Assembly (NCBI RefSeq): GCF_003058225.1
Contig: NZ_QBUG01000001.1
Location: 434,001 to 498,000, forward strand
Length of the DNA stretch: 64,000 bases
Direction: 5' to 3'
Source: Promicromonospora sp. AC04
Lineage (GTDB): Bacteria; Actinomycetota; Actinomycetes; Actinomycetales; Cellulomonadaceae
The translations under genes and the position numbers were made by a program. How positions within the stretch are numbered: the first letter of the stretch is position 1; every line of letters starts with the position of its first letter. Shown here piece after piece: positions 1 through 64,000 of the stretch. A model generated the notes under the pieces. It saw nothing but the letters and a program-made list of their open reading frames with translations. It did not search any database and was not told the DNA's origin.

Positions 1-236
1 CGGTGCTCGCCGAGCACGGCATGGAGCCGATGTCCGACCCGCAGCACTCCGAGCACGGCGGCGACGTCTGGGTCGAGACCGTTGCCCCCACCGGCTGGAC
101 CGTCGAGCTCAAGGGCGGCGGCCAGTCGTCGCCGGAGCAGCAGGACGCCCGGGTCGAGCTCTCCATCGACGGCCCGGTCACCAGCGACACCTGCAACGAC
201 ACCACCCTGGCGCAAGCGCTCACGGACGCCGGCTGA
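1..236 (+). CDS. C-terminal end of an unidentified protein (5' truncated by the window edge)
   Basis: An open frame enters from the left edge and ends with TGA at 234-236. The visible 77 residues are polar and acidic, with no membrane segment, and end in a short acidic stretch followed by LAQALTDAG. GTG at position 3 is more likely an internal valine than the start. I do not recognise a family. The gene is co-directional with valS, with about 165 bases between them. Confidence 0.5.
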   Translation, partial: VLAEHGMEPMSDPQHSEHGGDVWVETVAPTGWTVELKGGGQSSPEQQDARVELSIDGPVTSDTCNDTTLAQALTDAG

Positions 237-401
237 CCTCCATGTGCCAGGCCCTCGGGTCGCTGAAGGCGACCTGTACCTCTGACCGGAGCGCCAGGGT
301 CTGGACACGTCGAGCAAGGTTCCGGGGGCGGTTCACGACGCCCGCGGCGCCCTGTGGAAAACGTGCACTTCAACTTGCTCGAATCTGGGACACTGGTGCG
401 C

Positions 402-3155
402 ATGAGCATTCCTGCCTCCTCCGGGCCGACGGACCCGGCCAAGACCACACCCGCCCACGACTCTCCGGCCGCCTCGGTAGCCGGTGTCGACGTCGTCCGC
501 GCGGTGGTCAAGGAGGTACCGGACAAGGTCAGCACGGACGGCCTCGAGGTCAAGTTCGACGAGCGCTGGACCGCCGAGCAGACCTTCGCCTTCGACCGCA
601 CCAAGACCCGTGCCGAGATCTACTCGATCGACACCCCGCCGCCCACGGCGTCGGGCTCCCTGCACGTGGGGCACGTGTTCAGCTACACGCACACCGACAT
701 CGTGGCGCGTTACAAGCGCATGCGCGGCCTCGAGGTCTTCTACCCCATGGGCTGGGACGACAACGGGCTGCCCACCGAGCGTCGCGTGCAGAACTACTAC
801 GGCGTGCGCGTCGACCTGTCGCTGCCCTACGACCCCGACTTCACGCCGCCGTTCGAGGGCACCGACAAGAACGTCAAGGCCGCCGACCAGGTCCCGGTCA
901 GCCGGCGCAACTTCGTCGAGCTCTGCGAGCGGCTCACGGCCGAGGACGAGAAGCAGTTCGAGGAGCTCTGGCGGCGCCTCGGCGTCTCCGTGGACTGGGC
1001 CCAGACGTACCAGACCATCGGGGACTCCTCGCGCGCCACGGCGCAGAGGGCGTTCGTCCGTAACTTCCAGCGCGGCGAGGCCTACCAGGCCGAGGCCCCG
1101 GGCCTGTGGGACGTCACGTTCCAGACCGCCGTGGCCCAGGCCGAGCTGGAGGCCCGCGACTACCCCGGGCACTTCCACAAGGTCGCCTTCCACAAGCCCG
1201 ACGGCGAGCCCGTCTACATCGAGACCACGCGCCCCGAGCTGATCCCGGCGGCGGTCGCGCTCATCGCGCACCCGGACGACGAGCGCTACCAGCACCTGTT
1301 CGGCACCACCGTGACGTCCCCGCTGTTCGGGGTCGAGATCCCGGTCCTGGCGCACCACCTGGCGGAGCCCGACAAGGGCGCCGGCATCGCGATGTGCTGC
1401 ACCTTCGGTGACCTCACCGACGTGCAGTGGTGGCGCGAGCTGCAGCTTCCGACGCGCTCGATCATCAACCGCGACGGCCGCATCACGCGCGAGCTGCCGG
1501 AGTGGCTCACGGGCGGTCCGGGCGCCGAGCTGTTCGAGGCCGAGGTCGCGGGCAAGACGACCTTCAGCGCCCGCAAGGCCATCGTCGAGGCGCTCACCGC
1601 CTCGGGCGACATGCCGAGCGAGCCCGTGGCGACCCAGCGCAAGGCCAACTTCTTCGAGAAGGGTGACAAGCCCCTCGAGATCGTGACCTCGCGCCAGTGG
1701 TACATCCGCAACGGCGGCCGCGACCAGGCGCTTCGCGAGGAGCTGCTGGGCCGCGGCAAGGAGCTCGACTTCCACCCCGACTTCATGCGGGTGCGGTACC
1801 AGAACTGGGTCAACGGCCTCAACGGCGACTGGCTGGTCAGCCGGCAGCGCTTCTTCGGTGTCGCGATCCCGCTCTGGTACCCGGTCGACGCTTCGGGCGA
1901 GGTGGACTACGACCACCCGATCGTCCCGGCCGAGGAGGCTCTGCCCGTCGACCCGACGTCGCAGGCGCCCGCGGGCTACACCGAGGAGCAGCGCGGCCAG
2001 GCCGGCGGCTTCGTGGGTGACGCGGACGTCATGGACACCTGGGCGACCTCGTCCCTGACGCCGCAGATCGTGGGCGGCTGGGAGCGCGACAACGACCTGT
2101 TCGAGCGCGTCTACCCGATGGACCTGCGCCCGCAGGGCCAGGACATCATCCGCACCTGGCTGTTCTCCACGGTGGTGCGCTCGCACCTGGAGAACAAGGT
2201 GCTGCCCTGGAAGAACGCGACGATCAGCGGCTGGATCCTCGACCCGGACCGCAAGAAGATGTCGAAGTCCAAGGGCAACGTCGTCACGCCGATGGACCTG
2301 CTCGTGGAGCACGGCTCGGACGCGGTGCGGTACTGGGCGGCCTCGGCTCGCCTGGGTACGGACGCGGCGTTCGAGGTGGGCCAGATGAAGATCGGTCGCC
2401 GCCTGGCGATCAAGGTCCTCAACGCCTCGAAGTTCGCGCTGTCGTTCGGCGGCGGCGCGGGCAGCGAGATCGCCCTCGACCCGGCAGCGGTCACGGTGTC
2501 GCTGGACCGGTCGATGCTCGCGGGCCTGGCCGGCGTCGTCGAGCAGGCGACGGCGGCGCTCGAGGCGTACGACCACACCCGCGCGCTCGAGCTCACCGAG
2601 ACGTTCTTCTGGACGTTCTGCGACGACTACCTCGAGCTCGTCAAGGACCGTGCGTATGGCGCGGGTGCCGACTCGGCGAGCATCTCCCCGGAGACGACGT
2701 CGGCCCGCACCGCCCTGGCCATCGCGCTCGACACCATGCTGCGCCTCCTGGCGCCCTACCTCCCGTTCGCCACGGAAGAGGTCTGGTCCTGGTGGCGCGA
2801 GGGTTCCGTGCACCGCGCGGCCTGGCCCGTCGCGGAGCCGCTGCGGGTGGCCGGCGGCACCGCCGACCCAGCCGACCTCGCTGCGGCCGGGCACGCCCTT
2901 GCGGCACTGCGCAAGGTGAAGTCCGAGGCCAAGGCATCGATGCGGACGCCCATCGTGGCCGCGTCGCTGGCCGTACCGGCCGGCTCCCTGGCCGCGGTCG
3001 AGACCGCGGTCGAGGACATCAAGGCCGCCGGGCGGGTCACCGGCCCGCTCGATCTCGTGGCCGCCACGGAGGGCCAGGGCGACCAGGCGGTCCAGGGCGG
3101 CATGGTCGTGACGTCGAGCGAGCTGGGCGAGGCCCCGCCCCGTAACAAGGGCTGA
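402..3155 (+). CDS. valS: Valine--tRNA ligase (archaeal-like ValS clade)
   Basis: Class I aminoacyl-tRNA synthetase that charges tRNA-Val in the cytoplasm. The Rossmann HIGH signature appears as HVGH near residue 88 and the KMSKS loop is intact (KKMSKSKGN, near residue 619). The editing domain lies between them. The block [18 protein letters not shown] is typical of the archaeal-like ValS subfamily found in many actinobacteria. The product is about 917 aa from the ATG at 402. A GTG at 354 would add 16 residues, but they look unlike a ValS N-terminus. Neither start has a good Shine-Dalgarno, so the start is uncertain. The last 38 bases of the gene are duplicated directly after its stop codon. 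Confidence 0.95.
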
Positions 3156-3193
3156 ACGAGCCGGCCGAGGCTCCGCCCCATAACAAGGGCTGA
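3118..3193 (+). repeat. Tandem 38-bp duplication of the valS 3' end
   Basis: The last 38 bases of valS including its TGA (3118-3155) are repeated immediately downstream (3156-3193) with only a few mismatches. The second copy again reads EAPPHNKG-stop, matching EAPPRNKG-stop of the gene. It looks like a tandem duplication of a gene terminus. Confidence 0.8.
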
Positions 3194-3233
3194 GCCCGCT
3201 CCCTCGCCAAGGCAGAACCGTAGCGAGACAGAG

Positions 3234-3280
3234 CTGGGGCGGTAGTGCCGATCGGCACCACCGCCCCAGTTCTTTGTTCA
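3234..3280 (+). terminator. Terminator between convergent valS and the DUF1877 gene
   Basis: A 10-bp perfect stem, CTGGGGCGGT (3234-3243) with ACCGCCCCAG (3260-3269), has an inner palindrome GTGCCGATCGGCAC in its loop. The T-rich tract TTCTTTGTT follows on the plus strand, so it most likely ends valS transcription. Confidence 0.75.
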
Positions 3281-3371
3281 AGGATGTCCGTCACGACCAA
3301 GTAGTTGGGCTTGCTCCAGCGCGAGAATGCATGCTCAACCGCTTGGTCGTGGCGGACCTCTGCGAGCTCGG

Positions 3372-3878
3372 TCAGTTGAGCATCAGCACGACCGCGTCGC
3401 CCGCCTCGGCCGCGGCACCGTAGAACGCGGTGAGCTCGCCGTACGCCGCCCCCAGGCGCTCGGGATCGGTCTCCGTGGCGTGCTCGCCCGGATCCGGGCA
3501 GACGTCCTCGTCGCACACGTGGGCGGCGACGGCGAGCGGCGCCAGGGTGGCGAACGACGTGCCCACCAGGAACGCGGCGGCCTTCTCCACGTCCTCCGGG
3601 CCCAGGTAGCGCACCGGTGTGATCCCGTCGGTGGACGCCAGCTCGGCACCGCCCTGCACCGGGTCCACCGGCATCCCGCCGTGCGCCAGCAGCGCCGTGT
3701 GGAGCGGGCCCCACACGGTGCCGATGCTGAAGTACCTCGCCTCCTGTGCCGGAAGGTCCATCTGCACCCATTCGCCGGCGAGCTCGTCGATGTGCTCGAG
3801 CGCCCAGGTCAGATCTCTACGTGCCTTGTCGAAGTCGTCGGCGGCAAGCCGCGCGTACTCACAATGAATCATCCCCAT
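3372..3878 (-). CDS. DUF1877 (YfbM-like) family protein
   Basis: Encodes 168 aa beginning MGMI, the usual start of YfbM/DUF1877 proteins, a small cytoplasmic family of unknown function. The central proline-valine-rich strand segment and the C-terminal layout (Y..L..FY..A...GDAVVLMLN) match the family as I know it. There is no signal peptide or membrane segment. The gene is convergent with valS and has no clear functional partner. Family assignment is by overall resemblance, so confidence is moderate. Confidence 0.6.
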   Translation of the reverse strand: MGMIHCEYARLAADDFDKARRDLTWALEHIDELAGEWVQMDLPAQEARYFSIGTVWGPLHTALLAHGGMPVDPVQGGAELASTDGITPVRYLGPEDVEKAAAFLVGTSFATLAPLAVAAHVCDEDVCPDPGEHATETDPERLGAAYGELTAFYGAAAEAGDAVVLMLN

Positions 3879-4053
3879 GGCCCGAGACCGTACCGATAAT
3901 GCGTTTCCGTGTGTATGGGCAAAACGGACACATTCTGGCGCAACAATTTCTCATACACGGTAAATCGGAAATTCCATCCAGGCTGGCGTCCGTTCTGGGC
4001 GCCTTTAGTCCCGTGCAGCGGCTCAGAATTCACATCGAATTCACGTGGGCAGG

Positions 4054-5235
4054 TCAGTGCAGCCGGCGATCGTCGCCCGACATGCTCGCGAGTGCCTCGG
4101 TGGGCGTGCCGTCGTCGCGCCAGCGCAGGGTCGCGGCGACGCCGTCCATCAGCTCCACCGAGCCCTCGGGCGCGAACGTCAGGCCGGCGTCCTGCCCCAC
4201 CGCGGCGCGCAGGAGGGCGACCGTGGCGGGCAGCTCCTCCAGCCGCTCGGTCACCCCTATCGCCTCGAGGTCGGACCGGGACGCCGCGATGTGCATCGGG
4301 TCCGGACCGATCCAGAGCTTCCGGCCGTTCGTGGGTCCGGTGCCGGTGGCGCCGAACTCCTCCGCCAGCACGAGCTCCTTGACCTGCCCGCGGGAGAGCA
4401 CCGCGACGACGTCGTCCACCGAGGTCACGGCGTTCGACTCGCGGCCGAGCTCGCGCCGCAGCTCCGCCAGGACACGTTCCCGCCGCCGCTCCCGGTAGGA
4501 GTCGAGCGCCTCGGAGACGCGCTCGGCGAACGCACCCTCGTGCACGCCTCCGCCACGGCCGCCACCGGATACCTCGACCACCTTCTCCGCCGTCGGCGCG
4601 CTCAGCGCGGCACGCGCGAGCGGAACCGCCCGTTTGTCCCCCGTGAGCACCACCAGCTCGGGCCTGGTCTCCGCCACCTGGCGCTCGATCTCGGCGGCGA
4701 CGGCATCCGCGTTGCGGCCCCACGAGTCCTCGGCGCGGGACTCGATGCGCGCGCGCTTGACCCCCGTGGACCCGGTCTTCGCGATCTCGTCGTGCGGCGC
4801 CTCGAACGTGCTGTGCACCTTGCCGCCCGGCCCCGCGCGGAGGAAGTCCGCGCCCTGCCGGTCCACGGCCACCTTGAGCACCTCCACGGACTCGTCGGCG
4901 GCCAGCGCGGCCTGCAGCAGCGCGGGCACCACGGCCCACGAGCTCGACGTAATGGCGGGCGGGTTGTTCACCACGCGATCCACCAGCACGCCCGTGTCGT
5001 CGGCGATGACGACCCGGCCGTGCGGTCCCGGGACCCTCGCGGGTCGTAGCACCGCCTCTTCGATCGCGTCCAGCACGGCCTCCGGGGCCTTCTGCCGCGC
5101 CAGCTCCTTGCGGACCGCGTTCCAGCGGCCCTCGACGTCGCGGTCGGCAGCCTGCTCGGACAGCGTCGCGTCCAGATATACGGTCGCAAAGGGGCCCGGG
5201 TGGCCGAGGAGGGGTTTGAGCCAGTCGATCTTCAT
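4054..5235 (-). CDS. Rv2629-like bacterial archaeo-eukaryotic release factor family 2 protein (baeRF2)
   Basis: Encodes 393 aa resembling mycobacterial Rv2629, a bacterial homologue of the eRF1/aRF1 fold (baeRF family 2). These proteins are thought to act at ribosomes, possibly in stress or rescue, but the biochemical role is not settled. The N-terminal part (KIDWLKPLLGHPGPFATVYLDA) and the later segment ARPELVVLTGDKRAVPLA-type strand fit the family. Start choice: the minus strand reads GGAGGTGCGTATG, so GGAGG lies five bases before the ATG at 5235. The in-frame GTG at 5241 is part of that Shine-Dalgarno and is rejected as start. Confidence 0.75.
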   Translation of the reverse strand: MKIDWLKPLLGHPGPFATVYLDATLSEQAADRDVEGRWNAVRKELARQKAPEAVLDAIEEAVLRPARVPGPHGRVVIADDTGVLVDRVVNNPPAITSSSWAVVPALLQAALAADESVEVLKVAVDRQGADFLRAGPGGKVHSTFEAPHDEIAKTGSTGVKRARIESRAEDSWGRNADAVAAEIERQVAETRPELVVLTGDKRAVPLARAALSAPTAEKVVEVSGGGRGGGVHEGAFAERVSEALDSYRERRRERVLAELRRELGRESNAVTSVDDVVAVLSRGQVKELVLAEEFGATGTGPTNGRKLWIGPDPMHIAASRSDLEAIGVTERLEELPATVALLRAAVGQDAGLTFAPEGSVELMDGVAATLRWRDDGTPTEALASMSGDDRRLH

Positions 5236-5439
5236 ACGCACCTCCGCGTCTCCCGCCGAGGTCGAGATGATGCCCTACCGCAGGACCCCGCCCCGGCGTT
5301 CCCTCCAGGAAACGACGGATCGCGGGCGGACGCCACCCCTGTGCCGGAAATAGCTGTGACCTGCACAAGAAATACTTCTAGCCGACGTCGGCGGCCCGCC
5401 CTGAGCAGGTAAAGCCACGCCAATCGTTGGTCAACCTCT

Positions 5440-5787
5440 TCAAGCGTACGTATCGACCTCAGGCAGGTTGTCGCCCTTGTGCTGCGCGGCGATCAGCTCG
5501 TGGTGGCGGATCACCTCGCTGACGATGAACTGGCGGAACTGCACGGCGAACTCGGGGTCCAGACCGGACTCCTCGGCGATGCTCGTGAGCCGGTCGATCT
5601 GCTCCTGGTCGCGCGACGGGTCCGCCGGGGGCAGGCCGCCCACGGCCTTGAGCTCCCCCACCCGCCGCGTCATCTTGAACCGCTCGGCCAGCAGATGCAC
5701 CAGTGCTGCGTCGATGTTGTCGATGCTCCCGCGGAGCCGGAGGATCTCGGACGGCACAGGAGCGCTGGTCGGTTCGTTGTCAGACAC
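5440..5787 (-). CDS. Chorismate mutase, AroQ class (type II)
   Basis: Encodes 115 aa, the length of a single AroQ helical domain. It converts chorismate to prephenate in phenylalanine/tyrosine synthesis. The family pattern is visible: LR..ID.ID..LV.LLAERF.....VGELK, a D-rich turn, then helices ending in QFIVSEVIRHHE. This is the monofunctional intracellular form, without signal peptide or fused prephenate dehydratase. It is divergent from the acyl-CoA ligase gene, with 150 bases between the two starts. Confidence 0.85.
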   Translation of the reverse strand: MSDNEPTSAPVPSEILRLRGSIDNIDAALVHLLAERFKMTRRVGELKAVGGLPPADPSRDQEQIDRLTSIAEESGLDPEFAVQFRQFIVSEVIRHHELIAAQHKGDNLPEVDTYA

Positions 5788-5937
5788 AAGAAGAGGTTAT
5801 CCGCCCGAGGCCACCACGGGCGAAGGCTGTTCCGACCTGCGACGTGGATCGGCTACAGTCTGCCGAGCAGGCACGCAACTTGGTGAAGGCTCGGAACTGA
5901 GGCTTCACCTCTTCAAGACTTCAACGGAGAGCAGCAG

Positions 5938-7770
5938 ATGACACTCGTCACGTCGCCGGCCTTGGTGGAGGTGCCAGAGGGCACCAGCATCAACACGATC
6001 CTCGCGGACCGGGTGGCCCGCTCCGGAGACGAGGCGCTCATCGAGCGGCGTGACTCACCCGACGGCCCGTGGATCAAGGTGTCTGCGCGCCAGTTCGAGG
6101 ACGAGGTCCTCGCCGTCGCCCGCGGCCTCGTGGCCCGTGGCATCGGCGCCGGCGACCGCGTGGCGATCATGTCGCGCACCCGGTACGAGTGGACGCTGCT
6201 CGACTTCGCGATCTGGGCGGCCGGCGCAGTGGCCGTGCCGGTCTACGAGACGTCGTCGGCGGAGCAGGTCCAGTGGATCCTGTCCGACGCCGACGTCCGC
6301 CTCGCCGTCGTCGAGTCCGCCGCGCACGCCGACGTCGTCGCCCGGGTGCGCTCCCAACTGCCCACGCTCGAGGACGTCCTCCTCATCGACGACGACGCCG
6401 TGTTCGGCCTGCGTCTGGCGGGCACCAACCTCTCCGCCGGCATCGTGGCCGAGCGGCGCGACGCCGTCCGGCGCGACGACCTGGCGACCATCATCTACAC
6501 CTCCGGTTCGACCGGCCGTCCCAAGGGCGTCGAGCTCACGCACGGCAACTTCGCGCACCTGACGATGAACGCCGCCGTCGGCATCCCCGAGCTGCTCCAG
6601 GCCGAGAACGCCCGCACGCTCCTGTTCCTGCCGCTCGCGCACGTGTTCGCGCGCTTCGTCGAGGTAGCGACGATCGCGGGCAACGCGGTGCTGGGCCACG
6701 CCCCGGACATCAAGAACCTCGTCGGCGACCTCGGCTCGTTCCGCCCGACCTATCTCCTGGCCGTGCCGCGCGTGTTCGAGAAGGTCTACAACAGCGCGGA
6801 GCAGAGGGCGTCGTCGGGCCTCAAGGCGAAGATCTTCGCCTGGTCCGCCCGGGTCGCGGAGGACTACTCGCGAGCCCTGGACGCGCCGTCGGGCCCCGGG
6901 CGCACGCTCAAGGCGAAGCACGCGATCGCCGACCGGCTGGTCTTCAGCAAGCTCAAGGCGACGATGGGCGGCCAGCTCAAGTGGGCGGTCTCGGGCGGGG
7001 CGCCGCTCGGCGAACGCCTCGGCCACTTCTTCCGCGGTGCGTGCGTGACCATCCTGGAGGGCTACGGCCTCACGGAGACCACCGCCCCGACGGCGGTCAA
7101 CCGGCCGAACCAGATTGTGATCGGCTCCGTGGGCCCGGCCTTCTTCGGCACGGGCATCAAAATCGCCGACGACGGCGAGGTGCTGCTGCGCGGACCGCAC
7201 ATCTTCCGCGGCTACCGGAACGAGCCGAAGCTGACCGCCGAGGCCTTCGTCGACGGCTGGTTCCGGACCGGTGACCTCGGCCGCATCGACGAGCACGGCC
7301 ACCTGCGCATCACGGGGCGCAAGAAGGAGATCATCGTGACGGCCGCCGGCAAGAACGTCGCCCCGGCCGTGCTCGAGGACCGGATGCGCGCCCACCCGAT
7401 CGTGAGCCAGGTCGTGGTGGTCGGCGACCAGCGCCCCTTCATCGGCGCCCTCGTCACGCTCGACGCCGAGATGCTGCCCGGCTGGTGCGCCGCGAACGGC
7501 CTGCCCAAGCTGACGGTGGACCAGGCCCGCATGCACGAGCGGGTCCTGGCCGAGCTCGACAAGGCCGTCGCCCACGCGAACGAGGCGGTCTCCAAGGCGG
7601 AGTCGATCCGCAAGATCACGGTGCTCGACATCGACTTCACCGAGGCGAACGGCTACCTCACGCCGTCCATCAAGGTGAAGCGCGCCAAGGTGCTCGCCGA
7701 CTTCGCGGACATCATCGACGCCCTGTACGGCGCCACGCTGCCGAACACCCAGCCGGCGGCGACCCACTGA
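5938..7770 (+). CDS. Long-chain fatty acid--CoA ligase / AMP-dependent synthetase (FadD15-like)
   Basis: A 610-aa ANL-superfamily enzyme that activates fatty acids through an acyl-adenylate and transfers them to CoA. The AMP-binding P-loop motif IIYTSGSTGRPKG lies near residue 185, the adenine motif GYGLTETTAP near 374 and the hinge GWFRTGDLG near 440. The C-terminal GRKKEIIVTAAGKNVAP block is also present. Length and motifs fit the actinobacterial FadD15/AACS group of eukaryote-like long-chain ligases. The start is ATG at 5938 with GGAGA seven bases upstream. A strong terminator follows. Confidence 0.9.
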   Translation: MTLVTSPALVEVPEGTSINTILADRVARSGDEALIERRDSPDGPWIKVSARQFEDEVLAVARGLVARGIGAGDRVAIMSRTRYEWTLLDFAIWAAGAVAVPVYETSSAEQVQWILSDADVRLAVVESAAHADVVARVRSQLPTLEDVLLIDDDAVFGLRLAGTNLSAGIVAERRDAVRRDDLATIIYTSGSTGRPKGVELTHGNFAHLTMNAAVGIPELLQAENARTLLFLPLAHVFARFVEVATIAGNAVLGHAPDIKNLVGDLGSFRPTYLLAVPRVFEKVYNSAEQRASSGLKAKIFAWSARVAEDYSRALDAPSGPGRTLKAKHAIADRLVFSKLKATMGGQLKWAVSGGAPLGERLGHFFRGACVTILEGYGLTETTAPTAVNRPNQIVIGSVGPAFFGTGIKIADDGEVLLRGPHIFRGYRNEPKLTAEAFVDGWFRTGDLGRIDEHGHLRITGRKKEIIVTAAGKNVAPAVLEDRMRAHPIVSQVVVVGDQRPFIGALVTLDAEMLPGWCAANGLPKLTVDQARMHERVLAELDKAVAHANEAVSKAESIRKITVLDIDFTEANGYLTPSIKVKRAKVLADFADIIDALYGATLPNTQPAATH

Positions 7771-7818
7771 CATATCCCGAACCTGCCGGAGCAGGACCCC
7801 TGCCGACGTGAGGCCGGG

Positions 7819-7870
7819 ACAGAAACGGGGCCGGAGCGCTGATCAGCGCTCCGGCCCCCGTTCTGTCTCT
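7819..7870 (+). terminator. Strong hairpin between convergent fadD-like gene and clpX
   Basis: A 16-bp perfect stem (7827-7842 with 7843-7858, GGGGCCGGAGCGCTGA paired to its complement) is extended outward by ACAGAA/TTCTGT. TTCTGTCTCT follows on the plus strand. It sits nine bases from the clpX stop codon and can serve both genes. Confidence 0.8.
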
Positions 7871-7878
7871 CGCTACGG

Positions 7879-9168
7879 TCAGGCGCTCTTCTCGCGCGGC
7901 TGACGGCCTCGGACCGGGCTCTTGCGCGGGACCACCGTCGGGTTCACGTTGTCGAGCACGACAGAGCGGGTGATGACCACGCGCTCGACGTCGTCGCGGC
8001 TCGGCACGTCGAACATGACCTGCTGGAGCACCTCTTCGAGGATGGCCCGCAGGCCGCGCGCCCCGGTGCCGCGGAGGAGGGCCTGCTCGGCGATCGCGCC
8101 GACGGCCTCCTCGTCGAACTCCAGCTCCACGCCGTCGATCTCGAACATGCGCTTGTACTGCTTCACGAGCGCGTTCTTGGGCTCCGTGAGGATCCGCACC
8201 AGCGCGTCGCGGTCGAGCGACGAGACCGACGCGATGACGGGCAGCCGGCCGATGAACTCGGGGATCAGGCCGTACTTCTGCAGGTCCTCGGGCCGCACCT
8301 CGGCGAAGAGGTCCTCGTCCTCCACGATGGACGGCATGGGGGCGCTGAACCCGATGCCGCGCTTGCGGGAGCGGGCGGCCACGATGTCGTCCAGCCCCGC
8401 GAACGCGCCGGCCACGATGAACAGCACGTTCGTCGTGTCGATCTGGATGAACTCCTGGTGCGGGTGCTTGCGCCCACCCTGCGGCGGCACCGACGCCGTG
8501 GTGCCCTCGATGATCTTCAGGAGCGCCTGCTGCACGCCCTCGCCGGACACGTCGCGCGTGATCGACGGGTTCTCGGCCTTGCGGGCCACCTTGTCGACCT
8601 CGTCGATGTAGATGATGCCCGTCTCGGCCTTCTTGACGTCATAGTCAGCGGCCTGGATGAGCTTGAGCAGGATGTTCTCGACGTCCTCGCCCACGTAGCC
8701 GGCCTCGGTGAGGGCGGTCGCGTCCGCGATGGCGAACGGCACGTTGAGCATCTTGGCGAGCGTCTGCGCCAGGTAGGTCTTGCCCGTGCCCGTCGGGCCG
8801 ATGAGCAGGATGTTCGACTTGGCGATCTCGACCGGGTCCTGGTCGTCGGGGCTGATCGACCGACCCGCCTCGCCCGCCTGGATCCGCTTGTAGTGGTTGT
8901 AGACGGCAACGGCCAGGGCGCGCTTGGCGGGGTCCTGGCCGATGATGTACTGCTCGAGGAAGTCGAAGATCTCGCGGGGCTTGGGCAACTCTGTCAGACC
9001 GAGCTCCGCAGCCTCACCGAGCTCTTCCTCGATGATCTCGTTGCACAGCTCGATGCACTCGTCGCAGATGTACACGCCCGGCCCGGCGATCAGCTTCTTC
9101 ACCTGCTTCTGCGACTTACCGCAGAAGTTGCACTTCAGCAGTTCCGCGCCGTCACCGATTCGCGCCAC
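7879..9168 (-). CDS. clpX: ATP-dependent Clp protease ATP-binding subunit ClpX
   Basis: AAA+ unfoldase that feeds substrates into the ClpP chamber. The N-terminal zinc-binding domain has C13-x2-C16 and C35-x2-C38. Walker A is GPTGTGKT near residue 120 and Walker B is IIYIDEVDK. The sensor-2 block [13 protein letters not shown] is intact. At 429 aa it has the usual length. The chosen start is GTG at 9168 ([11 protein letters not shown]), with GAGGAG upstream; it matches ClpX N-termini elsewhere, so the longer open frame to 9237 is not coding. It lies downstream of clpP2 with 290 bases between, so it may have its own promoter. Confidence 0.95.
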
Positions 9169-9374
9169 TACCTGTCTCCTCGCCTTGTGCACCCTCGCGG
9201 ATTCCCGCACAGGCCGGCTGGCCCAGCACGTCCGCAACGTCGAGCGGTCTCAGATCCATTCCACACCACCAGTGGCCTGTTGTCAGCCGGGCGGCCCGGC
9301 GGGTCGCCCGACCGATTTTCACCAGATCATGACAATTTTGTCAGGTTCTGCGCGGCGTGTCCCACAATGCCCGA

Positions 9375-9419
9375 CGCCGGGGCTCGTCGTCCACCGGTAT
9401 TGGTGGCACGGCCCCGGCG
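9375..9419 (-). terminator. Possible terminator after clpP2
   Basis: An imperfect hairpin pairs CGCCGGGGC (9375-9383) with GCCCCGGCG (9411-9419), with CCACC/GGTGG inside. It lies 40 bases past the clpP2 stop on the minus strand. No T-tract follows, so it may only attenuate read-through into clpX. Confidence 0.45.
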
Positions 9420-9458
9420 CCGGGAACCGGCGGGTCTCGACGGACTTGACCGAAGCGG

Positions 9459-10178
9459 TCAGTTCGTCACGACCACTACCGGCTTGCGCGACTCGAGCAC
9501 CTCGTCGACCAGGCCGTACTCCTTGGCCTGGGCGGCGGTCAGGATCTTGTCGCGCTCGATGTCCTCGCGCACCTGCTCCTGCGTCTTGCCGCTGTGGAAC
9601 GCGAGCGTCAGCTCGAGCCATTCGCGCATGCGGATGAGCTCGTTCGCGTGGATCTCGATGTCCGAGGCCTGCGCGTAGCCGCCACCCTCCATCGCGGGCT
9701 GGTGGATCAGCACGCGCGAGTTCGGCAGCGCCAGGCGCTTGCCGGGCTGGCCCGCGGCCAGCAGGACCGCCGCGGCCGACGCCGCCTGACCCAGGCACAC
9801 GGTCTGGATCTGCGGCTTGATGAACTGCATCGTGTCGTACAGCGCCGTCATGGCCGTGAACGAGCCACCGGGCGAGTTGATGTACATCATCACGTCGCGG
9901 TCCGGGTCCTGGGTCTCCAGGACCAGCAGCTGGGCCATGACGTCGTCCGCGGACGCGTCGTCGACCTGGACGCCCAGGAAGATGATCCGGTCCTCGAACA
10001 GCTTGGTGTACGGGTCCTGGCGCTTGAAGCCGTACGCGGTGCGCTCCTCGAACTGCGGGAGCACGTAGCGCGCGGACGGCATGGCGCCGGCGGTGGCGAA
10101 CGGCAGCCCCATGCCCGACTGGGCACGTGCGCCGGCCAGGCGCTCTGCGGCTGCGACGAACTGGGCTTCAGGACTCAC
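9459..10178 (-). CDS. clpP2: ATP-dependent Clp protease proteolytic subunit ClpP2
   Basis: Serine protease subunit of the mixed ClpP1P2 tetradecamer of actinobacteria. The catalytic triad is visible: S134 in [11 protein letters not shown]159 in VLIHQPA and D210 in ERDKILTA. The N-terminal extension of about 45 residues is probably a processed propeptide. The start is GTG at 10178, six bases after GAGGAG. It lies 42 bases downstream of clpP1, so both are in one operon. At 239 aa it is slightly longer than most ClpP2 because of its N-terminus. Confidence 0.93.
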
Positions 10179-10220
10179 GATGGTCTCCTCTTGAAAAGAT
10201 CTGAATGCGTATCGGGGCGG

Positions 10221-10853
10221 TCAGCTGTCCATGCCGCCGCCGCCGGAGACCGACGCGGCGTTCTCCACGACGTGGTCGATGAAGCCGTACTCCAGCGCCT
10301 CGGGCGCGGTGAACCAGTTGTCGCGGTCGTTGTCCTTGATGATCGTGTCGAGCGGCTGCCCGGTCTGCTCGGCCGTCAGCTCGGCAAGGACCTTCTTCAT
10401 GTGCATGATGAGCTGCGCGTTGATGCGCACGTCGGTGGCCGTGCCACCGATGCCGCCCGAGGGCTGGTGCATCATCACGCGGGCGTGGGGCGTGGCGTAC
10501 CGCTTGCCCTTGGCGCCCGACGACAGCAGGAACTGACCCATGGAGGCCGCCATGCCCATCGCAACGGTCGCGACGTCCGGCTTCACCCACTGCATGGTGT
10601 CGTAGATCGCCATGCCGGCCGTGATGGAGCCGCCGGGCGAGTTGATGTACAGCCAGATGTCCTTGTCGGGGTCCTCGGCCGCGAGAAGCATCATCTGCGC
10701 GCTGATCGCGTTCGCGTTCTCGTCGCGCACCTCCGACCCCAGCCAGATGATGCGCTCCTTGAGCAGCCGGTTGTAGATGGAGTCGTTGAGCCCGAAGCCA
10801 GCACCCTCCGTCCGCGCTACCGGCCCAGCATCCATCCGCAGCAGATCGTTCAC
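10221..10853 (-). CDS. clpP1: ATP-dependent Clp protease proteolytic subunit ClpP1
   Basis: First proteolytic subunit of the actinobacterial ClpP1P2 pair. Counted from the GTG start, the triad is S104 ([11 protein letters not shown]), H129 (MMHQPSGG) and D178 (NDRDNWF). Start choice: the minus strand reads GAGGAGATGGACGTG. GAGGAG touches the ATG at 10859 with no spacing but stands six bases before the GTG at 10853, so the GTG is preferred (210 aa). The difference is two residues. A ClgR-type box lies about 110 bases upstream. Confidence 0.93.
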
Positions 10854-10962
10854 GTCCATCTCCTCGGTTCTGACTCTCGTCTTTGGACCACGTCCTACGA
10901 CGTCGTGTCGCTCGACCCTAACGTGCCTCAGCCCGCCAGAACTCCTGATTCGGCGGCCGTTT

Positions 10963-10973
10963 CGCCTACAGCG
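10963..10973 (+). promoter_or_regulatory. ClgR-type operator upstream of clpP1P2
   Basis: The 11-mer CGCCTACAGCG matches the published ClgR core CGCYNANRGCG at every position. ClgR activates clpP1P2 in Corynebacterium, Streptomyces and Mycobacterium. The site is 110-120 bases upstream of the clpP1 start, a sensible activator position. The outer flanking bases of the longer consensus match only partly. Confidence 0.65.
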
Positions 10974-11009
10974 CACCGGTGCTGCCCACGGCGAAGTCTG
11001 GGGAACGCA

Positions 11010-11052
11010 GACGGCGGTCCGCAGCCTCGCGCGGAGGGTGCGGACCGCCGTC
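11010..11052 (-). terminator. Hairpin downstream of tig
   Basis: A perfect 14-bp stem, GACGGCGGTCCGCA (11010-11023) with TGCGGACCGCCGTC (11039-11052), lies about 40 bases beyond the tig stop codon on the minus strand. No U-run follows, as is usual for actinobacterial terminators. Confidence 0.65.
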
Positions 11053-11089
11053 GCGCGTCATGCTCCGGCCCGCTCGGGCCGGGTGTCCG

Positions 11090-12490
11090 TCAGGCCTTCG
11101 CGGGCTCCGACGTCTCCGGCGTCTCGACACCGGCCTCGGGCGCCTCGACCTCGGCGTCACCGGCCGCCTGGGCCTGCGCCACGGCGTCGTTGAGCGCCGC
11201 CTGGGCCTCGTCGTTCTCGTCCGAGCCGATGTACTCGCTCAGGTCCACGACGTTGCCGTCGGAGTCCTTGACCTCGATCTGGCGCAGTGCGACCGCAAGG
11301 GCCTTCGAGCGGGCGACCTCGCCGACCATGGCGGGGATCTGGCCGCCCTGCTCGAGGGTCTTGATGAACTCGCTCGGCTCCATGCCGTACTGCTGCGAGG
11401 CGCTCACCAGGTACTCGACGAGCTCGCCCTGGCTCACCTGCACCTTGAGCTTCTCGGCGAGGGTGTCGAGCAGGATCTGGTTCTTGATCGCCTTGGTGGC
11501 GTCCTCGGTGACCTCGGCGCGGTGCTCGTCGTCCTCCAGGCGGCTCTCGGACTCGAGGTGACGGTGCACCTCGGCCTCGACCACGCCGGTCGGCACGGGG
11601 ACCTCGACGGTCTCGAGCAGCTTCTCCATGAGCGCGTCACGGGCGGTGACGGCCTGGTTGGAGGTCTTGATGCCGGCGACCTGCGTGGTGAGGTCGGCCT
11701 TGAGCTCGTCGATCGTGTCGAACTCGGAGGCGAGCTGGGCGAAGTCGTCGTCCACCTCGGGCAGGTCGCGCTGCTTGACCGACGTCGCGGTGACGGTCAC
11801 GTCCGCCTCCTGGCCCTCGTGGTCGCCGCCGGCCAGCGGCGCCTTGAAGGTGGTGGTCTCGCCGGCGGACAGGCCGGTCAGGGCCTCGTCGAGCCCCTCG
11901 AGCATGTTGCCGGAGCCGATCTGGTACGAGACGCCCGAGACGGAGTCGACCTCCTCGGCACCGATGACGGCCTTCAGGTCGATGACGATGTAGTCGCCCT
12001 CGACGGCCGGACGGTCCACGCCCACCAGCGTGCCGAAGCGCTCGCGCAGGGCGTCCATCCGCTCCGCGACGTCCTCGTCGGTGACGGTCGTGGAGTCGAC
12101 GGTCAGGTCGACGTCGGCGAGCTCCGGGATCACGATCTCGGGGCGCACCTCGACCTCGGCCGTGAACTTCAGCTGGCCCTCGCCGGCCTTCGCCGGGACG
12201 TCGGTCACGTCGATCTCGGGCTGGGCGAGCGGACGCAGGTCGGTCTCGCCGAGCGCGTCACGGTAGAAGCCGGAGAGCCCGTCGTTCACGGCGTGCTCGA
12301 TCACGGCGCCCCAGCCGACCCGCTGGTCGATGATCCGCGGGGGGACCTTGCCCTTGCGGAAGCCGGGGATGTTCACCTGCTCCGCGATGTGCTCGTAGGC
12401 GTGATCGATGCTCGGCTTGAGCTCGTCGTAGTCCACCTCGACGGTCAGCTTGACCTTGGTGGGCTCCAAGGTCTCGACGGCGCTCTTCAC
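11090..12490 (-). CDS. tig: Trigger factor (ribosome-associated peptidyl-prolyl isomerase)
   Basis: Ribosome-bound chaperone that shields nascent chains. The N-terminal ribosome-binding domain carries the signature GFRKGKVPPRII. It is followed by the FKBP-like PPIase domain (EGDYIVIDL to TVTATSVKQRDLPE) and the C-terminal helical cradle. An acidic Ala/Glu-rich tail ends the protein. The start is GTG at 12490 (MKSAVETLEPTKVKLTVEV), with GGAG nine bases upstream. It gives 466 aa, the usual size; the open frame upstream to 12565 is not typical. It is upstream of the clpP operon on the same strand, the common actinobacterial order. Confidence 0.95.
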   Translation of the reverse strand: MKSAVETLEPTKVKLTVEVDYDELKPSIDHAYEHIAEQVNIPGFRKGKVPPRIIDQRVGWGAVIEHAVNDGLSGFYRDALGETDLRPLAQPEIDVTDVPAKAGEGQLKFTAEVEVRPEIVIPELADVDLTVDSTTVTDEDVAERMDALRERFGTLVGVDRPAVEGDYIVIDLKAVIGAEEVDSVSGVSYQIGSGNMLEGLDEALTGLSAGETTTFKAPLAGGDHEGQEADVTVTATSVKQRDLPEVDDDFAQLASEFDTIDELKADLTTQVAGIKTSNQAVTARDALMEKLLETVEVPVPTGVVEAEVHRHLESESRLEDDEHRAEVTEDATKAIKNQILLDTLAEKLKVQVSQGELVEYLVSASQQYGMEPSEFIKTLEQGGQIPAMVGEVARSKALAVALRQIEVKDSDGNVVDLSEYIGSDENDEAQAALNDAVAQAQAAGDAEVEAPEAGVETPETSEPAKA

Positions 12491-12685
12491 TTCGATGGTC
12501 TCCAGAATGTCGGGGGTGCGCGCACGCCGGCGTACTGCGTCCCGGGGTGGCGCGGGGATGCTCAACTCAGTTGCAGCTGCTCGCTGACAGCCGTGTGCGA
12601 CAGACGCACGGGCAACCCGTCAATGGTACGCCCCACGACCACGGGCGCCGAATGCAAACGGGTGGCATGCCGCACAGCCTTCGGC

Positions 12686-12724
12686 GTCGCGCGACGATCG
12701 GCAAGTCGTCGCGCGACGATCGGC
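12686..12724. repeat. 17-bp direct repeat, each copy with a palindromic core
   Basis: GTCGCGCGACGATCGGC occurs at 12686-12702 and 12708-12724, a 22-bp period. Each copy begins with the perfect palindrome GTCGCGCGAC. It lies in the 246-base gap between a sugar permease stop and the tig start, so it could be an operator or part of a transcript end. Confidence 0.45.
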
Positions 12725-12736
12725 GTCGTGCTGCCG

Positions 12737-13576
12737 TCAGCGACCCATCCCGGCCGTGAGTCCCGCGACGATCTGCCGGGTCGCGACGAGGAACAGCACC
12801 ACCAGCGGCAGCGTCGCGATGACCAGGCCAGCGAACAGGGTGGACCAGGAGGTCTGGTACTCCCCGAAGAAGGTGGTCAGACCCACCGGCAGCGTGTACT
12901 GGGTGCGGTCGCGCACGAGGATGAGCGGGTAGAAGAAGTCGTTCCAGATCGGCACGAAGCGGAAGACCACCACGGTGGCCACCGCGGGCCGCACGAGCGG
13001 CAGCAGCACGGACCAGAACGTGCGCAGCGGGCCCGCGCCGTCGATCCGGGCGGCGTCCTCCAGCTCTTCCGGCAGCTGCCGCAGGAACGTGGCCAGCACG
13101 AACACCGAGAACGGGACCGAGACCGCCGCGTAGACCAGGATCAGGCCGGTCCGGGTCGAGGCGAGCCCGATCGTGTCGAGCAGGTAGAAGATCGGCACGA
13201 TCATGAGGTACACGGGCATCATCAGGCCGGACACGAAGACCTGCTCGATCACGCCCATCAGCCGCGAGCGCGACCGTGCCAATGCGTACGCCGCCAGCAG
13301 CGACACCGCCGTCGACAGGGCTACCGACGCCGTGGTGACCAGCACGGAGTTGAGGAAGTAGGTGGAGAACGACGCCTCGACCCAGGCCTCGCGGTACGCG
13401 TCCAGCGACGGGCTGACCGGCAGCCCGAGCGGCTCTGCCACCAGCTCCTGGTCGGTCCGGAACGAGTTCCAGACCATGATCAGCAGGGGCACCAGCGCGA
13501 CGACGGCGTAGCCCCACAGCACGACGTTAACGGTGGCCCGGCCGGCCACTGCGCGGGCGGCGCCGGAGCGCTTCAC
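12737..13576 (-). CDS. Carbohydrate ABC transporter permease, MalG/LacG type
   Basis: Inner-membrane permease of 279 aa with about six hydrophobic helices. It carries the EAA loop for ATPase contact (ELEDAARIDGAGPLRTFWSVLLPLVRP), diagnostic of the MalG side of CUT1 sugar importers. The start is GTG at 13576, overlapping the upstream permease stop by four bases (GTGA), so the two are translationally coupled. No ATPase gene is present; CUT1 systems in actinobacteria commonly share a general MsiK-type ATPase encoded elsewhere. The substrate is not shown by the sequence. Confidence 0.88.
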   Translation of the reverse strand: MKRSGAARAVAGRATVNVVLWGYAVVALVPLLIMVWNSFRTDQELVAEPLGLPVSPSLDAYREAWVEASFSTYFLNSVLVTTASVALSTAVSLLAAYALARSRSRLMGVIEQVFVSGLMMPVYLMIVPIFYLLDTIGLASTRTGLILVYAAVSVPFSVFVLATFLRQLPEELEDAARIDGAGPLRTFWSVLLPLVRPAVATVVVFRFVPIWNDFFYPLILVRDRTQYTLPVGLTTFFGEYQTSWSTLFAGLVIATLPLVVLFLVATRQIVAGLTAGMGR

Positions 13577-14493
13577 GTCAGCCTCCGTTCCACGCGGCGG
13601 AACCACTGCGTGAACAGCACCGACACCCCGACGATCACGACGAACAACACGATCGCGACCGCCGACGAGATGCCTATCGCGTTGGAGGCACCCGAGTGGA
13701 ACGCGGTGCGGTAGAAGAGGAGCGACATGACGTCGGTGGCGCCGGCCGGGCTGCCGCTGGACCCGCCGAGGGCGTACGGGATCGGGAACGCCTCCATGGA
13801 GAAGATGAACGTCAGCACGCTCACCGTGCCGATCACCGGCATCAGCATGGGCAGGGTGACGTACCAGAACCGCTGGCGGGAGCTCGCGCCGTCGAGCATC
13901 GCGGCCTCCTCCATCGCCGGATCGAGCGACCCGAGCGCGGCGCCGTAGATCAGGAGCGGGAACCCGACCCACTGCCACGCCGTGACCAGCACCACCACCC
14001 ACAGGGCGGTGTCGGGGTCGCCCAGCCAGGGCTGGGCCACGGACTCCAGGCCGACGGCGCGCAGCGCAGCGTTCACCGGGCCGAACAGCGGCGAGAGCAG
14101 CAGCGACCAGAGGTAGCCGACGACCAGCGGCGACACGAGGTACGGCATCGTGTAGAGCACCTGGAACAGCCGGCGCAGCCTGCCCCTCTTGTGCAGCGCG
14201 TACGCCAGCAGGAGGCCCACCGAGTTCTGCACGACCATCGCCCCGGCGAACAGGAGCGCGTTGTGCCCGAACGCGCGCGGCAGCTGGCTGCGGTAGGGCT
14301 CCGTGGTGAACAGCGCGACGAAGTTGTCCAGCCCCACGAACGCCTCCTGCGCGGTGCCGCGCCAGGAGAACAGCGAGTAGGTCAGCGCCGTCGCCATCGG
14401 GTACAGCACGAAGACGGCGAACAGCGCCGCGGCGGGCAGCAGGAACAGGAGTGCGACGGACGTGGGCAGCGCCGCTGTGCGACGGCGGCTCAC
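13573..14493 (-). CDS. Carbohydrate ABC transporter permease, MalF/LacF type
   Basis: Partner permease with about six membrane helices and the EAA motif SLDPAMEEAAMLDGASSRQRFWYVTLPML. The start is taken as GTG at 14493 (MSRRRTAALPTSVALLFLLPA), because it overlaps the solute-binding protein stop by four bases (GTGA). A GTG at 14508 would add five residues without a better ribosome site. It forms the channel together with the downstream MalG-type subunit. It is the middle gene of the minus-strand operon binding protein, MalF-type, MalG-type. Confidence 0.87.
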   Translation of the reverse strand: MSRRRTAALPTSVALLFLLPAAALFAVFVLYPMATALTYSLFSWRGTAQEAFVGLDNFVALFTTEPYRSQLPRAFGHNALLFAGAMVVQNSVGLLLAYALHKRGRLRRLFQVLYTMPYLVSPLVVGYLWSLLLSPLFGPVNAALRAVGLESVAQPWLGDPDTALWVVVLVTAWQWVGFPLLIYGAALGSLDPAMEEAAMLDGASSRQRFWYVTLPMLMPVIGTVSVLTFIFSMEAFPIPYALGGSSGSPAGATDVMSLLFYRTAFHSGASNAIGISSAVAIVLFVVIVGVSVLFTQWFRRVERRLT

Positions 14494-15794
14494 TCGCCCG
14501 GCGTCCACCAGGCCGACAGGCCGTCCTGAATGATCTCCGCGGCACCCTTGGCGTCGGTGTCGCCGAGGAACAGCTTCTGCCCCGCCTCACCCATCAGGTC
14601 CGTGCCGACGGGGTCGCCGTAGCGGTAGTCCACGAGCAGCAGGTACGGCGCCGGGTTCGCCTGGTACAGGTCCCACATCTCCTGCTGGAGCGGGTCGGAG
14701 AACTCGACCCCGGGGATCGGCGAGAACTGCTTGAGCTCGTCGGCGACGAGCTGCCCGAACTCCGGCGTGGCCAGCCAGTTCAGCAGTGTCTCGGCCTCCT
14801 CGGGGTGCTCGGTGGTGGCCGACATGCCCCAGCTGCCGTCCGCGTACCCGGCGGTGACCGGGTGGTCCAGGGCCGAGCCGGGCGGCGGGGGCACCTGGAA
14901 GACGCCGAGGTCGAGGTCAGGGTTGGCGTCCTGGAAGAACGCGAGCTCGTACGAGCCGCCGGCGAACATCGCGGCCTGCTCGGAGGTGAACAGGACCTGC
15001 GCGTCCGTGTACGGCACGCCGGTCACGTCGTCGGGCATGTACTTCTGCAGGTCCTTGAGCGTCTGGATCGAGTCGACGTAGGCCGGGTCGGTGAAGTCGG
15101 TGTCGCCGTCGCGCAGGGCCTGCTGGAAGTCGGCGCCGCCGTACTGGGCGGAGGTGAGGGCGTCGTGCACCGTGGGCACGAACCACCCGTCGCGCGCGCC
15201 GACGGCGAGCGGCGTGACGTCGTGCTCGAGGAGCGTGTCGTTGAGCGCGATGAAGTCGTCCCAGGTCTCGGGCTCCTGAAGGCCGTGCTCCTCGAAGATC
15301 GCGGTGTTGTAGTAGACCTGGATGGTCTGGGTGGCCAGCGGCACGCCGTAGACCGCGCCGTCCTCCCGGCCGCGCGAGCCGTCGAGGATGGCCTCGTCGA
15401 AGTCGGCGAGCGCCGGGACGAGGTCCTCCAGCGGCTCCAGGTTGCCGCCCTCGACGAGCGGCTGGAGCAGGCCGTAGGACCGCACCTGCGCGATGTCGGG
15501 GCCGTCCGAGCCGGTCAGGCCGGTGCGCAGGATCTGGTCGTACTCGGTGTTGAGGTGGGCCTGGAAGTTCACCGTGATGCACGGGTTGGCCGCCTCGAAG
15601 GCGTCGAAGATCTTCTCGTACGTCTTGACGTCCTCGGTGCGCCAGGACCACACGTCGAGGGCTACGGCCTCGCCGTCGCACCCCTCCCCCGCGGCCGTCC
15701 CGGGCTCCGGGCTGTCCGACGACGGCGCGCAGGCGCTCAGCGTCAGTGCCACGAGGGCGGTGGTGACTGCGGCGAAGGTCGTTCTGCGGTTCAT
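14490..15794 (-). CDS. Sugar ABC transporter substrate-binding lipoprotein (CUT1 family)
   Basis: A 434-aa extracytoplasmic binding protein. The N-terminus is a lipoprotein signal: MNRRTTFAAVTTALVALTLSAC, with lipobox LSAC at C22. The mature part shows the family 1 fold features VDVWSWRTEDV-like strand, TQTIQVYYNTAIFEEHGL and the W-rich C-terminus. It lies first in the operon with the two permeases and diverges from livK across 162 bases. The ligand is unknown; aromatic-rich sites in this family generally bind mono- or oligosaccharides. Confidence 0.88.
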   Translation of the reverse strand: MNRRTTFAAVTTALVALTLSACAPSSDSPEPGTAAGEGCDGEAVALDVWSWRTEDVKTYEKIFDAFEAANPCITVNFQAHLNTEYDQILRTGLTGSDGPDIAQVRSYGLLQPLVEGGNLEPLEDLVPALADFDEAILDGSRGREDGAVYGVPLATQTIQVYYNTAIFEEHGLQEPETWDDFIALNDTLLEHDVTPLAVGARDGWFVPTVHDALTSAQYGGADFQQALRDGDTDFTDPAYVDSIQTLKDLQKYMPDDVTGVPYTDAQVLFTSEQAAMFAGGSYELAFFQDANPDLDLGVFQVPPPPGSALDHPVTAGYADGSWGMSATTEHPEEAETLLNWLATPEFGQLVADELKQFSPIPGVEFSDPLQQEMWDLYQANPAPYLLLVDYRYGDPVGTDLMGEAGQKLFLGDTDAKGAAEIIQDGLSAWWTPGE

Positions 15795-15956
15795 GCGCCG
15801 GACGCTTCCGGTCAGGGGGCGAAGTGTCAAGCATTTGCGGCTTGGCGAAATGTCGTGTCTCAATTCACCCACGCGTGCCAGAATTTCCCCCGCCACTGGC
15901 TCGTTCGCCCATCTCTTCCCCTGAACTGACGCTGTCGTCAAGACCTGGAGACTCGC
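15795..15956. promoter_or_regulatory. Divergent promoter region between the sugar and amino acid transport operons
   Basis: This 162-base gap holds both operon promoters and is less GC-rich than the flanking genes. A small inverted repeat, CAAGC (15828-15832) with GCTTG (15840-15844), could be a LacI-type half-operator but is too short to be sure. GGAG six bases before the livK ATG is the ribosome site on the plus strand. Confidence 0.4.
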
Positions 15957-17123
15957 ATGGCTCACCGTGGTCCGGCTCTGCTCGCAGCCACCGTCCTGAC
16001 GGTCGCGCTCACCGCCTGCGCCTCGGAGGGTGGCGGGAGCGGCGGCAGCCTCGTCGGTGAGGGCACCGGCGACGACTGCACTATCGCGTCGCCCGTGCCG
16101 GTGGGTGCAGCGCTCAGCCTCACGGGCGCGGCCGCCAGCTACGGCGAGTCCCAGCAGAAAGGTCTGGAGCTCGCGGCCGAGCAGCTCAACGCCAAGGGCG
16201 GGGTCGAGTACGAGCTGACGGTGGAGGACGACCAGACCGACCCCAAGCAGGGCATCGCGGTCTTCGAGCAGCTCACGGCCGCCGACGGCGCGAGCGTGAT
16301 CATCGGCCCGACGCTGTCCACCGCGGCGTTCCAGGCGCAGCCGATCGCGCAGGACGAGGGCGTCCCGGTGCTCGCCATCTCCAACACGGTGGACGGCATC
16401 ACGGCGCAGGGCGAGTACATCTTCCGCGACTCGCTCACCGAGTCCCAGGTGATCCCGCAGACCGTGGCCGCCGCGAAGGCCGAGTACGGCCTGGAGAAGG
16501 TGGTGGTCATGCACGCCAACGACGACGCGCTCGCCGAGGCCGGGGGCGAGGTGTTCGCCGGCGCGCTGGACGCGGAGGGCATCGAGGTGGCCGACACCCT
16601 GACCTTCTCGGTGGCCGACACCGACTTCCGCGCCCTGCTCACCGAGGCCAAGGCGGCGGACCCGGACGCCCTGGTGGTCTCGAGCCTCATCGAGGCCGCG
16701 ATCCCGCTGGTCACCCAGGCGCGCGAGCTCGGCATCGACGTGCCGATCGTCGGCGGCAACGGCTTCAACAACCCCAAGCTGATGGCGGACGCCGGGGACG
16801 CCGCCGAGGGTGTGGTCGTCGGCGCCGCCTGGAACTCGTCGTCGGACAACCCGGAGAACACGGCGTTCCTCGCCGACTTCGAGGAGAAGTACGGGGCGCA
16901 GCCGGACCAGTTCGCCGCCCAGGCGTACACGGGTCTCATGCTGGTCGACGCCGCGGTGCGCGCGTCGTGCTCCGGCGAGCGGGACGCCATCAAGGAGGGC
17001 CTTGGGGGTATCGAGGGCGCAGCAACCGTCCTGGGTGAGCTGACCATCAACGACGAGCGGGACGCCGAGCACGAGGCAGTGGTCCAGGTCGTCGAGGACG
17101 GCCAGTTCGCCGTCCTCGACTGA
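15957..17123 (+). CDS. Branched-chain amino acid ABC transporter substrate-binding lipoprotein
   Basis: A 388-aa LivK-like protein (type I periplasmic fold). The signal peptide ends in a lipobox with the cysteine in LTACASEGGG, followed by a Gly/Ser spacer. Family landmarks include GAALSLTGAAASYGESQQKGLELA near the N-terminus and VVIIGPTLSTAAF-type and VPIVGGNGF-type strands. The start is ATG at 15957, with GGAG six bases upstream. It leads a five-gene-equivalent transport operon. The ligand could be a branched-chain amino acid or an amide. Confidence 0.88.
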   Translation: MAHRGPALLAATVLTVALTACASEGGGSGGSLVGEGTGDDCTIASPVPVGAALSLTGAAASYGESQQKGLELAAEQLNAKGGVEYELTVEDDQTDPKQGIAVFEQLTAADGASVIIGPTLSTAAFQAQPIAQDEGVPVLAISNTVDGITAQGEYIFRDSLTESQVIPQTVAAAKAEYGLEKVVVMHANDDALAEAGGEVFAGALDAEGIEVADTLTFSVADTDFRALLTEAKAADPDALVVSSLIEAAIPLVTQARELGIDVPIVGGNGFNNPKLMADAGDAAEGVVVGAAWNSSSDNPENTAFLADFEEKYGAQPDQFAAQAYTGLMLVDAAVRASCSGERDAIKEGLGGIEGAATVLGELTINDERDAEHEAVVQVVEDGQFAVLD

Positions 17124-17136
17124 TCGCCCGACCGCC

Positions 17137-18012
17137 ATGCAGCAGCTGCTCAACGGGATCTTCATCGGCTCGATCTACGCGCTCTTCGCCGTCGGCTTCG
17201 CGCTCGTGTTCGGCATTCTCGACCGGCTGAACCTCGCCCACCCGGCGGTGTTCGCGGCGTCGGCCTTCATCGGCATCGAGCTGGTCACGGTGGGCGGGCT
17301 GCCCTTCTGGGCGGCCCTGCCCGCGGTGGCGGTCGTGGGCGCGCTGCTCGGCCTGATCGTGGAGCGGGTGGCGTTCCGGCCGCTCAAGGGGCGGCCCGAC
17401 GCCCACTTCGCCGGCCTGATCTCCTCGATAGCGGTGGCGGGGATGCTGATCGCGCTGCTCCAGTGGCGGTACGGCGCCGAGACCCGGCGCTTCCCCGCCG
17501 ATGCGTTCCCGGCGACCCGGTTCGACGTGCTCGGTGCCCAGGTCACGCTGCTGCAGGTGGTCATCGTGGCGGTCTGTCTCGCCCTCGTGGTGGGGCTGAC
17601 CTGGCTCGTCGCCCGCAGCCGGCTCGGCCGCGGGATGCGGGCCGTCGCGGAGAACCCGACGGCGGCACGCGTGCTCGGCGTGAACGTGGACCGGGTCACC
17701 GCTACGACCTTCGCGATCTCTGCGGCGCTGGGTGCGGTGGCGGGCGCGCTGTTCGCGATGAACGTGAACTCGGCGCAGCTCACCATGGGGTCCGCCATCG
17801 AGCTCAAGGGCCTCGCGATCATCGTGGTGGGCGGCATGGGCTCGCTGCCTGGCGCGCTCGTGGGCGGGCTCCTGCTCGGGGTGGCCGAGGTGTTCGCGGT
17901 GCAGTACCTGGGCTCGGCCTGGCGCGACCTGATCGCGTTCGCCCTGCTGTTCGGGATTCTGCTGCTGCGGCCGCAGGGCCTGTTCGGCGGACGTCGGGCC
18001 CGGCAGGTCTGA
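17137..18012 (+). CDS. livH: Branched-chain amino acid ABC transporter permease (LivH)
   Basis: Hydrophobic 291-aa permease with about eight helices. It shows the LivH motifs QQLLNGIFIGSIYALFAVGFAL at the N-terminus and ENPTAARVLGVNVDRV, the ATPase coupling loop, near residue 170. The C-terminal GMGSLPGALVGGLLLG block is present. Its stop shares one base with the start of the next gene (TGATG). It lies fourteen bases after livK. Confidence 0.9.
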   Translation: MQQLLNGIFIGSIYALFAVGFALVFGILDRLNLAHPAVFAASAFIGIELVTVGGLPFWAALPAVAVVGALLGLIVERVAFRPLKGRPDAHFAGLISSIAVAGMLIALLQWRYGAETRRFPADAFPATRFDVLGAQVTLLQVVIVAVCLALVVGLTWLVARSRLGRGMRAVAENPTAARVLGVNVDRVTATTFAISAALGAVAGALFAMNVNSAQLTMGSAIELKGLAIIVVGGMGSLPGALVGGLLLGVAEVFAVQYLGSAWRDLIAFALLFGILLLRPQGLFGGRRARQV

Positions 18013-19685
18013 TGCTCACCGAGTCCACCGTCACGTTCATCGCGCTCGGCGCGATCTTCGCCTTCTCGTTCTACGCGGTGCTCTACGCCGGCCAGCTCAG
18101 CCTGGGCCAGGCCGGCTTCGCGTCGGTCGCGGCCTACACCTCCGTGCTCCTGGCACCGGACCCCGCCGTTGTCGGGGACCTCCCCGCCCTGCTGGTCGCC
18201 CTGGTCATCGGCACGACGGCGGGCGCGGCGGCCGCCATCGTGCTCGGGCTGCCGACCATGCACCTGCGGGGCGTCTTCCTCGCGATCGCCACCCTCGGGT
18301 TCGCCGAAGCCGTACGGATCTTCGCGCTCAACGCCGAGTGGACCGGGGGCGCGCAGGGCATGTCGGTGCCCAAGATCGTCACGCCCGCGATCGCCTGGAT
18401 CGTGCTGGCCGTGGTCGCCTACTGGTTCTGGCGGTCCGGGCCCACCCGGTACGGCCGGGCCCTGGAGGCCATCCGCGAGGACGAGCTCGCCGCCGGCGCG
18501 ATGGGCATCGACGTCGGCCGGCACCGTCTGGGGGCGTTCGGCACCGCGGGCGCTGTCGCCGGGCTCTACGGCGTCCTGTGGGCGTACACCGTGCGCCTGG
18601 TCAGTCCCGCCGACTTCGGGTTCACCGCGGCCATCGACGGCCTGGTCACCGCAATGGTGGGCGGCACCACCGTGTTCGTCGGCCCCGTGGTGGGCAGCGC
18701 GTTCCTCACCGTCATCCCCGAGGTCCAGCGCGCCCTGGGTGTCGAGGCCGGCTGGATCCGGCCGTTCGTCGCGGGCCTGCTGCTGCTCGTCGTCATCCTG
18801 TTCCTGCCCGGCGGCCTCGCCGGCTGGGTGCCCCGCCGGATCCGGGTGCCGGACATCTCCGGGGACGGCGACCTCGATGCCGACCATCCGGAGCTGCGCA
18901 CGCGCGAGCACGCGCCGCGCGGCGACGTCGTCGTCCGGCTGGCCGGGCTGAGCAAGGACTACGGCGGCGTGCACGCGGTGCGCGGCGTCCACCTGGAGAT
19001 CCGCAGCGGCGAGCTGCTCGGCCTGATCGGGCCCAACGGCGCGGGAAAGACGACGCTCGTGAACATGGTCAGCGGGCTCGTGGCGCCGTCGTCGGGCGAG
19101 GCCACCGTGCTCGGCGTGACCGCCGGGCGCGCCCCCGTCCATCGCGTGGCTGCCGCCGGCGTGAGCCGTACGTTCCAGCACTCCAAGCTCTTCGGCCGGC
19201 TCTCTGCGCTCGAGAACGTGCTGGTGGGCGGGCACCTGGTCATCCGGCCGACCCTGGTCCGGCGGCTGCTCTGGCTGCCCTCGGCGCGCCGCGACGAGCG
19301 CGCCGCGCTCGCGCACGCCGCCCGGTGCCTGCGCCGCGTCGGGATGCTGGACGCGGCCACGACCCGCGCCAACGCCCTCTCCTACGGCGACCAGCGGCGG
19401 CTGGAGATCGCCCGCGCGCTGGCGGCCGACCCGAGCCTGATCGTCCTGGACGAGCCCGCCGCCGGGATGAACCAGGTGGAGGCCGGCGAGCTCGCCCGGC
19501 TCATCCGATCGCTGGCCGACGACGGCCTCGCCGTGCTGCTCATCGAGCACAACGTCGGCCTGGTGCGGCAGATCTGCGACCGGGTGGTGGTGCTCGACTT
19601 CGGCGAGGTCATCGCCTCGGGCGCGCCGACGGACGTCGCCGCCGACCCCCGGGTGGTCGAGGCGTATCTCGGGACGGAGGCCTGA
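18012..19685 (+). CDS. Fused branched-chain amino acid permease and ATPase (LivM-LivG)
   Basis: One 557-aa frame carries two subunits that are usually separate. Residues 1 to about 275 are the LivM permease, with the YAGQLSLGQAGFASVAAY signature and an EDELAAGAMGID coupling loop. After a short linker, residues about 300-557 are the LivG ATPase: Walker A GPNGAGKT, signature region LSYGDQRRLEIARAL, Walker B LIVLDEPAAGMN, and the LIEHNVGLV H-loop. The ABC signature is YGDQ rather than SGGQ, as is common for LivG. The frame is uninterrupted, so fusion rather than a sequencing artefact is likely. Confidence 0.92.
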   Translation: MLTESTVTFIALGAIFAFSFYAVLYAGQLSLGQAGFASVAAYTSVLLAPDPAVVGDLPALLVALVIGTTAGAAAAIVLGLPTMHLRGVFLAIATLGFAEAVRIFALNAEWTGGAQGMSVPKIVTPAIAWIVLAVVAYWFWRSGPTRYGRALEAIREDELAAGAMGIDVGRHRLGAFGTAGAVAGLYGVLWAYTVRLVSPADFGFTAAIDGLVTAMVGGTTVFVGPVVGSAFLTVIPEVQRALGVEAGWIRPFVAGLLLLVVILFLPGGLAGWVPRRIRVPDISGDGDLDADHPELRTREHAPRGDVVVRLAGLSKDYGGVHAVRGVHLEIRSGELLGLIGPNGAGKTTLVNMVSGLVAPSSGEATVLGVTAGRAPVHRVAAAGVSRTFQHSKLFGRLSALENVLVGGHLVIRPTLVRRLLWLPSARRDERAALAHAARCLRRVGMLDAATTRANALSYGDQRRLEIARALAADPSLIVLDEPAAGMNQVEAGELARLIRSLADDGLAVLLIEHNVGLVRQICDRVVVLDFGEVIASGAPTDVAADPRVVEAYLGTEA

Positions 19686-19686
19686 C

Positions 19687-20400
19687 ATGACCGAACCACT
19701 GCTCGAGGTGGAGAGTCTCTCCGTCCGCTACGGCCGGGTCGAGGCCGTGCGCGACGTGTCGTTCCAGGTATCCGAGGGGTCGCTCGTGACGCTGGTGGGG
19801 GCGAACGGCGCCGGGAAGTCGACCATCATCAACGCGGTGTCCGGCATCGTGCGCCCGCACGGCGGCCGCGTCCGGTTCCGCGGGACGGACATCACCCGCG
19901 CCCCCGCGCACCGGCTGGTCGCGCGCGGCCTGGTCCAGGTGCCGGAGGGCCGCCAGATCCTCGCCACCCTGACCGTGGCCGAGAACCTCGCCATGGGCGG
20001 CTGGCACCGCGGCCGCGCCGCGGCCCGCACGATCGACGAGATGTACCAGCGGTTCGGGGTGCTGGCCGAGCGGCGCGACCTGCCCGCGGGCACGCTCTCC
20101 GGCGGCGAGCAGCAGATGCTCGCCATCGCCCGGGCCCTGGTCGCCGAGCCGACGCTGCTGCTCCTGGACGAGCCGTCCATGGGCCTGGCGCCGCTCGTGG
20201 TGAACGAGGTGTTCGACGTCGTGACACAGATCGGGGAAGCCGGGACCACCGTCGTGCTCGTCGAGCAGAACGCCCGCCGCGCCCTGCGCGCGGCCTCCTA
20301 TGGATACGTGCTGCGCACCGGCGAGGTGGTTCGCTCGGGCCCGGCCGCGGAGCTGCTGGCCGACGACGACGTGGTGCGGGCGTACCTGGGAACTGCCTAG
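19687..20400 (+). CDS. livF: Branched-chain amino acid ABC transporter ATP-binding protein (LivF)
   Basis: A 237-aa ATPase with Walker A GANGAGKS, signature LSGGEQQMLAIARAL, Walker B LLLLDEPSMGLAP and the VLVEQNARRAL switch, which are all LivF traits. The start ATG lies one base after the fusion gene stop, with GGAGG six bases upstream. It pairs with the LivG half of the upstream fusion to form the nucleotide-binding dimer. Confidence 0.92.
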   Translation: MTEPLLEVESLSVRYGRVEAVRDVSFQVSEGSLVTLVGANGAGKSTIINAVSGIVRPHGGRVRFRGTDITRAPAHRLVARGLVQVPEGRQILATLTVAENLAMGGWHRGRAAARTIDEMYQRFGVLAERRDLPAGTLSGGEQQMLAIARALVAEPTLLLLDEPSMGLAPLVVNEVFDVVTQIGEAGTTVVLVEQNARRALRAASYGYVLRTGEVVRSGPAAELLADDDVVRAYLGTA

Positions 20401-20423
20401 TCCCGTCGGACGAGTGGGTGGCG

Positions 20424-20465
20424 ACGCGGTCACCGTCTCGCGCACGAGCGAGACGGTGACCGCGT
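20424..20465. terminator. Long perfect hairpin between convergent livF and cellulase genes
   Basis: An 18-bp perfect stem, 20424-20441 with 20448-20465 (ACGCGGTCACCGTCTCGC and its complement), has a six-base loop. It ends 14 bases before the cellulase stop codon. It has no T-tract but is placed to stop both transcripts. Confidence 0.7.
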
Positions 20466-20478
20466 ACCCGTGCGCGAC

Positions 20479-21546
20479 CTAGAAGTCGTCCGGCGTGCGG
20501 ATCTGGTCACGGATCCAGAGCCCGGCCTCCTTGAGGTTCCCGGTGCCGAAGGAGCCGCTGTCGCAGCTTCCCTCCGTGAAGACCGCTCCTGACCGGTGGT
20601 CGTCCGAGAAGTTCCAGTTCACCCAGCTGATCTTCTTCGACGCCGCGAGGTCGAGGTACCGCTGCGCCATGGCGAAGTCGTTGGCACCCTCACCCGCGTA
20701 GTTCTGGGTCCCGAACTCCGTGATGAACATGGGGATCCGGTCCGCGGCGCGGGAGAGCGCGTCCAGGTACTCCTGCCCGTGCGACGCGGCATAGAAGTGG
20801 AACGTGTACATCACGTTCGAGGCGCCGACCAGGTTGTTCACCACCTCGGACTCGTCCGAGCCGTCAGAGATGCCCAGCGAGGACCACGCCGGGGTACCCA
20901 GCAGGACGACGGCGTCGGGGTCCTTGGCGCGGATCACGGGGACGATCTGCTCGTGGTAGCTCTTGATGGCCTGCCACGACACCCCGTTGGGCTCGTTCGC
21001 GACCTCGTAGATGATGTTGTTCTTGCCGTTGTTCCGCTCGGCGACGGCGGTGAAGAACGTCTTGGCGCGCTCCAGGTTGAAGTTGGGGTCGCCCGGATCG
21101 AGCATGTGCCAGTCGACGATGGCATACAGACCACGCGCCGTGAGCTTGTCGATGTAGTCGTTCACCAGGGCGGTGAAGTGCTCCGGATCGGTCTCGTAGC
21201 CGTCTTCCTGCACGTAGGTGGAGATCCGCATGACGTCGGCACCCCAGTCGTTCGCGAGGGTGTCGAGCGAGGCGTCGGTCACGCACTGGGAGTACCACTG
21301 GGTGCCGTGCGTGCTCATGCCACGCAGCTGAACCTGCGCGCCCTGCTCGTTGCACAGACCGGTGCCGCACACGCTGAGCTGACCGTTCGCCGCGACGGGG
21401 GTGGCGGCCTCCAGCTCGGGTTCGGACGCCGGCGGCGAGGCGGTGGCGACAGCCGTGGGCGGCAGCAGGGGAACGAGAGCCGTTCCTAGCGCCAGCATCG
21501 CGGCTGTGGCAACTGCGACGATGATCGGGGCGCGGCGGGAGACCAT
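20479..21546 (-). CDS. Secreted GH5 endo-beta-1,4-glucanase (cellulase)
   Basis: A 355-aa glycoside hydrolase family 5 enzyme. An N-terminal signal segment (residues 1 to about 35, MVSRRAPIIVAVATAAMLAL) leads to export. The retaining catalytic pair is visible: acid/base E185 in EVANEPNG and nucleophile E277 in FITEFGT. Other GH5 landmarks are RGMSTHGTQWY, VMRISTYV and YAIVDWHML. There is no carbohydrate-binding module in this frame. The ribosome site GAGGTGG precedes the ATG. It should cleave internal beta-1,4 bonds of cellulose or mixed glucans outside the cell. Confidence 0.9.
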   Translation of the reverse strand: MVSRRAPIIVAVATAAMLALGTALVPLLPPTAVATASPPASEPELEAATPVAANGQLSVCGTGLCNEQGAQVQLRGMSTHGTQWYSQCVTDASLDTLANDWGADVMRISTYVQEDGYETDPEHFTALVNDYIDKLTARGLYAIVDWHMLDPGDPNFNLERAKTFFTAVAERNNGKNNIIYEVANEPNGVSWQAIKSYHEQIVPVIRAKDPDAVVLLGTPAWSSLGISDGSDESEVVNNLVGASNVMYTFHFYAASHGQEYLDALSRAADRIPMFITEFGTQNYAGEGANDFAMAQRYLDLAASKKISWVNWNFSDDHRSGAVFTEGSCDSGSFGTGNLKEAGLWIRDQIRTPDDF

Positions 21547-21705
21547 GATGGAACCACCTCAGTTCGTCGATGAGCCGGAGCAGGTCGCGGCTACGCTGCC
21601 TCGCCTGCTGGTCCCGGAGACGCTAGCAAGATGCGCGGTCGGGTGAAATGGGGGATTTCCACACCATGAGTTGACGGAGGCCGGCCGCAATGGGGCCTCG
21701 TGTCC

Positions 21706-22854
21706 TCAGCGGCCGCCGGTCAGGTTCCGTGCGATCCGGCGGGCGTCCGCCGCCATCTCCAGGAACATGCCGCTGATCGGATTGGTGAAGCCCGTGAAGT
21801 ACAGGCCCGGGGCCGCCGGGCGGCCGTTCGTCGCGATCGGCTTGCCGTGGGCGCCGAGCACGCCCAGGTGTCCGACCACCGGTTCCAGCGCGCGGCGGTA
21901 GCCGGTCGCGGCGAGCACGACGTCGGGGGTGAGGCGGGCGCCGTCGGCCAGGACCACCTCGGCGCCGTCGAACCGCTCGATCGAGCCGACCACCTGGACG
22001 GCACCGGCCTGGACCGCGGCGACCAGGCCGACGTCCTGCACCGGGATGGCGCCCTGGGCGACACGGGTGGCCAGGCCCACCTCAGGGATCGGCAGCCCGA
22101 GGTGGGACAGGTCCGGGAAGCTGGCCTTGCGGACGGGGACGCTTATGGCGTCGACCAGGGCGGTCGGGAGGTGGCGCACCAGCAGGCCGGTGTACTGCGC
22201 GGCCCACGGGCCCTGGTTGCGCGGCACGATGTGCGGCGCCGTCCGGACCGCGAGGCGGACGCTCGCGGCGCCGTTCTCGGCGAGGTCCTGCGCGATCTCG
22301 GCGCCCGTGTTGCCCACGCCCACGACCAGCACGTCCTGTCCCGCGTACGGGGCCGGGTTGCGGTACCGGCTCGCGTGCACGACCTGTCCGATGAACCCGT
22401 CCAGGCCGGGCCAGTCCGGCAGGTGCGGCGTGTGGTTGTAGCCGGTGGCGACGACGACGGCGTCGGCCGTGCGCGTGCCCTCGCCGGTCGTGACCGTCCA
22501 GGTGCGGCCCTCGTTCTCGCGGTTCTCGGGGCCCTCGCGGCCCTCGCGATCGAGGCGCGTGACCTCGACGCCGTGCTCGATCCGCAGGTCGTGGTGGGCG
22601 GCGTACGCCTCGAGGTAGCGGACGACGTCGTCCCGGGCGACCCAGCGGCCGAACTCACGCGGGATCGCGAGGCCGGGCAGCTTCGAGAGGCCGCGGGTGG
22701 TGTGCAGGTGGAGGCGGTCGTAGTGGTTCCGCCAGGCGTTGCCGACGTGCTCCGACTTCTCGAGGACCGTGGCATCTACACCCCTGGACTTGAGGGCGGC
22801 TGCTGCGGCCAGGCCGGCGGGTCCGGCGCCGATGACGTACACGGTGGAAGCCAT
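21706..22854 (-). CDS. FAD-dependent flavin-containing monooxygenase-like oxidoreductase
   Basis: A 382-aa two-dinucleotide-fold flavoprotein. The FAD site GAGPAGLAAAAAL is at the N-terminus. The NADPH site is VVGVGNTGAEIAQDL, and ATGYNHTPHLP marks the FMO/YUCCA-like group. It probably hydroxylates a small lipophilic or sulfur/nitrogen substrate, which cannot be named. The start ATG at 22854 (MASTVYVIGAG) has no Shine-Dalgarno; an in-frame GTG at 22887 would add 11 residues. Leaderless translation from 22854 is plausible. A copy of repeat family R1 lies 52 bases upstream. Confidence 0.8.
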   Translation of the reverse strand: MASTVYVIGAGPAGLAAAAALKSRGVDATVLEKSEHVGNAWRNHYDRLHLHTTRGLSKLPGLAIPREFGRWVARDDVVRYLEAYAAHHDLRIEHGVEVTRLDREGREGPENRENEGRTWTVTTGEGTRTADAVVVATGYNHTPHLPDWPGLDGFIGQVVHASRYRNPAPYAGQDVLVVGVGNTGAEIAQDLAENGAASVRLAVRTAPHIVPRNQGPWAAQYTGLLVRHLPTALVDAISVPVRKASFPDLSHLGLPIPEVGLATRVAQGAIPVQDVGLVAAVQAGAVQVVGSIERFDGAEVVLADGARLTPDVVLAATGYRRALEPVVGHLGVLGAHGKPIATNGRPAAPGLYFTGFTNPISGMFLEMAADARRIARNLTGGR

Positions 22855-22905
22855 GAGGTGGAGCGTAGTGGGGTCGGCGGTGAGCACCTGTCTCTTTCGC
22901 CCGGC

Positions 22906-22949
22906 CTCCGGAACGCTCTTTGGCCATTGGCTGCATCGCCGGGGTTACG
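22906..22949. repeat. Structured repeat R1, copy A
   Basis: The outer arms are CTCCGG and CCGGGG, which pair with one wobble. The inner stem is GCCA/TGGC. The conserved tail is TTACG. It is the most diverged of three copies (the others are at 23043 and 24250). Confidence 0.6.
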
Positions 22950-23042
22950 TCATTGGACGCTCGATCCAGCCCCGCCGCGACCACCGTGTAACCCATCTCC
23001 CGCGCGCGGATCCCGTCACACCCGTAGGGTTGTTCATGAAAA

Positions 23043-23084
23043 CCCCGGAACGATCCCTGGCTCAGCCACATCGCCGGGGTTACG
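23043..23084. repeat. Structured repeat R1, copy B
   Basis: Outer arms CCCCGG-AACGAT and ATCG-CCGGGG enclose an inner perfect stem TGGCT-c-AGCCA, followed by TTACG. It lies 20 bases past the cupin stop codon. Its outer part is identical to copy C while the inner stem differs. Confidence 0.7.
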
Positions 23085-23103
23085 CCTTTCCCAGTGCGAC
23101 CGC

Positions 23104-23493
23104 TCAGCCCAGCGAGGACCCGAACAGCACCTCTTGCTCGCGGAACACCAGCTCACCGGCACCGGTCTCGACGATCGCTGCGAGCAGGTCGGTGGTCGCC
23201 GTCGTCTCGTGGATCTCGCCCGTCTCCCAGATCGCGGCCTGGCCGGGCTGGATCTCCCAGCGCTCGTCGGCGTCTCCGTCCACGCCCTTCGAGGTAACCA
23301 CCCCGTCGCCCGCGAGAACGGCGAAGACCTGGAGCGTCGTCGCCGGATGCTCCCCCAGCGCGCCGCCCGCGACGATCCGGGCGATGTTCACCGTGGTGCG
23401 CTCGGCGTCGAACACCTGGGGCAGGAAGTCCATGTCGACGCCGTGGCTGCCGAACCAAGAGATCTCCCGGGCGGGGAGCTGGATGATCCGCAT
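23104..23493 (-). CDS. Small cupin-domain protein
   Basis: A 129-aa cytoplasmic protein with a single beta-barrel cupin layout. Motif 1 is degenerate (GGALGEHPATTLQVFAVLAGDG) and motif 2 reads W..TGEIHET. A metal site with E/H residues is possible. The start is ATG at 23493, nine bases after AGGAG; ten upstream codons of open frame are left out. It is flanked by repeat copy B and the Abi-type gene, on the same strand as the latter. The function is not evident. Confidence 0.7.
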   Translation of the reverse strand: MRIIQLPAREISWFGSHGVDMDFLPQVFDAERTTVNIARIVAGGALGEHPATTLQVFAVLAGDGVVTSKGVDGDADERWEIQPGQAAIWETGEIHETTATTDLLAAIVETGAGELVFREQEVLFGSSLG

Positions 23494-23532
23494 CAGAAGA
23501 TTCTCCTGGATATCCGGCGCCAAACGCCACGC

Positions 23533-24165
23533 TCAGCGCGGCTTACGAGCAATGACCTCGCGCAGCGAGCACACGGCTGCCATCCATGCGGCGGCATCAG
23601 GTGAAACCCAGCGCATGAGCCCCTCGGCAGCCGTCATGTCCTTGTTCAGATCCCTGCGATGAATCGGCTCATGATGAGCGGCGCGATTCCGCACGAATTG
23701 AAGCTGCTGCATCTGGAGAGCAACCTGCCCACGGCGGAGGCGGAGGTCTTTCGGCCCATCTGAGAAAGCCCGGTGGACAGCCGGAACCCAGAGGGAAGTG
23801 TGATACCTCGACTCGACAAGGTAACGCCAGAATCCGAGAGACAGCTCAGCGATCACCTTGCCGTGGATCTCCCGGTTGCGTCCATGCTGCGTTGCCCGGC
23901 TCCGAGCGTTCTCCAGGTCCCGGCGCCCCTTCGGATCAAGCGGAGCCTGGTCGAACCAACTCGCACCCACCCCGTGGACCCGTTCAGCCCAGGCGGTGAG
24001 TTCACGATCGATTGCATTGCGAACCACGACCTCAACCACCGACGACAACCCGATGACACTGGCCGACGCCTCGATGTTCCACCCGTATCGGGCGAAGGCG
24101 AGTTCCAGGTCCCCGTGCACCGCGCTCAGGTACGAGCCCATCCGCTCCCGCGTCACCAGGTCCAT
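23533..24165 (-). CDS. Abi-like (abortive infection, Abi_2) family protein
   Basis: A 210-aa protein resembling the Abi_2/AbiD-AbiF family. The N-terminal half has YLSAVHGDLELAFARYGWNIEAS, and the C-terminal half ends in the family hallmark FVRNRAAHHEPIHRRDL (R-x4-6-H HEP, a HEPN-like RNase motif). Known members abort phage infection, so a defence or toxin role is inferred. The start is ATG at 24165, with AGGG five bases upstream. Its composition is visibly less GC-rich than its neighbours, which suggests transfer. Repeat copy C lies about 85 bases upstream. Confidence 0.75.
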   Translation of the reverse strand: MDLVTRERMGSYLSAVHGDLELAFARYGWNIEASASVIGLSSVVEVVVRNAIDRELTAWAERVHGVGASWFDQAPLDPKGRRDLENARSRATQHGRNREIHGKVIAELSLGFWRYLVESRYHTSLWVPAVHRAFSDGPKDLRLRRGQVALQMQQLQFVRNRAAHHEPIHRRDLNKDMTAAEGLMRWVSPDAAAWMAAVCSLREVIARKPR

Positions 24166-24536
24166 GACAACCCTGTAGTCCCACGCCCGTACCGATCCCG
24201 TCGTTGCGCTTGACAAGCACACCAGCTCCCGTAAATTTGACCCTGAAGACCCCGGAACGATCCCTAGCCCTTGGGCTAAATCGCCGGGGTTACGTCTTTC
24301 CCGGGGTTGGGTCGTGAATCCGTTGGTGCTGCTCACCAAGGGGTGCAGCACCTCCAGGCTAGCCACGGCTTCACGCATCCGCGCGGCAGAAACCGACCCT
24401 GTGGGCTCAGCAACCCATGAGCGCCCGCAAGGACCTGCAACGTTGCATATGAGCAACGAACATTGGCCATTTTCGGCCTCTGACTTGCCGCTCGCGCGGG
24501 CTAAGGGCGGGCCGGGTTCGACAGGCTGCCGCCAGG
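24166..24536. other. 371-base intergenic region upstream of the Abi-like gene
   Basis: No gene is supported here. It contains R1 copy C, the presumed Abi promoter on the minus strand, and a small inverted repeat CGTTGC (24441-24446) with GCAACG (24453-24458) that may mark the end of the marR transcript. GC is lower than in the flanking housekeeping DNA. Confidence 0.5.
24250..24294. repeat. Structured repeat R1, copy C
   Basis: Outer arms CCCCGG-AACGAT and ATCG-CCGGGG are the same as in copy B. The inner stem is TAGCCC-tt-GGGCTA, different in sequence from copy B but fully complementary. TTACGTCTTTCCC follows. It stands upstream of the Abi-like gene. Confidence 0.7.
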
Positions 24537-24968
24537 TCAGGCCCCTTCAGCAATCCGTTCGAGGGCATCGACGAAGGCGTCGAACTGCCCTTCGGGGACC
24601 AGGCCGGACAAGTGCTTGCGTACGGCTTCCGCATGGACGGGACGCGCGGCATCGATGGCAGCACGCCCGGCGTCCGTGATGGTGACCACCATGCCCCCGC
24701 CCGCCGACGAACGAGATACCTGCCCGCGCTGCTCCATGCGGGAGAGCTGGTGGGACAGCCGACTGCGGTGCCAGTCCATGGATGCAGCGAGCTCGTTCTG
24801 CCGCAGGGTTCCCTCGCCGAGGTGTACGAGCCGACTGAGCACGCCGAAGTCGGAAGCGGACAGCCCCGTGGCGGCACCGACGTCGTCGGCAATGCGGCGC
24901 CGGGACACCTCGGAGGCACTTGTCCAGGCGCGCCAGAGGCGGATCTCGTCGCTGGTCAGCTCGGTCAT
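24537..24968 (-). CDS. MarR-family transcriptional regulator
   Basis: A 143-aa winged-helix regulator. The DNA-binding region reads LRQNELAASMDWHRSRLSHQLSRMEQRGQVSRS, followed by the wing GGGMVVTITDAGR. It is divergent from the SnoaL-like gene, and twin 14-bp palindromic sites separate them, so it probably represses both itself and that gene. Two starts are possible: ATG 24968 (MTELTSDEIRLW, used here) or ATG 24998, which lies inside one operator copy. Neither has a good ribosome site. Confidence 0.85.
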   Translation of the reverse strand: MTELTSDEIRLWRAWTSASEVSRRRIADDVGAATGLSASDFGVLSRLVHLGEGTLRQNELAASMDWHRSRLSHQLSRMEQRGQVSRSSAGGGMVVTITDAGRAAIDAARPVHAEAVRKHLSGLVPEGQFDAFVDALERIAEGA

Positions 24969-24990
24969 CAGGTTTCGCACACTACCAACC

Positions 24991-25034
24991 GTTGACATGA
25001 CAACAGACTGAGCGGAGGGTGTTGACATGACAAC
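24991..25034. promoter_or_regulatory. Twin operators for the divergent marR/SnoaL pair
   Basis: GTTGACATGACAAC occurs at 24991-25004 and 25021-25034, 30 bp apart (about three helical turns). Each copy is a GTTG-CATG-CAAC near-palindrome, typical of a MarR dimer site. The SnoaL-gene ATG lies inside the second copy and an alternative marR ATG lies inside the first. Confidence 0.7.
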
Positions 25035-25452
25035 ACGAGCGACCGGCATGACCGCCCTCACCGTTGACGACCGTCTGGCGATCCACGAGCTGCTTGCGAT
25101 GCACGGGCACCTGGTCGACGCCGGCGAGCTGGACCGGCTCGACGAGGTACTCACCGCCAACTCGGTCTACGACGTGTCCGACCTCGGCTCGGAGCCGCTG
25201 CACGGGATCACGGCCGTCCGCGAGGCGGCGCGGGCCCTCGGCCCGGGCAACCCCGTGGGGCACCACGTCACGAACGTCGTGCTCACGGCGGTCGACGACG
25301 CGACGGTGCACGCCCGCTCGAAGGGGATCGGCGTCAACGCCGATGGCACGACCGGCAGCGTGACCTACGAAGACACGGTCACGCGGGGCGTGGACGGCTG
25401 GCGGATCAGCTACCGCAAGGTGCTCGCGCGGCGGGAGCCACTGGGCGGGTGA
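25027..25452 (+). CDS. SnoaL-like / nuclear transport factor 2 superfamily protein
   Basis: A 141-aa single-domain protein with the cone-shaped alpha+beta barrel pattern. The helix MTALTVDDRLAIHELLAMHGHLVDAGELDRLDEV is followed by DVS..GSEPLHGITAVREAA and ends with DGWRISYRKVLARREP. Members are small hydrolases, isomerases or ligand carriers; the substrate is unknown. The ribosome site GGAGG is eight bases before ATG 25027. Expression is probably controlled by the divergent MarR regulator. Confidence 0.8.
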   Translation: MTTRATGMTALTVDDRLAIHELLAMHGHLVDAGELDRLDEVLTANSVYDVSDLGSEPLHGITAVREAARALGPGNPVGHHVTNVVLTAVDDATVHARSKGIGVNADGTTGSVTYEDTVTRGVDGWRISYRKVLARREPLGG

Positions 25453-25470
25453 CGGAGCTCCCGGCCTGAC

Positions 25471-27177
25471 TCACCCGGTCAGCTCCCTGACCGCGGTCCG
25501 CAGCACCCCCACGTCCGGAGACAGGGTTCGGGCCTTGGCCAGAACGGTCTGCGCATCCGGCCAGATGTCGAACCGGCCCCAGCTCAACGGCCAGGCGAAG
25601 CGCCGATCGACGACCCAGGCAAGGTGCGCCTCGACGTCGGCGCGACGCTCGGGCGGGGCGATCGCCATGTCCGGCTCGACGGGCAGGCACCAGGTCTCCC
25701 GGTCGAGCGCGACGATGCTGCCATCGAACTGGTTGTAGACGAAGTCTTCGTGGATCGGCAGCTCGGCGTCCGCCTCCCGCAGGAAGTCGTAGTCGCCCAC
25801 CGTCTCGCCGGTGTCGGCTCGCCAGAAGCGCAGGGTTTCCTTTCCCGTCGCGACAACCACGTCGCCGGCGCCCCACAGCACACCCAGCGTTCCGGCCGGG
25901 GCAGCCAGCGAGCGCTGCCGCTGCGGCACGCCGTCGCCCAGCGACCAGATCTCGATGTCCCCCGACTCCGTCAGCACGGCGCCCCGGTCGCCGGACGGCG
26001 CCCAGGCCCAGGTCGCGAAGTCCGAGACGTCGGGAGTCCTTGCGGGGGTGACCGCGACCCGGTAGGTGAGCTGCCCGCCGTCGAAGATCTCGACACCGGG
26101 CTCGGCCGCTCTCGTGCACCGCACTGCCGCGAACCGGGCGGCCGAACCGCGCAGGGCCGAGTGCAGGGACATGTTGAAGCGTGACCCGACGTCGGGCACA
26201 GGCTCGCTGATCAGGCGGCCGTCGGTCGCGTCGCGGAACTGCAGCAGGCCCTCGTCAAGGTGCGCCACGAAGCGCTGGTCGGGGCTCCACGCGGCCAGCC
26301 AGTCGATCCGGGCGATCCAGAGCGGGTCACCCGTCGCGACGTCGACGACGGCCACCTCGGACCGGTTGGTGAGGTACAGCCGGGTTCCATCGGCGGACCA
26401 GGTGGGCGATCGGTCGATCACGAGCTCTGCGCCGACTGCCTCCTGGATCTCCGGCGGCAGGGGGCCCTTGGCCAGGGGCCCCGGCTCGGGCTCGTCGTAG
26501 CGCCAGTAGAGGACGCCGCTGTCCAGCGGCGGGATGCATCCCTGCACGCCGGGAGCGCCAGTCCCACCCGATGCGACGTAGGCGCTGCGGCCGTCGGGGT
26601 GCAGCGCCCACGCCGGCGGGCTGTCGGCGCCGTCGGTCACCTGGGCCTCGGCCCGTGGTTCCGACGCCTCGAACGAGTGCCGATCCGAGGACCCGCGGAA
26701 CGGGTCCCAGACCCCCACCGCGTTGGTCCGGAACGCCATGCCCAGGTGCAGGCCGTCGGCAGACCACTGCACCGCCCGTGCGACGCCCCACATGCCTACG
26801 CCGCCGTCGACCCACGGCAGGGCGTTGACGCAGCGCCCGGTCGCGACCTCCCAGATCTGCACGATGCCGCGCTCGCCCGCACCCCATTCGGCGGTGGCCA
26901 GGTGGCTGCCGGACGGGCTCAGCCCGAATGCGGTGATCTCCGAACGGTGCACGGCGGGATGACTCAGCGTCGTGCCACGAGCGCGGACGCCGTCCGTGGC
27001 GAGCCGGTGCGCCGGGGTGACGCCGTGGTCCTGTTCGAGCGTGGTCAGCCGATCCCGCAGTGCGGGCAGGTCCCGTTCGGGGACGAAGGAGGTCCAGTCC
27101 GCTTCGGTCAGGAGGGACTCCAGCGTGGCGGCGTCGGCCACGGCGAGCACCGCGGGATCGATGAAGGTCGGGTTCAT
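25471..27177 (-). CDS. WD40/beta-propeller-like protein of unknown function
   Basis: A 568-aa cytoplasmic protein made of repeated beta-propeller blades. Segments such as ITAFGLSPSGSHLATAEWG...VQIWEVATGRCV, VQWSADGLHLGMAFRTNAVGVWD, PTWSADGTRLYLTN and ETLRFWRADTGET recur with WD-like spacing. There is no signal peptide and no kinase or enzymatic domain. Start ATG 27177 (MNPTFIDPAVLAVADAATL) has no clear ribosome site. It is convergent with the SnoaL gene (18 bases) and divergent from fbiC. It probably works as a scaffold; no partner is evident. Confidence 0.65.
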   Translation of the reverse strand: MNPTFIDPAVLAVADAATLESLLTEADWTSFVPERDLPALRDRLTTLEQDHGVTPAHRLATDGVRARGTTLSHPAVHRSEITAFGLSPSGSHLATAEWGAGERGIVQIWEVATGRCVNALPWVDGGVGMWGVARAVQWSADGLHLGMAFRTNAVGVWDPFRGSSDRHSFEASEPRAEAQVTDGADSPPAWALHPDGRSAYVASGGTGAPGVQGCIPPLDSGVLYWRYDEPEPGPLAKGPLPPEIQEAVGAELVIDRSPTWSADGTRLYLTNRSEVAVVDVATGDPLWIARIDWLAAWSPDQRFVAHLDEGLLQFRDATDGRLISEPVPDVGSRFNMSLHSALRGSAARFAAVRCTRAAEPGVEIFDGGQLTYRVAVTPARTPDVSDFATWAWAPSGDRGAVLTESGDIEIWSLGDGVPQRQRSLAAPAGTLGVLWGAGDVVVATGKETLRFWRADTGETVGDYDFLREADAELPIHEDFVYNQFDGSIVALDRETWCLPVEPDMAIAPPERRADVEAHLAWVVDRRFAWPLSWGRFDIWPDAQTVLAKARTLSPDVGVLRTAVRELTG

Positions 27178-27350
27178 GGCGGCGAGGCTACTGGCGAGCA
27201 CTGACACTGCCACGCCTGGGTGCTGCACGCGGCCGCCCCCGGCGACGCGTGGCCTGTGGATAACGTCGATGGCGGCACCGCACGATGACATAGTGTCGGC
27301 CCGTCCCCTCCGGACCATCCCGATCCGGTTCCTGCACCCGAGGTGGGCTC

Positions 27351-29939
27351 ATGACAGTTCCCCTGACCCTGCGCATGCCTTCGCGCGACGCCGACCAGCC
27401 GCCGGCCCCGGACCGTCCTGTCCTGGAGGCTGCCCTCGACCGGCTGGAGGAGGGCGGCGGCAGCGTGCCCGACCGGGCGGATGCCGAGGTGCTGCTGCAC
27501 GCTCGCGGCGCCGACCTGAACCGGCTCCTCGCCGTGGCGGGCGCAATGCGCGACGTCGGCCTGGCGGAGGCGGGCCGGCCCGGCGTCATCACGTACTCGC
27601 GCAAGGTGTTCGTCCCGCTGACGCACCTGTGCCAGGACCGGTGCCACTACTGCATCTTCGTCCAGACGCCGGGCAAGCTCGCCAAGGCCGGCATCTCGCC
27701 GTACATGGAGGCCGAGGAAGTGCTGGAGGTGGCGCGGCAGGGTGCGGCGCTGGGCTGCAAGGAGGCCCTGCTCACCCTCGGCGACCGCCCGGAGAACCGC
27801 TGGCCGGTCGCCCGCCAGTGGCTCGACGACCACGGCTACGCCTCGACGCTCGACTACGTGGGGCACATGGCCCGCCTGATCCTCGACGAGACGGGGCTGC
27901 TCCCCCACCTCAACCCCGGCGTGATGTCGTGGGCGGAGCTCCAGCGGCTCAAGCCCGTCGGCCCGTCGATGGGCATGATGCTGGAGACCACCTCGGAGCG
28001 GTTGTGGACCGAGAAGGGCCAGGCGCACTTCGGCTCCCCCGACAAGGACCCGGCCCTGCGGCTGCGCGTGATCGACGACGCCGGCCGCTCCCGTATCCCC
28101 TTCACCACCGGCGTGCTGCTCGGCATCGGCGAGAACTACGCCGAGCGTGTGGACTCGATCCTGGCGCTGCGCGACGCGCACGCCCGGGACGGGCACATCC
28201 AAGAGGTGATCGTGCAGAACTTCCGCGCCAAGTCGGCCACGGCGATGATGGGCGCCGAGGACCTGGAGACCCAGGAGTACGCGGCCGCCGTCGCCGTGAC
28301 CCGCGTGCTGCTCGGCCCGCGGATGCGGGTGCAGGCGCCGCCCAACCTGACCGACGCCGCTGAGCTCCAGCTCCTGGTCCGCGCCGGCATCGACGACTGG
28401 GGCGGCGTCAGCCCGCTCACCCCGGACCACGTCAACCCCGAGCGGCCCTGGCCGCACATCGAGGACCTGGCCCGGCTCACCGCCGAGGGCGGGTACACGC
28501 TGCGCGAGCGCCTCACCGCGCACCCGCACTACCTGCGCGAGGCGCGCGATGGGGCGGAGTGGCTCGACGACCGGCTGCGCGAGCGGGTCCTGGCCCTCGC
28601 GGACGACTACGGCCTGGCCCGCCACGACGCGCTCCTGGGCGAGTTCCCGGCCTCGGGTCCGAGCCCCGTCTCCGCCGTCGCCTCGTCCCGGGGCCCCACC
28701 TCCACCGTCGGCTCGTCCCGGGGCCCCGCCTCCACCGTCGGCTCGGTCCGTGGCCCCGCCTTAGGCCCCGGGCCGACGGCGGCCGTACGCCCAGGTCCGG
28801 AGCCGACGGCGGACGGGGCCACCCCGGTGCGCCACGACCCGGCCGGCCCGGTGCACGCGGGTCGCGCGACGTCGTCGGGCAGCCCGGTGCACCCGGGCCG
28901 CGCGACGTCGTCGGGCAGGCTGGCGGGGCTGCTCGCCGATGCCGACGCCGACCCCGCGGGCCTCGACGACGCCGCCTGGGTCGAGCTGCTGGGCGCGGAC
29001 GGCGCCGACCTCGAAGAGCTCGCGGCGCTCGCAAACCAGGTCCGCCACGAGCGGACCGGCGACCCGGTGACGTACGCGGTGAACCGGAACATCGACGCGT
29101 CGCTGGGCCTGCGGCCCGAGCAGGTGGCCGAGCTGGCGGCGGAGGCCGCCGCGCTGGGCGCGACCGAGGTGTGCGCGCAGGGGGCGCCGCCTGCGGCGTC
29201 CGGCGCCGACGGCTATCTCGACCTGGCCCGCGCGGTGAAGCGGGGCGGGCCGGGTCTGCACCTGCACGCGTTCCGCCCCGCCGAGCTGGCCGACGGCGCA
29301 GCCCGCGCGGGCCTGCCCCTGGCGGACTGGCTGGTGGAGCTGCGCGAGGCCGGCGTCGACACGGTGCCGGGCACGGGCGCGCGGATCCTGGACGACCGGA
29401 TCAGGGCAAGGCTCACCGGCGGGACGGATGTCCCCGCCGAGCGCTGGGTCGAGCTCGTCACCGCAGCCCATACCGCGGGCCTGCGGTCCACCGCGACGAT
29501 CGTGTACGGGCACGTCGAGTCGGCGCGCGACCAGGTGCGGCACCTGCGGGCGCTGGCCGGTGTGCAGGAGGCGACCGGCGGGTTCACGGAGCTGATCCCG
29601 ATGCCGTGGCTGCCGTCGGAGTCGCCGGTACTGGTGCCCGGCGCGCGCGTGACGACCCTGCGCGAGAGCCGCGCCCTGCACGCGGTGGCGCGGCTGATGC
29701 TCGCCGGGCGGATCGACCACGTGCAGGCCGCGTGGACCAAGCTCGGAATGCGCGGGGCGCAGCTTGTGCTCGCGGGCGGCGCCGACGACCTGGGCGGCGT
29801 GCTGCTCGACGGCGTCCTGGACCCGAACGCCGGGCCCGAACAGGGACGAGAGCTGTCCGTGGCGGACGTGACGCGGCTCGCCGCCGAGCTGGGCCGGCCG
29901 GTGCGGCAGCGCACGACTACATACGAGCAGGTGGGGTGA
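27351..29939 (+). CDS. fbiC: FbiC: fused CofG/CofH FO synthase with a CofH half lacking its iron-sulfur motif
   Basis: FbiC makes the deazaflavin FO of cofactor F420 from a ribityl-aminouracil and tyrosine using two radical-SAM domains. The CofG half (residues about 75-430) is complete, with C94-x3-C98-x2-C101 (CQDRCHYC) and HLNPGVMSW, PSMGMMLETTS and DWGGVSPLTPDHVNPERPWP. The CofH half (about 565-862) keeps VTYAVNRNI, ATEVC.QG, LREAGVDTVPGT, YGHVES and QRTTTYEQ. However, the segment after NRNI that normally carries CxxxCxxC (about 26 residues) is absent and the text jumps to DASLGLRPEQ. The halves are joined by a long repetitive linker (about 435-525). Total 862 aa. The CofH half is probably not a working radical-SAM enzyme. 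Confidence 0.85.
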   Translation: MTVPLTLRMPSRDADQPPAPDRPVLEAALDRLEEGGGSVPDRADAEVLLHARGADLNRLLAVAGAMRDVGLAEAGRPGVITYSRKVFVPLTHLCQDRCHYCIFVQTPGKLAKAGISPYMEAEEVLEVARQGAALGCKEALLTLGDRPENRWPVARQWLDDHGYASTLDYVGHMARLILDETGLLPHLNPGVMSWAELQRLKPVGPSMGMMLETTSERLWTEKGQAHFGSPDKDPALRLRVIDDAGRSRIPFTTGVLLGIGENYAERVDSILALRDAHARDGHIQEVIVQNFRAKSATAMMGAEDLETQEYAAAVAVTRVLLGPRMRVQAPPNLTDAAELQLLVRAGIDDWGGVSPLTPDHVNPERPWPHIEDLARLTAEGGYTLRERLTAHPHYLREARDGAEWLDDRLRERVLALADDYGLARHDALLGEFPASGPSPVSAVASSRGPTSTVGSSRGPASTVGSVRGPALGPGPTAAVRPGPEPTADGATPVRHDPAGPVHAGRATSSGSPVHPGRATSSGRLAGLLADADADPAGLDDAAWVELLGADGADLEELAALANQVRHERTGDPVTYAVNRNIDASLGLRPEQVAELAAEAAALGATEVCAQGAPPAASGADGYLDLARAVKRGGPGLHLHAFRPAELADGAARAGLPLADWLVELREAGVDTVPGTGARILDDRIRARLTGGTDVPAERWVELVTAAHTAGLRSTATIVYGHVESARDQVRHLRALAGVQEATGGFTELIPMPWLPSESPVLVPGARVTTLRESRALHAVARLMLAGRIDHVQAAWTKLGMRGAQLVLAGGADDLGGVLLDGVLDPNAGPEQGRELSVADVTRLAAELGRPVRQRTTTYEQVG

Positions 29940-30009
29940 GGGACGCGCAGCCCGGCACGTTGGCGCAGCCGGCGCAGCCGCATGCCCCGGCAACGCCGCA
30001 GACCCCGAC

Positions 30010-31482
30010 GTGGCCACGGACATGAACCCGAACATGAACACCGACGTAGACGTAGCGGTAGTGGGCGCGGGCCTCGCCGGGATAGGGCTCGGCGCCCGGC
30101 TGCGGCGCGCCGGGCGCACCGGCTTCAAGATCCTGGAGCGGGCCGACGACGTCGGCGGCACCTGGCGCGACAACGTCTACCCGGGCGTGGCGTGCGACAT
30201 CCCGAGCGCCCTGTACTCGTACTCGTTCCTGCCGCAGCCCGCCTGGTCACGGGTGTTCGCGCCGGGCGCCGAGATCCACCAGTACGTCCGGGATGTCGCG
30301 CGGTCCGAGGGGCTGGCCCCGCACCTGCGATTCGGCACCGAGCTCACCGGCGCGCGATGGAACGAGAACGAGGCCGCGTGGCACCTGACGACGTCCCGCG
30401 GGCCGCTGACCTCGCGGGTGCTGGTCACCGCCGTCGGCCGGCTCAGCGAGCCCCGCGTGCCCGAGATACCGGGGCTCGGCACGTTCCCGGGCCGCGTGTT
30501 CCACTCCGTGCGATGGGACCGGGACCTGCCCGCGGGCCTGCGGGTCGGCGTGGTCGGGACCGGCGCGAGCGCCGTCCAGCTCGTGCCGGAGGTGGCCCGG
30601 CGGGCGGCGTCCGTCGTCGTGCTGCAGCGCACGCCGCCGTGGGTGCTGCCACGCGGCGACCGGGCCTACGCGCCCGGCGAGGCCCAGCCCGACCGCGCCG
30701 CGCTCGCGGAGGAGGCGGACCGGCTGTTCGACGCGCGGGTGGCCGGCACGGCCGCGGAGGCCGCGCTGCGGGAGCGCGCGGAGGCTCACCTGCGAGCCCA
30801 GGTGCCGGACCCGGCGCTGCGGGCGGTGCTCACCCCGGACTACGCGGTGGGCTGCAAGCGTGCGCTGTTCAGCGACGACTGGTACCCGACGCTGCAGCAG
30901 CCGCACGTCACGCTCGAGCCGAGCGCCCCGGTCGCTGTCGAGGGATCGGTGCTGGTCGCGGCGTCGGGCGCCCGGTACGAGGTGGACGTGCTGGTGCTGG
31001 CCACGGGGTTCGAGACCACCCGCCCGCCGTTCGCCCACCTCGTGACGGGCCGCGGCGGGCAGACGCTCGCCGAGCACTGGGCCGACGGCATGACCAGCCA
31101 CGCCTCCACGGTCGTGCACGGCTTCCCGAACCTGTTCGTGCTGGACGGCCCCAACGCCGGTCTCGGCCATCACTCGGCCCTTGAGGTGATCGAGGCGCAG
31201 GTCGGCTACGTGCTCGGCGCGCTCGACCACCTCGACGCGGACGGCGGGCCCCTGGAGGTGTCCGCGGAGGCGGAGGCCGCGTACACGCGGGAGGTGGACC
31301 GGCGCGCGGCGGGGACGGTGTGGCTGCGCGGCGGGTGCCGGAGCTGGTACGTGGACGAACGCTCGGGCCGCCTCACGCTCCTGTGGCCCGGGCGGGCGGC
31401 GGAGTACCGCGAGCGCTTCGCCGTCTTCGACCCCACCCCGTTCGCCCCGGACGACTGCGCCGTGGGCGCCCCGCGAAGATGA
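30010..31482 (+). CDS. FAD/NADPH monooxygenase of the Baeyer-Villiger / FMO type
   Basis: A 490-aa class B flavoprotein monooxygenase. FAD motif VVGAGLAGIGLGARL is near the N-terminus, followed by DDVGGTWRDNVYPGVACDIPS, typical of this group. The BVMO fingerprint F-x-G-x3-H-x3-W-D reads FPGRVFHSVRWD. NADPH motif VVGTGASAVQLVPEV follows directly. It probably oxygenates ketones or related lipophilic compounds; the substrate is unknown. GTG 30010 is used as start; ATG codons at 30022 or 30034 are alternatives, and none has a strong ribosome site. It lies 70 bases after fbiC. Its stop codon lies within the arm of a long hairpin. Confidence 0.82.
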   Translation: MATDMNPNMNTDVDVAVVGAGLAGIGLGARLRRAGRTGFKILERADDVGGTWRDNVYPGVACDIPSALYSYSFLPQPAWSRVFAPGAEIHQYVRDVARSEGLAPHLRFGTELTGARWNENEAAWHLTTSRGPLTSRVLVTAVGRLSEPRVPEIPGLGTFPGRVFHSVRWDRDLPAGLRVGVVGTGASAVQLVPEVARRAASVVVLQRTPPWVLPRGDRAYAPGEAQPDRAALAEEADRLFDARVAGTAAEAALRERAEAHLRAQVPDPALRAVLTPDYAVGCKRALFSDDWYPTLQQPHVTLEPSAPVAVEGSVLVAASGARYEVDVLVLATGFETTRPPFAHLVTGRGGQTLAEHWADGMTSHASTVVHGFPNLFVLDGPNAGLGHHSALEVIEAQVGYVLGALDHLDADGGPLEVSAEAEAAYTREVDRRAAGTVWLRGGCRSWYVDERSGRLTLLWPGRAAEYRERFAVFDPTPFAPDDCAVGAPRR

Positions 31483-31537
31483 CCATGCGCCTGCTACCGG
31501 GGAAGCACCCCATCGTGGCAGCAGGCGCATGGTCATC
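31478..31537. terminator. Long hairpin between convergent monooxygenase and response regulator genes
   Basis: Perfect 18-bp arms, GATGACCATGCGCCTGCT (31478-31495) and its complement (31520-31537), enclose a loop with GGGG/CCCC. The TGA of the monooxygenase gene (31480-31482) is inside the left arm. There is no T-tract. Confidence 0.7.
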
Positions 31538-31551
31538 GTGGGACGACGACG

Positions 31552-32265
31552 TCAGCCCGGGGCCAGGCCGTTCTGGTAGGCCCACACCACCGTCTGCAGG
31601 CGGTCGCGGGTGCCCACCTTGGCCATCGCGCGGCCGAGGTGGGACTTCACCGTGCTCGTCTCGACGACGAGCTCCTGCGCGATCTCGGCGTTCGACAGCC
31701 CGCGGGCCAGCTGCCGCACGATCTCGGCCTCGCGGGCCGTGAGCTGCGCCGCGGCGTCCGACGTCGGCCGGGGCGGGGCCTTGCGGCGGGCGAACTCGGT
31801 GATCACCCGGTGGGTGACCGCCTGGTCGATGAGGCCGTGCCCGTCGGCGAGCCGGCGGACGGCGTCGATCAGCTCCTCGGGCTCGCAGTCCTTGAGGATG
31901 AACCCGCCGGCGCCCGCCTCCAGCGCCCCGAACACGTACTCGTCGAGGTCGAAGGTGGTCACGACCAGCACCACCGGCGTCGTCCCACCGGACGCACCAG
32001 AACCACCCGGCCCACCCGAGTCGCTCGAGACGCCCGAGACGCCCGAGACGCCCGAGACGATCTCCCGCGTCGCGGCGAGGCCGTCGCCGCCCGGCATGCA
32101 CACGTCCATGCAGACGACGTCGGGGCTGTGCCGGCGGGCGAGCTCGACCGCCGCCGGTCCGTTCGAGGCTTCCGCGACCACCTCGATGTCGTCGGCCTGT
32201 TCGAGGAGGAACCGGAATCCGGCCCGGACCACCGCCTGGTCGTCGACGAGCATGACCCTGATCAA
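31552..32265 (-). CDS. NarL/LuxR-family response regulator
   Basis: A 237-aa two-component regulator. The receiver domain has the acidic pair VDDQ, phospho-acceptor D54 (VVCMDVCMPGGDG) and the conserved lysine in GGFILKD. The LuxR helix-turn-helix is LTAREAEIVRQLARGLSNAEIAQELVVETSTVKSHLGRAMAKV. Between receiver helix 3 and strand 4 there is an odd insertion of about 23 residues (near 71-94) of Gly/Ser/Val repeats. The start is TTG at 32265 (MIRVMLVDDQ), overlapping the kinase stop by four bases (TTGA). It should be phosphorylated by the upstream kinase. Confidence 0.9.
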   Translation of the reverse strand: MIRVMLVDDQAVVRAGFRFLLEQADDIEVVAEASNGPAAVELARRHSPDVVCMDVCMPGGDGLAATREIVSGVSGVSGVSSDSGGPGGSGASGGTTPVVLVVTTFDLDEYVFGALEAGAGGFILKDCEPEELIDAVRRLADGHGLIDQAVTHRVITEFARRKAPPRPTSDAAAQLTAREAEIVRQLARGLSNAEIAQELVVETSTVKSHLGRAMAKVGTRDRLQTVVWAYQNGLAPG

Positions 32266-33644
32266 TCCTGTCCCCCCTCGGCGAGTGCGGCTCCCCGTTC
32301 GGCGGGCACCGCGGGTGCCCCCGCTGCCGACACGGTACCCGCGGGCTCGTGGTGGAGCGGGAGCGTGAGCAGCACCCGCCACCCGCCGGACGGCGGGGCA
32401 CCGGTGGTGAGCGTCGCGCCCACCAGGTGCGCCCGCTCGCCCATCCCGATCAGGCCCATGCCCTGCCGCGCCGGCCCTCGCGCCGAACCGGCAGCGGCGC
32501 CGACGGCGGCCACGTTGACCACTTCCAGCGCGACCTCCCGCTCCCCGAACCGCACCGCCATCCGCACCGGCGCCCCGGGCGCGTGCTGGCGGGCGTTCGA
32601 GAGCGACTCCTGGGCCACCCGGTAGAACGCGGCGTCGGCGATGGGGGCGAGCTGTCGCGGCCGGCCCTCGCGGACCAGGTCCACCGAGTCGCCGAGGGTG
32701 CGCGCCGTCCGGACCAGCTCGTCGAGCGCGCCGAGCCCGGGCGGCGGCGCGTCGTGCGCGTCCTCGCCGAACCCGGAGCCCGGACGTTCCCGGAGCACGC
32801 CGACGATCAGGCGGAGGCTGTCGAGGGTCTCCTTGCCCTGCCCCCGGATCCACGCGGTGCCCTTCTTGGCGGCCTCCGGGTCGCTGTCGATCTGCCGCTC
32901 GACGGCGGCGGCCTGCACGACCAGGCCGGACAGGTGGTGCGCCGCGACGTCGTGCAGCTCGCGCGCCATGCGCGACCGTTCGGCGAAGATCGCCGCCTGC
33001 GTGGTCGCCTGCTGCGTCCGGACCAGCTCCGCCGCCCGGAGGCGAACCAGCTCGAGGTAGCTGCGGCGGGTCGCCACCGCCCCGCCGACGAGCGCGCTGA
33101 CCAGGTACAGCACGATGCCCGCGGCCAGGTGGGTGAGCACCGGCAGCAGCAGTCGGCCGCCGGAGACGAGGGCGACCACCCCCGCCACGAGCGCCCCGAC
33201 CGGCACCGCCACGCCAGTGATCGCCAGGGCCCGGCGGGCCGGCAGCAGCGTGCCGACGGTGTAGGCGGCGATGATCACCGGTACGCCGCCCACCGACAGA
33301 TCCGGCGGAGACGCCGCGACGACGACCACCTGGCAGGCGACGACGAGGCCCAGGCAGAGCACCGGGCGGACCCGGCGCAGCACGAGCGGCAGCGTCTGCG
33401 CGCACGCGGCGACCGTGATCACCACTGCCTGCGCCGGGCTGACGACCAGCCCCTCCGCCTCCAGCACGAACTGGAACAGCACCAGCAGCAGGCCGAGCGT
33501 CAGGAGCAGCACGAACGCCGCCAGGAGGCCGTCGCGCGCCAGGACGCTGGTCAGGCCGAGCCGGTCGAGCAGCGCGTCCAGCCGGCTGACCCGCTGCGGG
33601 ATGGGGGCGTCGTCGAACACCGTGGAGCCGTCCGTCGTGGCCAT
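32262..33644 (-). CDS. Sensor histidine kinase (HisKA_3 / NarL-type)
   Basis: A 460-aa membrane kinase with about six hydrophobic N-terminal segments (residues about 40-205). These are followed by the dimerisation/phosphoacceptor motif RMARELHDVAAHHLSGLVVQ (His near 230) and a GHKL ATPase domain, with N-box ESLSNARQHAP and G-box GMGLIGMGERA. The stimulus is unknown and there is no large extracellular domain. The start ATG 33644 is two bases after the upstream hydrolase stop, and its stop overlaps the regulator start, so the three genes form one operon. Confidence 0.9.
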   Translation of the reverse strand: MATTDGSTVFDDAPIPQRVSRLDALLDRLGLTSVLARDGLLAAFVLLLTLGLLLVLFQFVLEAEGLVVSPAQAVVITVAACAQTLPLVLRRVRPVLCLGLVVACQVVVVAASPPDLSVGGVPVIIAAYTVGTLLPARRALAITGVAVPVGALVAGVVALVSGGRLLLPVLTHLAAGIVLYLVSALVGGAVATRRSYLELVRLRAAELVRTQQATTQAAIFAERSRMARELHDVAAHHLSGLVVQAAAVERQIDSDPEAAKKGTAWIRGQGKETLDSLRLIVGVLRERPGSGFGEDAHDAPPPGLGALDELVRTARTLGDSVDLVREGRPRQLAPIADAAFYRVAQESLSNARQHAPGAPVRMAVRFGEREVALEVVNVAAVGAAAGSARGPARQGMGLIGMGERAHLVGATLTTGAPPSGGWRVLLTLPLHHEPAGTVSAAGAPAVPAERGAALAEGGQD

Positions 33645-33646
33645 CG

Positions 33647-35794
33647 TCAGTACGATACCGACGGCGCGAGCAGGCGGAGGTCGATGGCGAGCCAGGCGAT
33701 TCCGGCCAGCGCGAGCACCACGAGCGCGGTGCCGAGGACCCGCCGCCAGCCGTGGCGGTGGCGGACGGCTCCGACCACCTGCACGGCGGCCGGGATCAGC
33801 CCCAGCACGCCGATGCCCTGGAGCACCTGAAGCTGGCGCAGGGAGAGCTCCGGGACGTCCTGGAGGCTCATCACGGTGATGACCGTGGTGGTCCAGCCGA
33901 CGAGGGCGAGCACCGTGCAGAGCGCCGCGATCTTCGTCAGGATGCGCGTCACGCGGCCGGTGCCCTCCGGCAGGGACTGCCTCCGGATCCGACGGCGGAT
34001 CGCGCCGACCGGCCACGCGACGACGGTCACCAGGAGGATCAGGGCAGACGCTCCGAGCACCGGGTAGACCAGGGCCGGGAGTCGCTGCGGCTGGGACGGC
34101 AGCAGGGCGAACGCGCTCTCCCACCCGATGGCCTCGACCTTGTCGTCGGCGACCCGCATCGCGATGGTGCGCTGGCCGCCGACCTCGCGCCAGACCCAGG
34201 GCCCGACCTCCTCGTACAGGGCGGGCGAAGCGCTGCCGGGACCGGGCGTGATCAGCAGGCGGCCGTCCTCCCGGGCCGTGACCTGCGTGGTGCTGAAGAC
34301 GTCGAGCGCCGCCAGGAACGTGCTCTGCATGCCGCGGGATGCCACGTAGCTGCCCTCGGCGATCGCCGCGTGCTCCTTCGCGGTCGCCTCGACGGTGCCC
34401 GACGCCGCGGCGTCGTCCCCCGTGCCCGCCCCCGAACCGGAGGCCGTGACCGCGGGGAAGTACCGGTCGGCGAAGCCCTGCAGCACTGCCTCGCGCAGGG
34501 CGAGCGTGGCGTAGGCGGTGTTGCCCGTGCTGTTGAGGGAGACGAAGATCCCCGCGCGCTCCTCCGGGTAGAGCTGCAGGTGGGAGTGGAAGTACTGCGT
34601 GTCGCCGCCGTGGCCGATGATCCAGCGGCCGTTGCGGCTCTCGTCGAAGAACCCGAGCGTCATCCGGGGGCTCGCGGCGAGGTTGCCCAGCGTGCTCTCG
34701 TCGAGCGCGGGGGCGTGCATCAGGTCGAGCGTCTCGGGTTCGAGCAGCGACCCGGTACCGGGCTCGCCGAGCTGGGCCAGCATGAACCGCGCCATGTCGG
34801 GCGCGGACGCGGTGAGCGCCCCGGCGGGCGGCGCACCGACGATCTCGAACGGCCCGGGGGCCGCGGACGACGTGGTGTACCCCCGCGACATCCGGCCGCT
34901 CAGCCCGTCCGGCAGCGGCTGCTCGAAGGTCGACGACGTCATCCGGGCGGGCTCCAGGATGTGACGCCGGACGTACTCCTCGAACGGCACGCCGCTGACC
35001 CGCTGGACGATGTAGCCGGCGAGCGCGTTGCCGTAGTTCGAGTACGCGGGGACGGTGCCGGGCTCGTAGACCTGCTCCGGCGGGTCGGCGGCGAGGGAGT
35101 CGCGCAGGACCGGCGACGCGTCGCCCGAGCCGATGAGGCCGTCGATCACCTCCTCGAACCCGGCGGTGTGGCTGAGCAGGTTCCGGAGCGTGATCGGCTC
35201 GTCGAACCGGCGCGGGACGTCGAAGTCGAGATACTCGGCGACATCGGTGTCCAGGTCGACGTCGCCGCTCTCGACGAGCTGCATCACGGCGGTCGCGGTG
35301 AACAGCTTCGACACGGAGCCCGGGCGGAACAGGGTGCGCTCGGCATCGACCGGCACGGCCTCGCCGCCCGTCGTCCCCGTGTCCGCGTAGCCGAAGCCGC
35401 GGGTGGTGACGATCTCGCCGTCGTCCACCACGGAGACGACGGCGCCGGCGATGCCCGCGCTCTCCAGCGCGGCCGGCAGCAGACCGTCGAGCCAGGCGTC
35501 GACGTCGGGCTGCACCGGGGCGTGCTCGCCGGCCGGGGCGGAGATGGGCGGGGGCGGCGCGGGTTCGTCGGCGGCCGAGACCGCGGTCGAGGCGTTGGCC
35601 GGCACCGCGGCGGACGCCGGTGCGCCGGCCGCGACGGTGACGGCAAGGACCCCCAGGGCGGCGAGCGCCGCGGCGGCGCATCGGCCGCGGGGGGTGGAGC
35701 GGCCGGGTCTGGCACGGCGGGTCAGCGGGCCGCGGACGTCGAACGGGCCGCCGTCGGGCCGGTTGAGGGATGTCTGGTCGTGGGACGGGAACAT
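33647..35794 (-). CDS. Membrane-anchored serine hydrolase, beta-lactamase (class C/PBP4-like) family
   Basis: A 715-aa protein with an N-terminal secretion/anchor segment (around residues 36-60). An outward-facing serine hydrolase domain has S-x-x-K as SVSK (RPGSVSKLFTA), Y-x-N as YSNYGN and the HGG triad as GHGGDTQYFHS. After a lipocalin-like spacer, four C-terminal membrane helices follow (from about residue 575). The architecture matches esterase/PBP-like proteins such as those tied to cell-wall or antibiotic sensing. Start ATG 35794 has GAGGAG seven bases upstream. It leads the operon with the kinase and regulator, so it may take part in sensing. Confidence 0.85.
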   Translation of the reverse strand: MFPSHDQTSLNRPDGGPFDVRGPLTRRARPGRSTPRGRCAAAALAALGVLAVTVAAGAPASAAVPANASTAVSAADEPAPPPPISAPAGEHAPVQPDVDAWLDGLLPAALESAGIAGAVVSVVDDGEIVTTRGFGYADTGTTGGEAVPVDAERTLFRPGSVSKLFTATAVMQLVESGDVDLDTDVAEYLDFDVPRRFDEPITLRNLLSHTAGFEEVIDGLIGSGDASPVLRDSLAADPPEQVYEPGTVPAYSNYGNALAGYIVQRVSGVPFEEYVRRHILEPARMTSSTFEQPLPDGLSGRMSRGYTTSSAAPGPFEIVGAPPAGALTASAPDMARFMLAQLGEPGTGSLLEPETLDLMHAPALDESTLGNLAASPRMTLGFFDESRNGRWIIGHGGDTQYFHSHLQLYPEERAGIFVSLNSTGNTAYATLALREAVLQGFADRYFPAVTASGSGAGTGDDAAASGTVEATAKEHAAIAEGSYVASRGMQSTFLAALDVFSTTQVTAREDGRLLITPGPGSASPALYEEVGPWVWREVGGQRTIAMRVADDKVEAIGWESAFALLPSQPQRLPALVYPVLGASALILLVTVVAWPVGAIRRRIRRQSLPEGTGRVTRILTKIAALCTVLALVGWTTTVITVMSLQDVPELSLRQLQVLQGIGVLGLIPAAVQVVGAVRHRHGWRRVLGTALVVLALAGIAWLAIDLRLLAPSVSY

Positions 35795-35954
35795 CGTCGC
35801 GCTCCTCGCGCTCGGCAGGTGTTCGGGCTGGTCCGGAGGCCTTTCTTCCGGACGACCCAAGCCTGTCGAGATGCCCGCTCCGCCACATCGCCCGCGAGCA
35901 TGCACTCGATCTACGACCTTTGGTGGACAGCGTGCTTCAGAAGTCGGATGGCTT

Positions 35955-36110
35955 GTGAAACACCGCCCTTCTCGGGCGTCCATGGTTCAGGCCGCGGGTG
36001 CGGTCTGATTGGTTCCCACGTCATCCAGTCCCTTGCCACCGAGACGCGGGGCGTCAGGGTGGGTGGGGGTGTCCTGTCGGTGGGCGTTCTTGACGGGGCC
36101 GGCTGCTTGA
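35955..36110 (-). ncRNA. Predicted omega RNA (reRNA) at the tnpB 3' end
   Basis: By analogy with characterised TnpB systems, the guide RNA scaffold overlaps the end of tnpB and continues to the element right end, with the guide read from flanking DNA. Here the scaffold would end in the hairpin at 35964-35978 plus TTTCAC (35955-35960). The guide would be the minus strand from 35954 downward (AAGCCATCCGACTTC...). The 5' boundary is arbitrary. Confidence 0.35.
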
Positions 36111-37552
36111 CGGTCCCCGACCCGGGCAGCACCACGCCCCGCAACGCCTGTGTCTTCGGCGGTAGGGGTGTGGTTCTCGGCCCAGGCGGCGAGATTGACG
36201 GCGGCATTCAGATCCCGGTCCATCACATGCCCGCACGACCAGCACTCGAAGACGCGGTCCTTGAGGGTCAGGTCCTTGCGCAGGGTGCCGCAGGCAGAGC
36301 AGGTCTTGGACGACGGGTACCACCGGTCCGCGAGCAGGACCTGCCCGTGGCGCCAGGCCTGCTTGTAGGTGATCTGCCGAGCGAGCTCGCCCCACGCAGC
36401 ATCCGAGATGGCGCGCGACAGCTTGCGGTTCCTTGTCATGCCGGTGATGTTCAGGTCTTCCAGGACCAGCCGGGCGTGGTTCTTGACCAACTGGTTGGAC
36501 ACCTGATGCAGCACATGGCGACGACGGTCACGGATCCGGGCATGTTGCCGTCCCAGACGCACGACAGCCTTCTTGCGGTTCTTCGATCCCTTCTTCTTGC
36601 GGGACACCGCCTTGGACAGGCGACGCAGACGTGGCAGCCCGCGCCGGAAGGCGCGCTGGTTGGTGACCCGCAGGACCTCGACACCGTCGCGGGTGCCGGC
36701 GACGGCCAGGACGTGCAGACCACGATCTACCCCCACCCAACCCTTCCCGCCGTGCCGGGTGGGCTGGGTGCGGCCATCCCTGATCTCTGCCTCGTCGGTC
36801 TCGACGGGTTGGGGCGTGTGCCGCGCTTCGGGATGTTGGTGTGCGGGGTGCAGGTCGGCGGCCTCGACGGTGATGGAGATCCACCACCGGTTCGCACCCC
36901 GGGACACCGTCACCGAGAGGATCCGGGCCCGGCCGGTGGCGATCATTCGACGCAACCGCCGGGTGCATTCCCGCATGCGCAGGACACCGATCTTCGGCAG
37001 GCGCACCGACCGGAGACGATCCCCGTCCCCGAGGCGAATGCTGGCGCGCCCACTGTTGGTCTTGTTCCGGATCCGGAACGACCCACCCGTCGGGTTCTTC
37101 CTCTTGAACCGTGGGGACCCGACCTTCGGTCCCTTCCGGGCACCGGTGCGGGAGTCGGTGGACGCCTTCAGCCCGCGACCCAGGTCCACGCAGGCTTCCT
37201 CGAACACCTGCGCCAGCACCCGGTCCTGCCAGACCAGACCCGTCACCTCCACCCTGGCCGTCCCGGTCGGGTCGACGAGGAACCGGCGCCCGGCCGCCTC
37301 CGACCTCTTCCAGGCGTTGAACGCGTTGATCAGATCGAACCCCGTCCACGGCACGCGAACAGCACCAGAGACGTCACCGACCTCGGGTAGCGAGTTCGCG
37401 CTCTGCCCACGGCGGGCAGCCGTACGCGCGTCCTTGTGCAGGCGCAGGGCCTGGTTGAACGCGAACCTTGCCGCGCCCACGTGCCGGGACAGCACACGTT
37501 CCTGCTCGACCGACGGGTCGAGGCAGAACCGGAACGACGTGTGCCTGGGCAT
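35987..37552 (-). CDS. tnpB: RNA-guided endonuclease TnpB family protein
   Basis: A 521-aa OrfB/TnpB protein with an apparently intact nuclease. The RuvC residues are D276 (GWVGVDRGLHVLAV), E365 (LVLEDLNITGM) and the DRDLNAAVN aspartate (near 447). The zinc ribbon is CSAC (418-421) and CWSC (437-440). An unstructured C-terminal tail rich in Ala/Pro/Asp overlaps the predicted guide RNA. TnpB cleaves DNA next to a short motif using the element's own RNA, which helps the element persist. Start ATG 37552 (MPRHTSFRFCLDPSVEQ) matches family N-termini; ATG 37585 is possible. At 521 aa it is longer than most (about 400). Confidence 0.88.
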   Translation of the reverse strand: MPRHTSFRFCLDPSVEQERVLSRHVGAARFAFNQALRLHKDARTAARRGQSANSLPEVGDVSGAVRVPWTGFDLINAFNAWKRSEAAGRRFLVDPTGTARVEVTGLVWQDRVLAQVFEEACVDLGRGLKASTDSRTGARKGPKVGSPRFKRKNPTGGSFRIRNKTNSGRASIRLGDGDRLRSVRLPKIGVLRMRECTRRLRRMIATGRARILSVTVSRGANRWWISITVEAADLHPAHQHPEARHTPQPVETDEAEIRDGRTQPTRHGGKGWVGVDRGLHVLAVAGTRDGVEVLRVTNQRAFRRGLPRLRRLSKAVSRKKKGSKNRKKAVVRLGRQHARIRDRRRHVLHQVSNQLVKNHARLVLEDLNITGMTRNRKLSRAISDAAWGELARQITYKQAWRHGQVLLADRWYPSSKTCSACGTLRKDLTLKDRVFECWSCGHVMDRDLNAAVNLAAWAENHTPTAEDTGVAGRGAARVGDRQAAGPVKNAHRQDTPTHPDAPRLGGKGLDDVGTNQTAPAA

Positions 37553-37669
37553 GCGGGCCATCCTGCCATCCACCCACCACGACATCGCACACCTGTTCTA
37601 CGTCTGGGAAGAACCCGCCACCCACCACCGAACCACAACCAATTCCGAAACACGCCGTAGGCTCACGCC

Positions 37670-38209
37670 GTGATCACCTCGGAAATGGTGTCGATACTGT
37701 CAGTCGGCCTTCCTGCGATCGGCGCCCTCGTGTCAGCGATCGTCTCGTTCATCGGTGTGCTGCCCGGCAGCGAGCGCCGGCTGCACCGCCTAGTCAGCAT
37801 CCACAACGAGATGCCGACAGGCGAGGGCAAGGCGGCGCTGGAGGACGCGGTCAACGAGCTGGCCGTCCGGACCGCGCGCCGGGTGGTCTCGACCGGTGCC
37901 GAGCGGCGCGAGCGGCGGAAGCTCGACGGGGGCAAGGTGGGCTTTGCCATCTTCACCGTCCTGGTGGGCGGCGGCGTGGCCTGGGGCATCTGGTTCCTCG
38001 GTTCGCTGGCACATGCCTTGCCCGTCCTGCAGTGGACGCTCTGGGTCATCGCCACCCTCGTGACCCTCGTGACCACGTTCTTCGCGGCGATCGGACTGAC
38101 CGACCTGTACGAGGACCCGGAGAAGGACGCGGCGAACAAGGCCAAGCGGGAGGCGGCCAAGAAGGCCCGGGACGAGGCTAGGCGCGCCGCCCGGAACGAG
38201 CCGGTGTGA
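37670..38209 (+). CDS. Small membrane protein of unknown function
   Basis: A 179-aa protein starting with GTG. One hydrophobic segment lies at the N-terminus (LSVGLPAIGALVSAIVSFIG), and two more helices lie near residues 88-110 and 118-142, separated by a charged central helix. The C-terminal 35 residues are a Lys/Ala/Glu/Arg helix (DAANKAKREAAKKARDEARR) likely to be cytoplasmic. I recognise no family. Its stop overlaps the start of the proline racemase-like gene by four bases (GTGA), so it is co-translated with that operon. Confidence 0.65.
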   Translation: MITSEMVSILSVGLPAIGALVSAIVSFIGVLPGSERRLHRLVSIHNEMPTGEGKAALEDAVNELAVRTARRVVSTGAERRERRKLDGGKVGFAIFTVLVGGGVAWGIWFLGSLAHALPVLQWTLWVIATLVTLVTTFFAAIGLTDLYEDPEKDAANKAKREAAKKARDEARRAARNEPV

Positions 38210-39288
38210 TCACGCAGACCATCGACACCACCGACTACCACACCGCGGGCGAGCCGTTCCGGATCGTGGCGGACGTGCCCGTGCCGCTGCCGGGCGACTC
38301 GGTGGCCGACCGCCGGGCCCGCGCGGTGACGAGCACGGCGGCCCAGGCGCTGCGGCAGACGCTGTGCTCGGAGCCGCGCGGCCACGCGGACATGTACGGC
38401 GGGTTCATCGTCCCGCCGGACGACGCCGGCGCCCACCTCGGCGTCCTCTTCTGGCACAAGGACGGGTTCTCGACGGCGTGCGGGCACGGCACGATCGCCC
38501 TCGGCGCCTGGGCCGTGGACACCGGCCTGGTGGCGGCGCCCGACGACGGCGTCGCCGACGTGGTCGTGGACGTCCCCTCGGGCCGGGTCACCGCTCGGGT
38601 GCACCGCGCAGCCGGGCGCACGGTCGCCGTCGACTTCGTCAACGTCCCCAGCTATGTGCTGGCCCGCGACCTGCCGGTGCCGACGCCGCGGGGCGAGGCG
38701 TCGGCGACCCTGGTCTACGGGGGCGCGATCTACGCGAGCGTGGACGCGACGACCCTCGGCCTGTCGGTGGACCCGGCGAGCTACGGGGACCTCATCGCGG
38801 TGGGGCGCGAGATCAAGCGCACGCTGGACGCGGGCGGCCTGGCGGTCCATCCCACCGACCCGCGCCTGAGCGGCGTGTACGGCACGATCCTGTACGAGGA
38901 AGTGGGCGAACCGGGCGGCGGCGACCCCGGCAGCGGCCCCGGCGTCAACGACGGTCCCGGTTTCGGCCCCGGCAACAGCAACACGGTGCACCAGCGCAAC
39001 GTGACGGTCTTCGCCGACGGCCAGGTCGACCGCTCCCCCTGCGGCTCCGGCACGGCCGCCCGGCTTGCCGTCCTGGCCGACGACGGCCGGGTCGGCGTCG
39101 GCGGCGCGATCCTCCGGCACGAGTCGATAGTCGGCTCGGAGTTCACCGGCACGATCGTCGGCACGACCCGCGTCGGCGACCTCCCCGCGGTGATACCCCA
39201 GGTCACCGGCATGGCGTACCGCACGGGCGAGCACCGCTTCGTGGTCGACGACGCCGACCCCCTCGTGCCCGGGTTCGTGCTCCGATGA
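38206..39288 (+). CDS. Proline racemase superfamily enzyme (hydroxyproline epimerase / 3-hydroxyproline dehydratase group)
   Basis: A 360-aa cofactor-independent enzyme of the PrdF superfamily. Both catalytic positions are cysteine: C92 in STACGHGTIALG and C279 in DRSPCGSGTAAR. In this superfamily Cys/Cys indicates a racemase or epimerase, whereas trans-3-hydroxyproline dehydratases have Thr at the second position. The neighbouring ornithine cyclodeaminase-like gene fits hydroxyproline catabolism. A Gly/Pro/Asn-rich insertion (about residues 234-259) precedes the second active-site loop. It is translationally coupled on both sides by 4-bp overlaps. Confidence 0.82.
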   Translation: MITQTIDTTDYHTAGEPFRIVADVPVPLPGDSVADRRARAVTSTAAQALRQTLCSEPRGHADMYGGFIVPPDDAGAHLGVLFWHKDGFSTACGHGTIALGAWAVDTGLVAAPDDGVADVVVDVPSGRVTARVHRAAGRTVAVDFVNVPSYVLARDLPVPTPRGEASATLVYGGAIYASVDATTLGLSVDPASYGDLIAVGREIKRTLDAGGLAVHPTDPRLSGVYGTILYEEVGEPGGGDPGSGPGVNDGPGFGPGNSNTVHQRNVTVFADGQVDRSPCGSGTAARLAVLADDGRVGVGGAILRHESIVGSEFTGTIVGTTRVGDLPAVIPQVTGMAYRTGEHRFVVDDADPLVPGFVLR

Positions 39289-40361
39289 GCGCGCCCCTCG
39301 TCCTGGACGCCGCGGCGGTCGCCGCCGCGTGCCCACCCGCCGACGCCGTCGTCGCCATCCGATCCGCGCTGACCCGCGGCCTGGACCCGGCCGCCGACCT
39401 GCCCCGCCAGGCAGTCCCGCTGGACGCCGGTCAGCTCCTGCTCATGCCGTCGGACGGCGGCGGCGACCTGGCGCACGTCGGGATCAAGCTGGCTACGGTC
39501 GCCCCCGCCAACCCGGATCTGGGTCTCCCCCGAATCCAGGGCTCGTACCTGCTGCTCGACGCCGCCACGCTGGGCGTCGTCGCGATGCTCGACGGCATCA
39601 CGCTGACCACGCTGCGCACGCCCGCCGTCTCAGTCGCGGCGGTCCTGGACCGCCTCCTCGCGAAGCCGGGTCCAGCGCCGGGTCCGGGTCCGGATCTGGA
39701 CCCGGGTGCAGAAGCAGGTCCAAAGCCGGGTCTAGCGCCGGGTCCAGCGCCGGGTCCAGAGGCAGGTCCAGCGCCGGGACAGGAGCCGTTGCTGGATCCG
39801 CTGGGCGTGGCCGTGATCGGCTCCGGCCCGCAGGCGCACGGGCACGTCGCGACCCTCGCTGACGTCCTGCGAGGACGCCGGGAACTCGCCCCGGTCACCC
39901 AACTCGTCCGGAACCCGGGCCGGGTCACCCCGATCGACGGCGCGCAGATCGTCCGGCTCGGCAGCGAGGAGTCCGACGCCGCGCTCCGCACCGCCGACGT
40001 CGTCGTGTGCGCGACGTCGGCGCGCGAGCCGCTGTTCGACGCCGCCCTGATCGCGGACACGGCGATCGTGATCGCGGTGGGCTCGCACGAGCCCGACGCC
40101 CGGGAGCTTCCGGCCGGGCTGCTCGCCCGCGCCACCGTCGTCGTCGAGGATCCCGGCGCCGCCCTGCGCGAGGCGGGCGACGTCGTGCTGGCCATCGCCG
40201 ACGGCGCGCTGCGGACCCAGGACCTGGTCCCGATGCGCGACGTCGTCACGGGCGCCGTCCATCCGGACCCGGCGCGGCCGCTCGTCTTCAAGAGCACCGG
40301 CATGTCCTGGGAGGACCTGGTTGTGGCCGAGGAAGTGCTCGCGGGAGCACGTTTGCACTGA
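39285..40361 (+). CDS. Ornithine cyclodeaminase / mu-crystallin family protein (probable ketimine or pyrroline-2-carboxylate reductase)
   Basis: A 358-aa NAD(P)-dependent protein. The nucleotide-binding signature is GSGPQAHGHV (residues 179-188), and substrate-site segments include VGIKLATVAPANPDLGLPRIQGSYLLLD and ITLTTLRTPAVSVAA. Next to the proline racemase-like gene it would reduce a cyclic imine such as 1-pyrroline-2-carboxylate to L-proline. An unusual Pro/Gly/Ala insertion (residues about 127-168, PGPAPGPGPDLDPG and similar) sits just before the Rossmann domain. Start ATG 39285 overlaps the upstream stop (ATGA). Confidence 0.83.
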   Translation: MSAPLVLDAAAVAAACPPADAVVAIRSALTRGLDPAADLPRQAVPLDAGQLLLMPSDGGGDLAHVGIKLATVAPANPDLGLPRIQGSYLLLDAATLGVVAMLDGITLTTLRTPAVSVAAVLDRLLAKPGPAPGPGPDLDPGAEAGPKPGLAPGPAPGPEAGPAPGQEPLLDPLGVAVIGSGPQAHGHVATLADVLRGRRELAPVTQLVRNPGRVTPIDGAQIVRLGSEESDAALRTADVVVCATSAREPLFDAALIADTAIVIAVGSHEPDARELPAGLLARATVVVEDPGAALREAGDVVLAIADGALRTQDLVPMRDVVTGAVHPDPARPLVFKSTGMSWEDLVVAEEVLAGARLH

Positions 40362-40447
40362 GATGCAAGGTCGTTCTCAGCGAGACCCTTCCGGAGTTGA
40401 GTAGTGCTCGGTCACATGTGTGGCCTACACGACGACGGGAGCACCCA

Positions 40448-40978
40448 GTGCGAATCAGAAAGATGGCGACCGGAACCATCGCCGCCTTCACCGGCCTCGT
40501 CCTGGCCGGCGGAATGCTGGCGACCGCCGCGCCGGCGTCGGCCAACACGAACGACGGCTGGGTCAGCGGCGCAGGCAGCATGGCCGACGACTGGGGAGAC
40601 GAGGGCACCGTCTCGACCACTTCCTACTCGTCCTCCACCGCGACCTGCCTGTGGCAGCAGGTGCTGCGCGCGGAGGGGCTGCTCAGCGCGTCCGGCATCG
40701 ACGGGCACTTCGGCTCCAACACGAAGGCGGCTACGGAGAACTTCCAGGCGCGGTACAGCGACCTCGCGGACGACGGCAAGGCCGGCCCGAACACCTGGGG
40801 CAAGGCCGACAACAAGTTCACGCAGGTGGTGGAGTACACCGACGGCAGCGCGAGGGCCGTCTACGACGGCACGAGCTCCAACTTCACGGTCTACCGCAAC
40901 ACCCAGGGCCGCCACTTCTGGTGGCACGAGGGCGACAGCGCCCATCGCTACGCGGCGTACGGCTCCAACAGCTGCTGA
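40448..40978 (+). CDS. Secreted peptidoglycan-binding domain protein
   Basis: A 176-aa exported protein. The signal peptide is MRIRKMATGTIAAFTGLVLA with cleavage expected after APASA. It has one PG_binding_1-like three-helix domain (residues about 65-115, CLWQQVLRAEGLLSASGIDG, then FGSNTKAATENFQ). The C-terminal tail is rich in aromatic and polar residues and ends in cysteine. No catalytic domain is visible. The start is GTG 40448, six bases after GGAG. It probably binds the cell wall; paired cysteines may form a disulfide. Confidence 0.8.
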   Translation: MRIRKMATGTIAAFTGLVLAGGMLATAAPASANTNDGWVSGAGSMADDWGDEGTVSTTSYSSSTATCLWQQVLRAEGLLSASGIDGHFGSNTKAATENFQARYSDLADDGKAGPNTWGKADNKFTQVVEYTDGSARAVYDGTSSNFTVYRNTQGRHFWWHEGDSAHRYAAYGSNSC

Positions 40979-41027
40979 CCCCCGCCTCCCCCTCGGAGCG
41001 ACCACCGAAGCCTTAACTCCCCACCCC

Positions 41028-41145
41028 CGACCCGCAACCTACCCGCCGTAGAGGGCGTCGAACCGATGGATGTTGGTCCACCGAGCGCTCGATGGACCAA
41101 CATCCATCGGTTCGGCGACCGCCCGGACGTTTAGGTTGCGGGTCG
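41028..41145. repeat. Nested long inverted repeats between convergent genes
   Basis: An inner hairpin has 22-bp perfect arms (41059-41080 and 41093-41114) around a 12-base loop containing the palindrome CGAGCGCTCG. It is enclosed by a second pair of 14-bp arms, CGACCCGCAACCTA (41028-41041) with its complement (41132-41145). A third small hairpin, GGTTCG/CGAACC, lies at 41174-41190. It may act as a bidirectional terminator. Confidence 0.8.
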
Positions 41146-41225
41146 CACCGGAGTGACCGCCGGCAGACACGTAGGTTCGGCACTCGAACCGCTGGGTCGA
41201 ACACCTCGTCCGCTGCGGATCGCAG

Positions 41226-42365
41226 CTACCCCACCGACACCCACTCCGTGGACGTCGTGAACTTGTCGAGCAGGTCCGGGAGCGGCGCCACGCCCAGGCC
41301 GGGGCCGGCTGGCACGGCGATGTGGCCGTCGTCGAGCACGAACGGTTCGGTGATGTCGGTGCGGTAGAACCGGTCGGACCCCGAGATGTCGCCCGGCAGC
41401 GTGAATCCTGGCAGGGCCGCGAGCGCCGCGTTGGCCGCCCGCCCGAGCCCGGTCTCCAGCATGCCGCCGCACCAGACGGCAACACCGTGCGCGACGGCGA
41501 GGTCGTGGATGCGCCGGGCCTCCAGGTATCCGCCCACGCGGCCGGGCTTGATGTTGATGATCGAGCAGGCGCCGAGCGTGATCGCGGCGGCGGCGGTCTG
41601 GGCGGAGACGATGGACTCGTCCAGGCACACGGGCGTCTGGATGCGGCGCGCCAGCTCGGCGTGGCCCAGCACGTCCTCCTCCTCGAGCGGCTGCTCGATG
41701 AGCAGCAGGTCGAACGGGTCGAGGCGCGCCAGGTGCCGCGCGTCGCCCAGGGTGTACGCGGTGTTGGCGTCGACCTGCAGCAGCACGCCGTCGCCGAACC
41801 GCTCCCGCACGGCCCGTACGGGCTCGACGTCCCAGCCGGGCTCGATCTTCAGCTTGATCCGCTGGTATCCATCGGAGAGGTAACCGTCGACGGCGTCGAG
41901 CAGCGCGGGGATCGTGTCGTGGATGCCAACGGACACGCCGCTCGGCACGCGGTCGACGACGGCGCCCAGCTCGCCGGCGAACGACCGGCCCAGGGTGCGC
42001 AGCTCGGCGTCGAGCACCGCCATCTCCAGGGCCGCCTTCGACATGCGGTGTCCCTTGATGGGCGCGAGCGCATGTCCGACGTCGGACGCAGCGATGCCGC
42101 CCGGACCGCCGGGCCGCCGAGCGGACTCCTGATGCCGCGAGAGGGCGGGTAGCAGGAACCGCCGCAGCACGTCGGCGGCGGCGTCCGCGTACTCCGAGGA
42201 GTACAGCGGCTCGGCCATGGCCACGCACTCGCCCCAGCCCTCGGCGCCGTCGGTCACGGCGCGCAGCAGGAGGACGTCGCGCTCGTGCTCCGTGCCGAAC
42301 GACGTCCGGAACGGCGCCACGAGCGGCATGGTGATCCTGCGCAGCTCGACTCCCTGCAGCTTCAC
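41226..42365 (-). CDS. Enolase-superfamily o-succinylbenzoate synthase / N-succinylamino acid racemase
   Basis: A 379-aa muconate-lactonising subgroup enzyme. The catalytic K-x-K lysines are in RIKLKIEPGWD, the metal ligands in LQVDAN, LIEQPLE and VCLDESI, and the second lysine in IINIKPGRVGG. This subgroup contains menaquinone OSBS and promiscuous N-succinylamino acid racemases. The paired GNAT gene and the lack of other men genes favour the racemase role. Start GTG 42365 has AAGGAG seven bases upstream and overlaps the stop of the GNAT gene by four bases. Confidence 0.85.
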   Translation of the reverse strand: MKLQGVELRRITMPLVAPFRTSFGTEHERDVLLLRAVTDGAEGWGECVAMAEPLYSSEYADAAADVLRRFLLPALSRHQESARRPGGPGGIAASDVGHALAPIKGHRMSKAALEMAVLDAELRTLGRSFAGELGAVVDRVPSGVSVGIHDTIPALLDAVDGYLSDGYQRIKLKIEPGWDVEPVRAVRERFGDGVLLQVDANTAYTLGDARHLARLDPFDLLLIEQPLEEEDVLGHAELARRIQTPVCLDESIVSAQTAAAAITLGACSIINIKPGRVGGYLEARRIHDLAVAHGVAVWCGGMLETGLGRAANAALAALPGFTLPGDISGSDRFYRTDITEPFVLDDGHIAVPAGPGLGVAPLPDLLDKFTTSTEWVSVG

Positions 42366-43150
42366 GGGCGGGCTCCTTCGATCGGGGCGTGGATGAGGTA
42401 GCCGCGCTCGCGGTCGAAGCCGACGACGGTACCGGCCGCGAGGTACGGCCCCAGGCTCTCGCGCAGTCGCAGCCGCCAGTCGTGGGCCGCGGCGGGATCG
42501 GTGGCGCGCAGCCCTTCGATGTCGGCGGGTACGGGCACGACGGCGTCCGGGCCGACGGCGTCCGCCGCGCCCTCTCGACCGGGGGCGCACGCGGCGGCGA
42601 CCTCCGGCGCGCGCAGGTCCCAGCGGACCAGGACCCGGTCGCTGTCCTCGCCGCCGTTGATGGCGTCGGACACGCGCCCGTAGAAGTTCGGCAGGTACTC
42701 GGCGGGCCGGGCCGCGAGCTTGGTGATGTTGAAGTGCGCGTTGCGCGCTATCAGCGGGTCGTAGGTCCAGGCGATCTCGTCGAGGCCCAGCGCGAGCGCC
42801 CACGCGCGCTGATGCACCTTGAGCGCGAAGCCGACCCCGCGCCCGCCGGTCCCGGGCGTCACAGCCGCGACGTGGCTGTGCAGCGAGCGCTGCTGCGGTG
42901 CCGAATGGAACGCCACGCACGCGCCCACCAGGGTGCCGTCGCGGAACGCGCCGCCCACGTAGCTCCCCGTCTTGCTGAACGCGCGCAGCAGCTCGGTGGT
43001 GACCTCCGGCTTGCCCCAGACGTCCGTGAACAGGTCGCCGACGACGGCCAGCTCGTCCACCTCCGACACCTCCCGGACCGTCACCCCGGCCGCGCGGGCA
43101 GCGGCGTCGGCATCCCGGGCCGCCTGGACGACGACGTCGTCGCTCACCAT
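42362..43150 (-). CDS. GNAT-superfamily N-acyltransferase
   Basis: A 262-aa acyltransferase of the COG3375-like group. The acyl-CoA pyrophosphate loop region reads AAVTPGTGGRGVGFALKVHQRAWAL, followed by LDEIAWTYDPLIARNAHFNITKLAA, a block typical of this group. It is first in a two-gene operon with the racemase. In a known route for turning D- into L-amino acids, a GNAT N-succinyltransferase works with N-succinylamino acid racemase and a deacylase; that role is inferred here. Confidence 0.78.
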   Translation of the reverse strand: MVSDDVVVQAARDADAAARAAGVTVREVSEVDELAVVGDLFTDVWGKPEVTTELLRAFSKTGSYVGGAFRDGTLVGACVAFHSAPQQRSLHSHVAAVTPGTGGRGVGFALKVHQRAWALALGLDEIAWTYDPLIARNAHFNITKLAARPAEYLPNFYGRVSDAINGGEDSDRVLVRWDLRAPEVAAACAPGREGAADAVGPDAVVPVPADIEGLRATDPAAAHDWRLRLRESLGPYLAAGTVVGFDRERGYLIHAPIEGARP

Positions 43151-43337
43151 GCGGCCTCGCCCTCCACGTACAGATGAGGCCAGGTCGGGACGGTCTTCAG
43201 GAGTGCCATGTCGTCACGCTAGAGCACAAGGTCTCGGAAGCGGGAGCGCAGCGCTGGCGTACGCCCGCCGAAACACGAGGGGCCGCCGGGAAACAGGAAA
43301 GTTACAGCGGAAGAACTGGAGCGACATCTACGTCCAC

Positions 43338-43357
43338 TTAGGTTCATTTGAACCTAA
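43338..43357. promoter_or_regulatory. Perfect 20-bp palindrome upstream of urtA
   Basis: TTAGGTTCATTTGAACCTAA is a perfect dyad in an otherwise GC-rich region, ending 47 bases before the urtA start. This is the form of a repressor or activator operator for the urt-ure cluster. It does not match the GlnR or AmtR consensus as I know them, so the regulator is unknown. Confidence 0.65.
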
Positions 43358-43360
43358 CCG

Positions 43361-43381
43361 GTCGGCCCACACCGGGCCGAC
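43361..43381 (+). promoter_or_regulatory. Hairpin in the urtA 5' region
   Basis: GTCGGCCC (43361-43368) pairs perfectly with GGGCCGAC (43374-43381) around a five-base loop. It lies between the palindromic operator and the urtA ribosome site and may be a leader stem or second operator. Confidence 0.4.
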
Positions 43382-43404
43382 GGCCACGAAACGGAGCATC
43401 CCCC

Positions 43405-44673
43405 ATGCGTCTACGGTCCACGTCGCGCAACGGCGCGACGCGTCTGAGCACCGTCTCACTCGCCGCCCTCTGCGTCTTCGCCCTGAGCGCCTGCGGAGCG
43501 CGGGTCGACGCCGGGGGTGCCCCGTCGGCCTCGGCCGAGAGCTGCGTCGACACGTCGGGTGACACGGTCAAGATCGGCTTCCTCAACTCGCTCTCGGGCA
43601 CGATGGCGATCTCCGAGCAGACCGTCCACGACGCCCTCGAGCTCGCCGCCGAGGAGATCAACGCCGACGGCGGAGTGCTCGGCAAGCAGCTCGAGATCGT
43701 CTCGGAGGACGGCCAGTCCGAGCCCACCGTCTTCGCCGAGAAGGCCGGCAAGCTCATCACCAGCGACTGCGTCGCCGCCGTGTTCGGCGGCTGGACGTCG
43801 GCCTCGCGCAAGGCGATGCTGCCGGTGTTCGAGGCGCAGGACTCCCTGCTGTTCTACCCGGTGCAGTACGAGGGCCTGGAGTCCTCGCCGAACATCTTCT
43901 ACACCGGCGCCACGACCAACCAGCAGATCGTGCCCGCCCTCGACTACCTCGTCGAGCAGGGCACCAAGTCCCTGTTCCTGGTCGGCTCGGACTACGTCTT
44001 CCCGCGCACGGCGAACAAGATCATCAACGCCTACGCCGAGGCCCACGACATCGAGATCGTCGGCGAGGAATACGCGCCGCTCGGCCACACCGACTTCTCC
44101 ACGATCGTCAACAAGGTGAAGTCCGCCGACGCCGACGCCGTGTTCAACACGCTCAACGGCGACTCCAACGTGGCGTTCTTCAAGGAGTACAACAACGCCG
44201 GGATGTCCGCCGACGACATGCCCGTCGTCTCGGTGTCGATCGCCGAGGAGGAGGTCGGCGGCATCGGCGTCGAGAACATCGAGGGCCAGCTCACCGCCTG
44301 GAACTACTACCAGACCGTCGACAGCCCCGAGAACACGGCGTTCGTCGAGGCCTTCAAGGCCGAGTACGGCGAGGACCGGCCCACCTCCGACCCGATGGAG
44401 GCCGCCTACACCTCGCTCTACCTCTGGAAGGAGATGGTCGAGAAGGCCGGCTCGTTCGCCGTCGACGACGTCACCGCCGCGGCCGACGGAGCCACCTACG
44501 ACGCGCCCGAGGGCAAGGTCGTGGTGAACGGCGACAACCACCACATCGCCAAGACCGCCCTCATCGGAAAGATCGGCGCGGACGGCCTGATCCACACCGA
44601 GTGGAGCTCCGAGGAGCCCATCGAGCCCGACCCGTACCTCGAGGGCTACGACTGGGCCGACGGCCTGTCCTGA
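43405..44673 (+). CDS. urtA: Urea ABC transporter substrate-binding lipoprotein UrtA
   Basis: A 422-aa urea-binding protein. The lipoprotein signal has its cysteine in [13 protein letters not shown]. Family landmarks are [63 protein letters not shown] and [14 protein letters not shown], which are characteristic of UrtA rather than generic LivK. Start ATG 43405 has GGAG eight bases upstream. It is the first gene of the urea import and urease cluster. Confidence 0.93.
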
Positions 44674-44701
44674 CCAGGGCCCGAGACGAAACGGACCCTC
44701 G

Positions 44702-45583
44702 ATGGACATCATCGCCCAGCTCTTCGCCGGACTCAGCCTCGGCTCCGTCCTCCTGCTCGCCGCCCTGGGCCTCTCCCTGACCTTCGGCCAGATGGGTGTC
44801 ATCAACATGGCCCACGGCGAGTTCATGATGGCGGGCGCCTACACGGCGTTCGTCGTCCAGGGAGTCGTCGGCGACGCCGGCGTGAGCCTTCTGGTCGCGC
44901 TCCCGCTCGGCTTCGTCGTCGGCGGCCTGCTCGGCCTGCTCTTGGAGGCGACGCTGATCCACCGGATGTACCGGCGGCCGCTGGACACGCTGCTCGTCAC
45001 CTGGGGTGTCGCGCTCGTGCTCCAGCAGGTCGCGCGGGACGTGTTCGGCGCGCCCAACGTGGACGTCAGCGCCCCGGCGTGGCTGTCGGGCGCCGTCGAG
45101 ATCGGCGGGCTCGCGCTGCCCAGGACCCGCCTGTTCATCCTGGCGCTCGCCGCCGTGTGCGTGGTCGCCCTGGCACTGGCCCTGCGGGCCACGCCGCTCG
45201 GCCGGCGGATCCGCGCCGTCGTGCAGAACCGCGACCTGGCCGAGGCGTCCGGCATCTCGTCGCGCGCCACCGACCGGGTCACGTTCTTCATCGGCTCCGG
45301 GCTCGCCGGTATCGCGGGCGTCGCGCTCACGCTGCTCGGCTCGGTCGGGCCGACGCTCGGGACCAACTACATAGTCGACGCGTTCCTGGTCGTCGTGGCC
45401 GGCGGCATCGGCCAGATCAAGGGCACCGTGATCGCAGCGATGGCGCTCGGCCTGATGCAGGCGTTCTTCGAGTACTCGACGACGGCCTCGGTCGCCAAGG
45501 TGCTCGTGTTCGTCGCGATCGTCGCCTTCCTCCAGCTACGACCCCAGGGGCTGGTCTCGGTCCGGACGAGGAGCCTCGCATGA
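44702..45583 (+). CDS. urtB: Urea ABC transporter permease UrtB
   Basis: A 293-aa LivH-type permease. LSLTFGQMGVINMAHGEFMMAGAYTAF near residue 25 is the UrtB hallmark, and VQNRDLAEASGISSRATDR is the coupling loop. GGIGQIKGTVIAAMALG and LQLRPQGL close the protein. About eight membrane helices are present. Its stop overlaps the urtC start by four bases (ATGA). Confidence 0.93.
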   Translation: MDIIAQLFAGLSLGSVLLLAALGLSLTFGQMGVINMAHGEFMMAGAYTAFVVQGVVGDAGVSLLVALPLGFVVGGLLGLLLEATLIHRMYRRPLDTLLVTWGVALVLQQVARDVFGAPNVDVSAPAWLSGAVEIGGLALPRTRLFILALAAVCVVALALALRATPLGRRIRAVVQNRDLAEASGISSRATDRVTFFIGSGLAGIAGVALTLLGSVGPTLGTNYIVDAFLVVVAGGIGQIKGTVIAAMALGLMQAFFEYSTTASVAKVLVFVAIVAFLQLRPQGLVSVRTRSLA

Positions 45584-46716
45584 CCGTCCTCACCGCCCTG
45601 CTGCGACCCGGCCGCGCCCGGACCCTCGCGGCGTTCGCCCTCGCAGCCGCCCTCCTGCTCCTGGCACCCGCCGTGCTCAGCCCGTTCCGCCTCGACCTGC
45701 TCGCCAAGTTCCTCTGCCTCGCCATGGTCGCGGTAGGGATCGGCCTGGCGTGGGGCCGCGGCGGGCTGCTCACCCTGGGCCAGGGGGTCTACTTCGGCCT
45801 CGGCGCCTACCTGATGGCCATGCATCTCAAGCTGGCCGACGCCGGCCCGGGCGGCGTCCCCGACTTCATGCTCCTGTACGGCACGGGGCAGGTGCCGGGC
45901 TGGTGGGAGCCGCTGCGGTCACCGGTCTCGGCGATCCTGCTGGTCCTGCTCGTCCCGGCGGCCCTCGCCGCGCTGCTCGGCTGGGCCGTGTTCACCCGCC
46001 GGGTGCGGGGCGCTTACTTCGCGATCCTGTCCCAGGCGCTTGCGGCGGCATTCGCGATCCTGCTCATCGGGCAGCAGCAGACCACCGGCGGGACCAACGG
46101 GCTCAACGGGTTCCGCGCGTTCTTCGGCTACGACCTGGCCGACCCGGTCAACAAGCAGATGCTCTACCTGATCGCGGCCGGCGTCCTGCTCGTGATGGTG
46201 GCCGTGGTGCGCTGGCTGACCGTCTCCCGGTTCGGCGAGCTGCTGGTGGCCGTGCGCGACCAGGAGGACCGCGTGCGGTTCCTCGGTTACGACCCCGCCC
46301 TGGTGAAGGTGGTCGCGTACGTGGTCGCGGCGGTGATGGCCGCGGTCGGCGGCGCGCTGTTCGTCCCGATCGCGGGGATCATCTCGCCGGCCGACGTCGG
46401 CGTGGTGCCGTCCATCGGCTTCCTCATCGGGGTGGCGATCGGCGGGCGCGCGACCCTGCTCGGCCCGGTGCTCGGTTCGATAGCGGTCAGCTGGGCGCAG
46501 ACCTCGATCTCCGAGCAGTTCCCGTCGGGCTGGATCTACTTCCAGGGCGCGCTGTTCATCCTCGTCATCGCGTTCCTGCCCGGCGGTCTCGCGTCGGTCG
46601 CCGGGAAGCTGCGCCGTCGTCGTGCCGCCGCGCCTCCTGGGGAGGCGGCGCCTGGCGACGCGGCGCCCGATGCGGGGCCCGGCCCCGAACTGGTTCCGGA
46701 GAGGAGCCCGGCATGA
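45580..46716 (+). CDS. urtC: Urea ABC transporter permease UrtC
   Basis: A 378-aa LivM-type permease. It has WGRGGLLTLGQGVYFGLGAYLMAMHL, the long loop typical of UrtC (DFMLLYGTGQVPGWWEP), and the coupling segment AVRDQEDRVRFLGYDP. FQGALFILVIAFLPGGLAS is near the end, followed by an Ala/Pro-rich tail. The start ATG overlaps the urtB stop and the stop overlaps the urtD start (ATGA). Confidence 0.93.
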   Translation: MTVLTALLRPGRARTLAAFALAAALLLLAPAVLSPFRLDLLAKFLCLAMVAVGIGLAWGRGGLLTLGQGVYFGLGAYLMAMHLKLADAGPGGVPDFMLLYGTGQVPGWWEPLRSPVSAILLVLLVPAALAALLGWAVFTRRVRGAYFAILSQALAAAFAILLIGQQQTTGGTNGLNGFRAFFGYDLADPVNKQMLYLIAAGVLLVMVAVVRWLTVSRFGELLVAVRDQEDRVRFLGYDPALVKVVAYVVAAVMAAVGGALFVPIAGIISPADVGVVPSIGFLIGVAIGGRATLLGPVLGSIAVSWAQTSISEQFPSGWIYFQGALFILVIAFLPGGLASVAGKLRRRRAAAPPGEAAPGDAAPDAGPGPELVPERSPA

Positions 46717-47567
46717 GTGACACGCCAGCAACGGCGCAGCCGCCGGAGACCGAGATCGACCTGGCCGCGGCCGAGGCGCTGCTCGGGACCGACACCTCCC
46801 GTTTTCGGCACGACTACCTGGAGGTGCGCGGGCTCCGCGTCGAGTTCGACGGCTTCGTCGCGGTGCGCGACGTCGACCTCACGGTCACGCAGGGCGACCT
46901 GCGGTTCCTGATCGGCCCGAACGGCGCGGGCAAGACGACGCTCATCGACGCGGTGACCGGGCTGGTCCGGGCGACGGGGTCGGTCGCCTTCGGGCGGACG
47001 GAGCTGCTCGGGCGCAGCACGCACCGCATCGCCCGCGCCGGCGTCGGGCGCACGTTCCAGACGGCGAGCGTGTTCGAGGAGCTGACCGTGCTGCAGAACC
47101 TCGACATCGCCGCGGGCGCGCGGCGTAGGCCCCTGACGCTGCTGCGCCGCCGTCGGGGGACGCCGGAGGCGGTCGAGCACGCGCTGGAGACCGTGGGGCT
47201 GACGGCGCTGCGCGACGTGCCGGCCGGGGTGCTCGCGCACGGCCAGAAGCAGTGGCTGGAGATCGGGATGCTGCTCGTCCAGGACGCCCACCTGCTGCTG
47301 CTGGACGAGCCGGTGGCCGGGATGACCCACGCCGAGCGCGAGGAGACCGGGCAGCTGCTGCGCCGGATCGGGTCGCAGCGGGTGGTGGTCGTCGTCGAGC
47401 ACGACATGGAGTTCCTGCGCTCCTTCGCCGACTCCGTGACGGTGATGCACCAGGGGCGCGTGCTGGCCGAGGGCACGGTGAACGAGGTGCAGAACGACCC
47501 CGCCGTCGTCGAGGTCTACCTCGGCGCGCCGGCCGGGCCCGCCACTACAGAAGGAGACCTCCCGTGA
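46713..47567 (+). CDS. urtD: Urea ABC transporter ATP-binding protein UrtD
   Basis: A 284-aa ATPase of the LivG type: Walker A GPNGAGKT, Q-loop region GRTFQTASVFEELTVLQNL, signature LAHGQKQWLEIGMLL (AHGQ is the UrtD form), and Walker B LLLLDEPVAGMTHAE. The switch histidine is in VVEHDMEFLR. An N-terminal extension of about 35 residues precedes the domain. It is coupled to urtC by an ATGA overlap. Confidence 0.93.
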   Translation: MSDTPATAQPPETEIDLAAAEALLGTDTSRFRHDYLEVRGLRVEFDGFVAVRDVDLTVTQGDLRFLIGPNGAGKTTLIDAVTGLVRATGSVAFGRTELLGRSTHRIARAGVGRTFQTASVFEELTVLQNLDIAAGARRRPLTLLRRRRGTPEAVEHALETVGLTALRDVPAGVLAHGQKQWLEIGMLLVQDAHLLLLDEPVAGMTHAEREETGQLLRRIGSQRVVVVVEHDMEFLRSFADSVTVMHQGRVLAEGTVNEVQNDPAVVEVYLGAPAGPATTEGDLP

Positions 47568-48265
47568 TGCTGGAGCTGAGCGGCGTGACCACGGGCTACG
47601 GGCGGACGACGGTGGTGCACGGCGTCGACCTGGCAGTCCCCGACGGGGCGCTGACCGCCGTCCTGGGCCACAACGGCGCGGGCAAGACGACCCTGCTGCG
47701 GGCCGTGCTCGGCCTGCTGCCCCTGCGCGCCGGGTCGGTGCGGCTCGCCGGCGAGGACGTCACGGCGCTCGCGCCCCACAAACGGGTGCGGCGCGGCATC
47801 GCCTACGTGCCGCAGGGCCAGCAGTCGTTCGGGCAGCTCAGCGCGCGGGAGAACCTGCAGGTGGTCGCCGACGCGCACGGGCGCACGGGCCGACGTCGGA
47901 CGGACGAGGCGCTCGACCTCTTCCCCGCGCTGCGCGACCTGCTCGGACGCCAGGCCGGGCTGCTGTCCGGCGGGCAGCGCCAGCAGCTCGCGATCGCGCG
48001 GGCGCTGGTCACGGGGCCGCGCCTGCTCGTCCTCGACGAGCCGGTCGAGGGCATCCAGCCCAACGTCGTCACCGAGATCTACGACGCGATCTCGGCGCTC
48101 ACCGCCGCAGAAAGCCTGTCCGTGCTGCTGGTCGAGCAGCACATCGGCTACGCCGTGGAGCACGCCGCCGAGTTCGCCGTGCTCACCTCCGGCCGCATCG
48201 CCCACCGGGGGCAGGGCGGCGGGGCGGACGCCGCCGCGGACGCCCGCAAGGCGCTGACCCTATGA
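47567..48265 (+). CDS. urtE: Urea ABC transporter ATP-binding protein UrtE
   Basis: A 232-aa LivF-type ATPase with Walker A GHNGAGKT, the UrtE-typical [18 protein letters not shown], signature [15 protein letters not shown], Walker [17 protein letters not shown], and VEQHIGYA. The ribosome site AAGGAG is at 47551. Translation can begin at GTG 47564 or ATG 47567; the ATG shares one base with the urtD stop. It completes the importer. Confidence 0.93.
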
Positions 48266-48283
48266 CCGCCCAAACCGCCGCCT

Positions 48284-48352
48284 CTTGGTTGTGGGCGCGA
48301 CGGTTGCGACTATCCGTCCGTTTTGGGCGCAACGATCGCGCCCACAACCAAG
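48284..48352. repeat. Long inverted repeat between urtE and ureA
   Basis: The 25-base arms (48284-48308 and 48328-48352) pair with two mismatches around a 19-base loop. A competing pairing GCCCAAA/TTTGGGC is also possible. It lies within the 106-base gap of co-directional genes and ends 19 bases before the ureA start, where it could uncouple or attenuate expression. Confidence 0.75.
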
Positions 48353-48371
48353 CCTTGGAGGGGGTGGGGGT

Positions 48372-48674
48372 GTGCGGTTGACGCCTGGTGATGTCGAGAA
48401 GCTGCTGCTGGCCACCGCCGGGATGGTCGCGCGCGACCGCCTGGCGCGCGGCGTGCGGCTCAACTACCCGGAGTCGGTGGCGCTCCTGTCCTGCTGGGTC
48501 ATCGAGCGGGCCCGCGAGGGCGCCGACGTCGCGACGCTCATGGACACCGGCCGCGAGGTCCTCGTCCGCGAGCAGGTGATGGACGGCGTCGCGGAGATGC
48601 TCGTGGACGTCCAGGTCGAGGCCACGTTCCCCGACGGTCGCAAGCTCGTCACCCTGCACCACCCGGTCCAGTAG
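48372..48674 (+). CDS. ureA: Urease subunit gamma
   Basis: A 100-aa small structural subunit of nickel urease. It matches UreA closely: [48 protein letters not shown] and a C-terminal [20 protein letters not shown]. The start is GTG 48372; a purine-rich stretch (GGAGGGGGTGGGGG) immediately upstream serves as ribosome site. It begins the urease structural genes. Confidence 0.95.
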
Positions 48675-48683
48675 GAGGTCCAC

Positions 48684-49052
48684 ATGTCAGCCCACACGTC
48701 CACCGGGCCGGGTGCGATCCGCGTAGCCCCGGGCCGCATCGAGATCAACGCCGACCGCGCGCCGCACGAGCGCCTGCGCCTCGTCGTCCTGAACACCGGC
48801 GACCGGCCCGTCCAGATCGGCTCCCACCTGCACCTGCCCGACGCCAACGGCGCGCTGGAGTTCGACCGCGAGGCTGCGCACGGGTTCCGGCTCGACGTGC
48901 CCTCCGGCACCTCCCAGCGGTTCGAGCCCGGCGCGAGCCGCCAGGTCGACGCCGTGACGATCCGCGGGGCGCGTCGCGTGCCCGGGCTCCAGCGCGGCAA
49001 GACCGACGGCGGCGCACTGGGCCCGGTCGCGAACGAGCAGGAGGAACGCTGA
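48684..49052 (+). CDS. ureB: Urease subunit beta
   Basis: A 122-aa structural subunit: [33 protein letters not shown] (in place of the usual VGSHYHF), [14 protein letters not shown] and [10 protein letters not shown]-type ending. It starts nine bases after ureA. Its final 29 bases, with stop codon and the following ATGG, are duplicated 158 bases downstream, just ahead of ureC. Confidence 0.94.
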
Positions 49053-49209
49053 TGGCCGACTGCAGACCTGGACGCGGCCCTGGATGCCGACTGCAGACCT
49101 GGTTGCGGCTGGTGGGCCGCAAACCGCGACCGAGTCTGCAGTCGTCGGCCGAGCGTGGGCAAAGTCTGCAGTCGGCCAGGGCTGTCGCGAACGAGCAGGG
49201 AGAACGCTG

Positions 49210-49213
<4 letters not shown>
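49027..49213 (+). repeat. Hairpin insertion between ureB and ureC with a duplicated flank
   Basis: A 29-base direct repeat (49027-49055 and 49185-49213, two mismatches) flanks two nested inverted repeats: an outer pair at 49054-49069 / 49163-49177 and an inner pair at 49086-49108 / 49124-49150. All four arms contain GACTGCAGAC or its complement. The pattern suggests an insertion with target duplication at the old ureB-ureC junction. Confidence 0.75.
49052..49210 (+). CDS. Possible 52-codon linker frame between ureB and ureC
   Basis: An ATG that overlaps the ureB stop (TGATG) opens a 52-codon frame through the inserted hairpin. It ends in a TGA that itself overlaps the ureC ATG (TGATG). The upstream ribosome site is the original ureC site (GCAGGAGGAACG). 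The predicted peptide is basic ([19 protein letters not shown]...) and ends NEQGER, a copy of the ureB C-terminus. It may serve only to keep ureB and ureC translation coupled; a functional peptide is doubtful. Confidence 0.3.
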
Positions 49214-50910
<1,697 letters not shown>

Positions 50911-50925
50911 TGAACGTTCAGGGTC

Positions 50926-51046
50926 GCCGAACCGCAACGACATGCCGACGTGCGGCGTGGCACCGGCGTGTCGTTGCGGTTCGGCCAGACGGCGCACTAT
51001 CAACTTGCGGTTCGGTGGGTGGGATCGTCACCAACTTGCGGTTCGG
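50926..51046. repeat. Inverted repeat and 31-bp-periodic direct repeats between ureC and ureF
   Basis: 17-bp arms at 50926-50942 and 50969-50985 form a perfect hairpin. The core TTGCGGTTCGG of the right arm recurs at 50974, 51005 and 51036, exactly 31 bp apart each time, and inverted at 50928. The 181-base gap is long for an otherwise tight operon. It could be a protein-binding array or the remains of a duplicated hairpin. Confidence 0.7.
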
Positions 51047-51091
51047 CCACACCACGCCCCGGCCTTCCGGCGCTGGACCTCGAGGTGGCGC

Positions 51092-51862
51092 GTGACCTCA
51101 GCCCACGCGCTCTCGGTGGCGATGCTGCTCGCGGACGCGCGCCTGCCCAGCGGCGGGCACGCGCACTCGGCGAGCCTCGAGCCCGCGCTGCTGGGCGGCA
51201 TGCCCACCAGCGAGGTGCCCGCCTGGCTGTTCGGGCGGGCGACCACGGTGAGCCTCGTGGAGGCCGGCACCGCCGTCGTGACGGCGCGGCTGCTCGCCGG
51301 GACCGCCGTCGGGGAGCCGCGCGGGACGCCCGGCGGGACCGCCGTCGGGGAGCCGCGCGGGGTGCCCGACGGCGTCCGGCCCGCCGGCGCCTTCGACCTC
51401 GCCGACGTCGTCCGCGCCTGGGCGGCACGGACGCCCGCGCCCGCGCTGCGCGACGCCGCCCGCCTGCTCGGGCGCGGGTACCTGCGGCTCGCGCGCACGC
51501 TGTGGGCGGATGCGCCCGCCGTGCGGGCGCTGGTCGCGCACGACGCGGCCCACGGGCCACTCCCCCGAGCGGTTGTGCTGGGCGCTGTCGCCGCGGCGAC
51601 GGGCCTGCCCGCCGCCGACACCGTGCGCCTCACCGTCTACGACGACGCCCAGACGGCGGCGTCCGCCCTGCTCAAGCTCGAACCGCTCGACCCGGTCACG
51701 CCCGCGCGCTGGGTCCTCGAAGCCTGCGCCGCGGCGGAGCAGCACGTGCTGCGCGTCGCGGCGTGCACCACTCCGGAGGACATCCCGGCCTCCGGTTCCC
51801 CGCAGACCGAGGGCTGGGCACAGGCCCACGCCCTCCTGAGCCAAAGGTTGTTCCGTGCCTGA
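51092..51862 (+). CDS. ureF: Urease accessory protein UreF
   Basis: A 256-aa maturation factor that, with UreG and UreD(H), delivers nickel to apo-urease. The N-terminal [28 protein letters not shown] is the UreF signature, with helical segments and the C-terminal [16 protein letters not shown] tandem 13-residue duplication ([13 protein letters not shown], then [13 protein letters not shown]) is inserted near residues 70-95. The start is GTG 51092, six bases after GAGG. UreF sequences diverge strongly, but position and signature agree. Confidence 0.85.
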
Positions 51863-52769
51863 TTCCGCCGTTGATCCCGTGTCCGCTCCCGCTCCCGCTC
51901 ATATTCGTGCGCTTGCTCCCGCTCCCGTTCCTGCGCCAGCTCCTGCACCTGCACCTGCACCTGCACCTGCGCCAGCTCATGCACCTGCACCTGCACCTGC
52001 ACCTGACCTTGTGCTCGACGACGGCCGTGCCCCCGCCGCGCGCGCCCTCCGCCTGGGAGTCGCCGGGCCCGTCGGCGTGGGCAAGTCCTCCCTGATCGCA
52101 ACGGTCTGCCGGGCCCTCGGCGCCGAGCTGCGTATCGGCGTAATCACCAATGACATCTACACCGACGAGGACGCGCGGTTCCTGCGCTCGGCGGGCGTGC
52201 TCGAGCCCGAGCGCATCCGCGCGGTGGAGACCGGCGCCTGCCCGCACACCGCGATCCGCGACGACGTCACGGCGAACCTGCTGGCCACCGAGGACCTGGA
52301 GCGCGACTTCGACCCGCTGGACCTCGTGATCATCGAGTCGGGCGGGGACAACCTCACGGCCACCTTCTCCCCCGCGCTCGTCGACGCCCAGATCTTCGTG
52401 CTCGACGTCGCAGGCGGCGGCGACGTCGCCCGCAAGGGCGGTCCCGGGATCGGCCGCGCCGACCTGCTCGTGGTGAACAAGACCGACCTCGCGCCGCACG
52501 TGGGCGTAGACGTCGACCGGATGGTCGCCGATGCATCCGCGGCGCGCGAGAACCGCGCCGTCGTGGCGCTCTCCCGCAGCGACGACGCCTCGGTCGCCGA
52601 GCTGCGCGCCTGGGTGCTCGGCGTGCTGGCCAGCTTCCGCGCGGGCGCGCACGTCGCCCAGGACCCGGGCCCCATGGCGCCGCACTTCCACGCGGACGAG
52701 GACGGCGGAGGCTACGTGCACAGCCACGACGACGGGGACCACTCGCACGACCACTCCCACGCCCACTGA
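51855..52769 (+). CDS. ureG: Urease accessory GTPase UreG with Pro/Ala-repeat N-terminus and His-rich C-terminus
   Basis: A 304-aa SIMIBI GTPase that powers nickel insertion. P-loop [10 protein letters not shown] is at residues 71-80, [14 protein letters not shown] and [14 protein letters not shown] follow (the CPH nickel site), then [17 protein letters not shown] and the NKTDLA guanine motif. Residues about 11-50 are an almost pure AP repeat encoded by short DNA repeats. The C-terminal 25 residues carry many His/Asp ([10 protein letters not shown]), probably nickel storage. Normal UreG is about 205-230 aa, so both ends are additions. GTG 51855 overlaps ureF by eight bases. Confidence 0.93.
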
Positions 52770-52776
52770 CCAGCAG

Positions 52777-53820
52777 ATGCTGAGCACAGGCCCGCCCATG
52801 CCGGACGCGTTGCCGGATGCGCTTATGCCGGACGCGCCCATGCCGGATGCGCCGGACCCGGACGCGTTGCCGGACGCGCCGGACTCGAACGCATTGCCGG
52901 AGGCACCAGACCTCGACGCATTGCCGGACGCACCAGACCCGGACGCATTGCCGGAAGTGCCGGACGGGAGCCCAACGACTGCGGTTCCGCGGGCGCCGTC
53001 GACCCCGCGAGTGACCCGGGTTGCGGTCGAACGCCCGACGGGGTTCGGTGCACCCGTGCGTGTCCGGACCTCCGACGGCCTGCTGGCAGCGCGCCTCGTC
53101 GCCCGCGACGGGACGCGCGCGGAGGTCGCGCTCGTCGCGGGCGGCGCCATGCTGCTCGGCGGCGACCACGTCATCGTCAGCGTGCGGGTGGACCCCGGGT
53201 GCGCGCTCACGCTGACCGACGTCGGCGGGACCGTGGCGTACGACGGCGACGGGAAAGCCTGCCGATGGGACGCCGACATCCGCCTCGGGCCGGGGGCGGG
53301 CCTGACCTGGGCGGGGCTCCCGTTCGTCGTGGCGAGCGGCGCCGACGTGCGCCGCACCACGACAGCGCGGCTCGCCACCGACGCCCGCCTCACCCTGCGG
53401 GAGACCGTGGTGCTGGGCCGGTCCGGCGAGTGCGGCGGCCGGATCACCCTGCGCACCGACGTCGCCGACGACGTCGGCCCGATCCTGGTCGAGGAGCTGA
53501 CCGCCGCGGGCGACCACCCGGTACCCGGCGTCCTCGGCGACCACGCGGTGATCGACACCGTCACCGACGTGCGTGGAAGTCCCCCCGACGGCCCCGGCGA
53601 CCCCGGCGGCCCCGGCGGCCCTGACAGCTCCGACGGCCGCGGCGGGCCCGACAGCTTCGACGGCCCCGGCGGGCCCGACCGCCCTGCGCCGGCGCCGGAC
53701 CTCGACGGCGCGGTCACGCTCCGCCTGGACCGCGGCGGAACCCTGACCCGCTGGCTGGGCCCCGCCACCCACCTCAGCCCCCTCGACCTGGCTCCTGACT
53801 TTGGTTCAGCAGGCCAATAA
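52777..53820 (+). CDS. ureD: Urease accessory protein UreD (UreH)
   Basis: A 347-aa scaffold that binds apo-urease during nickel insertion. The conserved part runs from about residue 78 (VTRVAVERPTGFGAPVRVRTSDGLLAAR) through GGAMLLGGDHVIVSVRVDPG, ILVEELTAAGDHPVPGVLGDH. The first 65 residues are PDALPDAP-like repeats and another Gly/Pro/Asp repeat lies near 263-300. The last eight residues (DFGSAGQ-stop) are read from the arm of an inverted-repeat element. ATG 52777 is used; ATG 52798 is an alternative. It ends the ureABCFGD order. Confidence 0.85.
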   Translation: MLSTGPPMPDALPDALMPDAPMPDAPDPDALPDAPDSNALPEAPDLDALPDAPDPDALPEVPDGSPTTAVPRAPSTPRVTRVAVERPTGFGAPVRVRTSDGLLAARLVARDGTRAEVALVAGGAMLLGGDHVIVSVRVDPGCALTLTDVGGTVAYDGDGKACRWDADIRLGPGAGLTWAGLPFVVASGADVRRTTTARLATDARLTLRETVVLGRSGECGGRITLRTDVADDVGPILVEELTAAGDHPVPGVLGDHAVIDTVTDVRGSPPDGPGDPGGPGGPDSSDGRGGPDSFDGPGGPDRPAPAPDLDGAVTLRLDRGGTLTRWLGPATHLSPLDLAPDFGSAGQ

Positions 53821-53878
53821 CAGCCGGAAAACCCAAAGAAATGGCTCTGCTGAGCCTGCTGAACCACAGTCAGGAGCC
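53790..53878. repeat. Inverted-repeat element R2, copy 1 (overlaps the ureD end)
   Basis: The 25-base arms (53790-53814 and 53854-53878) pair with one mismatch around a 39-base centre. The arm sequence CTGACTTTGGTTCAGCAGGC recurs at 60768, so it is a repeated element. It supplies the ureD stop region and ends 29 bases before the nickel transporter gene. Confidence 0.75.
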
Positions 53879-53907
53879 CGGCCGGGCGAACACACCCTGG
53901 AGGACAG

Positions 53908-55032
53908 ATGACCAGCACGCATACCGACCAGCTTCCCGACCTGCCGGCCCGCCGCGAGCGCCGGGGCGCGACGGTGCCTGTCGTCGTGGCGCTGCACGTC
54001 GTCGGGATCGGTGGACTGGCCGCGACCCTGGCGGCGGACGGCGGTACCGGGGCGATCACCGTGGCGATCGGGCTGGCGGCGTACGCGCTGGGGCTGCGCC
54101 ACGCGTTCGACGCCGACCACATCGCGACCATCGACAACACGACGCGCAGGCTGGTCCGCACAGACCGGGACGCACGCGGGGTCGGGCTCTGGTTCTCGCT
54201 GGGGCACTCGACGGTGGTCCTCGGCGCCGCTCTGCTCCTCGCGCTCGGCGTGCACGCTCTGGCTCCGCTGCTCGACGACGAGTCGTCGCCGCTGCGCCGG
54301 GCCACCGGCGTCTGGGGGCCGCTGGTCTCGGGGACGTTCCTGCTCGTGATCGCGGCCGTCAACATCGCCATGCTGCGCACCGCGCTGCGCGCGCGGGCCG
54401 GCGGCGCCCCAGGAACCGCCGCCCCAGGAACCGTCGCCCCGAGGACTGCCGCTCCGGGAAGCGCCGCTCCAAGAACCACCGCCCCAGGAGCCCACACGCA
54501 CCACGCCGGCGGCCCCGTCACCTGGGTGCTGCGCCGGTTCGAGTGGTCCACGGACCGGCCGGCCCGGATGTACGTCGTCGGGCTGGTGTTCGGGCTCGGG
54601 TTCGACACGGCTACGGAGATCGGCCTGCTGGCGATCACGGCGTCCGCCGCCGTCGGCCAGGTCGCGTGGTACTCAGCGCTGCCGCTCGCGGTGCTGTTCG
54701 CCGCGGGCATGTCGCTGCTGGACTCGGCCCAGGGCGCCGTGGCCCGGCGTGTCTATGCGCGGGCCGGGACCGGCGGCACGAGCTCGTCCGGCGCCGGCGC
54801 CCCCGTACGCGCGCTGGTGCGCTACGACGTGGTCGTCACGGGGGTGTCGGCGCTGGCCGCGCTTGGGATCGGCCTGGTGACGCTGGTGCAGGTCGCTGTT
54901 GAGCACGCCCCCTGGCTCGGCTGGATGCCGGGAGCCTCCGTGAGCCTCGAGCCCTACGGCGTCGTGCTCACCGTGGTGCTGCTGCTGATCTGGGGCGCCG
55001 GCTCGATCGCCGGCGTCCGATCGAGCCGCTGA
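53908..55032 (+). CDS. NiCoT-family nickel/cobalt permease (HoxN/NixA-like)
   Basis: A 374-aa membrane permease with about eight helices. The metal-selectivity signature RHAFDADHIATIDNTTR (residues about 70-86) and LGFDTATEIGLLA are diagnostic, with WFSLGHSTVV between. The loop between helices 4 and 5 (about residues 165-198) carries an AAPGT-like repeat ending in HTHH. It supplies nickel for the urease encoded immediately upstream on the same strand. The start is ATG 53908 with GGAGGACAG nearby. Confidence 0.93.
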   Translation: MTSTHTDQLPDLPARRERRGATVPVVVALHVVGIGGLAATLAADGGTGAITVAIGLAAYALGLRHAFDADHIATIDNTTRRLVRTDRDARGVGLWFSLGHSTVVLGAALLLALGVHALAPLLDDESSPLRRATGVWGPLVSGTFLLVIAAVNIAMLRTALRARAGGAPGTAAPGTVAPRTAAPGSAAPRTTAPGAHTHHAGGPVTWVLRRFEWSTDRPARMYVVGLVFGLGFDTATEIGLLAITASAAVGQVAWYSALPLAVLFAAGMSLLDSAQGAVARRVYARAGTGGTSSSGAGAPVRALVRYDVVVTGVSALAALGIGLVTLVQVAVEHAPWLGWMPGASVSLEPYGVVLTVVLLLIWGAGSIAGVRSSR

Positions 55033-55071
55033 GTGCGACCAGCGCGAGCACCTCCCGGCAGCGTTCGCCAG

Positions 55072-55947
55072 TCATCGAAGCGCCTCGGTCGGAGCCGGCA
55101 GACCACCCCCCGCGGCAGTCCGGCCGGGCCCGGGCCTCATGGCACCGGCGGCCGCCGCGGCCGTGGCCAGTGGGTCGGAGACCGGGCGCCCGAGGACGGC
55201 AGCGAGGTCGGAGTCGGCGCCGTCCAGGAAGCCGTGCCGGACGGCGGTCGCGATCGAGACGAGCATGGGCGGCTGGAACGGCAGCAACCCAGGCATGTCG
55301 TCGAGGAGCCTGCGCCGGTACTCACCCAGTCCGATGGACCGGTGCGTGACTCCTAGCCGGCCGGCGACGTCCGCCGTCGTGATCGGTGTGCCGGTCAGCT
55401 CGTAGACACGCCCGCTGTGGCGTGCCGGATCCGCTGCGACGACCGCCGCGGCCTCGGCGAGGTCCGCACGGGCGACCGCGGCCACGGCCCCGTCCCCGAA
55501 CGCGGACTCCATCCCGTCGTCGGCCCACATCAGCAGACCGCCGACGAGCTCGGCGTACAGGCCGTTGCGCAGGATGGTCCACGGCAGGCCGCAGGCGCGC
55601 ACGAGCCGTTCGGTCGCACGGTGCGCCGCCGCGAAACCGAGGTGGTCGCCCGCGCCGGTCAGGCTCGTGTAGATGACGTGCCGGACGCCGTCCCGGGCGG
55701 CAGCGTCCAGGACTGCCGTGTGCCGCTCGACGACCTGGTCGTCCTCGGCATAGCCGGCTGAGACCAGGACCAGCGTCGAGACACCGGCAAGGTCCAGACC
55801 GGCCCGGTCGTCGAAGTCGAGCCGCCGCATCCCTTCGCTCGGGTTGCGGCTGCCCCCTGTCGCGATCGCGCCGCGCGCACGCAGCGCAGCCAGCGTGGCC
55901 GAGCCGAGGTTTCCGTTCGCTCCGGTCACCAAGATCATGTCGGTCAC
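55072..55947 (-). CDS. NmrA-like NAD(P)-binding protein (SDR-a5 type)
   Basis: A 291-aa atypical short-chain dehydrogenase. The NAD(P) motif GANGNLGSATLAAL is at the N-terminus, and YTSLTGAGDHLGFAAAHRATERLVRACGLPWTILRNGLYAEL is characteristic of the QorB/NmrA group (quinone oxidoreductase or redox sensor). The start is taken as GTG 55947 (MTDMILVTGANG) because GGGAG lies just upstream; ATG 55938 is possible. It is divergent from an HxlR regulator across 79 bases, a frequent pairing for QorB-like genes. Confidence 0.85.
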   Translation of the reverse strand: MTDMILVTGANGNLGSATLAALRARGAIATGGSRNPSEGMRRLDFDDRAGLDLAGVSTLVLVSAGYAEDDQVVERHTAVLDAAARDGVRHVIYTSLTGAGDHLGFAAAHRATERLVRACGLPWTILRNGLYAELVGGLLMWADDGMESAFGDGAVAAVARADLAEAAAVVAADPARHSGRVYELTGTPITTADVAGRLGVTHRSIGLGEYRRRLLDDMPGLLPFQPPMLVSIATAVRHGFLDGADSDLAAVLGRPVSDPLATAAAAAGAMRPGPGRTAAGGGLPAPTEALR

Positions 55948-56026
55948 ACGTCTCCCGTCGTGGTTCTCTTTGGTAACTACGCTTGATCCTGATTCGCCGA
56001 TGCAGGGCCCACAAGGAGGCAGTTTG

Positions 56027-56449
56027 ATGTCACCCACGCACACCGAGGTAACCGCCGCACCCGCCGACCTCGATCCCTGCGGCTACGACGGTCACCCGGA
56101 CTGCGGGATCCGCGACGTGCTGGACCGCATCGGCGACAAGTGGTCGGTACTCGTGGTCGTGGAGCTCGCCGGTGGGCCACGCCGCTTCCGGGAGCTGCAA
56201 CGCGCGATCGACGGCATCTCGCAGCGCATGCTCACCCTCACCGTGCGCAGGCTGGAGCGCGACGGACTCGTCCTCCGCACCGTGTACGCGACCGTGCCGG
56301 CCCAGGTCGACTACCGGCTGACCGAGACCGGGGCCAGCCTGACCCACCTCGTCGAAGCGCTCGCCGGCTGGTCACTCGCCCACCGAGCAGTCATCGCCGA
56401 GGCGCGGCACCAGTACGACCGGGCTCACCCCGACCACGACATCCGGTGA
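56027..56449 (+). CDS. HxlR-family transcriptional regulator
   Basis: A 140-aa winged-helix protein: CGIRDVLDRIGDKWSVLVVVELAGGPRRFRELQRAIDGISQRMLTLTVRRLERDGLVLRTVY, the full HxlR core. It has two cysteines near the N-terminus (DPCGYDGHPDCGI); in several HxlR regulators such a cysteine senses electrophiles or quinones. The ribosome site AAGGAGG is seven bases before ATG 56027. It probably controls the divergent NmrA-like gene. Confidence 0.9.
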   Translation: MSPTHTEVTAAPADLDPCGYDGHPDCGIRDVLDRIGDKWSVLVVVELAGGPRRFRELQRAIDGISQRMLTLTVRRLERDGLVLRTVYATVPAQVDYRLTETGASLTHLVEALAGWSLAHRAVIAEARHQYDRAHPDHDIR

Positions 56450-56525
56450 CGGCGACCGCCGTCGCCTCGCCCGGCGTGCCCCCGGAGGAACCCGCAACCA
56501 ACCTGGTGGCCCGGGCCGTCGGCAG

Positions 56526-56912
56526 CTAGCCCTGCGCCAGCCGCGCCGTCAGGCGTGCGAGGACGTCCCGGCCGCGGGACGAGAGGTAGACGCGGATCAC
56601 GCGGCGGTCCAGGCCGTCGACCTCGCGGTAGACGAGGGCCTTGGTCAGGAGATCGTCGACCCGGCGGCCGAGCGTCGCCTTGTCGGCGAGCACCGCCTCG
56701 CGCAGCTGCGACATCGTCAGGCCGTCGCCCGCGCCCAGGACGTCCAGGACCAGCCACTCGTCGAGCGTGTAGCCCTCCGGGCCGAGCGCCCCTGCCGCGT
56801 TCCGGGCGGCCCGCCGGGCGGCCAGGACGGACTCGCGCAGCAGCACAGCAGCCATCGCGTCATCCACGTCGTCGTGGGGCTTGGCCGTGACCGTCTCACC
56901 AGCAGTCCGCAT
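56526..56912 (-). CDS. MarR-like winged-helix regulator
   Basis: A 128-aa regulator: LDEWLVLDVLGAGDGLTMSQLREAVLADKATLGRRVDDLLTKALVYREVDGLDRRVIRVYLSSRGRDVL shows the MarR helix-turn-helix and wing (DxRxxxVxLT-like). AGGAAGGG precedes ATG 56912. It is divergent from the AmiC-like binding protein across 85 bases, so it may regulate that gene. Confidence 0.85.
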   Translation of the reverse strand: MRTAGETVTAKPHDDVDDAMAAVLLRESVLAARRAARNAAGALGPEGYTLDEWLVLDVLGAGDGLTMSQLREAVLADKATLGRRVDDLLTKALVYREVDGLDRRVIRVYLSSRGRDVLARLTARLAQG

Positions 56913-56997
56913 GATCGCGTGCCCTTCCTGTGTGCTCGTACACTACCCGCCAACACAGGCCGAGCCCAGAAAGGGCCCATCACCGGGACGGGGCGTC

Positions 56998-58053
56998 ATG
57001 TCGGACTTCGTCATCGGTGCCCTCCTGCACTTCCAGGGCCCCGGCGGCATCTACGGCCCGTCGTGCCAGGCCGTCACCGAGCTGGCCGTGGCCGAGATGA
57101 ACGCGACCGGCGGGATCCTCAGCCGCCCGGTGCGCGCCGAGTTCCTCGACGCGGGCCAGCAGCTCCCGGTCCTGCGGCGTCAGGTGGCCAGGGCGCTGAC
57201 CGCCGGCAGCATCCACGCGCTGACCGGCTGGCACACCTCGGCGGTGCGCAACGCCGTCGTGCCGCTGGTGCAGCGGCGGGTGCCCTACGTCTACCCGGCC
57301 GCGTACGAGGGCGCGGAGACCCGGCCCGGCCTCTACGTCACGGGAGAGGTCCCCTCGGCCCAGCTCTTCCCCGCCATCTCGCGGCTCCGGGCGGAGCTCG
57401 GCGTGCGCAGCTGGTACGTCGTGGGGGACGACTACGCCTGGCCGCGGCGCACGTTCCAGGTGCTGTCCACGCAGGTCGCCTCCCTCGGGGTCCAGTTCGC
57501 GGGCGCCCGGTTCCTGAACGAGCAGGGCGCGAGCGCAGCGCAGCTCGCCGGCGTCGTGCACGACATCGAGGCCTCGGGCGCCGACGGCGTGCTGATGCTG
57601 ATGGTCGGGCAGAACGCGGTCCGGTTCAACCGGGCGTTCGCCCGGGAGGGCCTGGACGAGCGGATGGTCCGCCTGAGCACGCTCATGGAGGAGAACATGC
57701 TCATGGGCAGCGGCGTGCGCGGAACCGCCAACCTCTTCTCGACGGGCGGCTGGTTCCGGAGCCTGGCGACGGGCGAGGCGCTCGATCTGATCGGGCGCTA
57801 CACCGCCCACCACGGCGTGCATGCCCCCGCCGTCGGGGCCGCGGCGGAGGCCTGCTACGAGGGGATCTTCGCGCTGCGCACGATCGTCGAACGGGCCGGG
57901 AGCGCGGCCGTGGCCGCGACCGACCGCTCGGTGGACGGCGTCGTGTACGAGGGGCCGCGCGGACCGATGCGGTTCCAGGGCAACCACGCGGAGCACCGCC
58001 TCTACCTCGCGCGCGCCGAGGGATTCGACTTCGACCTCATGGGCGAGCTGTAG
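56998..58053 (+). CDS. AmiC/UrtA-like ligand-binding protein without a signal peptide
   Basis: A 351-aa type I periplasmic-binding fold protein. It resembles AmiC and UrtA: VIGALLHFQGPGGIYGPSCQAVTELAVAEMNATGG, GWHTSAVRNAVVPLVQRRVPYVYPAAYEG, VVGDDYAWPRRTFQVLSTQV and MEENMLMGSG. It has neither a signal peptide nor a lipobox, so it should stay in the cytoplasm, as does AmiC, the amide sensor that controls the antiterminator AmiR in Pseudomonas. No ANTAR protein lies beside it. The start is ATG 56998 (MSDFVIGALL). Confidence 0.8.
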   Translation: MSDFVIGALLHFQGPGGIYGPSCQAVTELAVAEMNATGGILSRPVRAEFLDAGQQLPVLRRQVARALTAGSIHALTGWHTSAVRNAVVPLVQRRVPYVYPAAYEGAETRPGLYVTGEVPSAQLFPAISRLRAELGVRSWYVVGDDYAWPRRTFQVLSTQVASLGVQFAGARFLNEQGASAAQLAGVVHDIEASGADGVLMLMVGQNAVRFNRAFAREGLDERMVRLSTLMEENMLMGSGVRGTANLFSTGGWFRSLATGEALDLIGRYTAHHGVHAPAVGAAAEACYEGIFALRTIVERAGSAAVAATDRSVDGVVYEGPRGPMRFQGNHAEHRLYLARAEGFDFDLMGEL

Positions 58054-58174
58054 GTCCCCGTTCCGCCGCCGTATGGCCTCGGTCACATCGGCACGCTGTC
58101 ACACCGGCCGGGTCCGGGGAGTCATGACTTCGTTCGGTGCGGCACGCAGCACCACCCCCTGTGGAAGGAACGTC

Positions 58175-59515
58175 ATGTCTTCAGCTCTGGAAACCCTGCG
58201 CCGCGACTTCGGCGGCGACATCATCGAACCCGGCGGGGCCGAGTACGAGTCGGTCGGCCGCGCGAAGCTGGTATCGGGCAGCCCTGCCTACGTCCTGCGC
58301 CCCAAGACCGTCGGGGACGTGCAGGCGGCCGTCGGGTTCGCCGTCGGCTCGGAGCTCCCGCTGTCCGTCCGCGGCGGCGGCCACAGCTTTCCGGGCTTCG
58401 GCACCAACGACGGCGGCGTTGTGATCGACCTGAGCCAGCTCGCCGGCGTCGAGATCGTCGACGACGAACGGCACGTCGTGCGGATCGGCGGCGGCGCCGT
58501 CTGGGGTGAGGTCGCGGCGGCGCTGGCCCCGCACGGCCTCGCGATCTCCTCGGGCGACACCAGGAGCGTCGGCGTCGGCGGGCTGACGCTGAGCGGCGGC
58601 ATCGGCTGGAAGGTCAGGAAGTACGGCCTGGCCCTGGACAACGTGGTCGCGGCGGAGGTGGTCACGGCCGACGGCGGGGTCGTGGCCGCGAGCGCGGACG
58701 AGAACCCCGAGCTGTTCTGGGCGATCCGCGGTGGCGGCGGCAACTTCGGGATCGTGACCGCCTTCGACTTCGTGGCGCACCCGACGACCGACGTCTTCTT
58801 CGGCAAGGTCACCTTCCCGGCGTCTCAGGCGCCCGAGGTGCTGCGGGGCTGGGCGGACCACCTGCGCACCGCCCCGGAGGAGCTCACGTCCATCGCGAAC
58901 CTCGCCAACCCGTTCGCGGGCGGCCCCGAGGCACCGGTCGAGATCCACGTCGTGTTCGACGGCGACGACCCGGAGCTCGCGGCCCAGGCACTCGACCCGA
59001 TCCGCCGGCTCGGGACCGTCGTCGACGACGACGTCGCGCTGACGGCCTACGCGGACGTCCTCGTGGAGGGCGCGACCCCGCCGCCCGGAATCCGGGTGCT
59101 CGCCCACTCCGGGTTCGTCGACACGGAGTCCGTGCCCGACGTCCTGCGGATCCTGGCCGAGGCCGGGACGTCGCAGGGCTCGCCGTCGATCTCGATCCGC
59201 AGCGTCGGCGGAGCCGTGTCCCGGGTCCCGAGTGGTGCCACCGCCTACGCCCACCGCCGGGCGGAGCTGATGGTCACCACGTTCGCCGGGGGCCCGGAGC
59301 CGGTCCTGGCGACCGTCCGGCCGCACCTGGCCGCGATCTGGGGCAGGCTCGCGCCGCATCTCGACGGCGCGTATGCGAACTTCCTCACAACGGCCACCGA
59401 GGAGGACGTGGCCGCCGTCTACCCGGCGGACACGTACCGGCGGCTCGCGGCGGTCAAGGGGCACTACGACCCCACCAACCTGTTCGCCCACAACCACAAC
59501 GTTCGGCCCGAGTAG
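58175..59515 (+). CDS. FAD-linked oxidoreductase of the berberine-bridge / 6-hydroxynicotine oxidase type
   Basis: A 446-aa VAO-fold flavoprotein. The covalent-FAD histidine lies in SVRGGGHSFPGFG, and a second FAD segment is SVGVGGLTLSGGIGWKVRKYGLALDNV. The BBE C-terminal strand is YPADTYRRLAAVKGHYDPTNLFAHNHNV. The CxxGxC cysteine of bicovalent members is replaced (GGIGW), so the flavin should be mono-covalent. It oxidises an unknown alcohol, amine or sugar. Start ATG 58175 with GGAAGGAA upstream. No signal peptide. Confidence 0.87.
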   Translation: MSSALETLRRDFGGDIIEPGGAEYESVGRAKLVSGSPAYVLRPKTVGDVQAAVGFAVGSELPLSVRGGGHSFPGFGTNDGGVVIDLSQLAGVEIVDDERHVVRIGGGAVWGEVAAALAPHGLAISSGDTRSVGVGGLTLSGGIGWKVRKYGLALDNVVAAEVVTADGGVVAASADENPELFWAIRGGGGNFGIVTAFDFVAHPTTDVFFGKVTFPASQAPEVLRGWADHLRTAPEELTSIANLANPFAGGPEAPVEIHVVFDGDDPELAAQALDPIRRLGTVVDDDVALTAYADVLVEGATPPPGIRVLAHSGFVDTESVPDVLRILAEAGTSQGSPSISIRSVGGAVSRVPSGATAYAHRRAELMVTTFAGGPEPVLATVRPHLAAIWGRLAPHLDGAYANFLTTATEEDVAAVYPADTYRRLAAVKGHYDPTNLFAHNHNVRPE

Positions 59516-59528
59516 CCGGCCCTGGCAG

Positions 59529-59570
59529 GCGGGCGCCGTCCGCTGCCGGGACGGCGCCCGCTTCGCTTAT
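59529..59570 (+). terminator. Terminator after the BBE-like gene
   Basis: A 12-bp perfect stem, GCGGGCGCCGTC (59529-59540) with its complement (59550-59561), is followed by TTCGCTTATC. It is 14 bases past the stop codon. Confidence 0.75.
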
Positions 59571-59696
59571 CTCATGACGGACAATCCGGTCAAGCCTCGC
59601 ATCGGCCGACTCTGCGTCCGTGATGCGATTGTGACTTTCTCGCCGATCCGGGTTACGGTCGGTCCCGCTCGCGGGTAGTCCGTGGGCACTCGAGGC

Positions 59697-59873
59697 GGAC
59701 GCCGAGCCCTGTCACCGCCGCGAGAACTGCACCGAACAGATGACAGGGACGGGGGAACCAAGTAATTGGGCACCATCCGGTGCCCTTGGGGTGAAGCCGC
59801 ACAGGTAGTACGCGGCCGGGTCATTCTCCGATCCGAATCCGACAGCTCACCTCGCAGGCGTCGGGAGAAACCG
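59697..59873 (+). ncRNA. Cyclic di-AMP riboswitch (ydaO-yuaA class)
   Basis: The leader of the NlpC/P60 gene matches the ydaO class: GCCGAGCCCTGTCACC at the 5' end with stem CCCTGTCA/TGACAGGG (59707-59714 / 59741-59748), then GGGGGAACCAAG, stem GGGCACC/GGTGCCC (59768-59774 / 59779-59785), TTGGGGTGAAGCC, and the later GCGTCGGGAGAAACCGA. Actinobacteria commonly place this riboswitch before cell-wall hydrolases such as rpfA. Binding of c-di-AMP would turn expression off. The ends are approximate. Confidence 0.85.
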
Positions 59874-59875
59874 AC

Positions 59876-60688
59876 GTGACTACTCGCACGCCCGGGCGCC
59901 ATCGTGCTGCCCACACCATCACCCCGTTCACCCCGCTCACCCGCGCCGCCGCGCGCGGCCTCTCCACCACCGCCCGCCGCAGCGCGATCGTCGCGGCCGG
60001 CTCGGGACTGATCGTCTCCCTGCTCGCCGGTCCCGCGAGCGCCGCCCCGGTTGCCGAACCCGATGCCACCACTGCCGAGCTCGACGCCGTGACGCTCGAC
60101 GCGGCGAAGAAGGCCACGCAGGAGGTGGCAAAGGCGGAGCTGACCACGGCAAAGGTCGACACGGCACCGGCCGTGAAGGTTGCCGCCGACGCCAAGCTCA
60201 CCATCGAGACCGGGACCATCAAGGTGACGCCGGCACCCGAGCCGGAGCCGGAGCCCGAGCCCGAGCCCGTCGTCGAGGCCGAGCCCGCCGAGGAGGAGGT
60301 CACGGCGACGGCCGTCGCCGAGGAGCCCGCGGAGGAGGCCGCCCCGGCGTCCGCCTCCGGCTCCGCGATCGTCGACATCGCCATGCAGTACCTCGGCGTG
60401 CCCTACGTCTGGGCCGGCTCGACCCCCGCCGGGTTCGACTGCTCCGGGTTCACGTCCTACGTCTACGCGCAGGTCGGCATCGACCTGCCGCGCACCTCCT
60501 CCGAGCAGCGCTACGCCGGTACCGTCGTCTCCGCGGCCGAGGCCCAGCCGGGCGACCTCATCTGGACCCCCGGCCACATCGCCATCTACGCGGGCGACGG
60601 CATGCAGGTCGAGGCGCCGGTCCCCGGCGAGACCGTGCGCTACGACGAGATCTGGCAGGACAGCCCGACCTTCATCCGCGTCGTCTGA
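59876..60688 (+). CDS. Secreted NlpC/P60 peptidoglycan endopeptidase
   Basis: A 270-aa exported cysteine peptidase that cuts stem-peptide bonds of the wall. The signal region is residues 1 to about 55 (long n-region, then IVAAGSGLIVSLLAGPASA). A Lys/Ala-rich and then Pro/Glu-rich spacer (PEPEPEPEPEP) follows. The catalytic domain has Cys in GFDCSGFTSYVY and His in WTPGHIAIYAGDG, after QYLGVPYVWAGSTP. The start is GTG 59876, directly after the c-di-AMP riboswitch, which should control it. Confidence 0.9.
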   Translation: MTTRTPGRHRAAHTITPFTPLTRAAARGLSTTARRSAIVAAGSGLIVSLLAGPASAAPVAEPDATTAELDAVTLDAAKKATQEVAKAELTTAKVDTAPAVKVAADAKLTIETGTIKVTPAPEPEPEPEPEPVVEAEPAEEEVTATAVAEEPAEEAAPASASGSAIVDIAMQYLGVPYVWAGSTPAGFDCSGFTSYVYAQVGIDLPRTSSEQRYAGTVVSAAEAQPGDLIWTPGHIAIYAGDGMQVEAPVPGETVRYDEIWQDSPTFIRVV

Positions 60689-60716
60689 CGCTCCCGCAGG
60701 ACCACGCCCGACCCCG

Positions 60717-60750
60717 AAGGGCCCCGCACCACTACCGGTGCGGGGCCCTT
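60717..60750 (+). terminator. Terminator after the NlpC/P60 gene
   Basis: Perfect 14-bp arms, AAGGGCCCCGCACC (60717-60730) and its complement (60737-60750), have a six-base loop. The hairpin lies 28 bases past the stop codon. Confidence 0.8.
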
Positions 60751-60767
60751 CGCCCGCCGTGGGGGAA

Positions 60768-60846
60768 CTGACTGTGGTTCAGCAGGCTCGAGGCGTCCAT
60801 GCCACCCGCAGTTCCGGCCCTCTGGCGCCTGCTGAACCAGAATCAG
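60768..60846. repeat. Inverted-repeat element R2, copy 2
   Basis: The 20-base arms (60768-60787 and 60827-60846) pair with two mismatches. They share CTGAYTNTGGTTCAGCAGGC with copy 1 at 53790. The 39-base centre is the same length as in copy 1 but unrelated in sequence. It lies between the NlpC/P60 terminator and the NCS1 permease gene. Confidence 0.75.
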
Positions 60847-60916
60847 GAACGGCCGGGCAGGCGCAGCCAATCGCGGCCCTCGCCGCCACGCGGGTCCGAG
60901 TGGCAGGATCGCCACC

Positions 60917-62341
60917 ATGAGCGCCCCCGCGAGCGTCGAGACCAATGCCCTGAACACCATCGACGAGACCGAGCGTCGCGGGTCGCCACGCAACCTGTTC
61001 TGGCCGTGGTTCGGGGCCAACGTGTCGGTGCTCGGGCTGGGATACGGCTCCTACCTGCTGGGGTTCGCCGTGTCGTTCTGGCAGGCCGTCGTGGTCGGCA
61101 CGATCGGCATCGTGGTGTCGTTCCTGTTCTGCGGGTTCATCTCGCTGGCCGGGAAGCGCGGCTCGGCGCCCACCATGGTGCTGTCCCGGGCCGCGTTCGG
61201 CGTGCGGGGCAACAAGCTGCCGTCCCTGCTGTCGTGGATCCTCACGGTCGGCTGGGAGACGGTGCTCGTCGCGCTGGCCACGCTCGCGACGTCCACCGTG
61301 CTCGGGGAGCTGGGCTGGGGCGGCGGCACGGTCACCAAGATCATTGCCCTGGTGGTGGTCGCGGGCATCGTGGTCACCGCCGGCGTCTTCGGGTTCGACC
61401 TCGTGATGCGGCTGCAGGTCGTCATCACGGTGCTGACGGCCGTGCTCACCGTCGTCTACATCGTGCTGGTGCTCGACCACATCGACTGGGCCACGGTCGC
61501 CGCGATCCCCGCCGGCGGCAGCCCGCAGGTGATCGGCGGGCTCGTCTTCATGATGACCGGCTTCGGGCTGGGCTGGGTCAACATGGCCGCCGACTACTCG
61601 CGCTACCTGCCCCGCTCCGCCTCCGGGCGCGGCATCGTCGGGTGGACCACCCTGGGCGCCTCGCTGGCCCCGGTCGTCCTGCTCGTGTTCGGCCTGCTGC
61701 TCGCGGGCTCCGACCCCGTGCTGAACGAGGCGATCGGCGCCGACCCGATCGGGGCCCTGTCCACGATCCTGCCCACCTGGTTCCTCATCCCGTTCGTGGT
61801 GGTCGCGCTGGCCGGGCTGATCGGCGGCGCCGCCCTGGACATCTACTCCTCCGGGCTCGCGCTGCTGTCCCTGGGGCTGCCCGCGCCGCGCTGGGTCGCG
61901 GCCGCCATCGACGGCGCGCTCATGGTCGTCGGCGCGATCTACGTCGTGTTCGTAGCCGACTCCTTCATCGGCCCCTTCCAGGGCTTCCTCATCACGCTGG
62001 GTGTGCCGATCGCCGCCTGGTGCGGCGTCCTGCTCGCCGACATCCTGCTGCGCCGCCGCGACTACACCGACGCCGACCTGTACTCCGCGTCCGGCCGCTA
62101 CGGATCGGTGAACTGGGCCGCCGTGCTCCTCGTCGTGGTCGGCACCGCCGTCGGCTGGGGACTGGTGACCAACACCTACGCGCCGTGGCTGGGTTGGCAG
62201 GGCTACCTGCTGGGCCCGATCGGCGGGGTCGACGGCGCCTGGGCGGGCGCCAACCTCGGCGTGCTCGTCGCCCTGGTCCTCGGCTTCGCCGGGACGCTCC
62301 TGCTGAGCGCCCGCGCGGTGCGCCGCCAGGAGGAACGATGA
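60917..62341 (+). CDS. NCS1-family nucleobase (cytosine/purine-type) permease
   Basis: A 474-aa secondary transporter with about 12 membrane helices. It shows the NCS1 start NLFWPWFGANVSVLGLGYGSYLLGF, then KRGSAPTMVLSRAAFGVRGNKLPSLLSWILTVGWE and MTGFGLGWVNMAADYSRYLPR, close to CodB-like and allantoin-type carriers. It likely imports a nucleobase or related amide by cation symport. Its stop overlaps the next start (ATGA), linking uptake to the cysteine hydrolase. Confidence 0.9.
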   Translation: MSAPASVETNALNTIDETERRGSPRNLFWPWFGANVSVLGLGYGSYLLGFAVSFWQAVVVGTIGIVVSFLFCGFISLAGKRGSAPTMVLSRAAFGVRGNKLPSLLSWILTVGWETVLVALATLATSTVLGELGWGGGTVTKIIALVVVAGIVVTAGVFGFDLVMRLQVVITVLTAVLTVVYIVLVLDHIDWATVAAIPAGGSPQVIGGLVFMMTGFGLGWVNMAADYSRYLPRSASGRGIVGWTTLGASLAPVVLLVFGLLLAGSDPVLNEAIGADPIGALSTILPTWFLIPFVVVALAGLIGGAALDIYSSGLALLSLGLPAPRWVAAAIDGALMVVGAIYVVFVADSFIGPFQGFLITLGVPIAAWCGVLLADILLRRRDYTDADLYSASGRYGSVNWAAVLLVVVGTAVGWGLVTNTYAPWLGWQGYLLGPIGGVDGAWAGANLGVLVALVLGFAGTLLLSARAVRRQEER

Positions 62342-63027
62342 CCGACGGCGGGACACGGGCCGACGGCGGAGCGGCCGCCCACGTACCGCCCACGGTCGGC
62401 GGCGCGGACGCCGTCCAGCGCGACACCGGCGTCGGGCCGGATGTCGCGCCGGGCGCGGCCGCCATCGTGCCGCCCGGACCGGACGCCGCCCTCGTCGTGA
62501 TCGACATGCAGGACGTCTTCGCCCGCCCGCCGAGCCCTTGGGCCTCCCCCGACTACCCGACCGCGCTCGCCGGGACCTGCCGCCTGCTCCCCGCTTTCGC
62601 CGGCCGCACGGTCCTCACCAGGTACGTAGCCCCCGCCGTGCCCGACGGCGCCTGGCGCGCCTACTTCGACCAGTGGCCGTTCGCGCTCGTACCCGAGAAC
62701 GACCCGCTGTACGAGATCACAGACCTCGCCGACGTCGTGGCCTCCGGGGCACCGGTCGTCACGCGCACGACGTTCGGCAAGTGGGGCCCGGAGCTGGACG
62801 CCGCCACCCGCGGGAGCGGCGAGCTGGTGCTCGCGGGCGTGGCCACCGACTGCTGCGTGATCTCGACGACGCTCGCCGCCGCCGACGCCGGCCGGCGGGT
62901 GCTCGTGGTCGAGGACGCCTGCGCGGGCTCGACCCCGGAGAACCACCAGCGCGCGCTGGAGATCATGCGCCTCTACGCGCCGCTGATCGAGGTGACGACG
63001 GTCGCCGAGATGCTCGGTGCCGGCTGA
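62338..63027 (+). CDS. Isochorismatase-like cysteine hydrolase
   Basis: A 229-aa amidohydrolase of the isochorismatase fold. The catalytic Asp is in ALVVIDMQDVFARP, Lys in TRTTFGKWGPEL and the nucleophilic Cys in GVATDCCVISTTLAAAD. An N-terminal extension of about 45 Gly/Ala/Pro-rich residues is unusual. Related enzymes hydrolyse ureidoacrylate, biuret, nicotinamide or N-carbamoyl compounds. Coupling to an NCS1 permease suggests that the imported compound or its ring-opened product is the substrate. Confidence 0.85.
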   Translation: MTDGGTRADGGAAAHVPPTVGGADAVQRDTGVGPDVAPGAAAIVPPGPDAALVVIDMQDVFARPPSPWASPDYPTALAGTCRLLPAFAGRTVLTRYVAPAVPDGAWRAYFDQWPFALVPENDPLYEITDLADVVASGAPVVTRTTFGKWGPELDAATRGSGELVLAGVATDCCVISTTLAAADAGRRVLVVEDACAGSTPENHQRALEIMRLYAPLIEVTTVAEMLGAG

Positions 63028-63224
63028 CCCCGGCGTCGTGAACGCCTCGGCGGAGCGCGCAGTGCCGTTTCGATAGGTCGCTCCCCCACCCGAGCACCTG
63101 GACGCTCGGCAACCGCACCACCCGCGCGCCGGTGACCCGGGTCCGTCCGCCACGATCAGCATCAAGCGCGCTGATGTCCCCGCCCATGTCCCGTGGGTGA
63201 CCAGCCGGACCGAAGGAGCCAGAC

Positions 63225-64000
63225 GTGACCGTGACCAGGATCCGCGCCCAGTGGGAGCGCCAAGACGAGCGGTTCGCCCCCGTCCGCGGGGACACGTTCG
63301 CCGAGGTGCTCTTCGACGAGGGCAGCTGGCTCGAAGGGCCGGCCTACTCGCCCGCCTGGCGCACGGTGCTGTTCAGCGACATCCCCAACGACCGGGTCCT
63401 CGCCTGGGACGAGGCCACCGGCGGTGTCGGCGTCTGGCGTGGCCCGGGCGGTTATGCCAACGGCCGCACGATCGACCGCGCGGGCCGGATGCTCCAGTGC
63501 GAGCACGGCTCCCGGTCGGTGACGCGCACCGAGCCCGACGGCACCCTGACCACGCTGGCCGACCACTGGCGGGGCCAGCGGTTCAACAGCCCCAACGACC
63601 TGGTCGAGCACAGCGACGGGAGCGTGTGGTTCACCGACCCGAGCTACGGCATCCAGAGCGACTACGAGGGGTTCCGCGCCACCCCCGAGATCGACGGCTG
63701 CCACGTCTACCGCTGGACGCCGGACGGATCCGTCACCCGGGTCGCCGACGACTTCGCCGGCCCCAACGGCCTGGCCTTCTCCGCCGACGAGCGAACCCTC
63801 TACGTCACCGACAGCGAGCGCAAGCACCTGCGGCGCTTCGACGTCGGACCCGACCTCTTGCTGTCCGGCGGCGAGGTGCTCGCCACCTGCGACGCCGGCA
63901 CCTTCGACGGCGTGCGGGTCGACGACGCGGGCCGGCTCTGGGTCGCCGCCGGCGACGGCCTGCACTGCTTCGACCCCGACGGCACCCTGCTCGGCAAGCT
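63225..64000 (+). CDS. SMP-30/gluconolactonase family protein (3' truncated by the window edge)
   Basis: The first 258 codons of a six-bladed propeller lactonase. Metal ligands appear in SWLEGPAYSPAWRTVLFSDIPNDRVLAWDE (Glu), FNSPNDLVEHSDGSVWFTDPSYG (Asn) and FAGPNGLAFSADERTLYVTDSERK (Asn, Asp). GTG 63225 is six bases after GAAGGAG. It lies 197 bases after the cysteine hydrolase on the same strand and continues beyond the window. It should hydrolyse a sugar or other lactone. Confidence 0.88.
   Translation, partial: MTVTRIRAQWERQDERFAPVRGDTFAEVLFDEGSWLEGPAYSPAWRTVLFSDIPNDRVLAWDEATGGVGVWRGPGGYANGRTIDRAGRMLQCEHGSRSVTRTEPDGTLTTLADHWRGQRFNSPNDLVEHSDGSVWFTDPSYGIQSDYEGFRATPEIDGCHVYRWTPDGSVTRVADDFAGPNGLAFSADERTLYVTDSERKHLRRFDVGPDLLLSGGEVLATCDAGTFDGVRVDDAGRLWVAAGDGLHCFDPDGTLLGK

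Follow-up and report, generated by a model that had tools for sequence, protein, structure and literature searches.

An FbiC-like fusion with a single radical-SAM motif

We analyzed a stretch of 64,000 nucleotides from Promicromonospora sp. AC04 (contig NZ_QBUG01000001.1), further called the window. It contains a gene for an FbiC-like fusion of a CofG half and a CofH half, and a gene for a putative type I Baeyer-Villiger-type monooxygenase (BVMO) on the same strand (Table 1). The BVMO begins 70 bases downstream of the fusion when a GTG start is assumed. Its start codon is uncertain and may be either the GTG at 30010 or the ATG at 30022.

Table 1. Features of the fusion gene and of the BVMO gene (positions in the window)
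Feature	Position	Strand	Basis or remark
FbiC-like fusion (CofG half and cysteine-less CofH half, dCofH), 862 aa	27351..29939	+	single open frame
CofG half with intact radical-SAM motif, residues 78-425	27582..28625	+	TIGR03550 well over cut-off
CQDRCHYC, residues 94-101, [4Fe-4S]/SAM motif of the CofG half	27630..27653	+	
Gly/Ser/Pro-rich low-complexity linker and start of the CofH half	28626..28979	+	translation
dCofH domain, residues 544-862, predicted MqnE/CofH-type barrel without the cluster loop	28980..29936	+	AlphaFold2 and PDB match
NRNIDA junction, residues 578-583, site of the missing CxxxCxxC and its loop	29082..29099	+	
HAFRP with R642	29265..29279	+	Arg in 73/73 dCofH rows; Ser in canonical CofH (98% of 63 rows)
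LLDGVLDP with G821 (canonical Glu) and P825 (canonical Arg)	29802..29825	+	fixed or 97% in dCofH
Putative type I BVMO, 490 aa when read from the GTG at 30010	30010..31482	+	PF00743
FPGRVFHSVRWD, match to the BVMO fingerprint	30484..30519	+	
GCKR, conserved Arg	30850..30861	+	

The CofG half belongs with known CofG proteins, as it scored 474 against TIGR03550 (cut-off 213.35) and its CQDRCHYC motif is intact. The CofH half, in translation, reads NRNIDASLGL and CxxxCxxC is absent from it. When TIGR03551, the CofH model, was compared with the Promicromonospora genome, model positions 3-45 and 69-345 were covered and approximately 46-68 were skipped. Therefore about 23 positions are absent. The protein scored 346.5 bits on this model, below the curated cut-off of 374.1. 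The FbiC model NF006687 gave 1015.5 bits, just below its cut-off of 1018, and the fusion holds a single radical-SAM motif where FbiC has two radical-SAM centres. The CofH_C region was recognized in dCofH (PF19288, 33.9 at a cut-off of 27). Since two features that define radical-SAM CofH (which we take to be EC 2.5.1.147), the cluster motif and a TIGR03551 score over the cut-off, are lacking, we place the protein among the FO synthases as a form of its own and do not call it CofH.

MqnE, the aminofutalosine synthase of the menaquinone pathway, belongs to the radical-SAM enzymes. It is the closest solved structure to the dCofH fold (PDB 6xi9/6xig, 27% identity), but unlike MqnE dCofH has no cluster motif. 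The AlphaFold2 model of dCofH had a mean pLDDT of 94.4 with a confident barrel, and its best PDB match was MqnE 6xig_A (E 1.2e-23, TMq 0.85). We are confident in the prediction that the dCofH fold is intact and MqnE-like.

Cysteine-less CofH halves form an old family

We searched bacterial genomes with the window protein, kept 80 of 122 relatives and sorted them by motif. The CofH half was cysteine-less in 42 loci and canonical in 32. The six others comprised a canonical locus cut by a contig end (L046), two loci in which the contig ends in or after CofG and which were placed in neither class (L058, L071), and three with CofG only (L073, L074, L079). According to record titles, the cysteine-less genera include Promicromonospora, Subtercola, Agreia, Herbiconiux, Humibacter, Frondihabitans, Arthrobacter, Pseudarthrobacter, Cellulomonas, Nocardioides and Amnibacterium. 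In a later alignment, in which rows were sorted by the cysteine motif itself, 73 of 136 CofH halves were cysteine-less.

A maximum-likelihood tree of 74 rows split 42 dCofH from 32 canonical sequences on one branch (100/100), and the split was present in all 200 bootstrap trees with one change; the program warned of long branches. The dCofH rows were the window, 39 loci, L116 and L117, while L012, L046, L051 and L078 were left out as masked, partial or frameshifted. The bridging loop at the motif gap varied in length among relatives. Because the loop length varies, other positions have changed too and all carriers fall in one clade, the loss of the cysteines is old.

These data bear on an earlier, sequence-only reading of the window, which had reported a CofH half without CxxxCxxC but otherwise in frame, beside a CofG half that keeps this motif. 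The translation and the gap in TIGR03551 confirmed this, and the alignment with relatives which that reading had proposed returned the same loss in 42 of 80 loci. It had also described a clean internal loss: the frame is indeed kept, while the variable loop, the co-changed positions and the single clade do not fit a fresh clean deletion. It had further raised an assembly collapse at 29080-29110. As long as the motif loss was seen in the window alone, an assembly or sequencing artefact could account for it, but relatives from many independent genome assemblies, several of them single-contig genomes, have the identical architecture. This rules out a collapse and leaves an artefact with practically no chance of being the explanation. 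The BVMO gene was absent from the earlier reading.

We compared the window with eight relatives and obtained dN/dS values of 0.13-0.26 for dCofH, 0.09-0.20 for CofG and 0.17-0.41 for the BVMO. These sequence comparisons indicate that dCofH is under purifying selection. Further, we counted conserved positions in an alignment of 73 dCofH and 63 canonical sequences, from which one locus (L191) was dropped; the cysteine motif alone, and no other position, decided to which family a sequence was assigned. There were 47 positions at least 95% identical in both families, which suggests that a substrate site was kept. The switches S642R and E821G were complete in the 73 dCofH rows and R825P reached 97%.

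The BVMO is a constant partner of dCofH

The fingerprint of type I BVMOs is FxGxxxHxxxW[P/D]. The window partner carries it together with two Rossmann motifs and a conserved arginine, that of GCKR, which we equate with the catalytic arginine of BVMOs. By these features it is a putative type I BVMO. Among solved structures, steroid, cyclohexanone and phenylacetone monooxygenases come closest to it. The partner shares the fingerprint, the FAD and NADPH motifs and the conserved arginine with steroid monooxygenase (4ap3) and phenylacetone monooxygenase (1w4x), the latter of which places oxygen adjacent to a benzyl carbon, but it is shorter (about 490 aa vs about 540-550) and linked to CofG/dCofH. 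FxGxxxHxxxW was present in all 43 BVMOs of the first set (the window and 42 loci), while among linked BVMOs that of L116 was without the first part (F.G) of the fingerprint. In an alignment of 51 linked BVMOs, conservation was at least 95% for GCKR and for the fingerprint residues F, G, H and W. The same level was obtained for GGTWxDNxYPG, a count that is biased since L056, which is without the GGTW used for trimming, was left out.

A BVMO homologue was located downstream of dCofH and on the same strand in 76 of 76 fetched loci. The gap between the two was below 400 bases in 62 of these and 509-983 bases in 13. In the remaining locus (L012), where dCofH is partly masked, the gap was projected at 1841 bases. 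The wider gaps include Agreia, in which the BVMO has an N-terminal extension, and L059, in which a hydrolase gene lies between dCofH and the BVMO. No BVMO match at E 1e-10 was obtained in 33 canonical FbiC loci (L046 included), of which 31 had at least 1.5 kb of downstream sequence; L041, with 204 bases, and L046, with 2 bases, carry little weight. The mirror-tree correlation was 0.87 for dCofH and BVMO (41 loci), only slightly higher than that for dCofH and CofG (0.825), and this small margin counts against the replacement of CofH proposed below.

We also performed two surveys of genomes chosen independently of their likeness to the window. In the class survey (246 genomes) a CofH-family match at E 1e-55 was found in 164, and 157 of these were over the cut-off. 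The seven below it were the Promicromonospora genome and six others, all with a CxxxCxxC-less dCofH and a BVMO downstream. In the order survey (346 genomes) the CofH family was matched at E 1e-50 in 58 genomes, once in each, and 28 matches were over the cut-off. Among the 30 below it, 29 (the Promicromonospora genome, three others and 25 new ones) were dCofH with a BVMO downstream; the other (G302) was a canonical-type fragment at a contig end and was set aside from the counts. No BVMO was found at the 28 canonical loci, each covered over approximately 4 kb with approximately 1.5 kb beyond the CofH match (29/29 vs 0/28, Fisher's test, p = 7e-17, related genomes which are not independent). Of the 25 new dCofH loci in the order survey, 23 had CofG within the stretch that was fetched, and CofG was not found in the stretches of L175 and L191. 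The dCofH of L191 is split over two frames. In L081 and L085, dCofH, BVMO and CofG are three separate genes.

The BVMO is not exclusive to dCofH genomes. At E 1e-60, a homologue was detected in 116 of 246 class-survey genomes, many of them with canonical FbiC. The nine top-scoring BVMO genomes (at least 498 bits) were six dCofH genomes, G114, G284 and G096. In G284 and G096, which have canonical FbiC, a 53% identical BVMO lies next to genes for a PcaD-like hydrolase and an LLM protein, and dCofH is missing. Therefore this group of enzymes can have other work. At the loci ranked next (L134, L135) dCofH was also missing.

The only neighbour clusters that were widely shared were CofGH and BVMO, as judged from crude gene calls in which several BVMO frames were miscalled. 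Genes for CofD, CofE and LLM proteins occurred near some loci of both the dCofH and the canonical kind. On this basis we rejected a conserved third partner; alpha/beta hydrolases were present in a few loci only.

The F420 pathway is mostly retained, and at some fbiC loci the CofH half was lost or replaced in place

The panel used for pathway searches comprised 49 genomes: that of Promicromonospora, 44 further dCofH-type genomes and 4 canonical controls. The genome of L079 was outside the panel. CofH over the cut-off was found in the 4 controls only and in none of the 45 dCofH-type genomes. The sequence-only reading had offered another CofH as one explanation of the loss. None was found in the Promicromonospora genome (6.85 Mb, 99.67% complete), nor above the cut-off in the 44 others. 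The draft genome G007, which carries the masked locus L012, gave no CofH-family match at all. G043 and G044 gave extra matches below the cut-off, which we assumed to be putative MqnE/MqnC of the menaquinone pathway.

CofD and CofE were over the cut-off in 43 of 45 dCofH-type genomes each, including that of Promicromonospora (cofD C4:362517-363455, cofE C1:419825-420535). One metagenome-assembled genome (MAG; G030) had neither gene, G007 had a broken CofD and G019 a split CofE. F420-dependent G6PDH (FGD) was over the cut-off in 31 of 45, again with Promicromonospora among them, and in the other 14 none was over it. An FGD gene lies beside the cassette in L033, L056 and L067. We conclude with high confidence that the F420 pathway is active in dCofH genomes.

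This speaks to the idea that F420 synthesis is lost or fading, with a decaying CofH half and FO taken from neighbours. Such decay would explain why a motif needed by known CofH is gone, and the MAG without cofD and cofE would fit it. The dN/dS values and a single clade that extends across many genera led us to reject decay of the CofH half, and the invariable linkage to the partner gene and the retained CofG motif argue in the same direction. We regard this explanation as highly improbable.

Canonical CofH is absent from nearly all carriers of dCofH. One genome found outside the 45 (G114) has canonical FbiC and a dCofH cassette together, so mutual exclusion of the two is not absolute. An in-frame TGA in the canonical fbiC of G114 was considered and is the stop at the usual protein end.

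The exchange can be followed at individual loci. In the three Actinoplanes loci with CofG only (L073, L074, L079), the fbiC neighbourhood is syntenic with that of the canonical L031 and the product stops after CofG. This CofG has 88-89% identity to its best canonical counterpart in Actinoplanes. We searched two of these genomes (L073 and L074) and found the dCofH-BVMO pair on a different contig in both. In G170, dCofH, BVMO and CofG are three genes at the place where G160 and G249, of the same genus, have canonical fbiC. The genes up to mshB (TIGR03445) and the small gene that follows mshB match those of G160 and G249, and CofG of G170 is 75% identical to the N-terminal half of G160 FbiC. The comparison shows that CofG was kept and the CofH half alone was exchanged.

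It could be argued that a non-homologous CofH elsewhere performs the step and that dCofH and the BVMO do other F420-related work, e.g. tailoring. Such an enzyme would be invisible to profile searches, and G114 does keep canonical FbiC beside the cassette. On the other hand, the pair is present where the CofH half is gone or exchanged, namely in two Actinoplanes genomes and in G170. We consider this explanation very unlikely.

A possible oxygen-dependent route to FO

Taken together, the linkage, the pathway content and the exchanged loci make it likely that dCofH and the BVMO stand in for CofH. The purifying selection on dCofH, its conserved positions and switches, its predicted MqnE-like fold and the BVMO fingerprint add to this, while the G114 genome with both systems, the frequent BVMO homologues elsewhere and the genomes with incomplete cofD, cofE or FGD content weigh against it. 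Judged from sequence, the pair probably replaces radical-SAM CofH by an oxygen-dependent route, as a two-gene FO-synthase module. The BVMO and dCofH together would place a 4-hydroxybenzyl group onto C5 of 5-amino-6-ribitylaminouracil. Ring closure to FO for F420 would then fall to the CofG half, whose radical-SAM motif is intact.

4-Hydroxybenzyl esters collapse to p-quinone methide. We infer that the substrate of the BVMO may be a tyrosine-derived carbonyl such as 4-hydroxyphenylpyruvate or 4-hydroxyphenylacetaldehyde, beside whose benzyl carbon the enzyme would put oxygen. The resulting 4-hydroxybenzyl ester would lose its acyl group and yield p-quinone methide. dCofH would hold this compound beside ribitylaminouracil, and the C-C bond would be formed by an ionic and not a radical mechanism. 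R642 might bind the acid part of the donor, which is a guess. In radical CofH, a p-hydroxybenzyl radical is obtained from tyrosine and added to ribitylaminouracil (PMC8498797, in excerpt). Given an electrophilic 4-hydroxybenzyl donor, this bond could also arise ionically. Phenylacetone monooxygenase converts phenylacetones to benzyl-type acetate esters (PMC10840651, in excerpt), and this formation of benzyl esters is a precedent for the BVMO step. We put forward the quinone-methide route tentatively. An alpha-keto acid would be an uncommon substrate for Baeyer-Villiger oxidation, which counts against the scheme. The alpha/beta hydrolase of some dCofH loci has no firm role in it, and this also counts against it.

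The module might instead yield a different deazaflavin, with another donor or an added oxygen, such that CofG, CofD and CofE process a modified FO. An oxygenase beside a stripped radical enzyme, together with the fixed changes in dCofH, is compatible with an altered product. However, CofD, CofE and, in 31 of 45 genomes, FGD scored over curated cut-offs for normal F420 enzymes, and at the CofG-only loci the CofG that goes with the module has hardly diverged from the canonical one, which points to an unchanged intermediate. A different product therefore appears unlikely to us.

As for dCofH itself, the sequence-only reading had allowed for a non-catalytic role of the CofH half. The altered role fits our data; the non-catalytic part fits less well, as the BVMO partner points to a changed mechanism. 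If dCofH served as a scaffold or a carrier of substrate, without catalysis, all of the FO chemistry would fall to the BVMO and CofG. The lost cluster site and a BVMO that adjoins dCofH in all fetched loci would agree with this, but the 47 positions conserved in both families argue against it, and we find it quite unlikely. The scaffold is a variant of replacement of CofH by dCofH and the BVMO.

A broader proposal is possible, to which we give somewhat less than even chances. There may be a second natural route to the deazaflavin core, in which O2/NADPH Baeyer-Villiger chemistry supplies a quinone-methide donor and the cluster-stripped barrel acts as an ionic C-benzyl transferase. The pair would have spread horizontally and displaced radical CofH repeatedly.

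Comparison with known FO synthases

The window protein resembles FbiC and CofG-CofH in its fusion order, the CxxxCxxC of the CofG half, the CofH-type barrel and the CofH_C region, and in the company of CofD, CofE and often FGD. It differs in that its CofH half has no [4Fe-4S]/SAM motif and falls below the CofH and FbiC cut-offs, and in the fixed changes and the linkage to a BVMO. In the literature searched, which mostly excluded subscription journals, we found nothing on a cysteine-less CofH or on a BVMO in FO synthesis; the excerpts of PMC8498797, PMC10840651, PMC3288000, PMC8571402 and PMC8210684 contain no mention of either.

These results suggest that F420 can be reached by another chemical route, one not described so far. 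If this is true, flavin-oxygen chemistry can take over a radical-SAM step without a change of scaffold, and an oxygen-sensitive step was turned into an oxygen-using one. Many 'FbiC' annotations would need correcting, and the pair could supply an oxygen-using half-step for F420 production in aerobic hosts. Many soil bacteria appear to make F420 with a cluster-less enzyme half beside an oxygen-using enzyme: in the one order that we surveyed, the second radical-SAM motif was missing from 29 of 58 genomes bearing the CofH family.

Both systems in one genome, a related BVMO and the cassette on other contigs

We observed canonical FbiC, with both radical-SAM motifs, in a single genome (G114, loci L132 and L133) together with the cassette formed by dCofH, the CofH half without CxxxCxxC, and the Baeyer-Villiger-type monooxygenase (BVMO). 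This genome possibly represents an intermediate stage of CofH replacement. At L130 and L131, from genomes with canonical FbiC, a BVMO with 53% identity to that of the window has a PcaD-like hydrolase and an oxidoreductase of the LLM family as its neighbours. The cassette was also present on the L049 and L076 contigs, whose records are labelled Acidobacteria, which may reflect misbinning or transfer.

Candidate hydrolases at some dCofH loci

In Agreia (L061-L064) the BVMO carries an N-terminal extension that was hydrolase-like by eye; a Pfam search of L063 gave no hydrolase match. A separate Abhydrolase gene sits between dFbiC and BVMO at L059, and another lies upstream at L047. The candidate hydrolases of some dCofH loci might act on the proposed BVMO ester.

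Other genes in the window
Feature	Position	Strand	Remarks
Second FMO-like gene	21706-22887	-	ArsO-like; score far below ArsO family cut-off
Beta-lactamase-fold protein	33647-35983	-	PF00144; adjoins TnpB-like gene
TnpB-like protein	35987-37585	-	Best score, IS607 type
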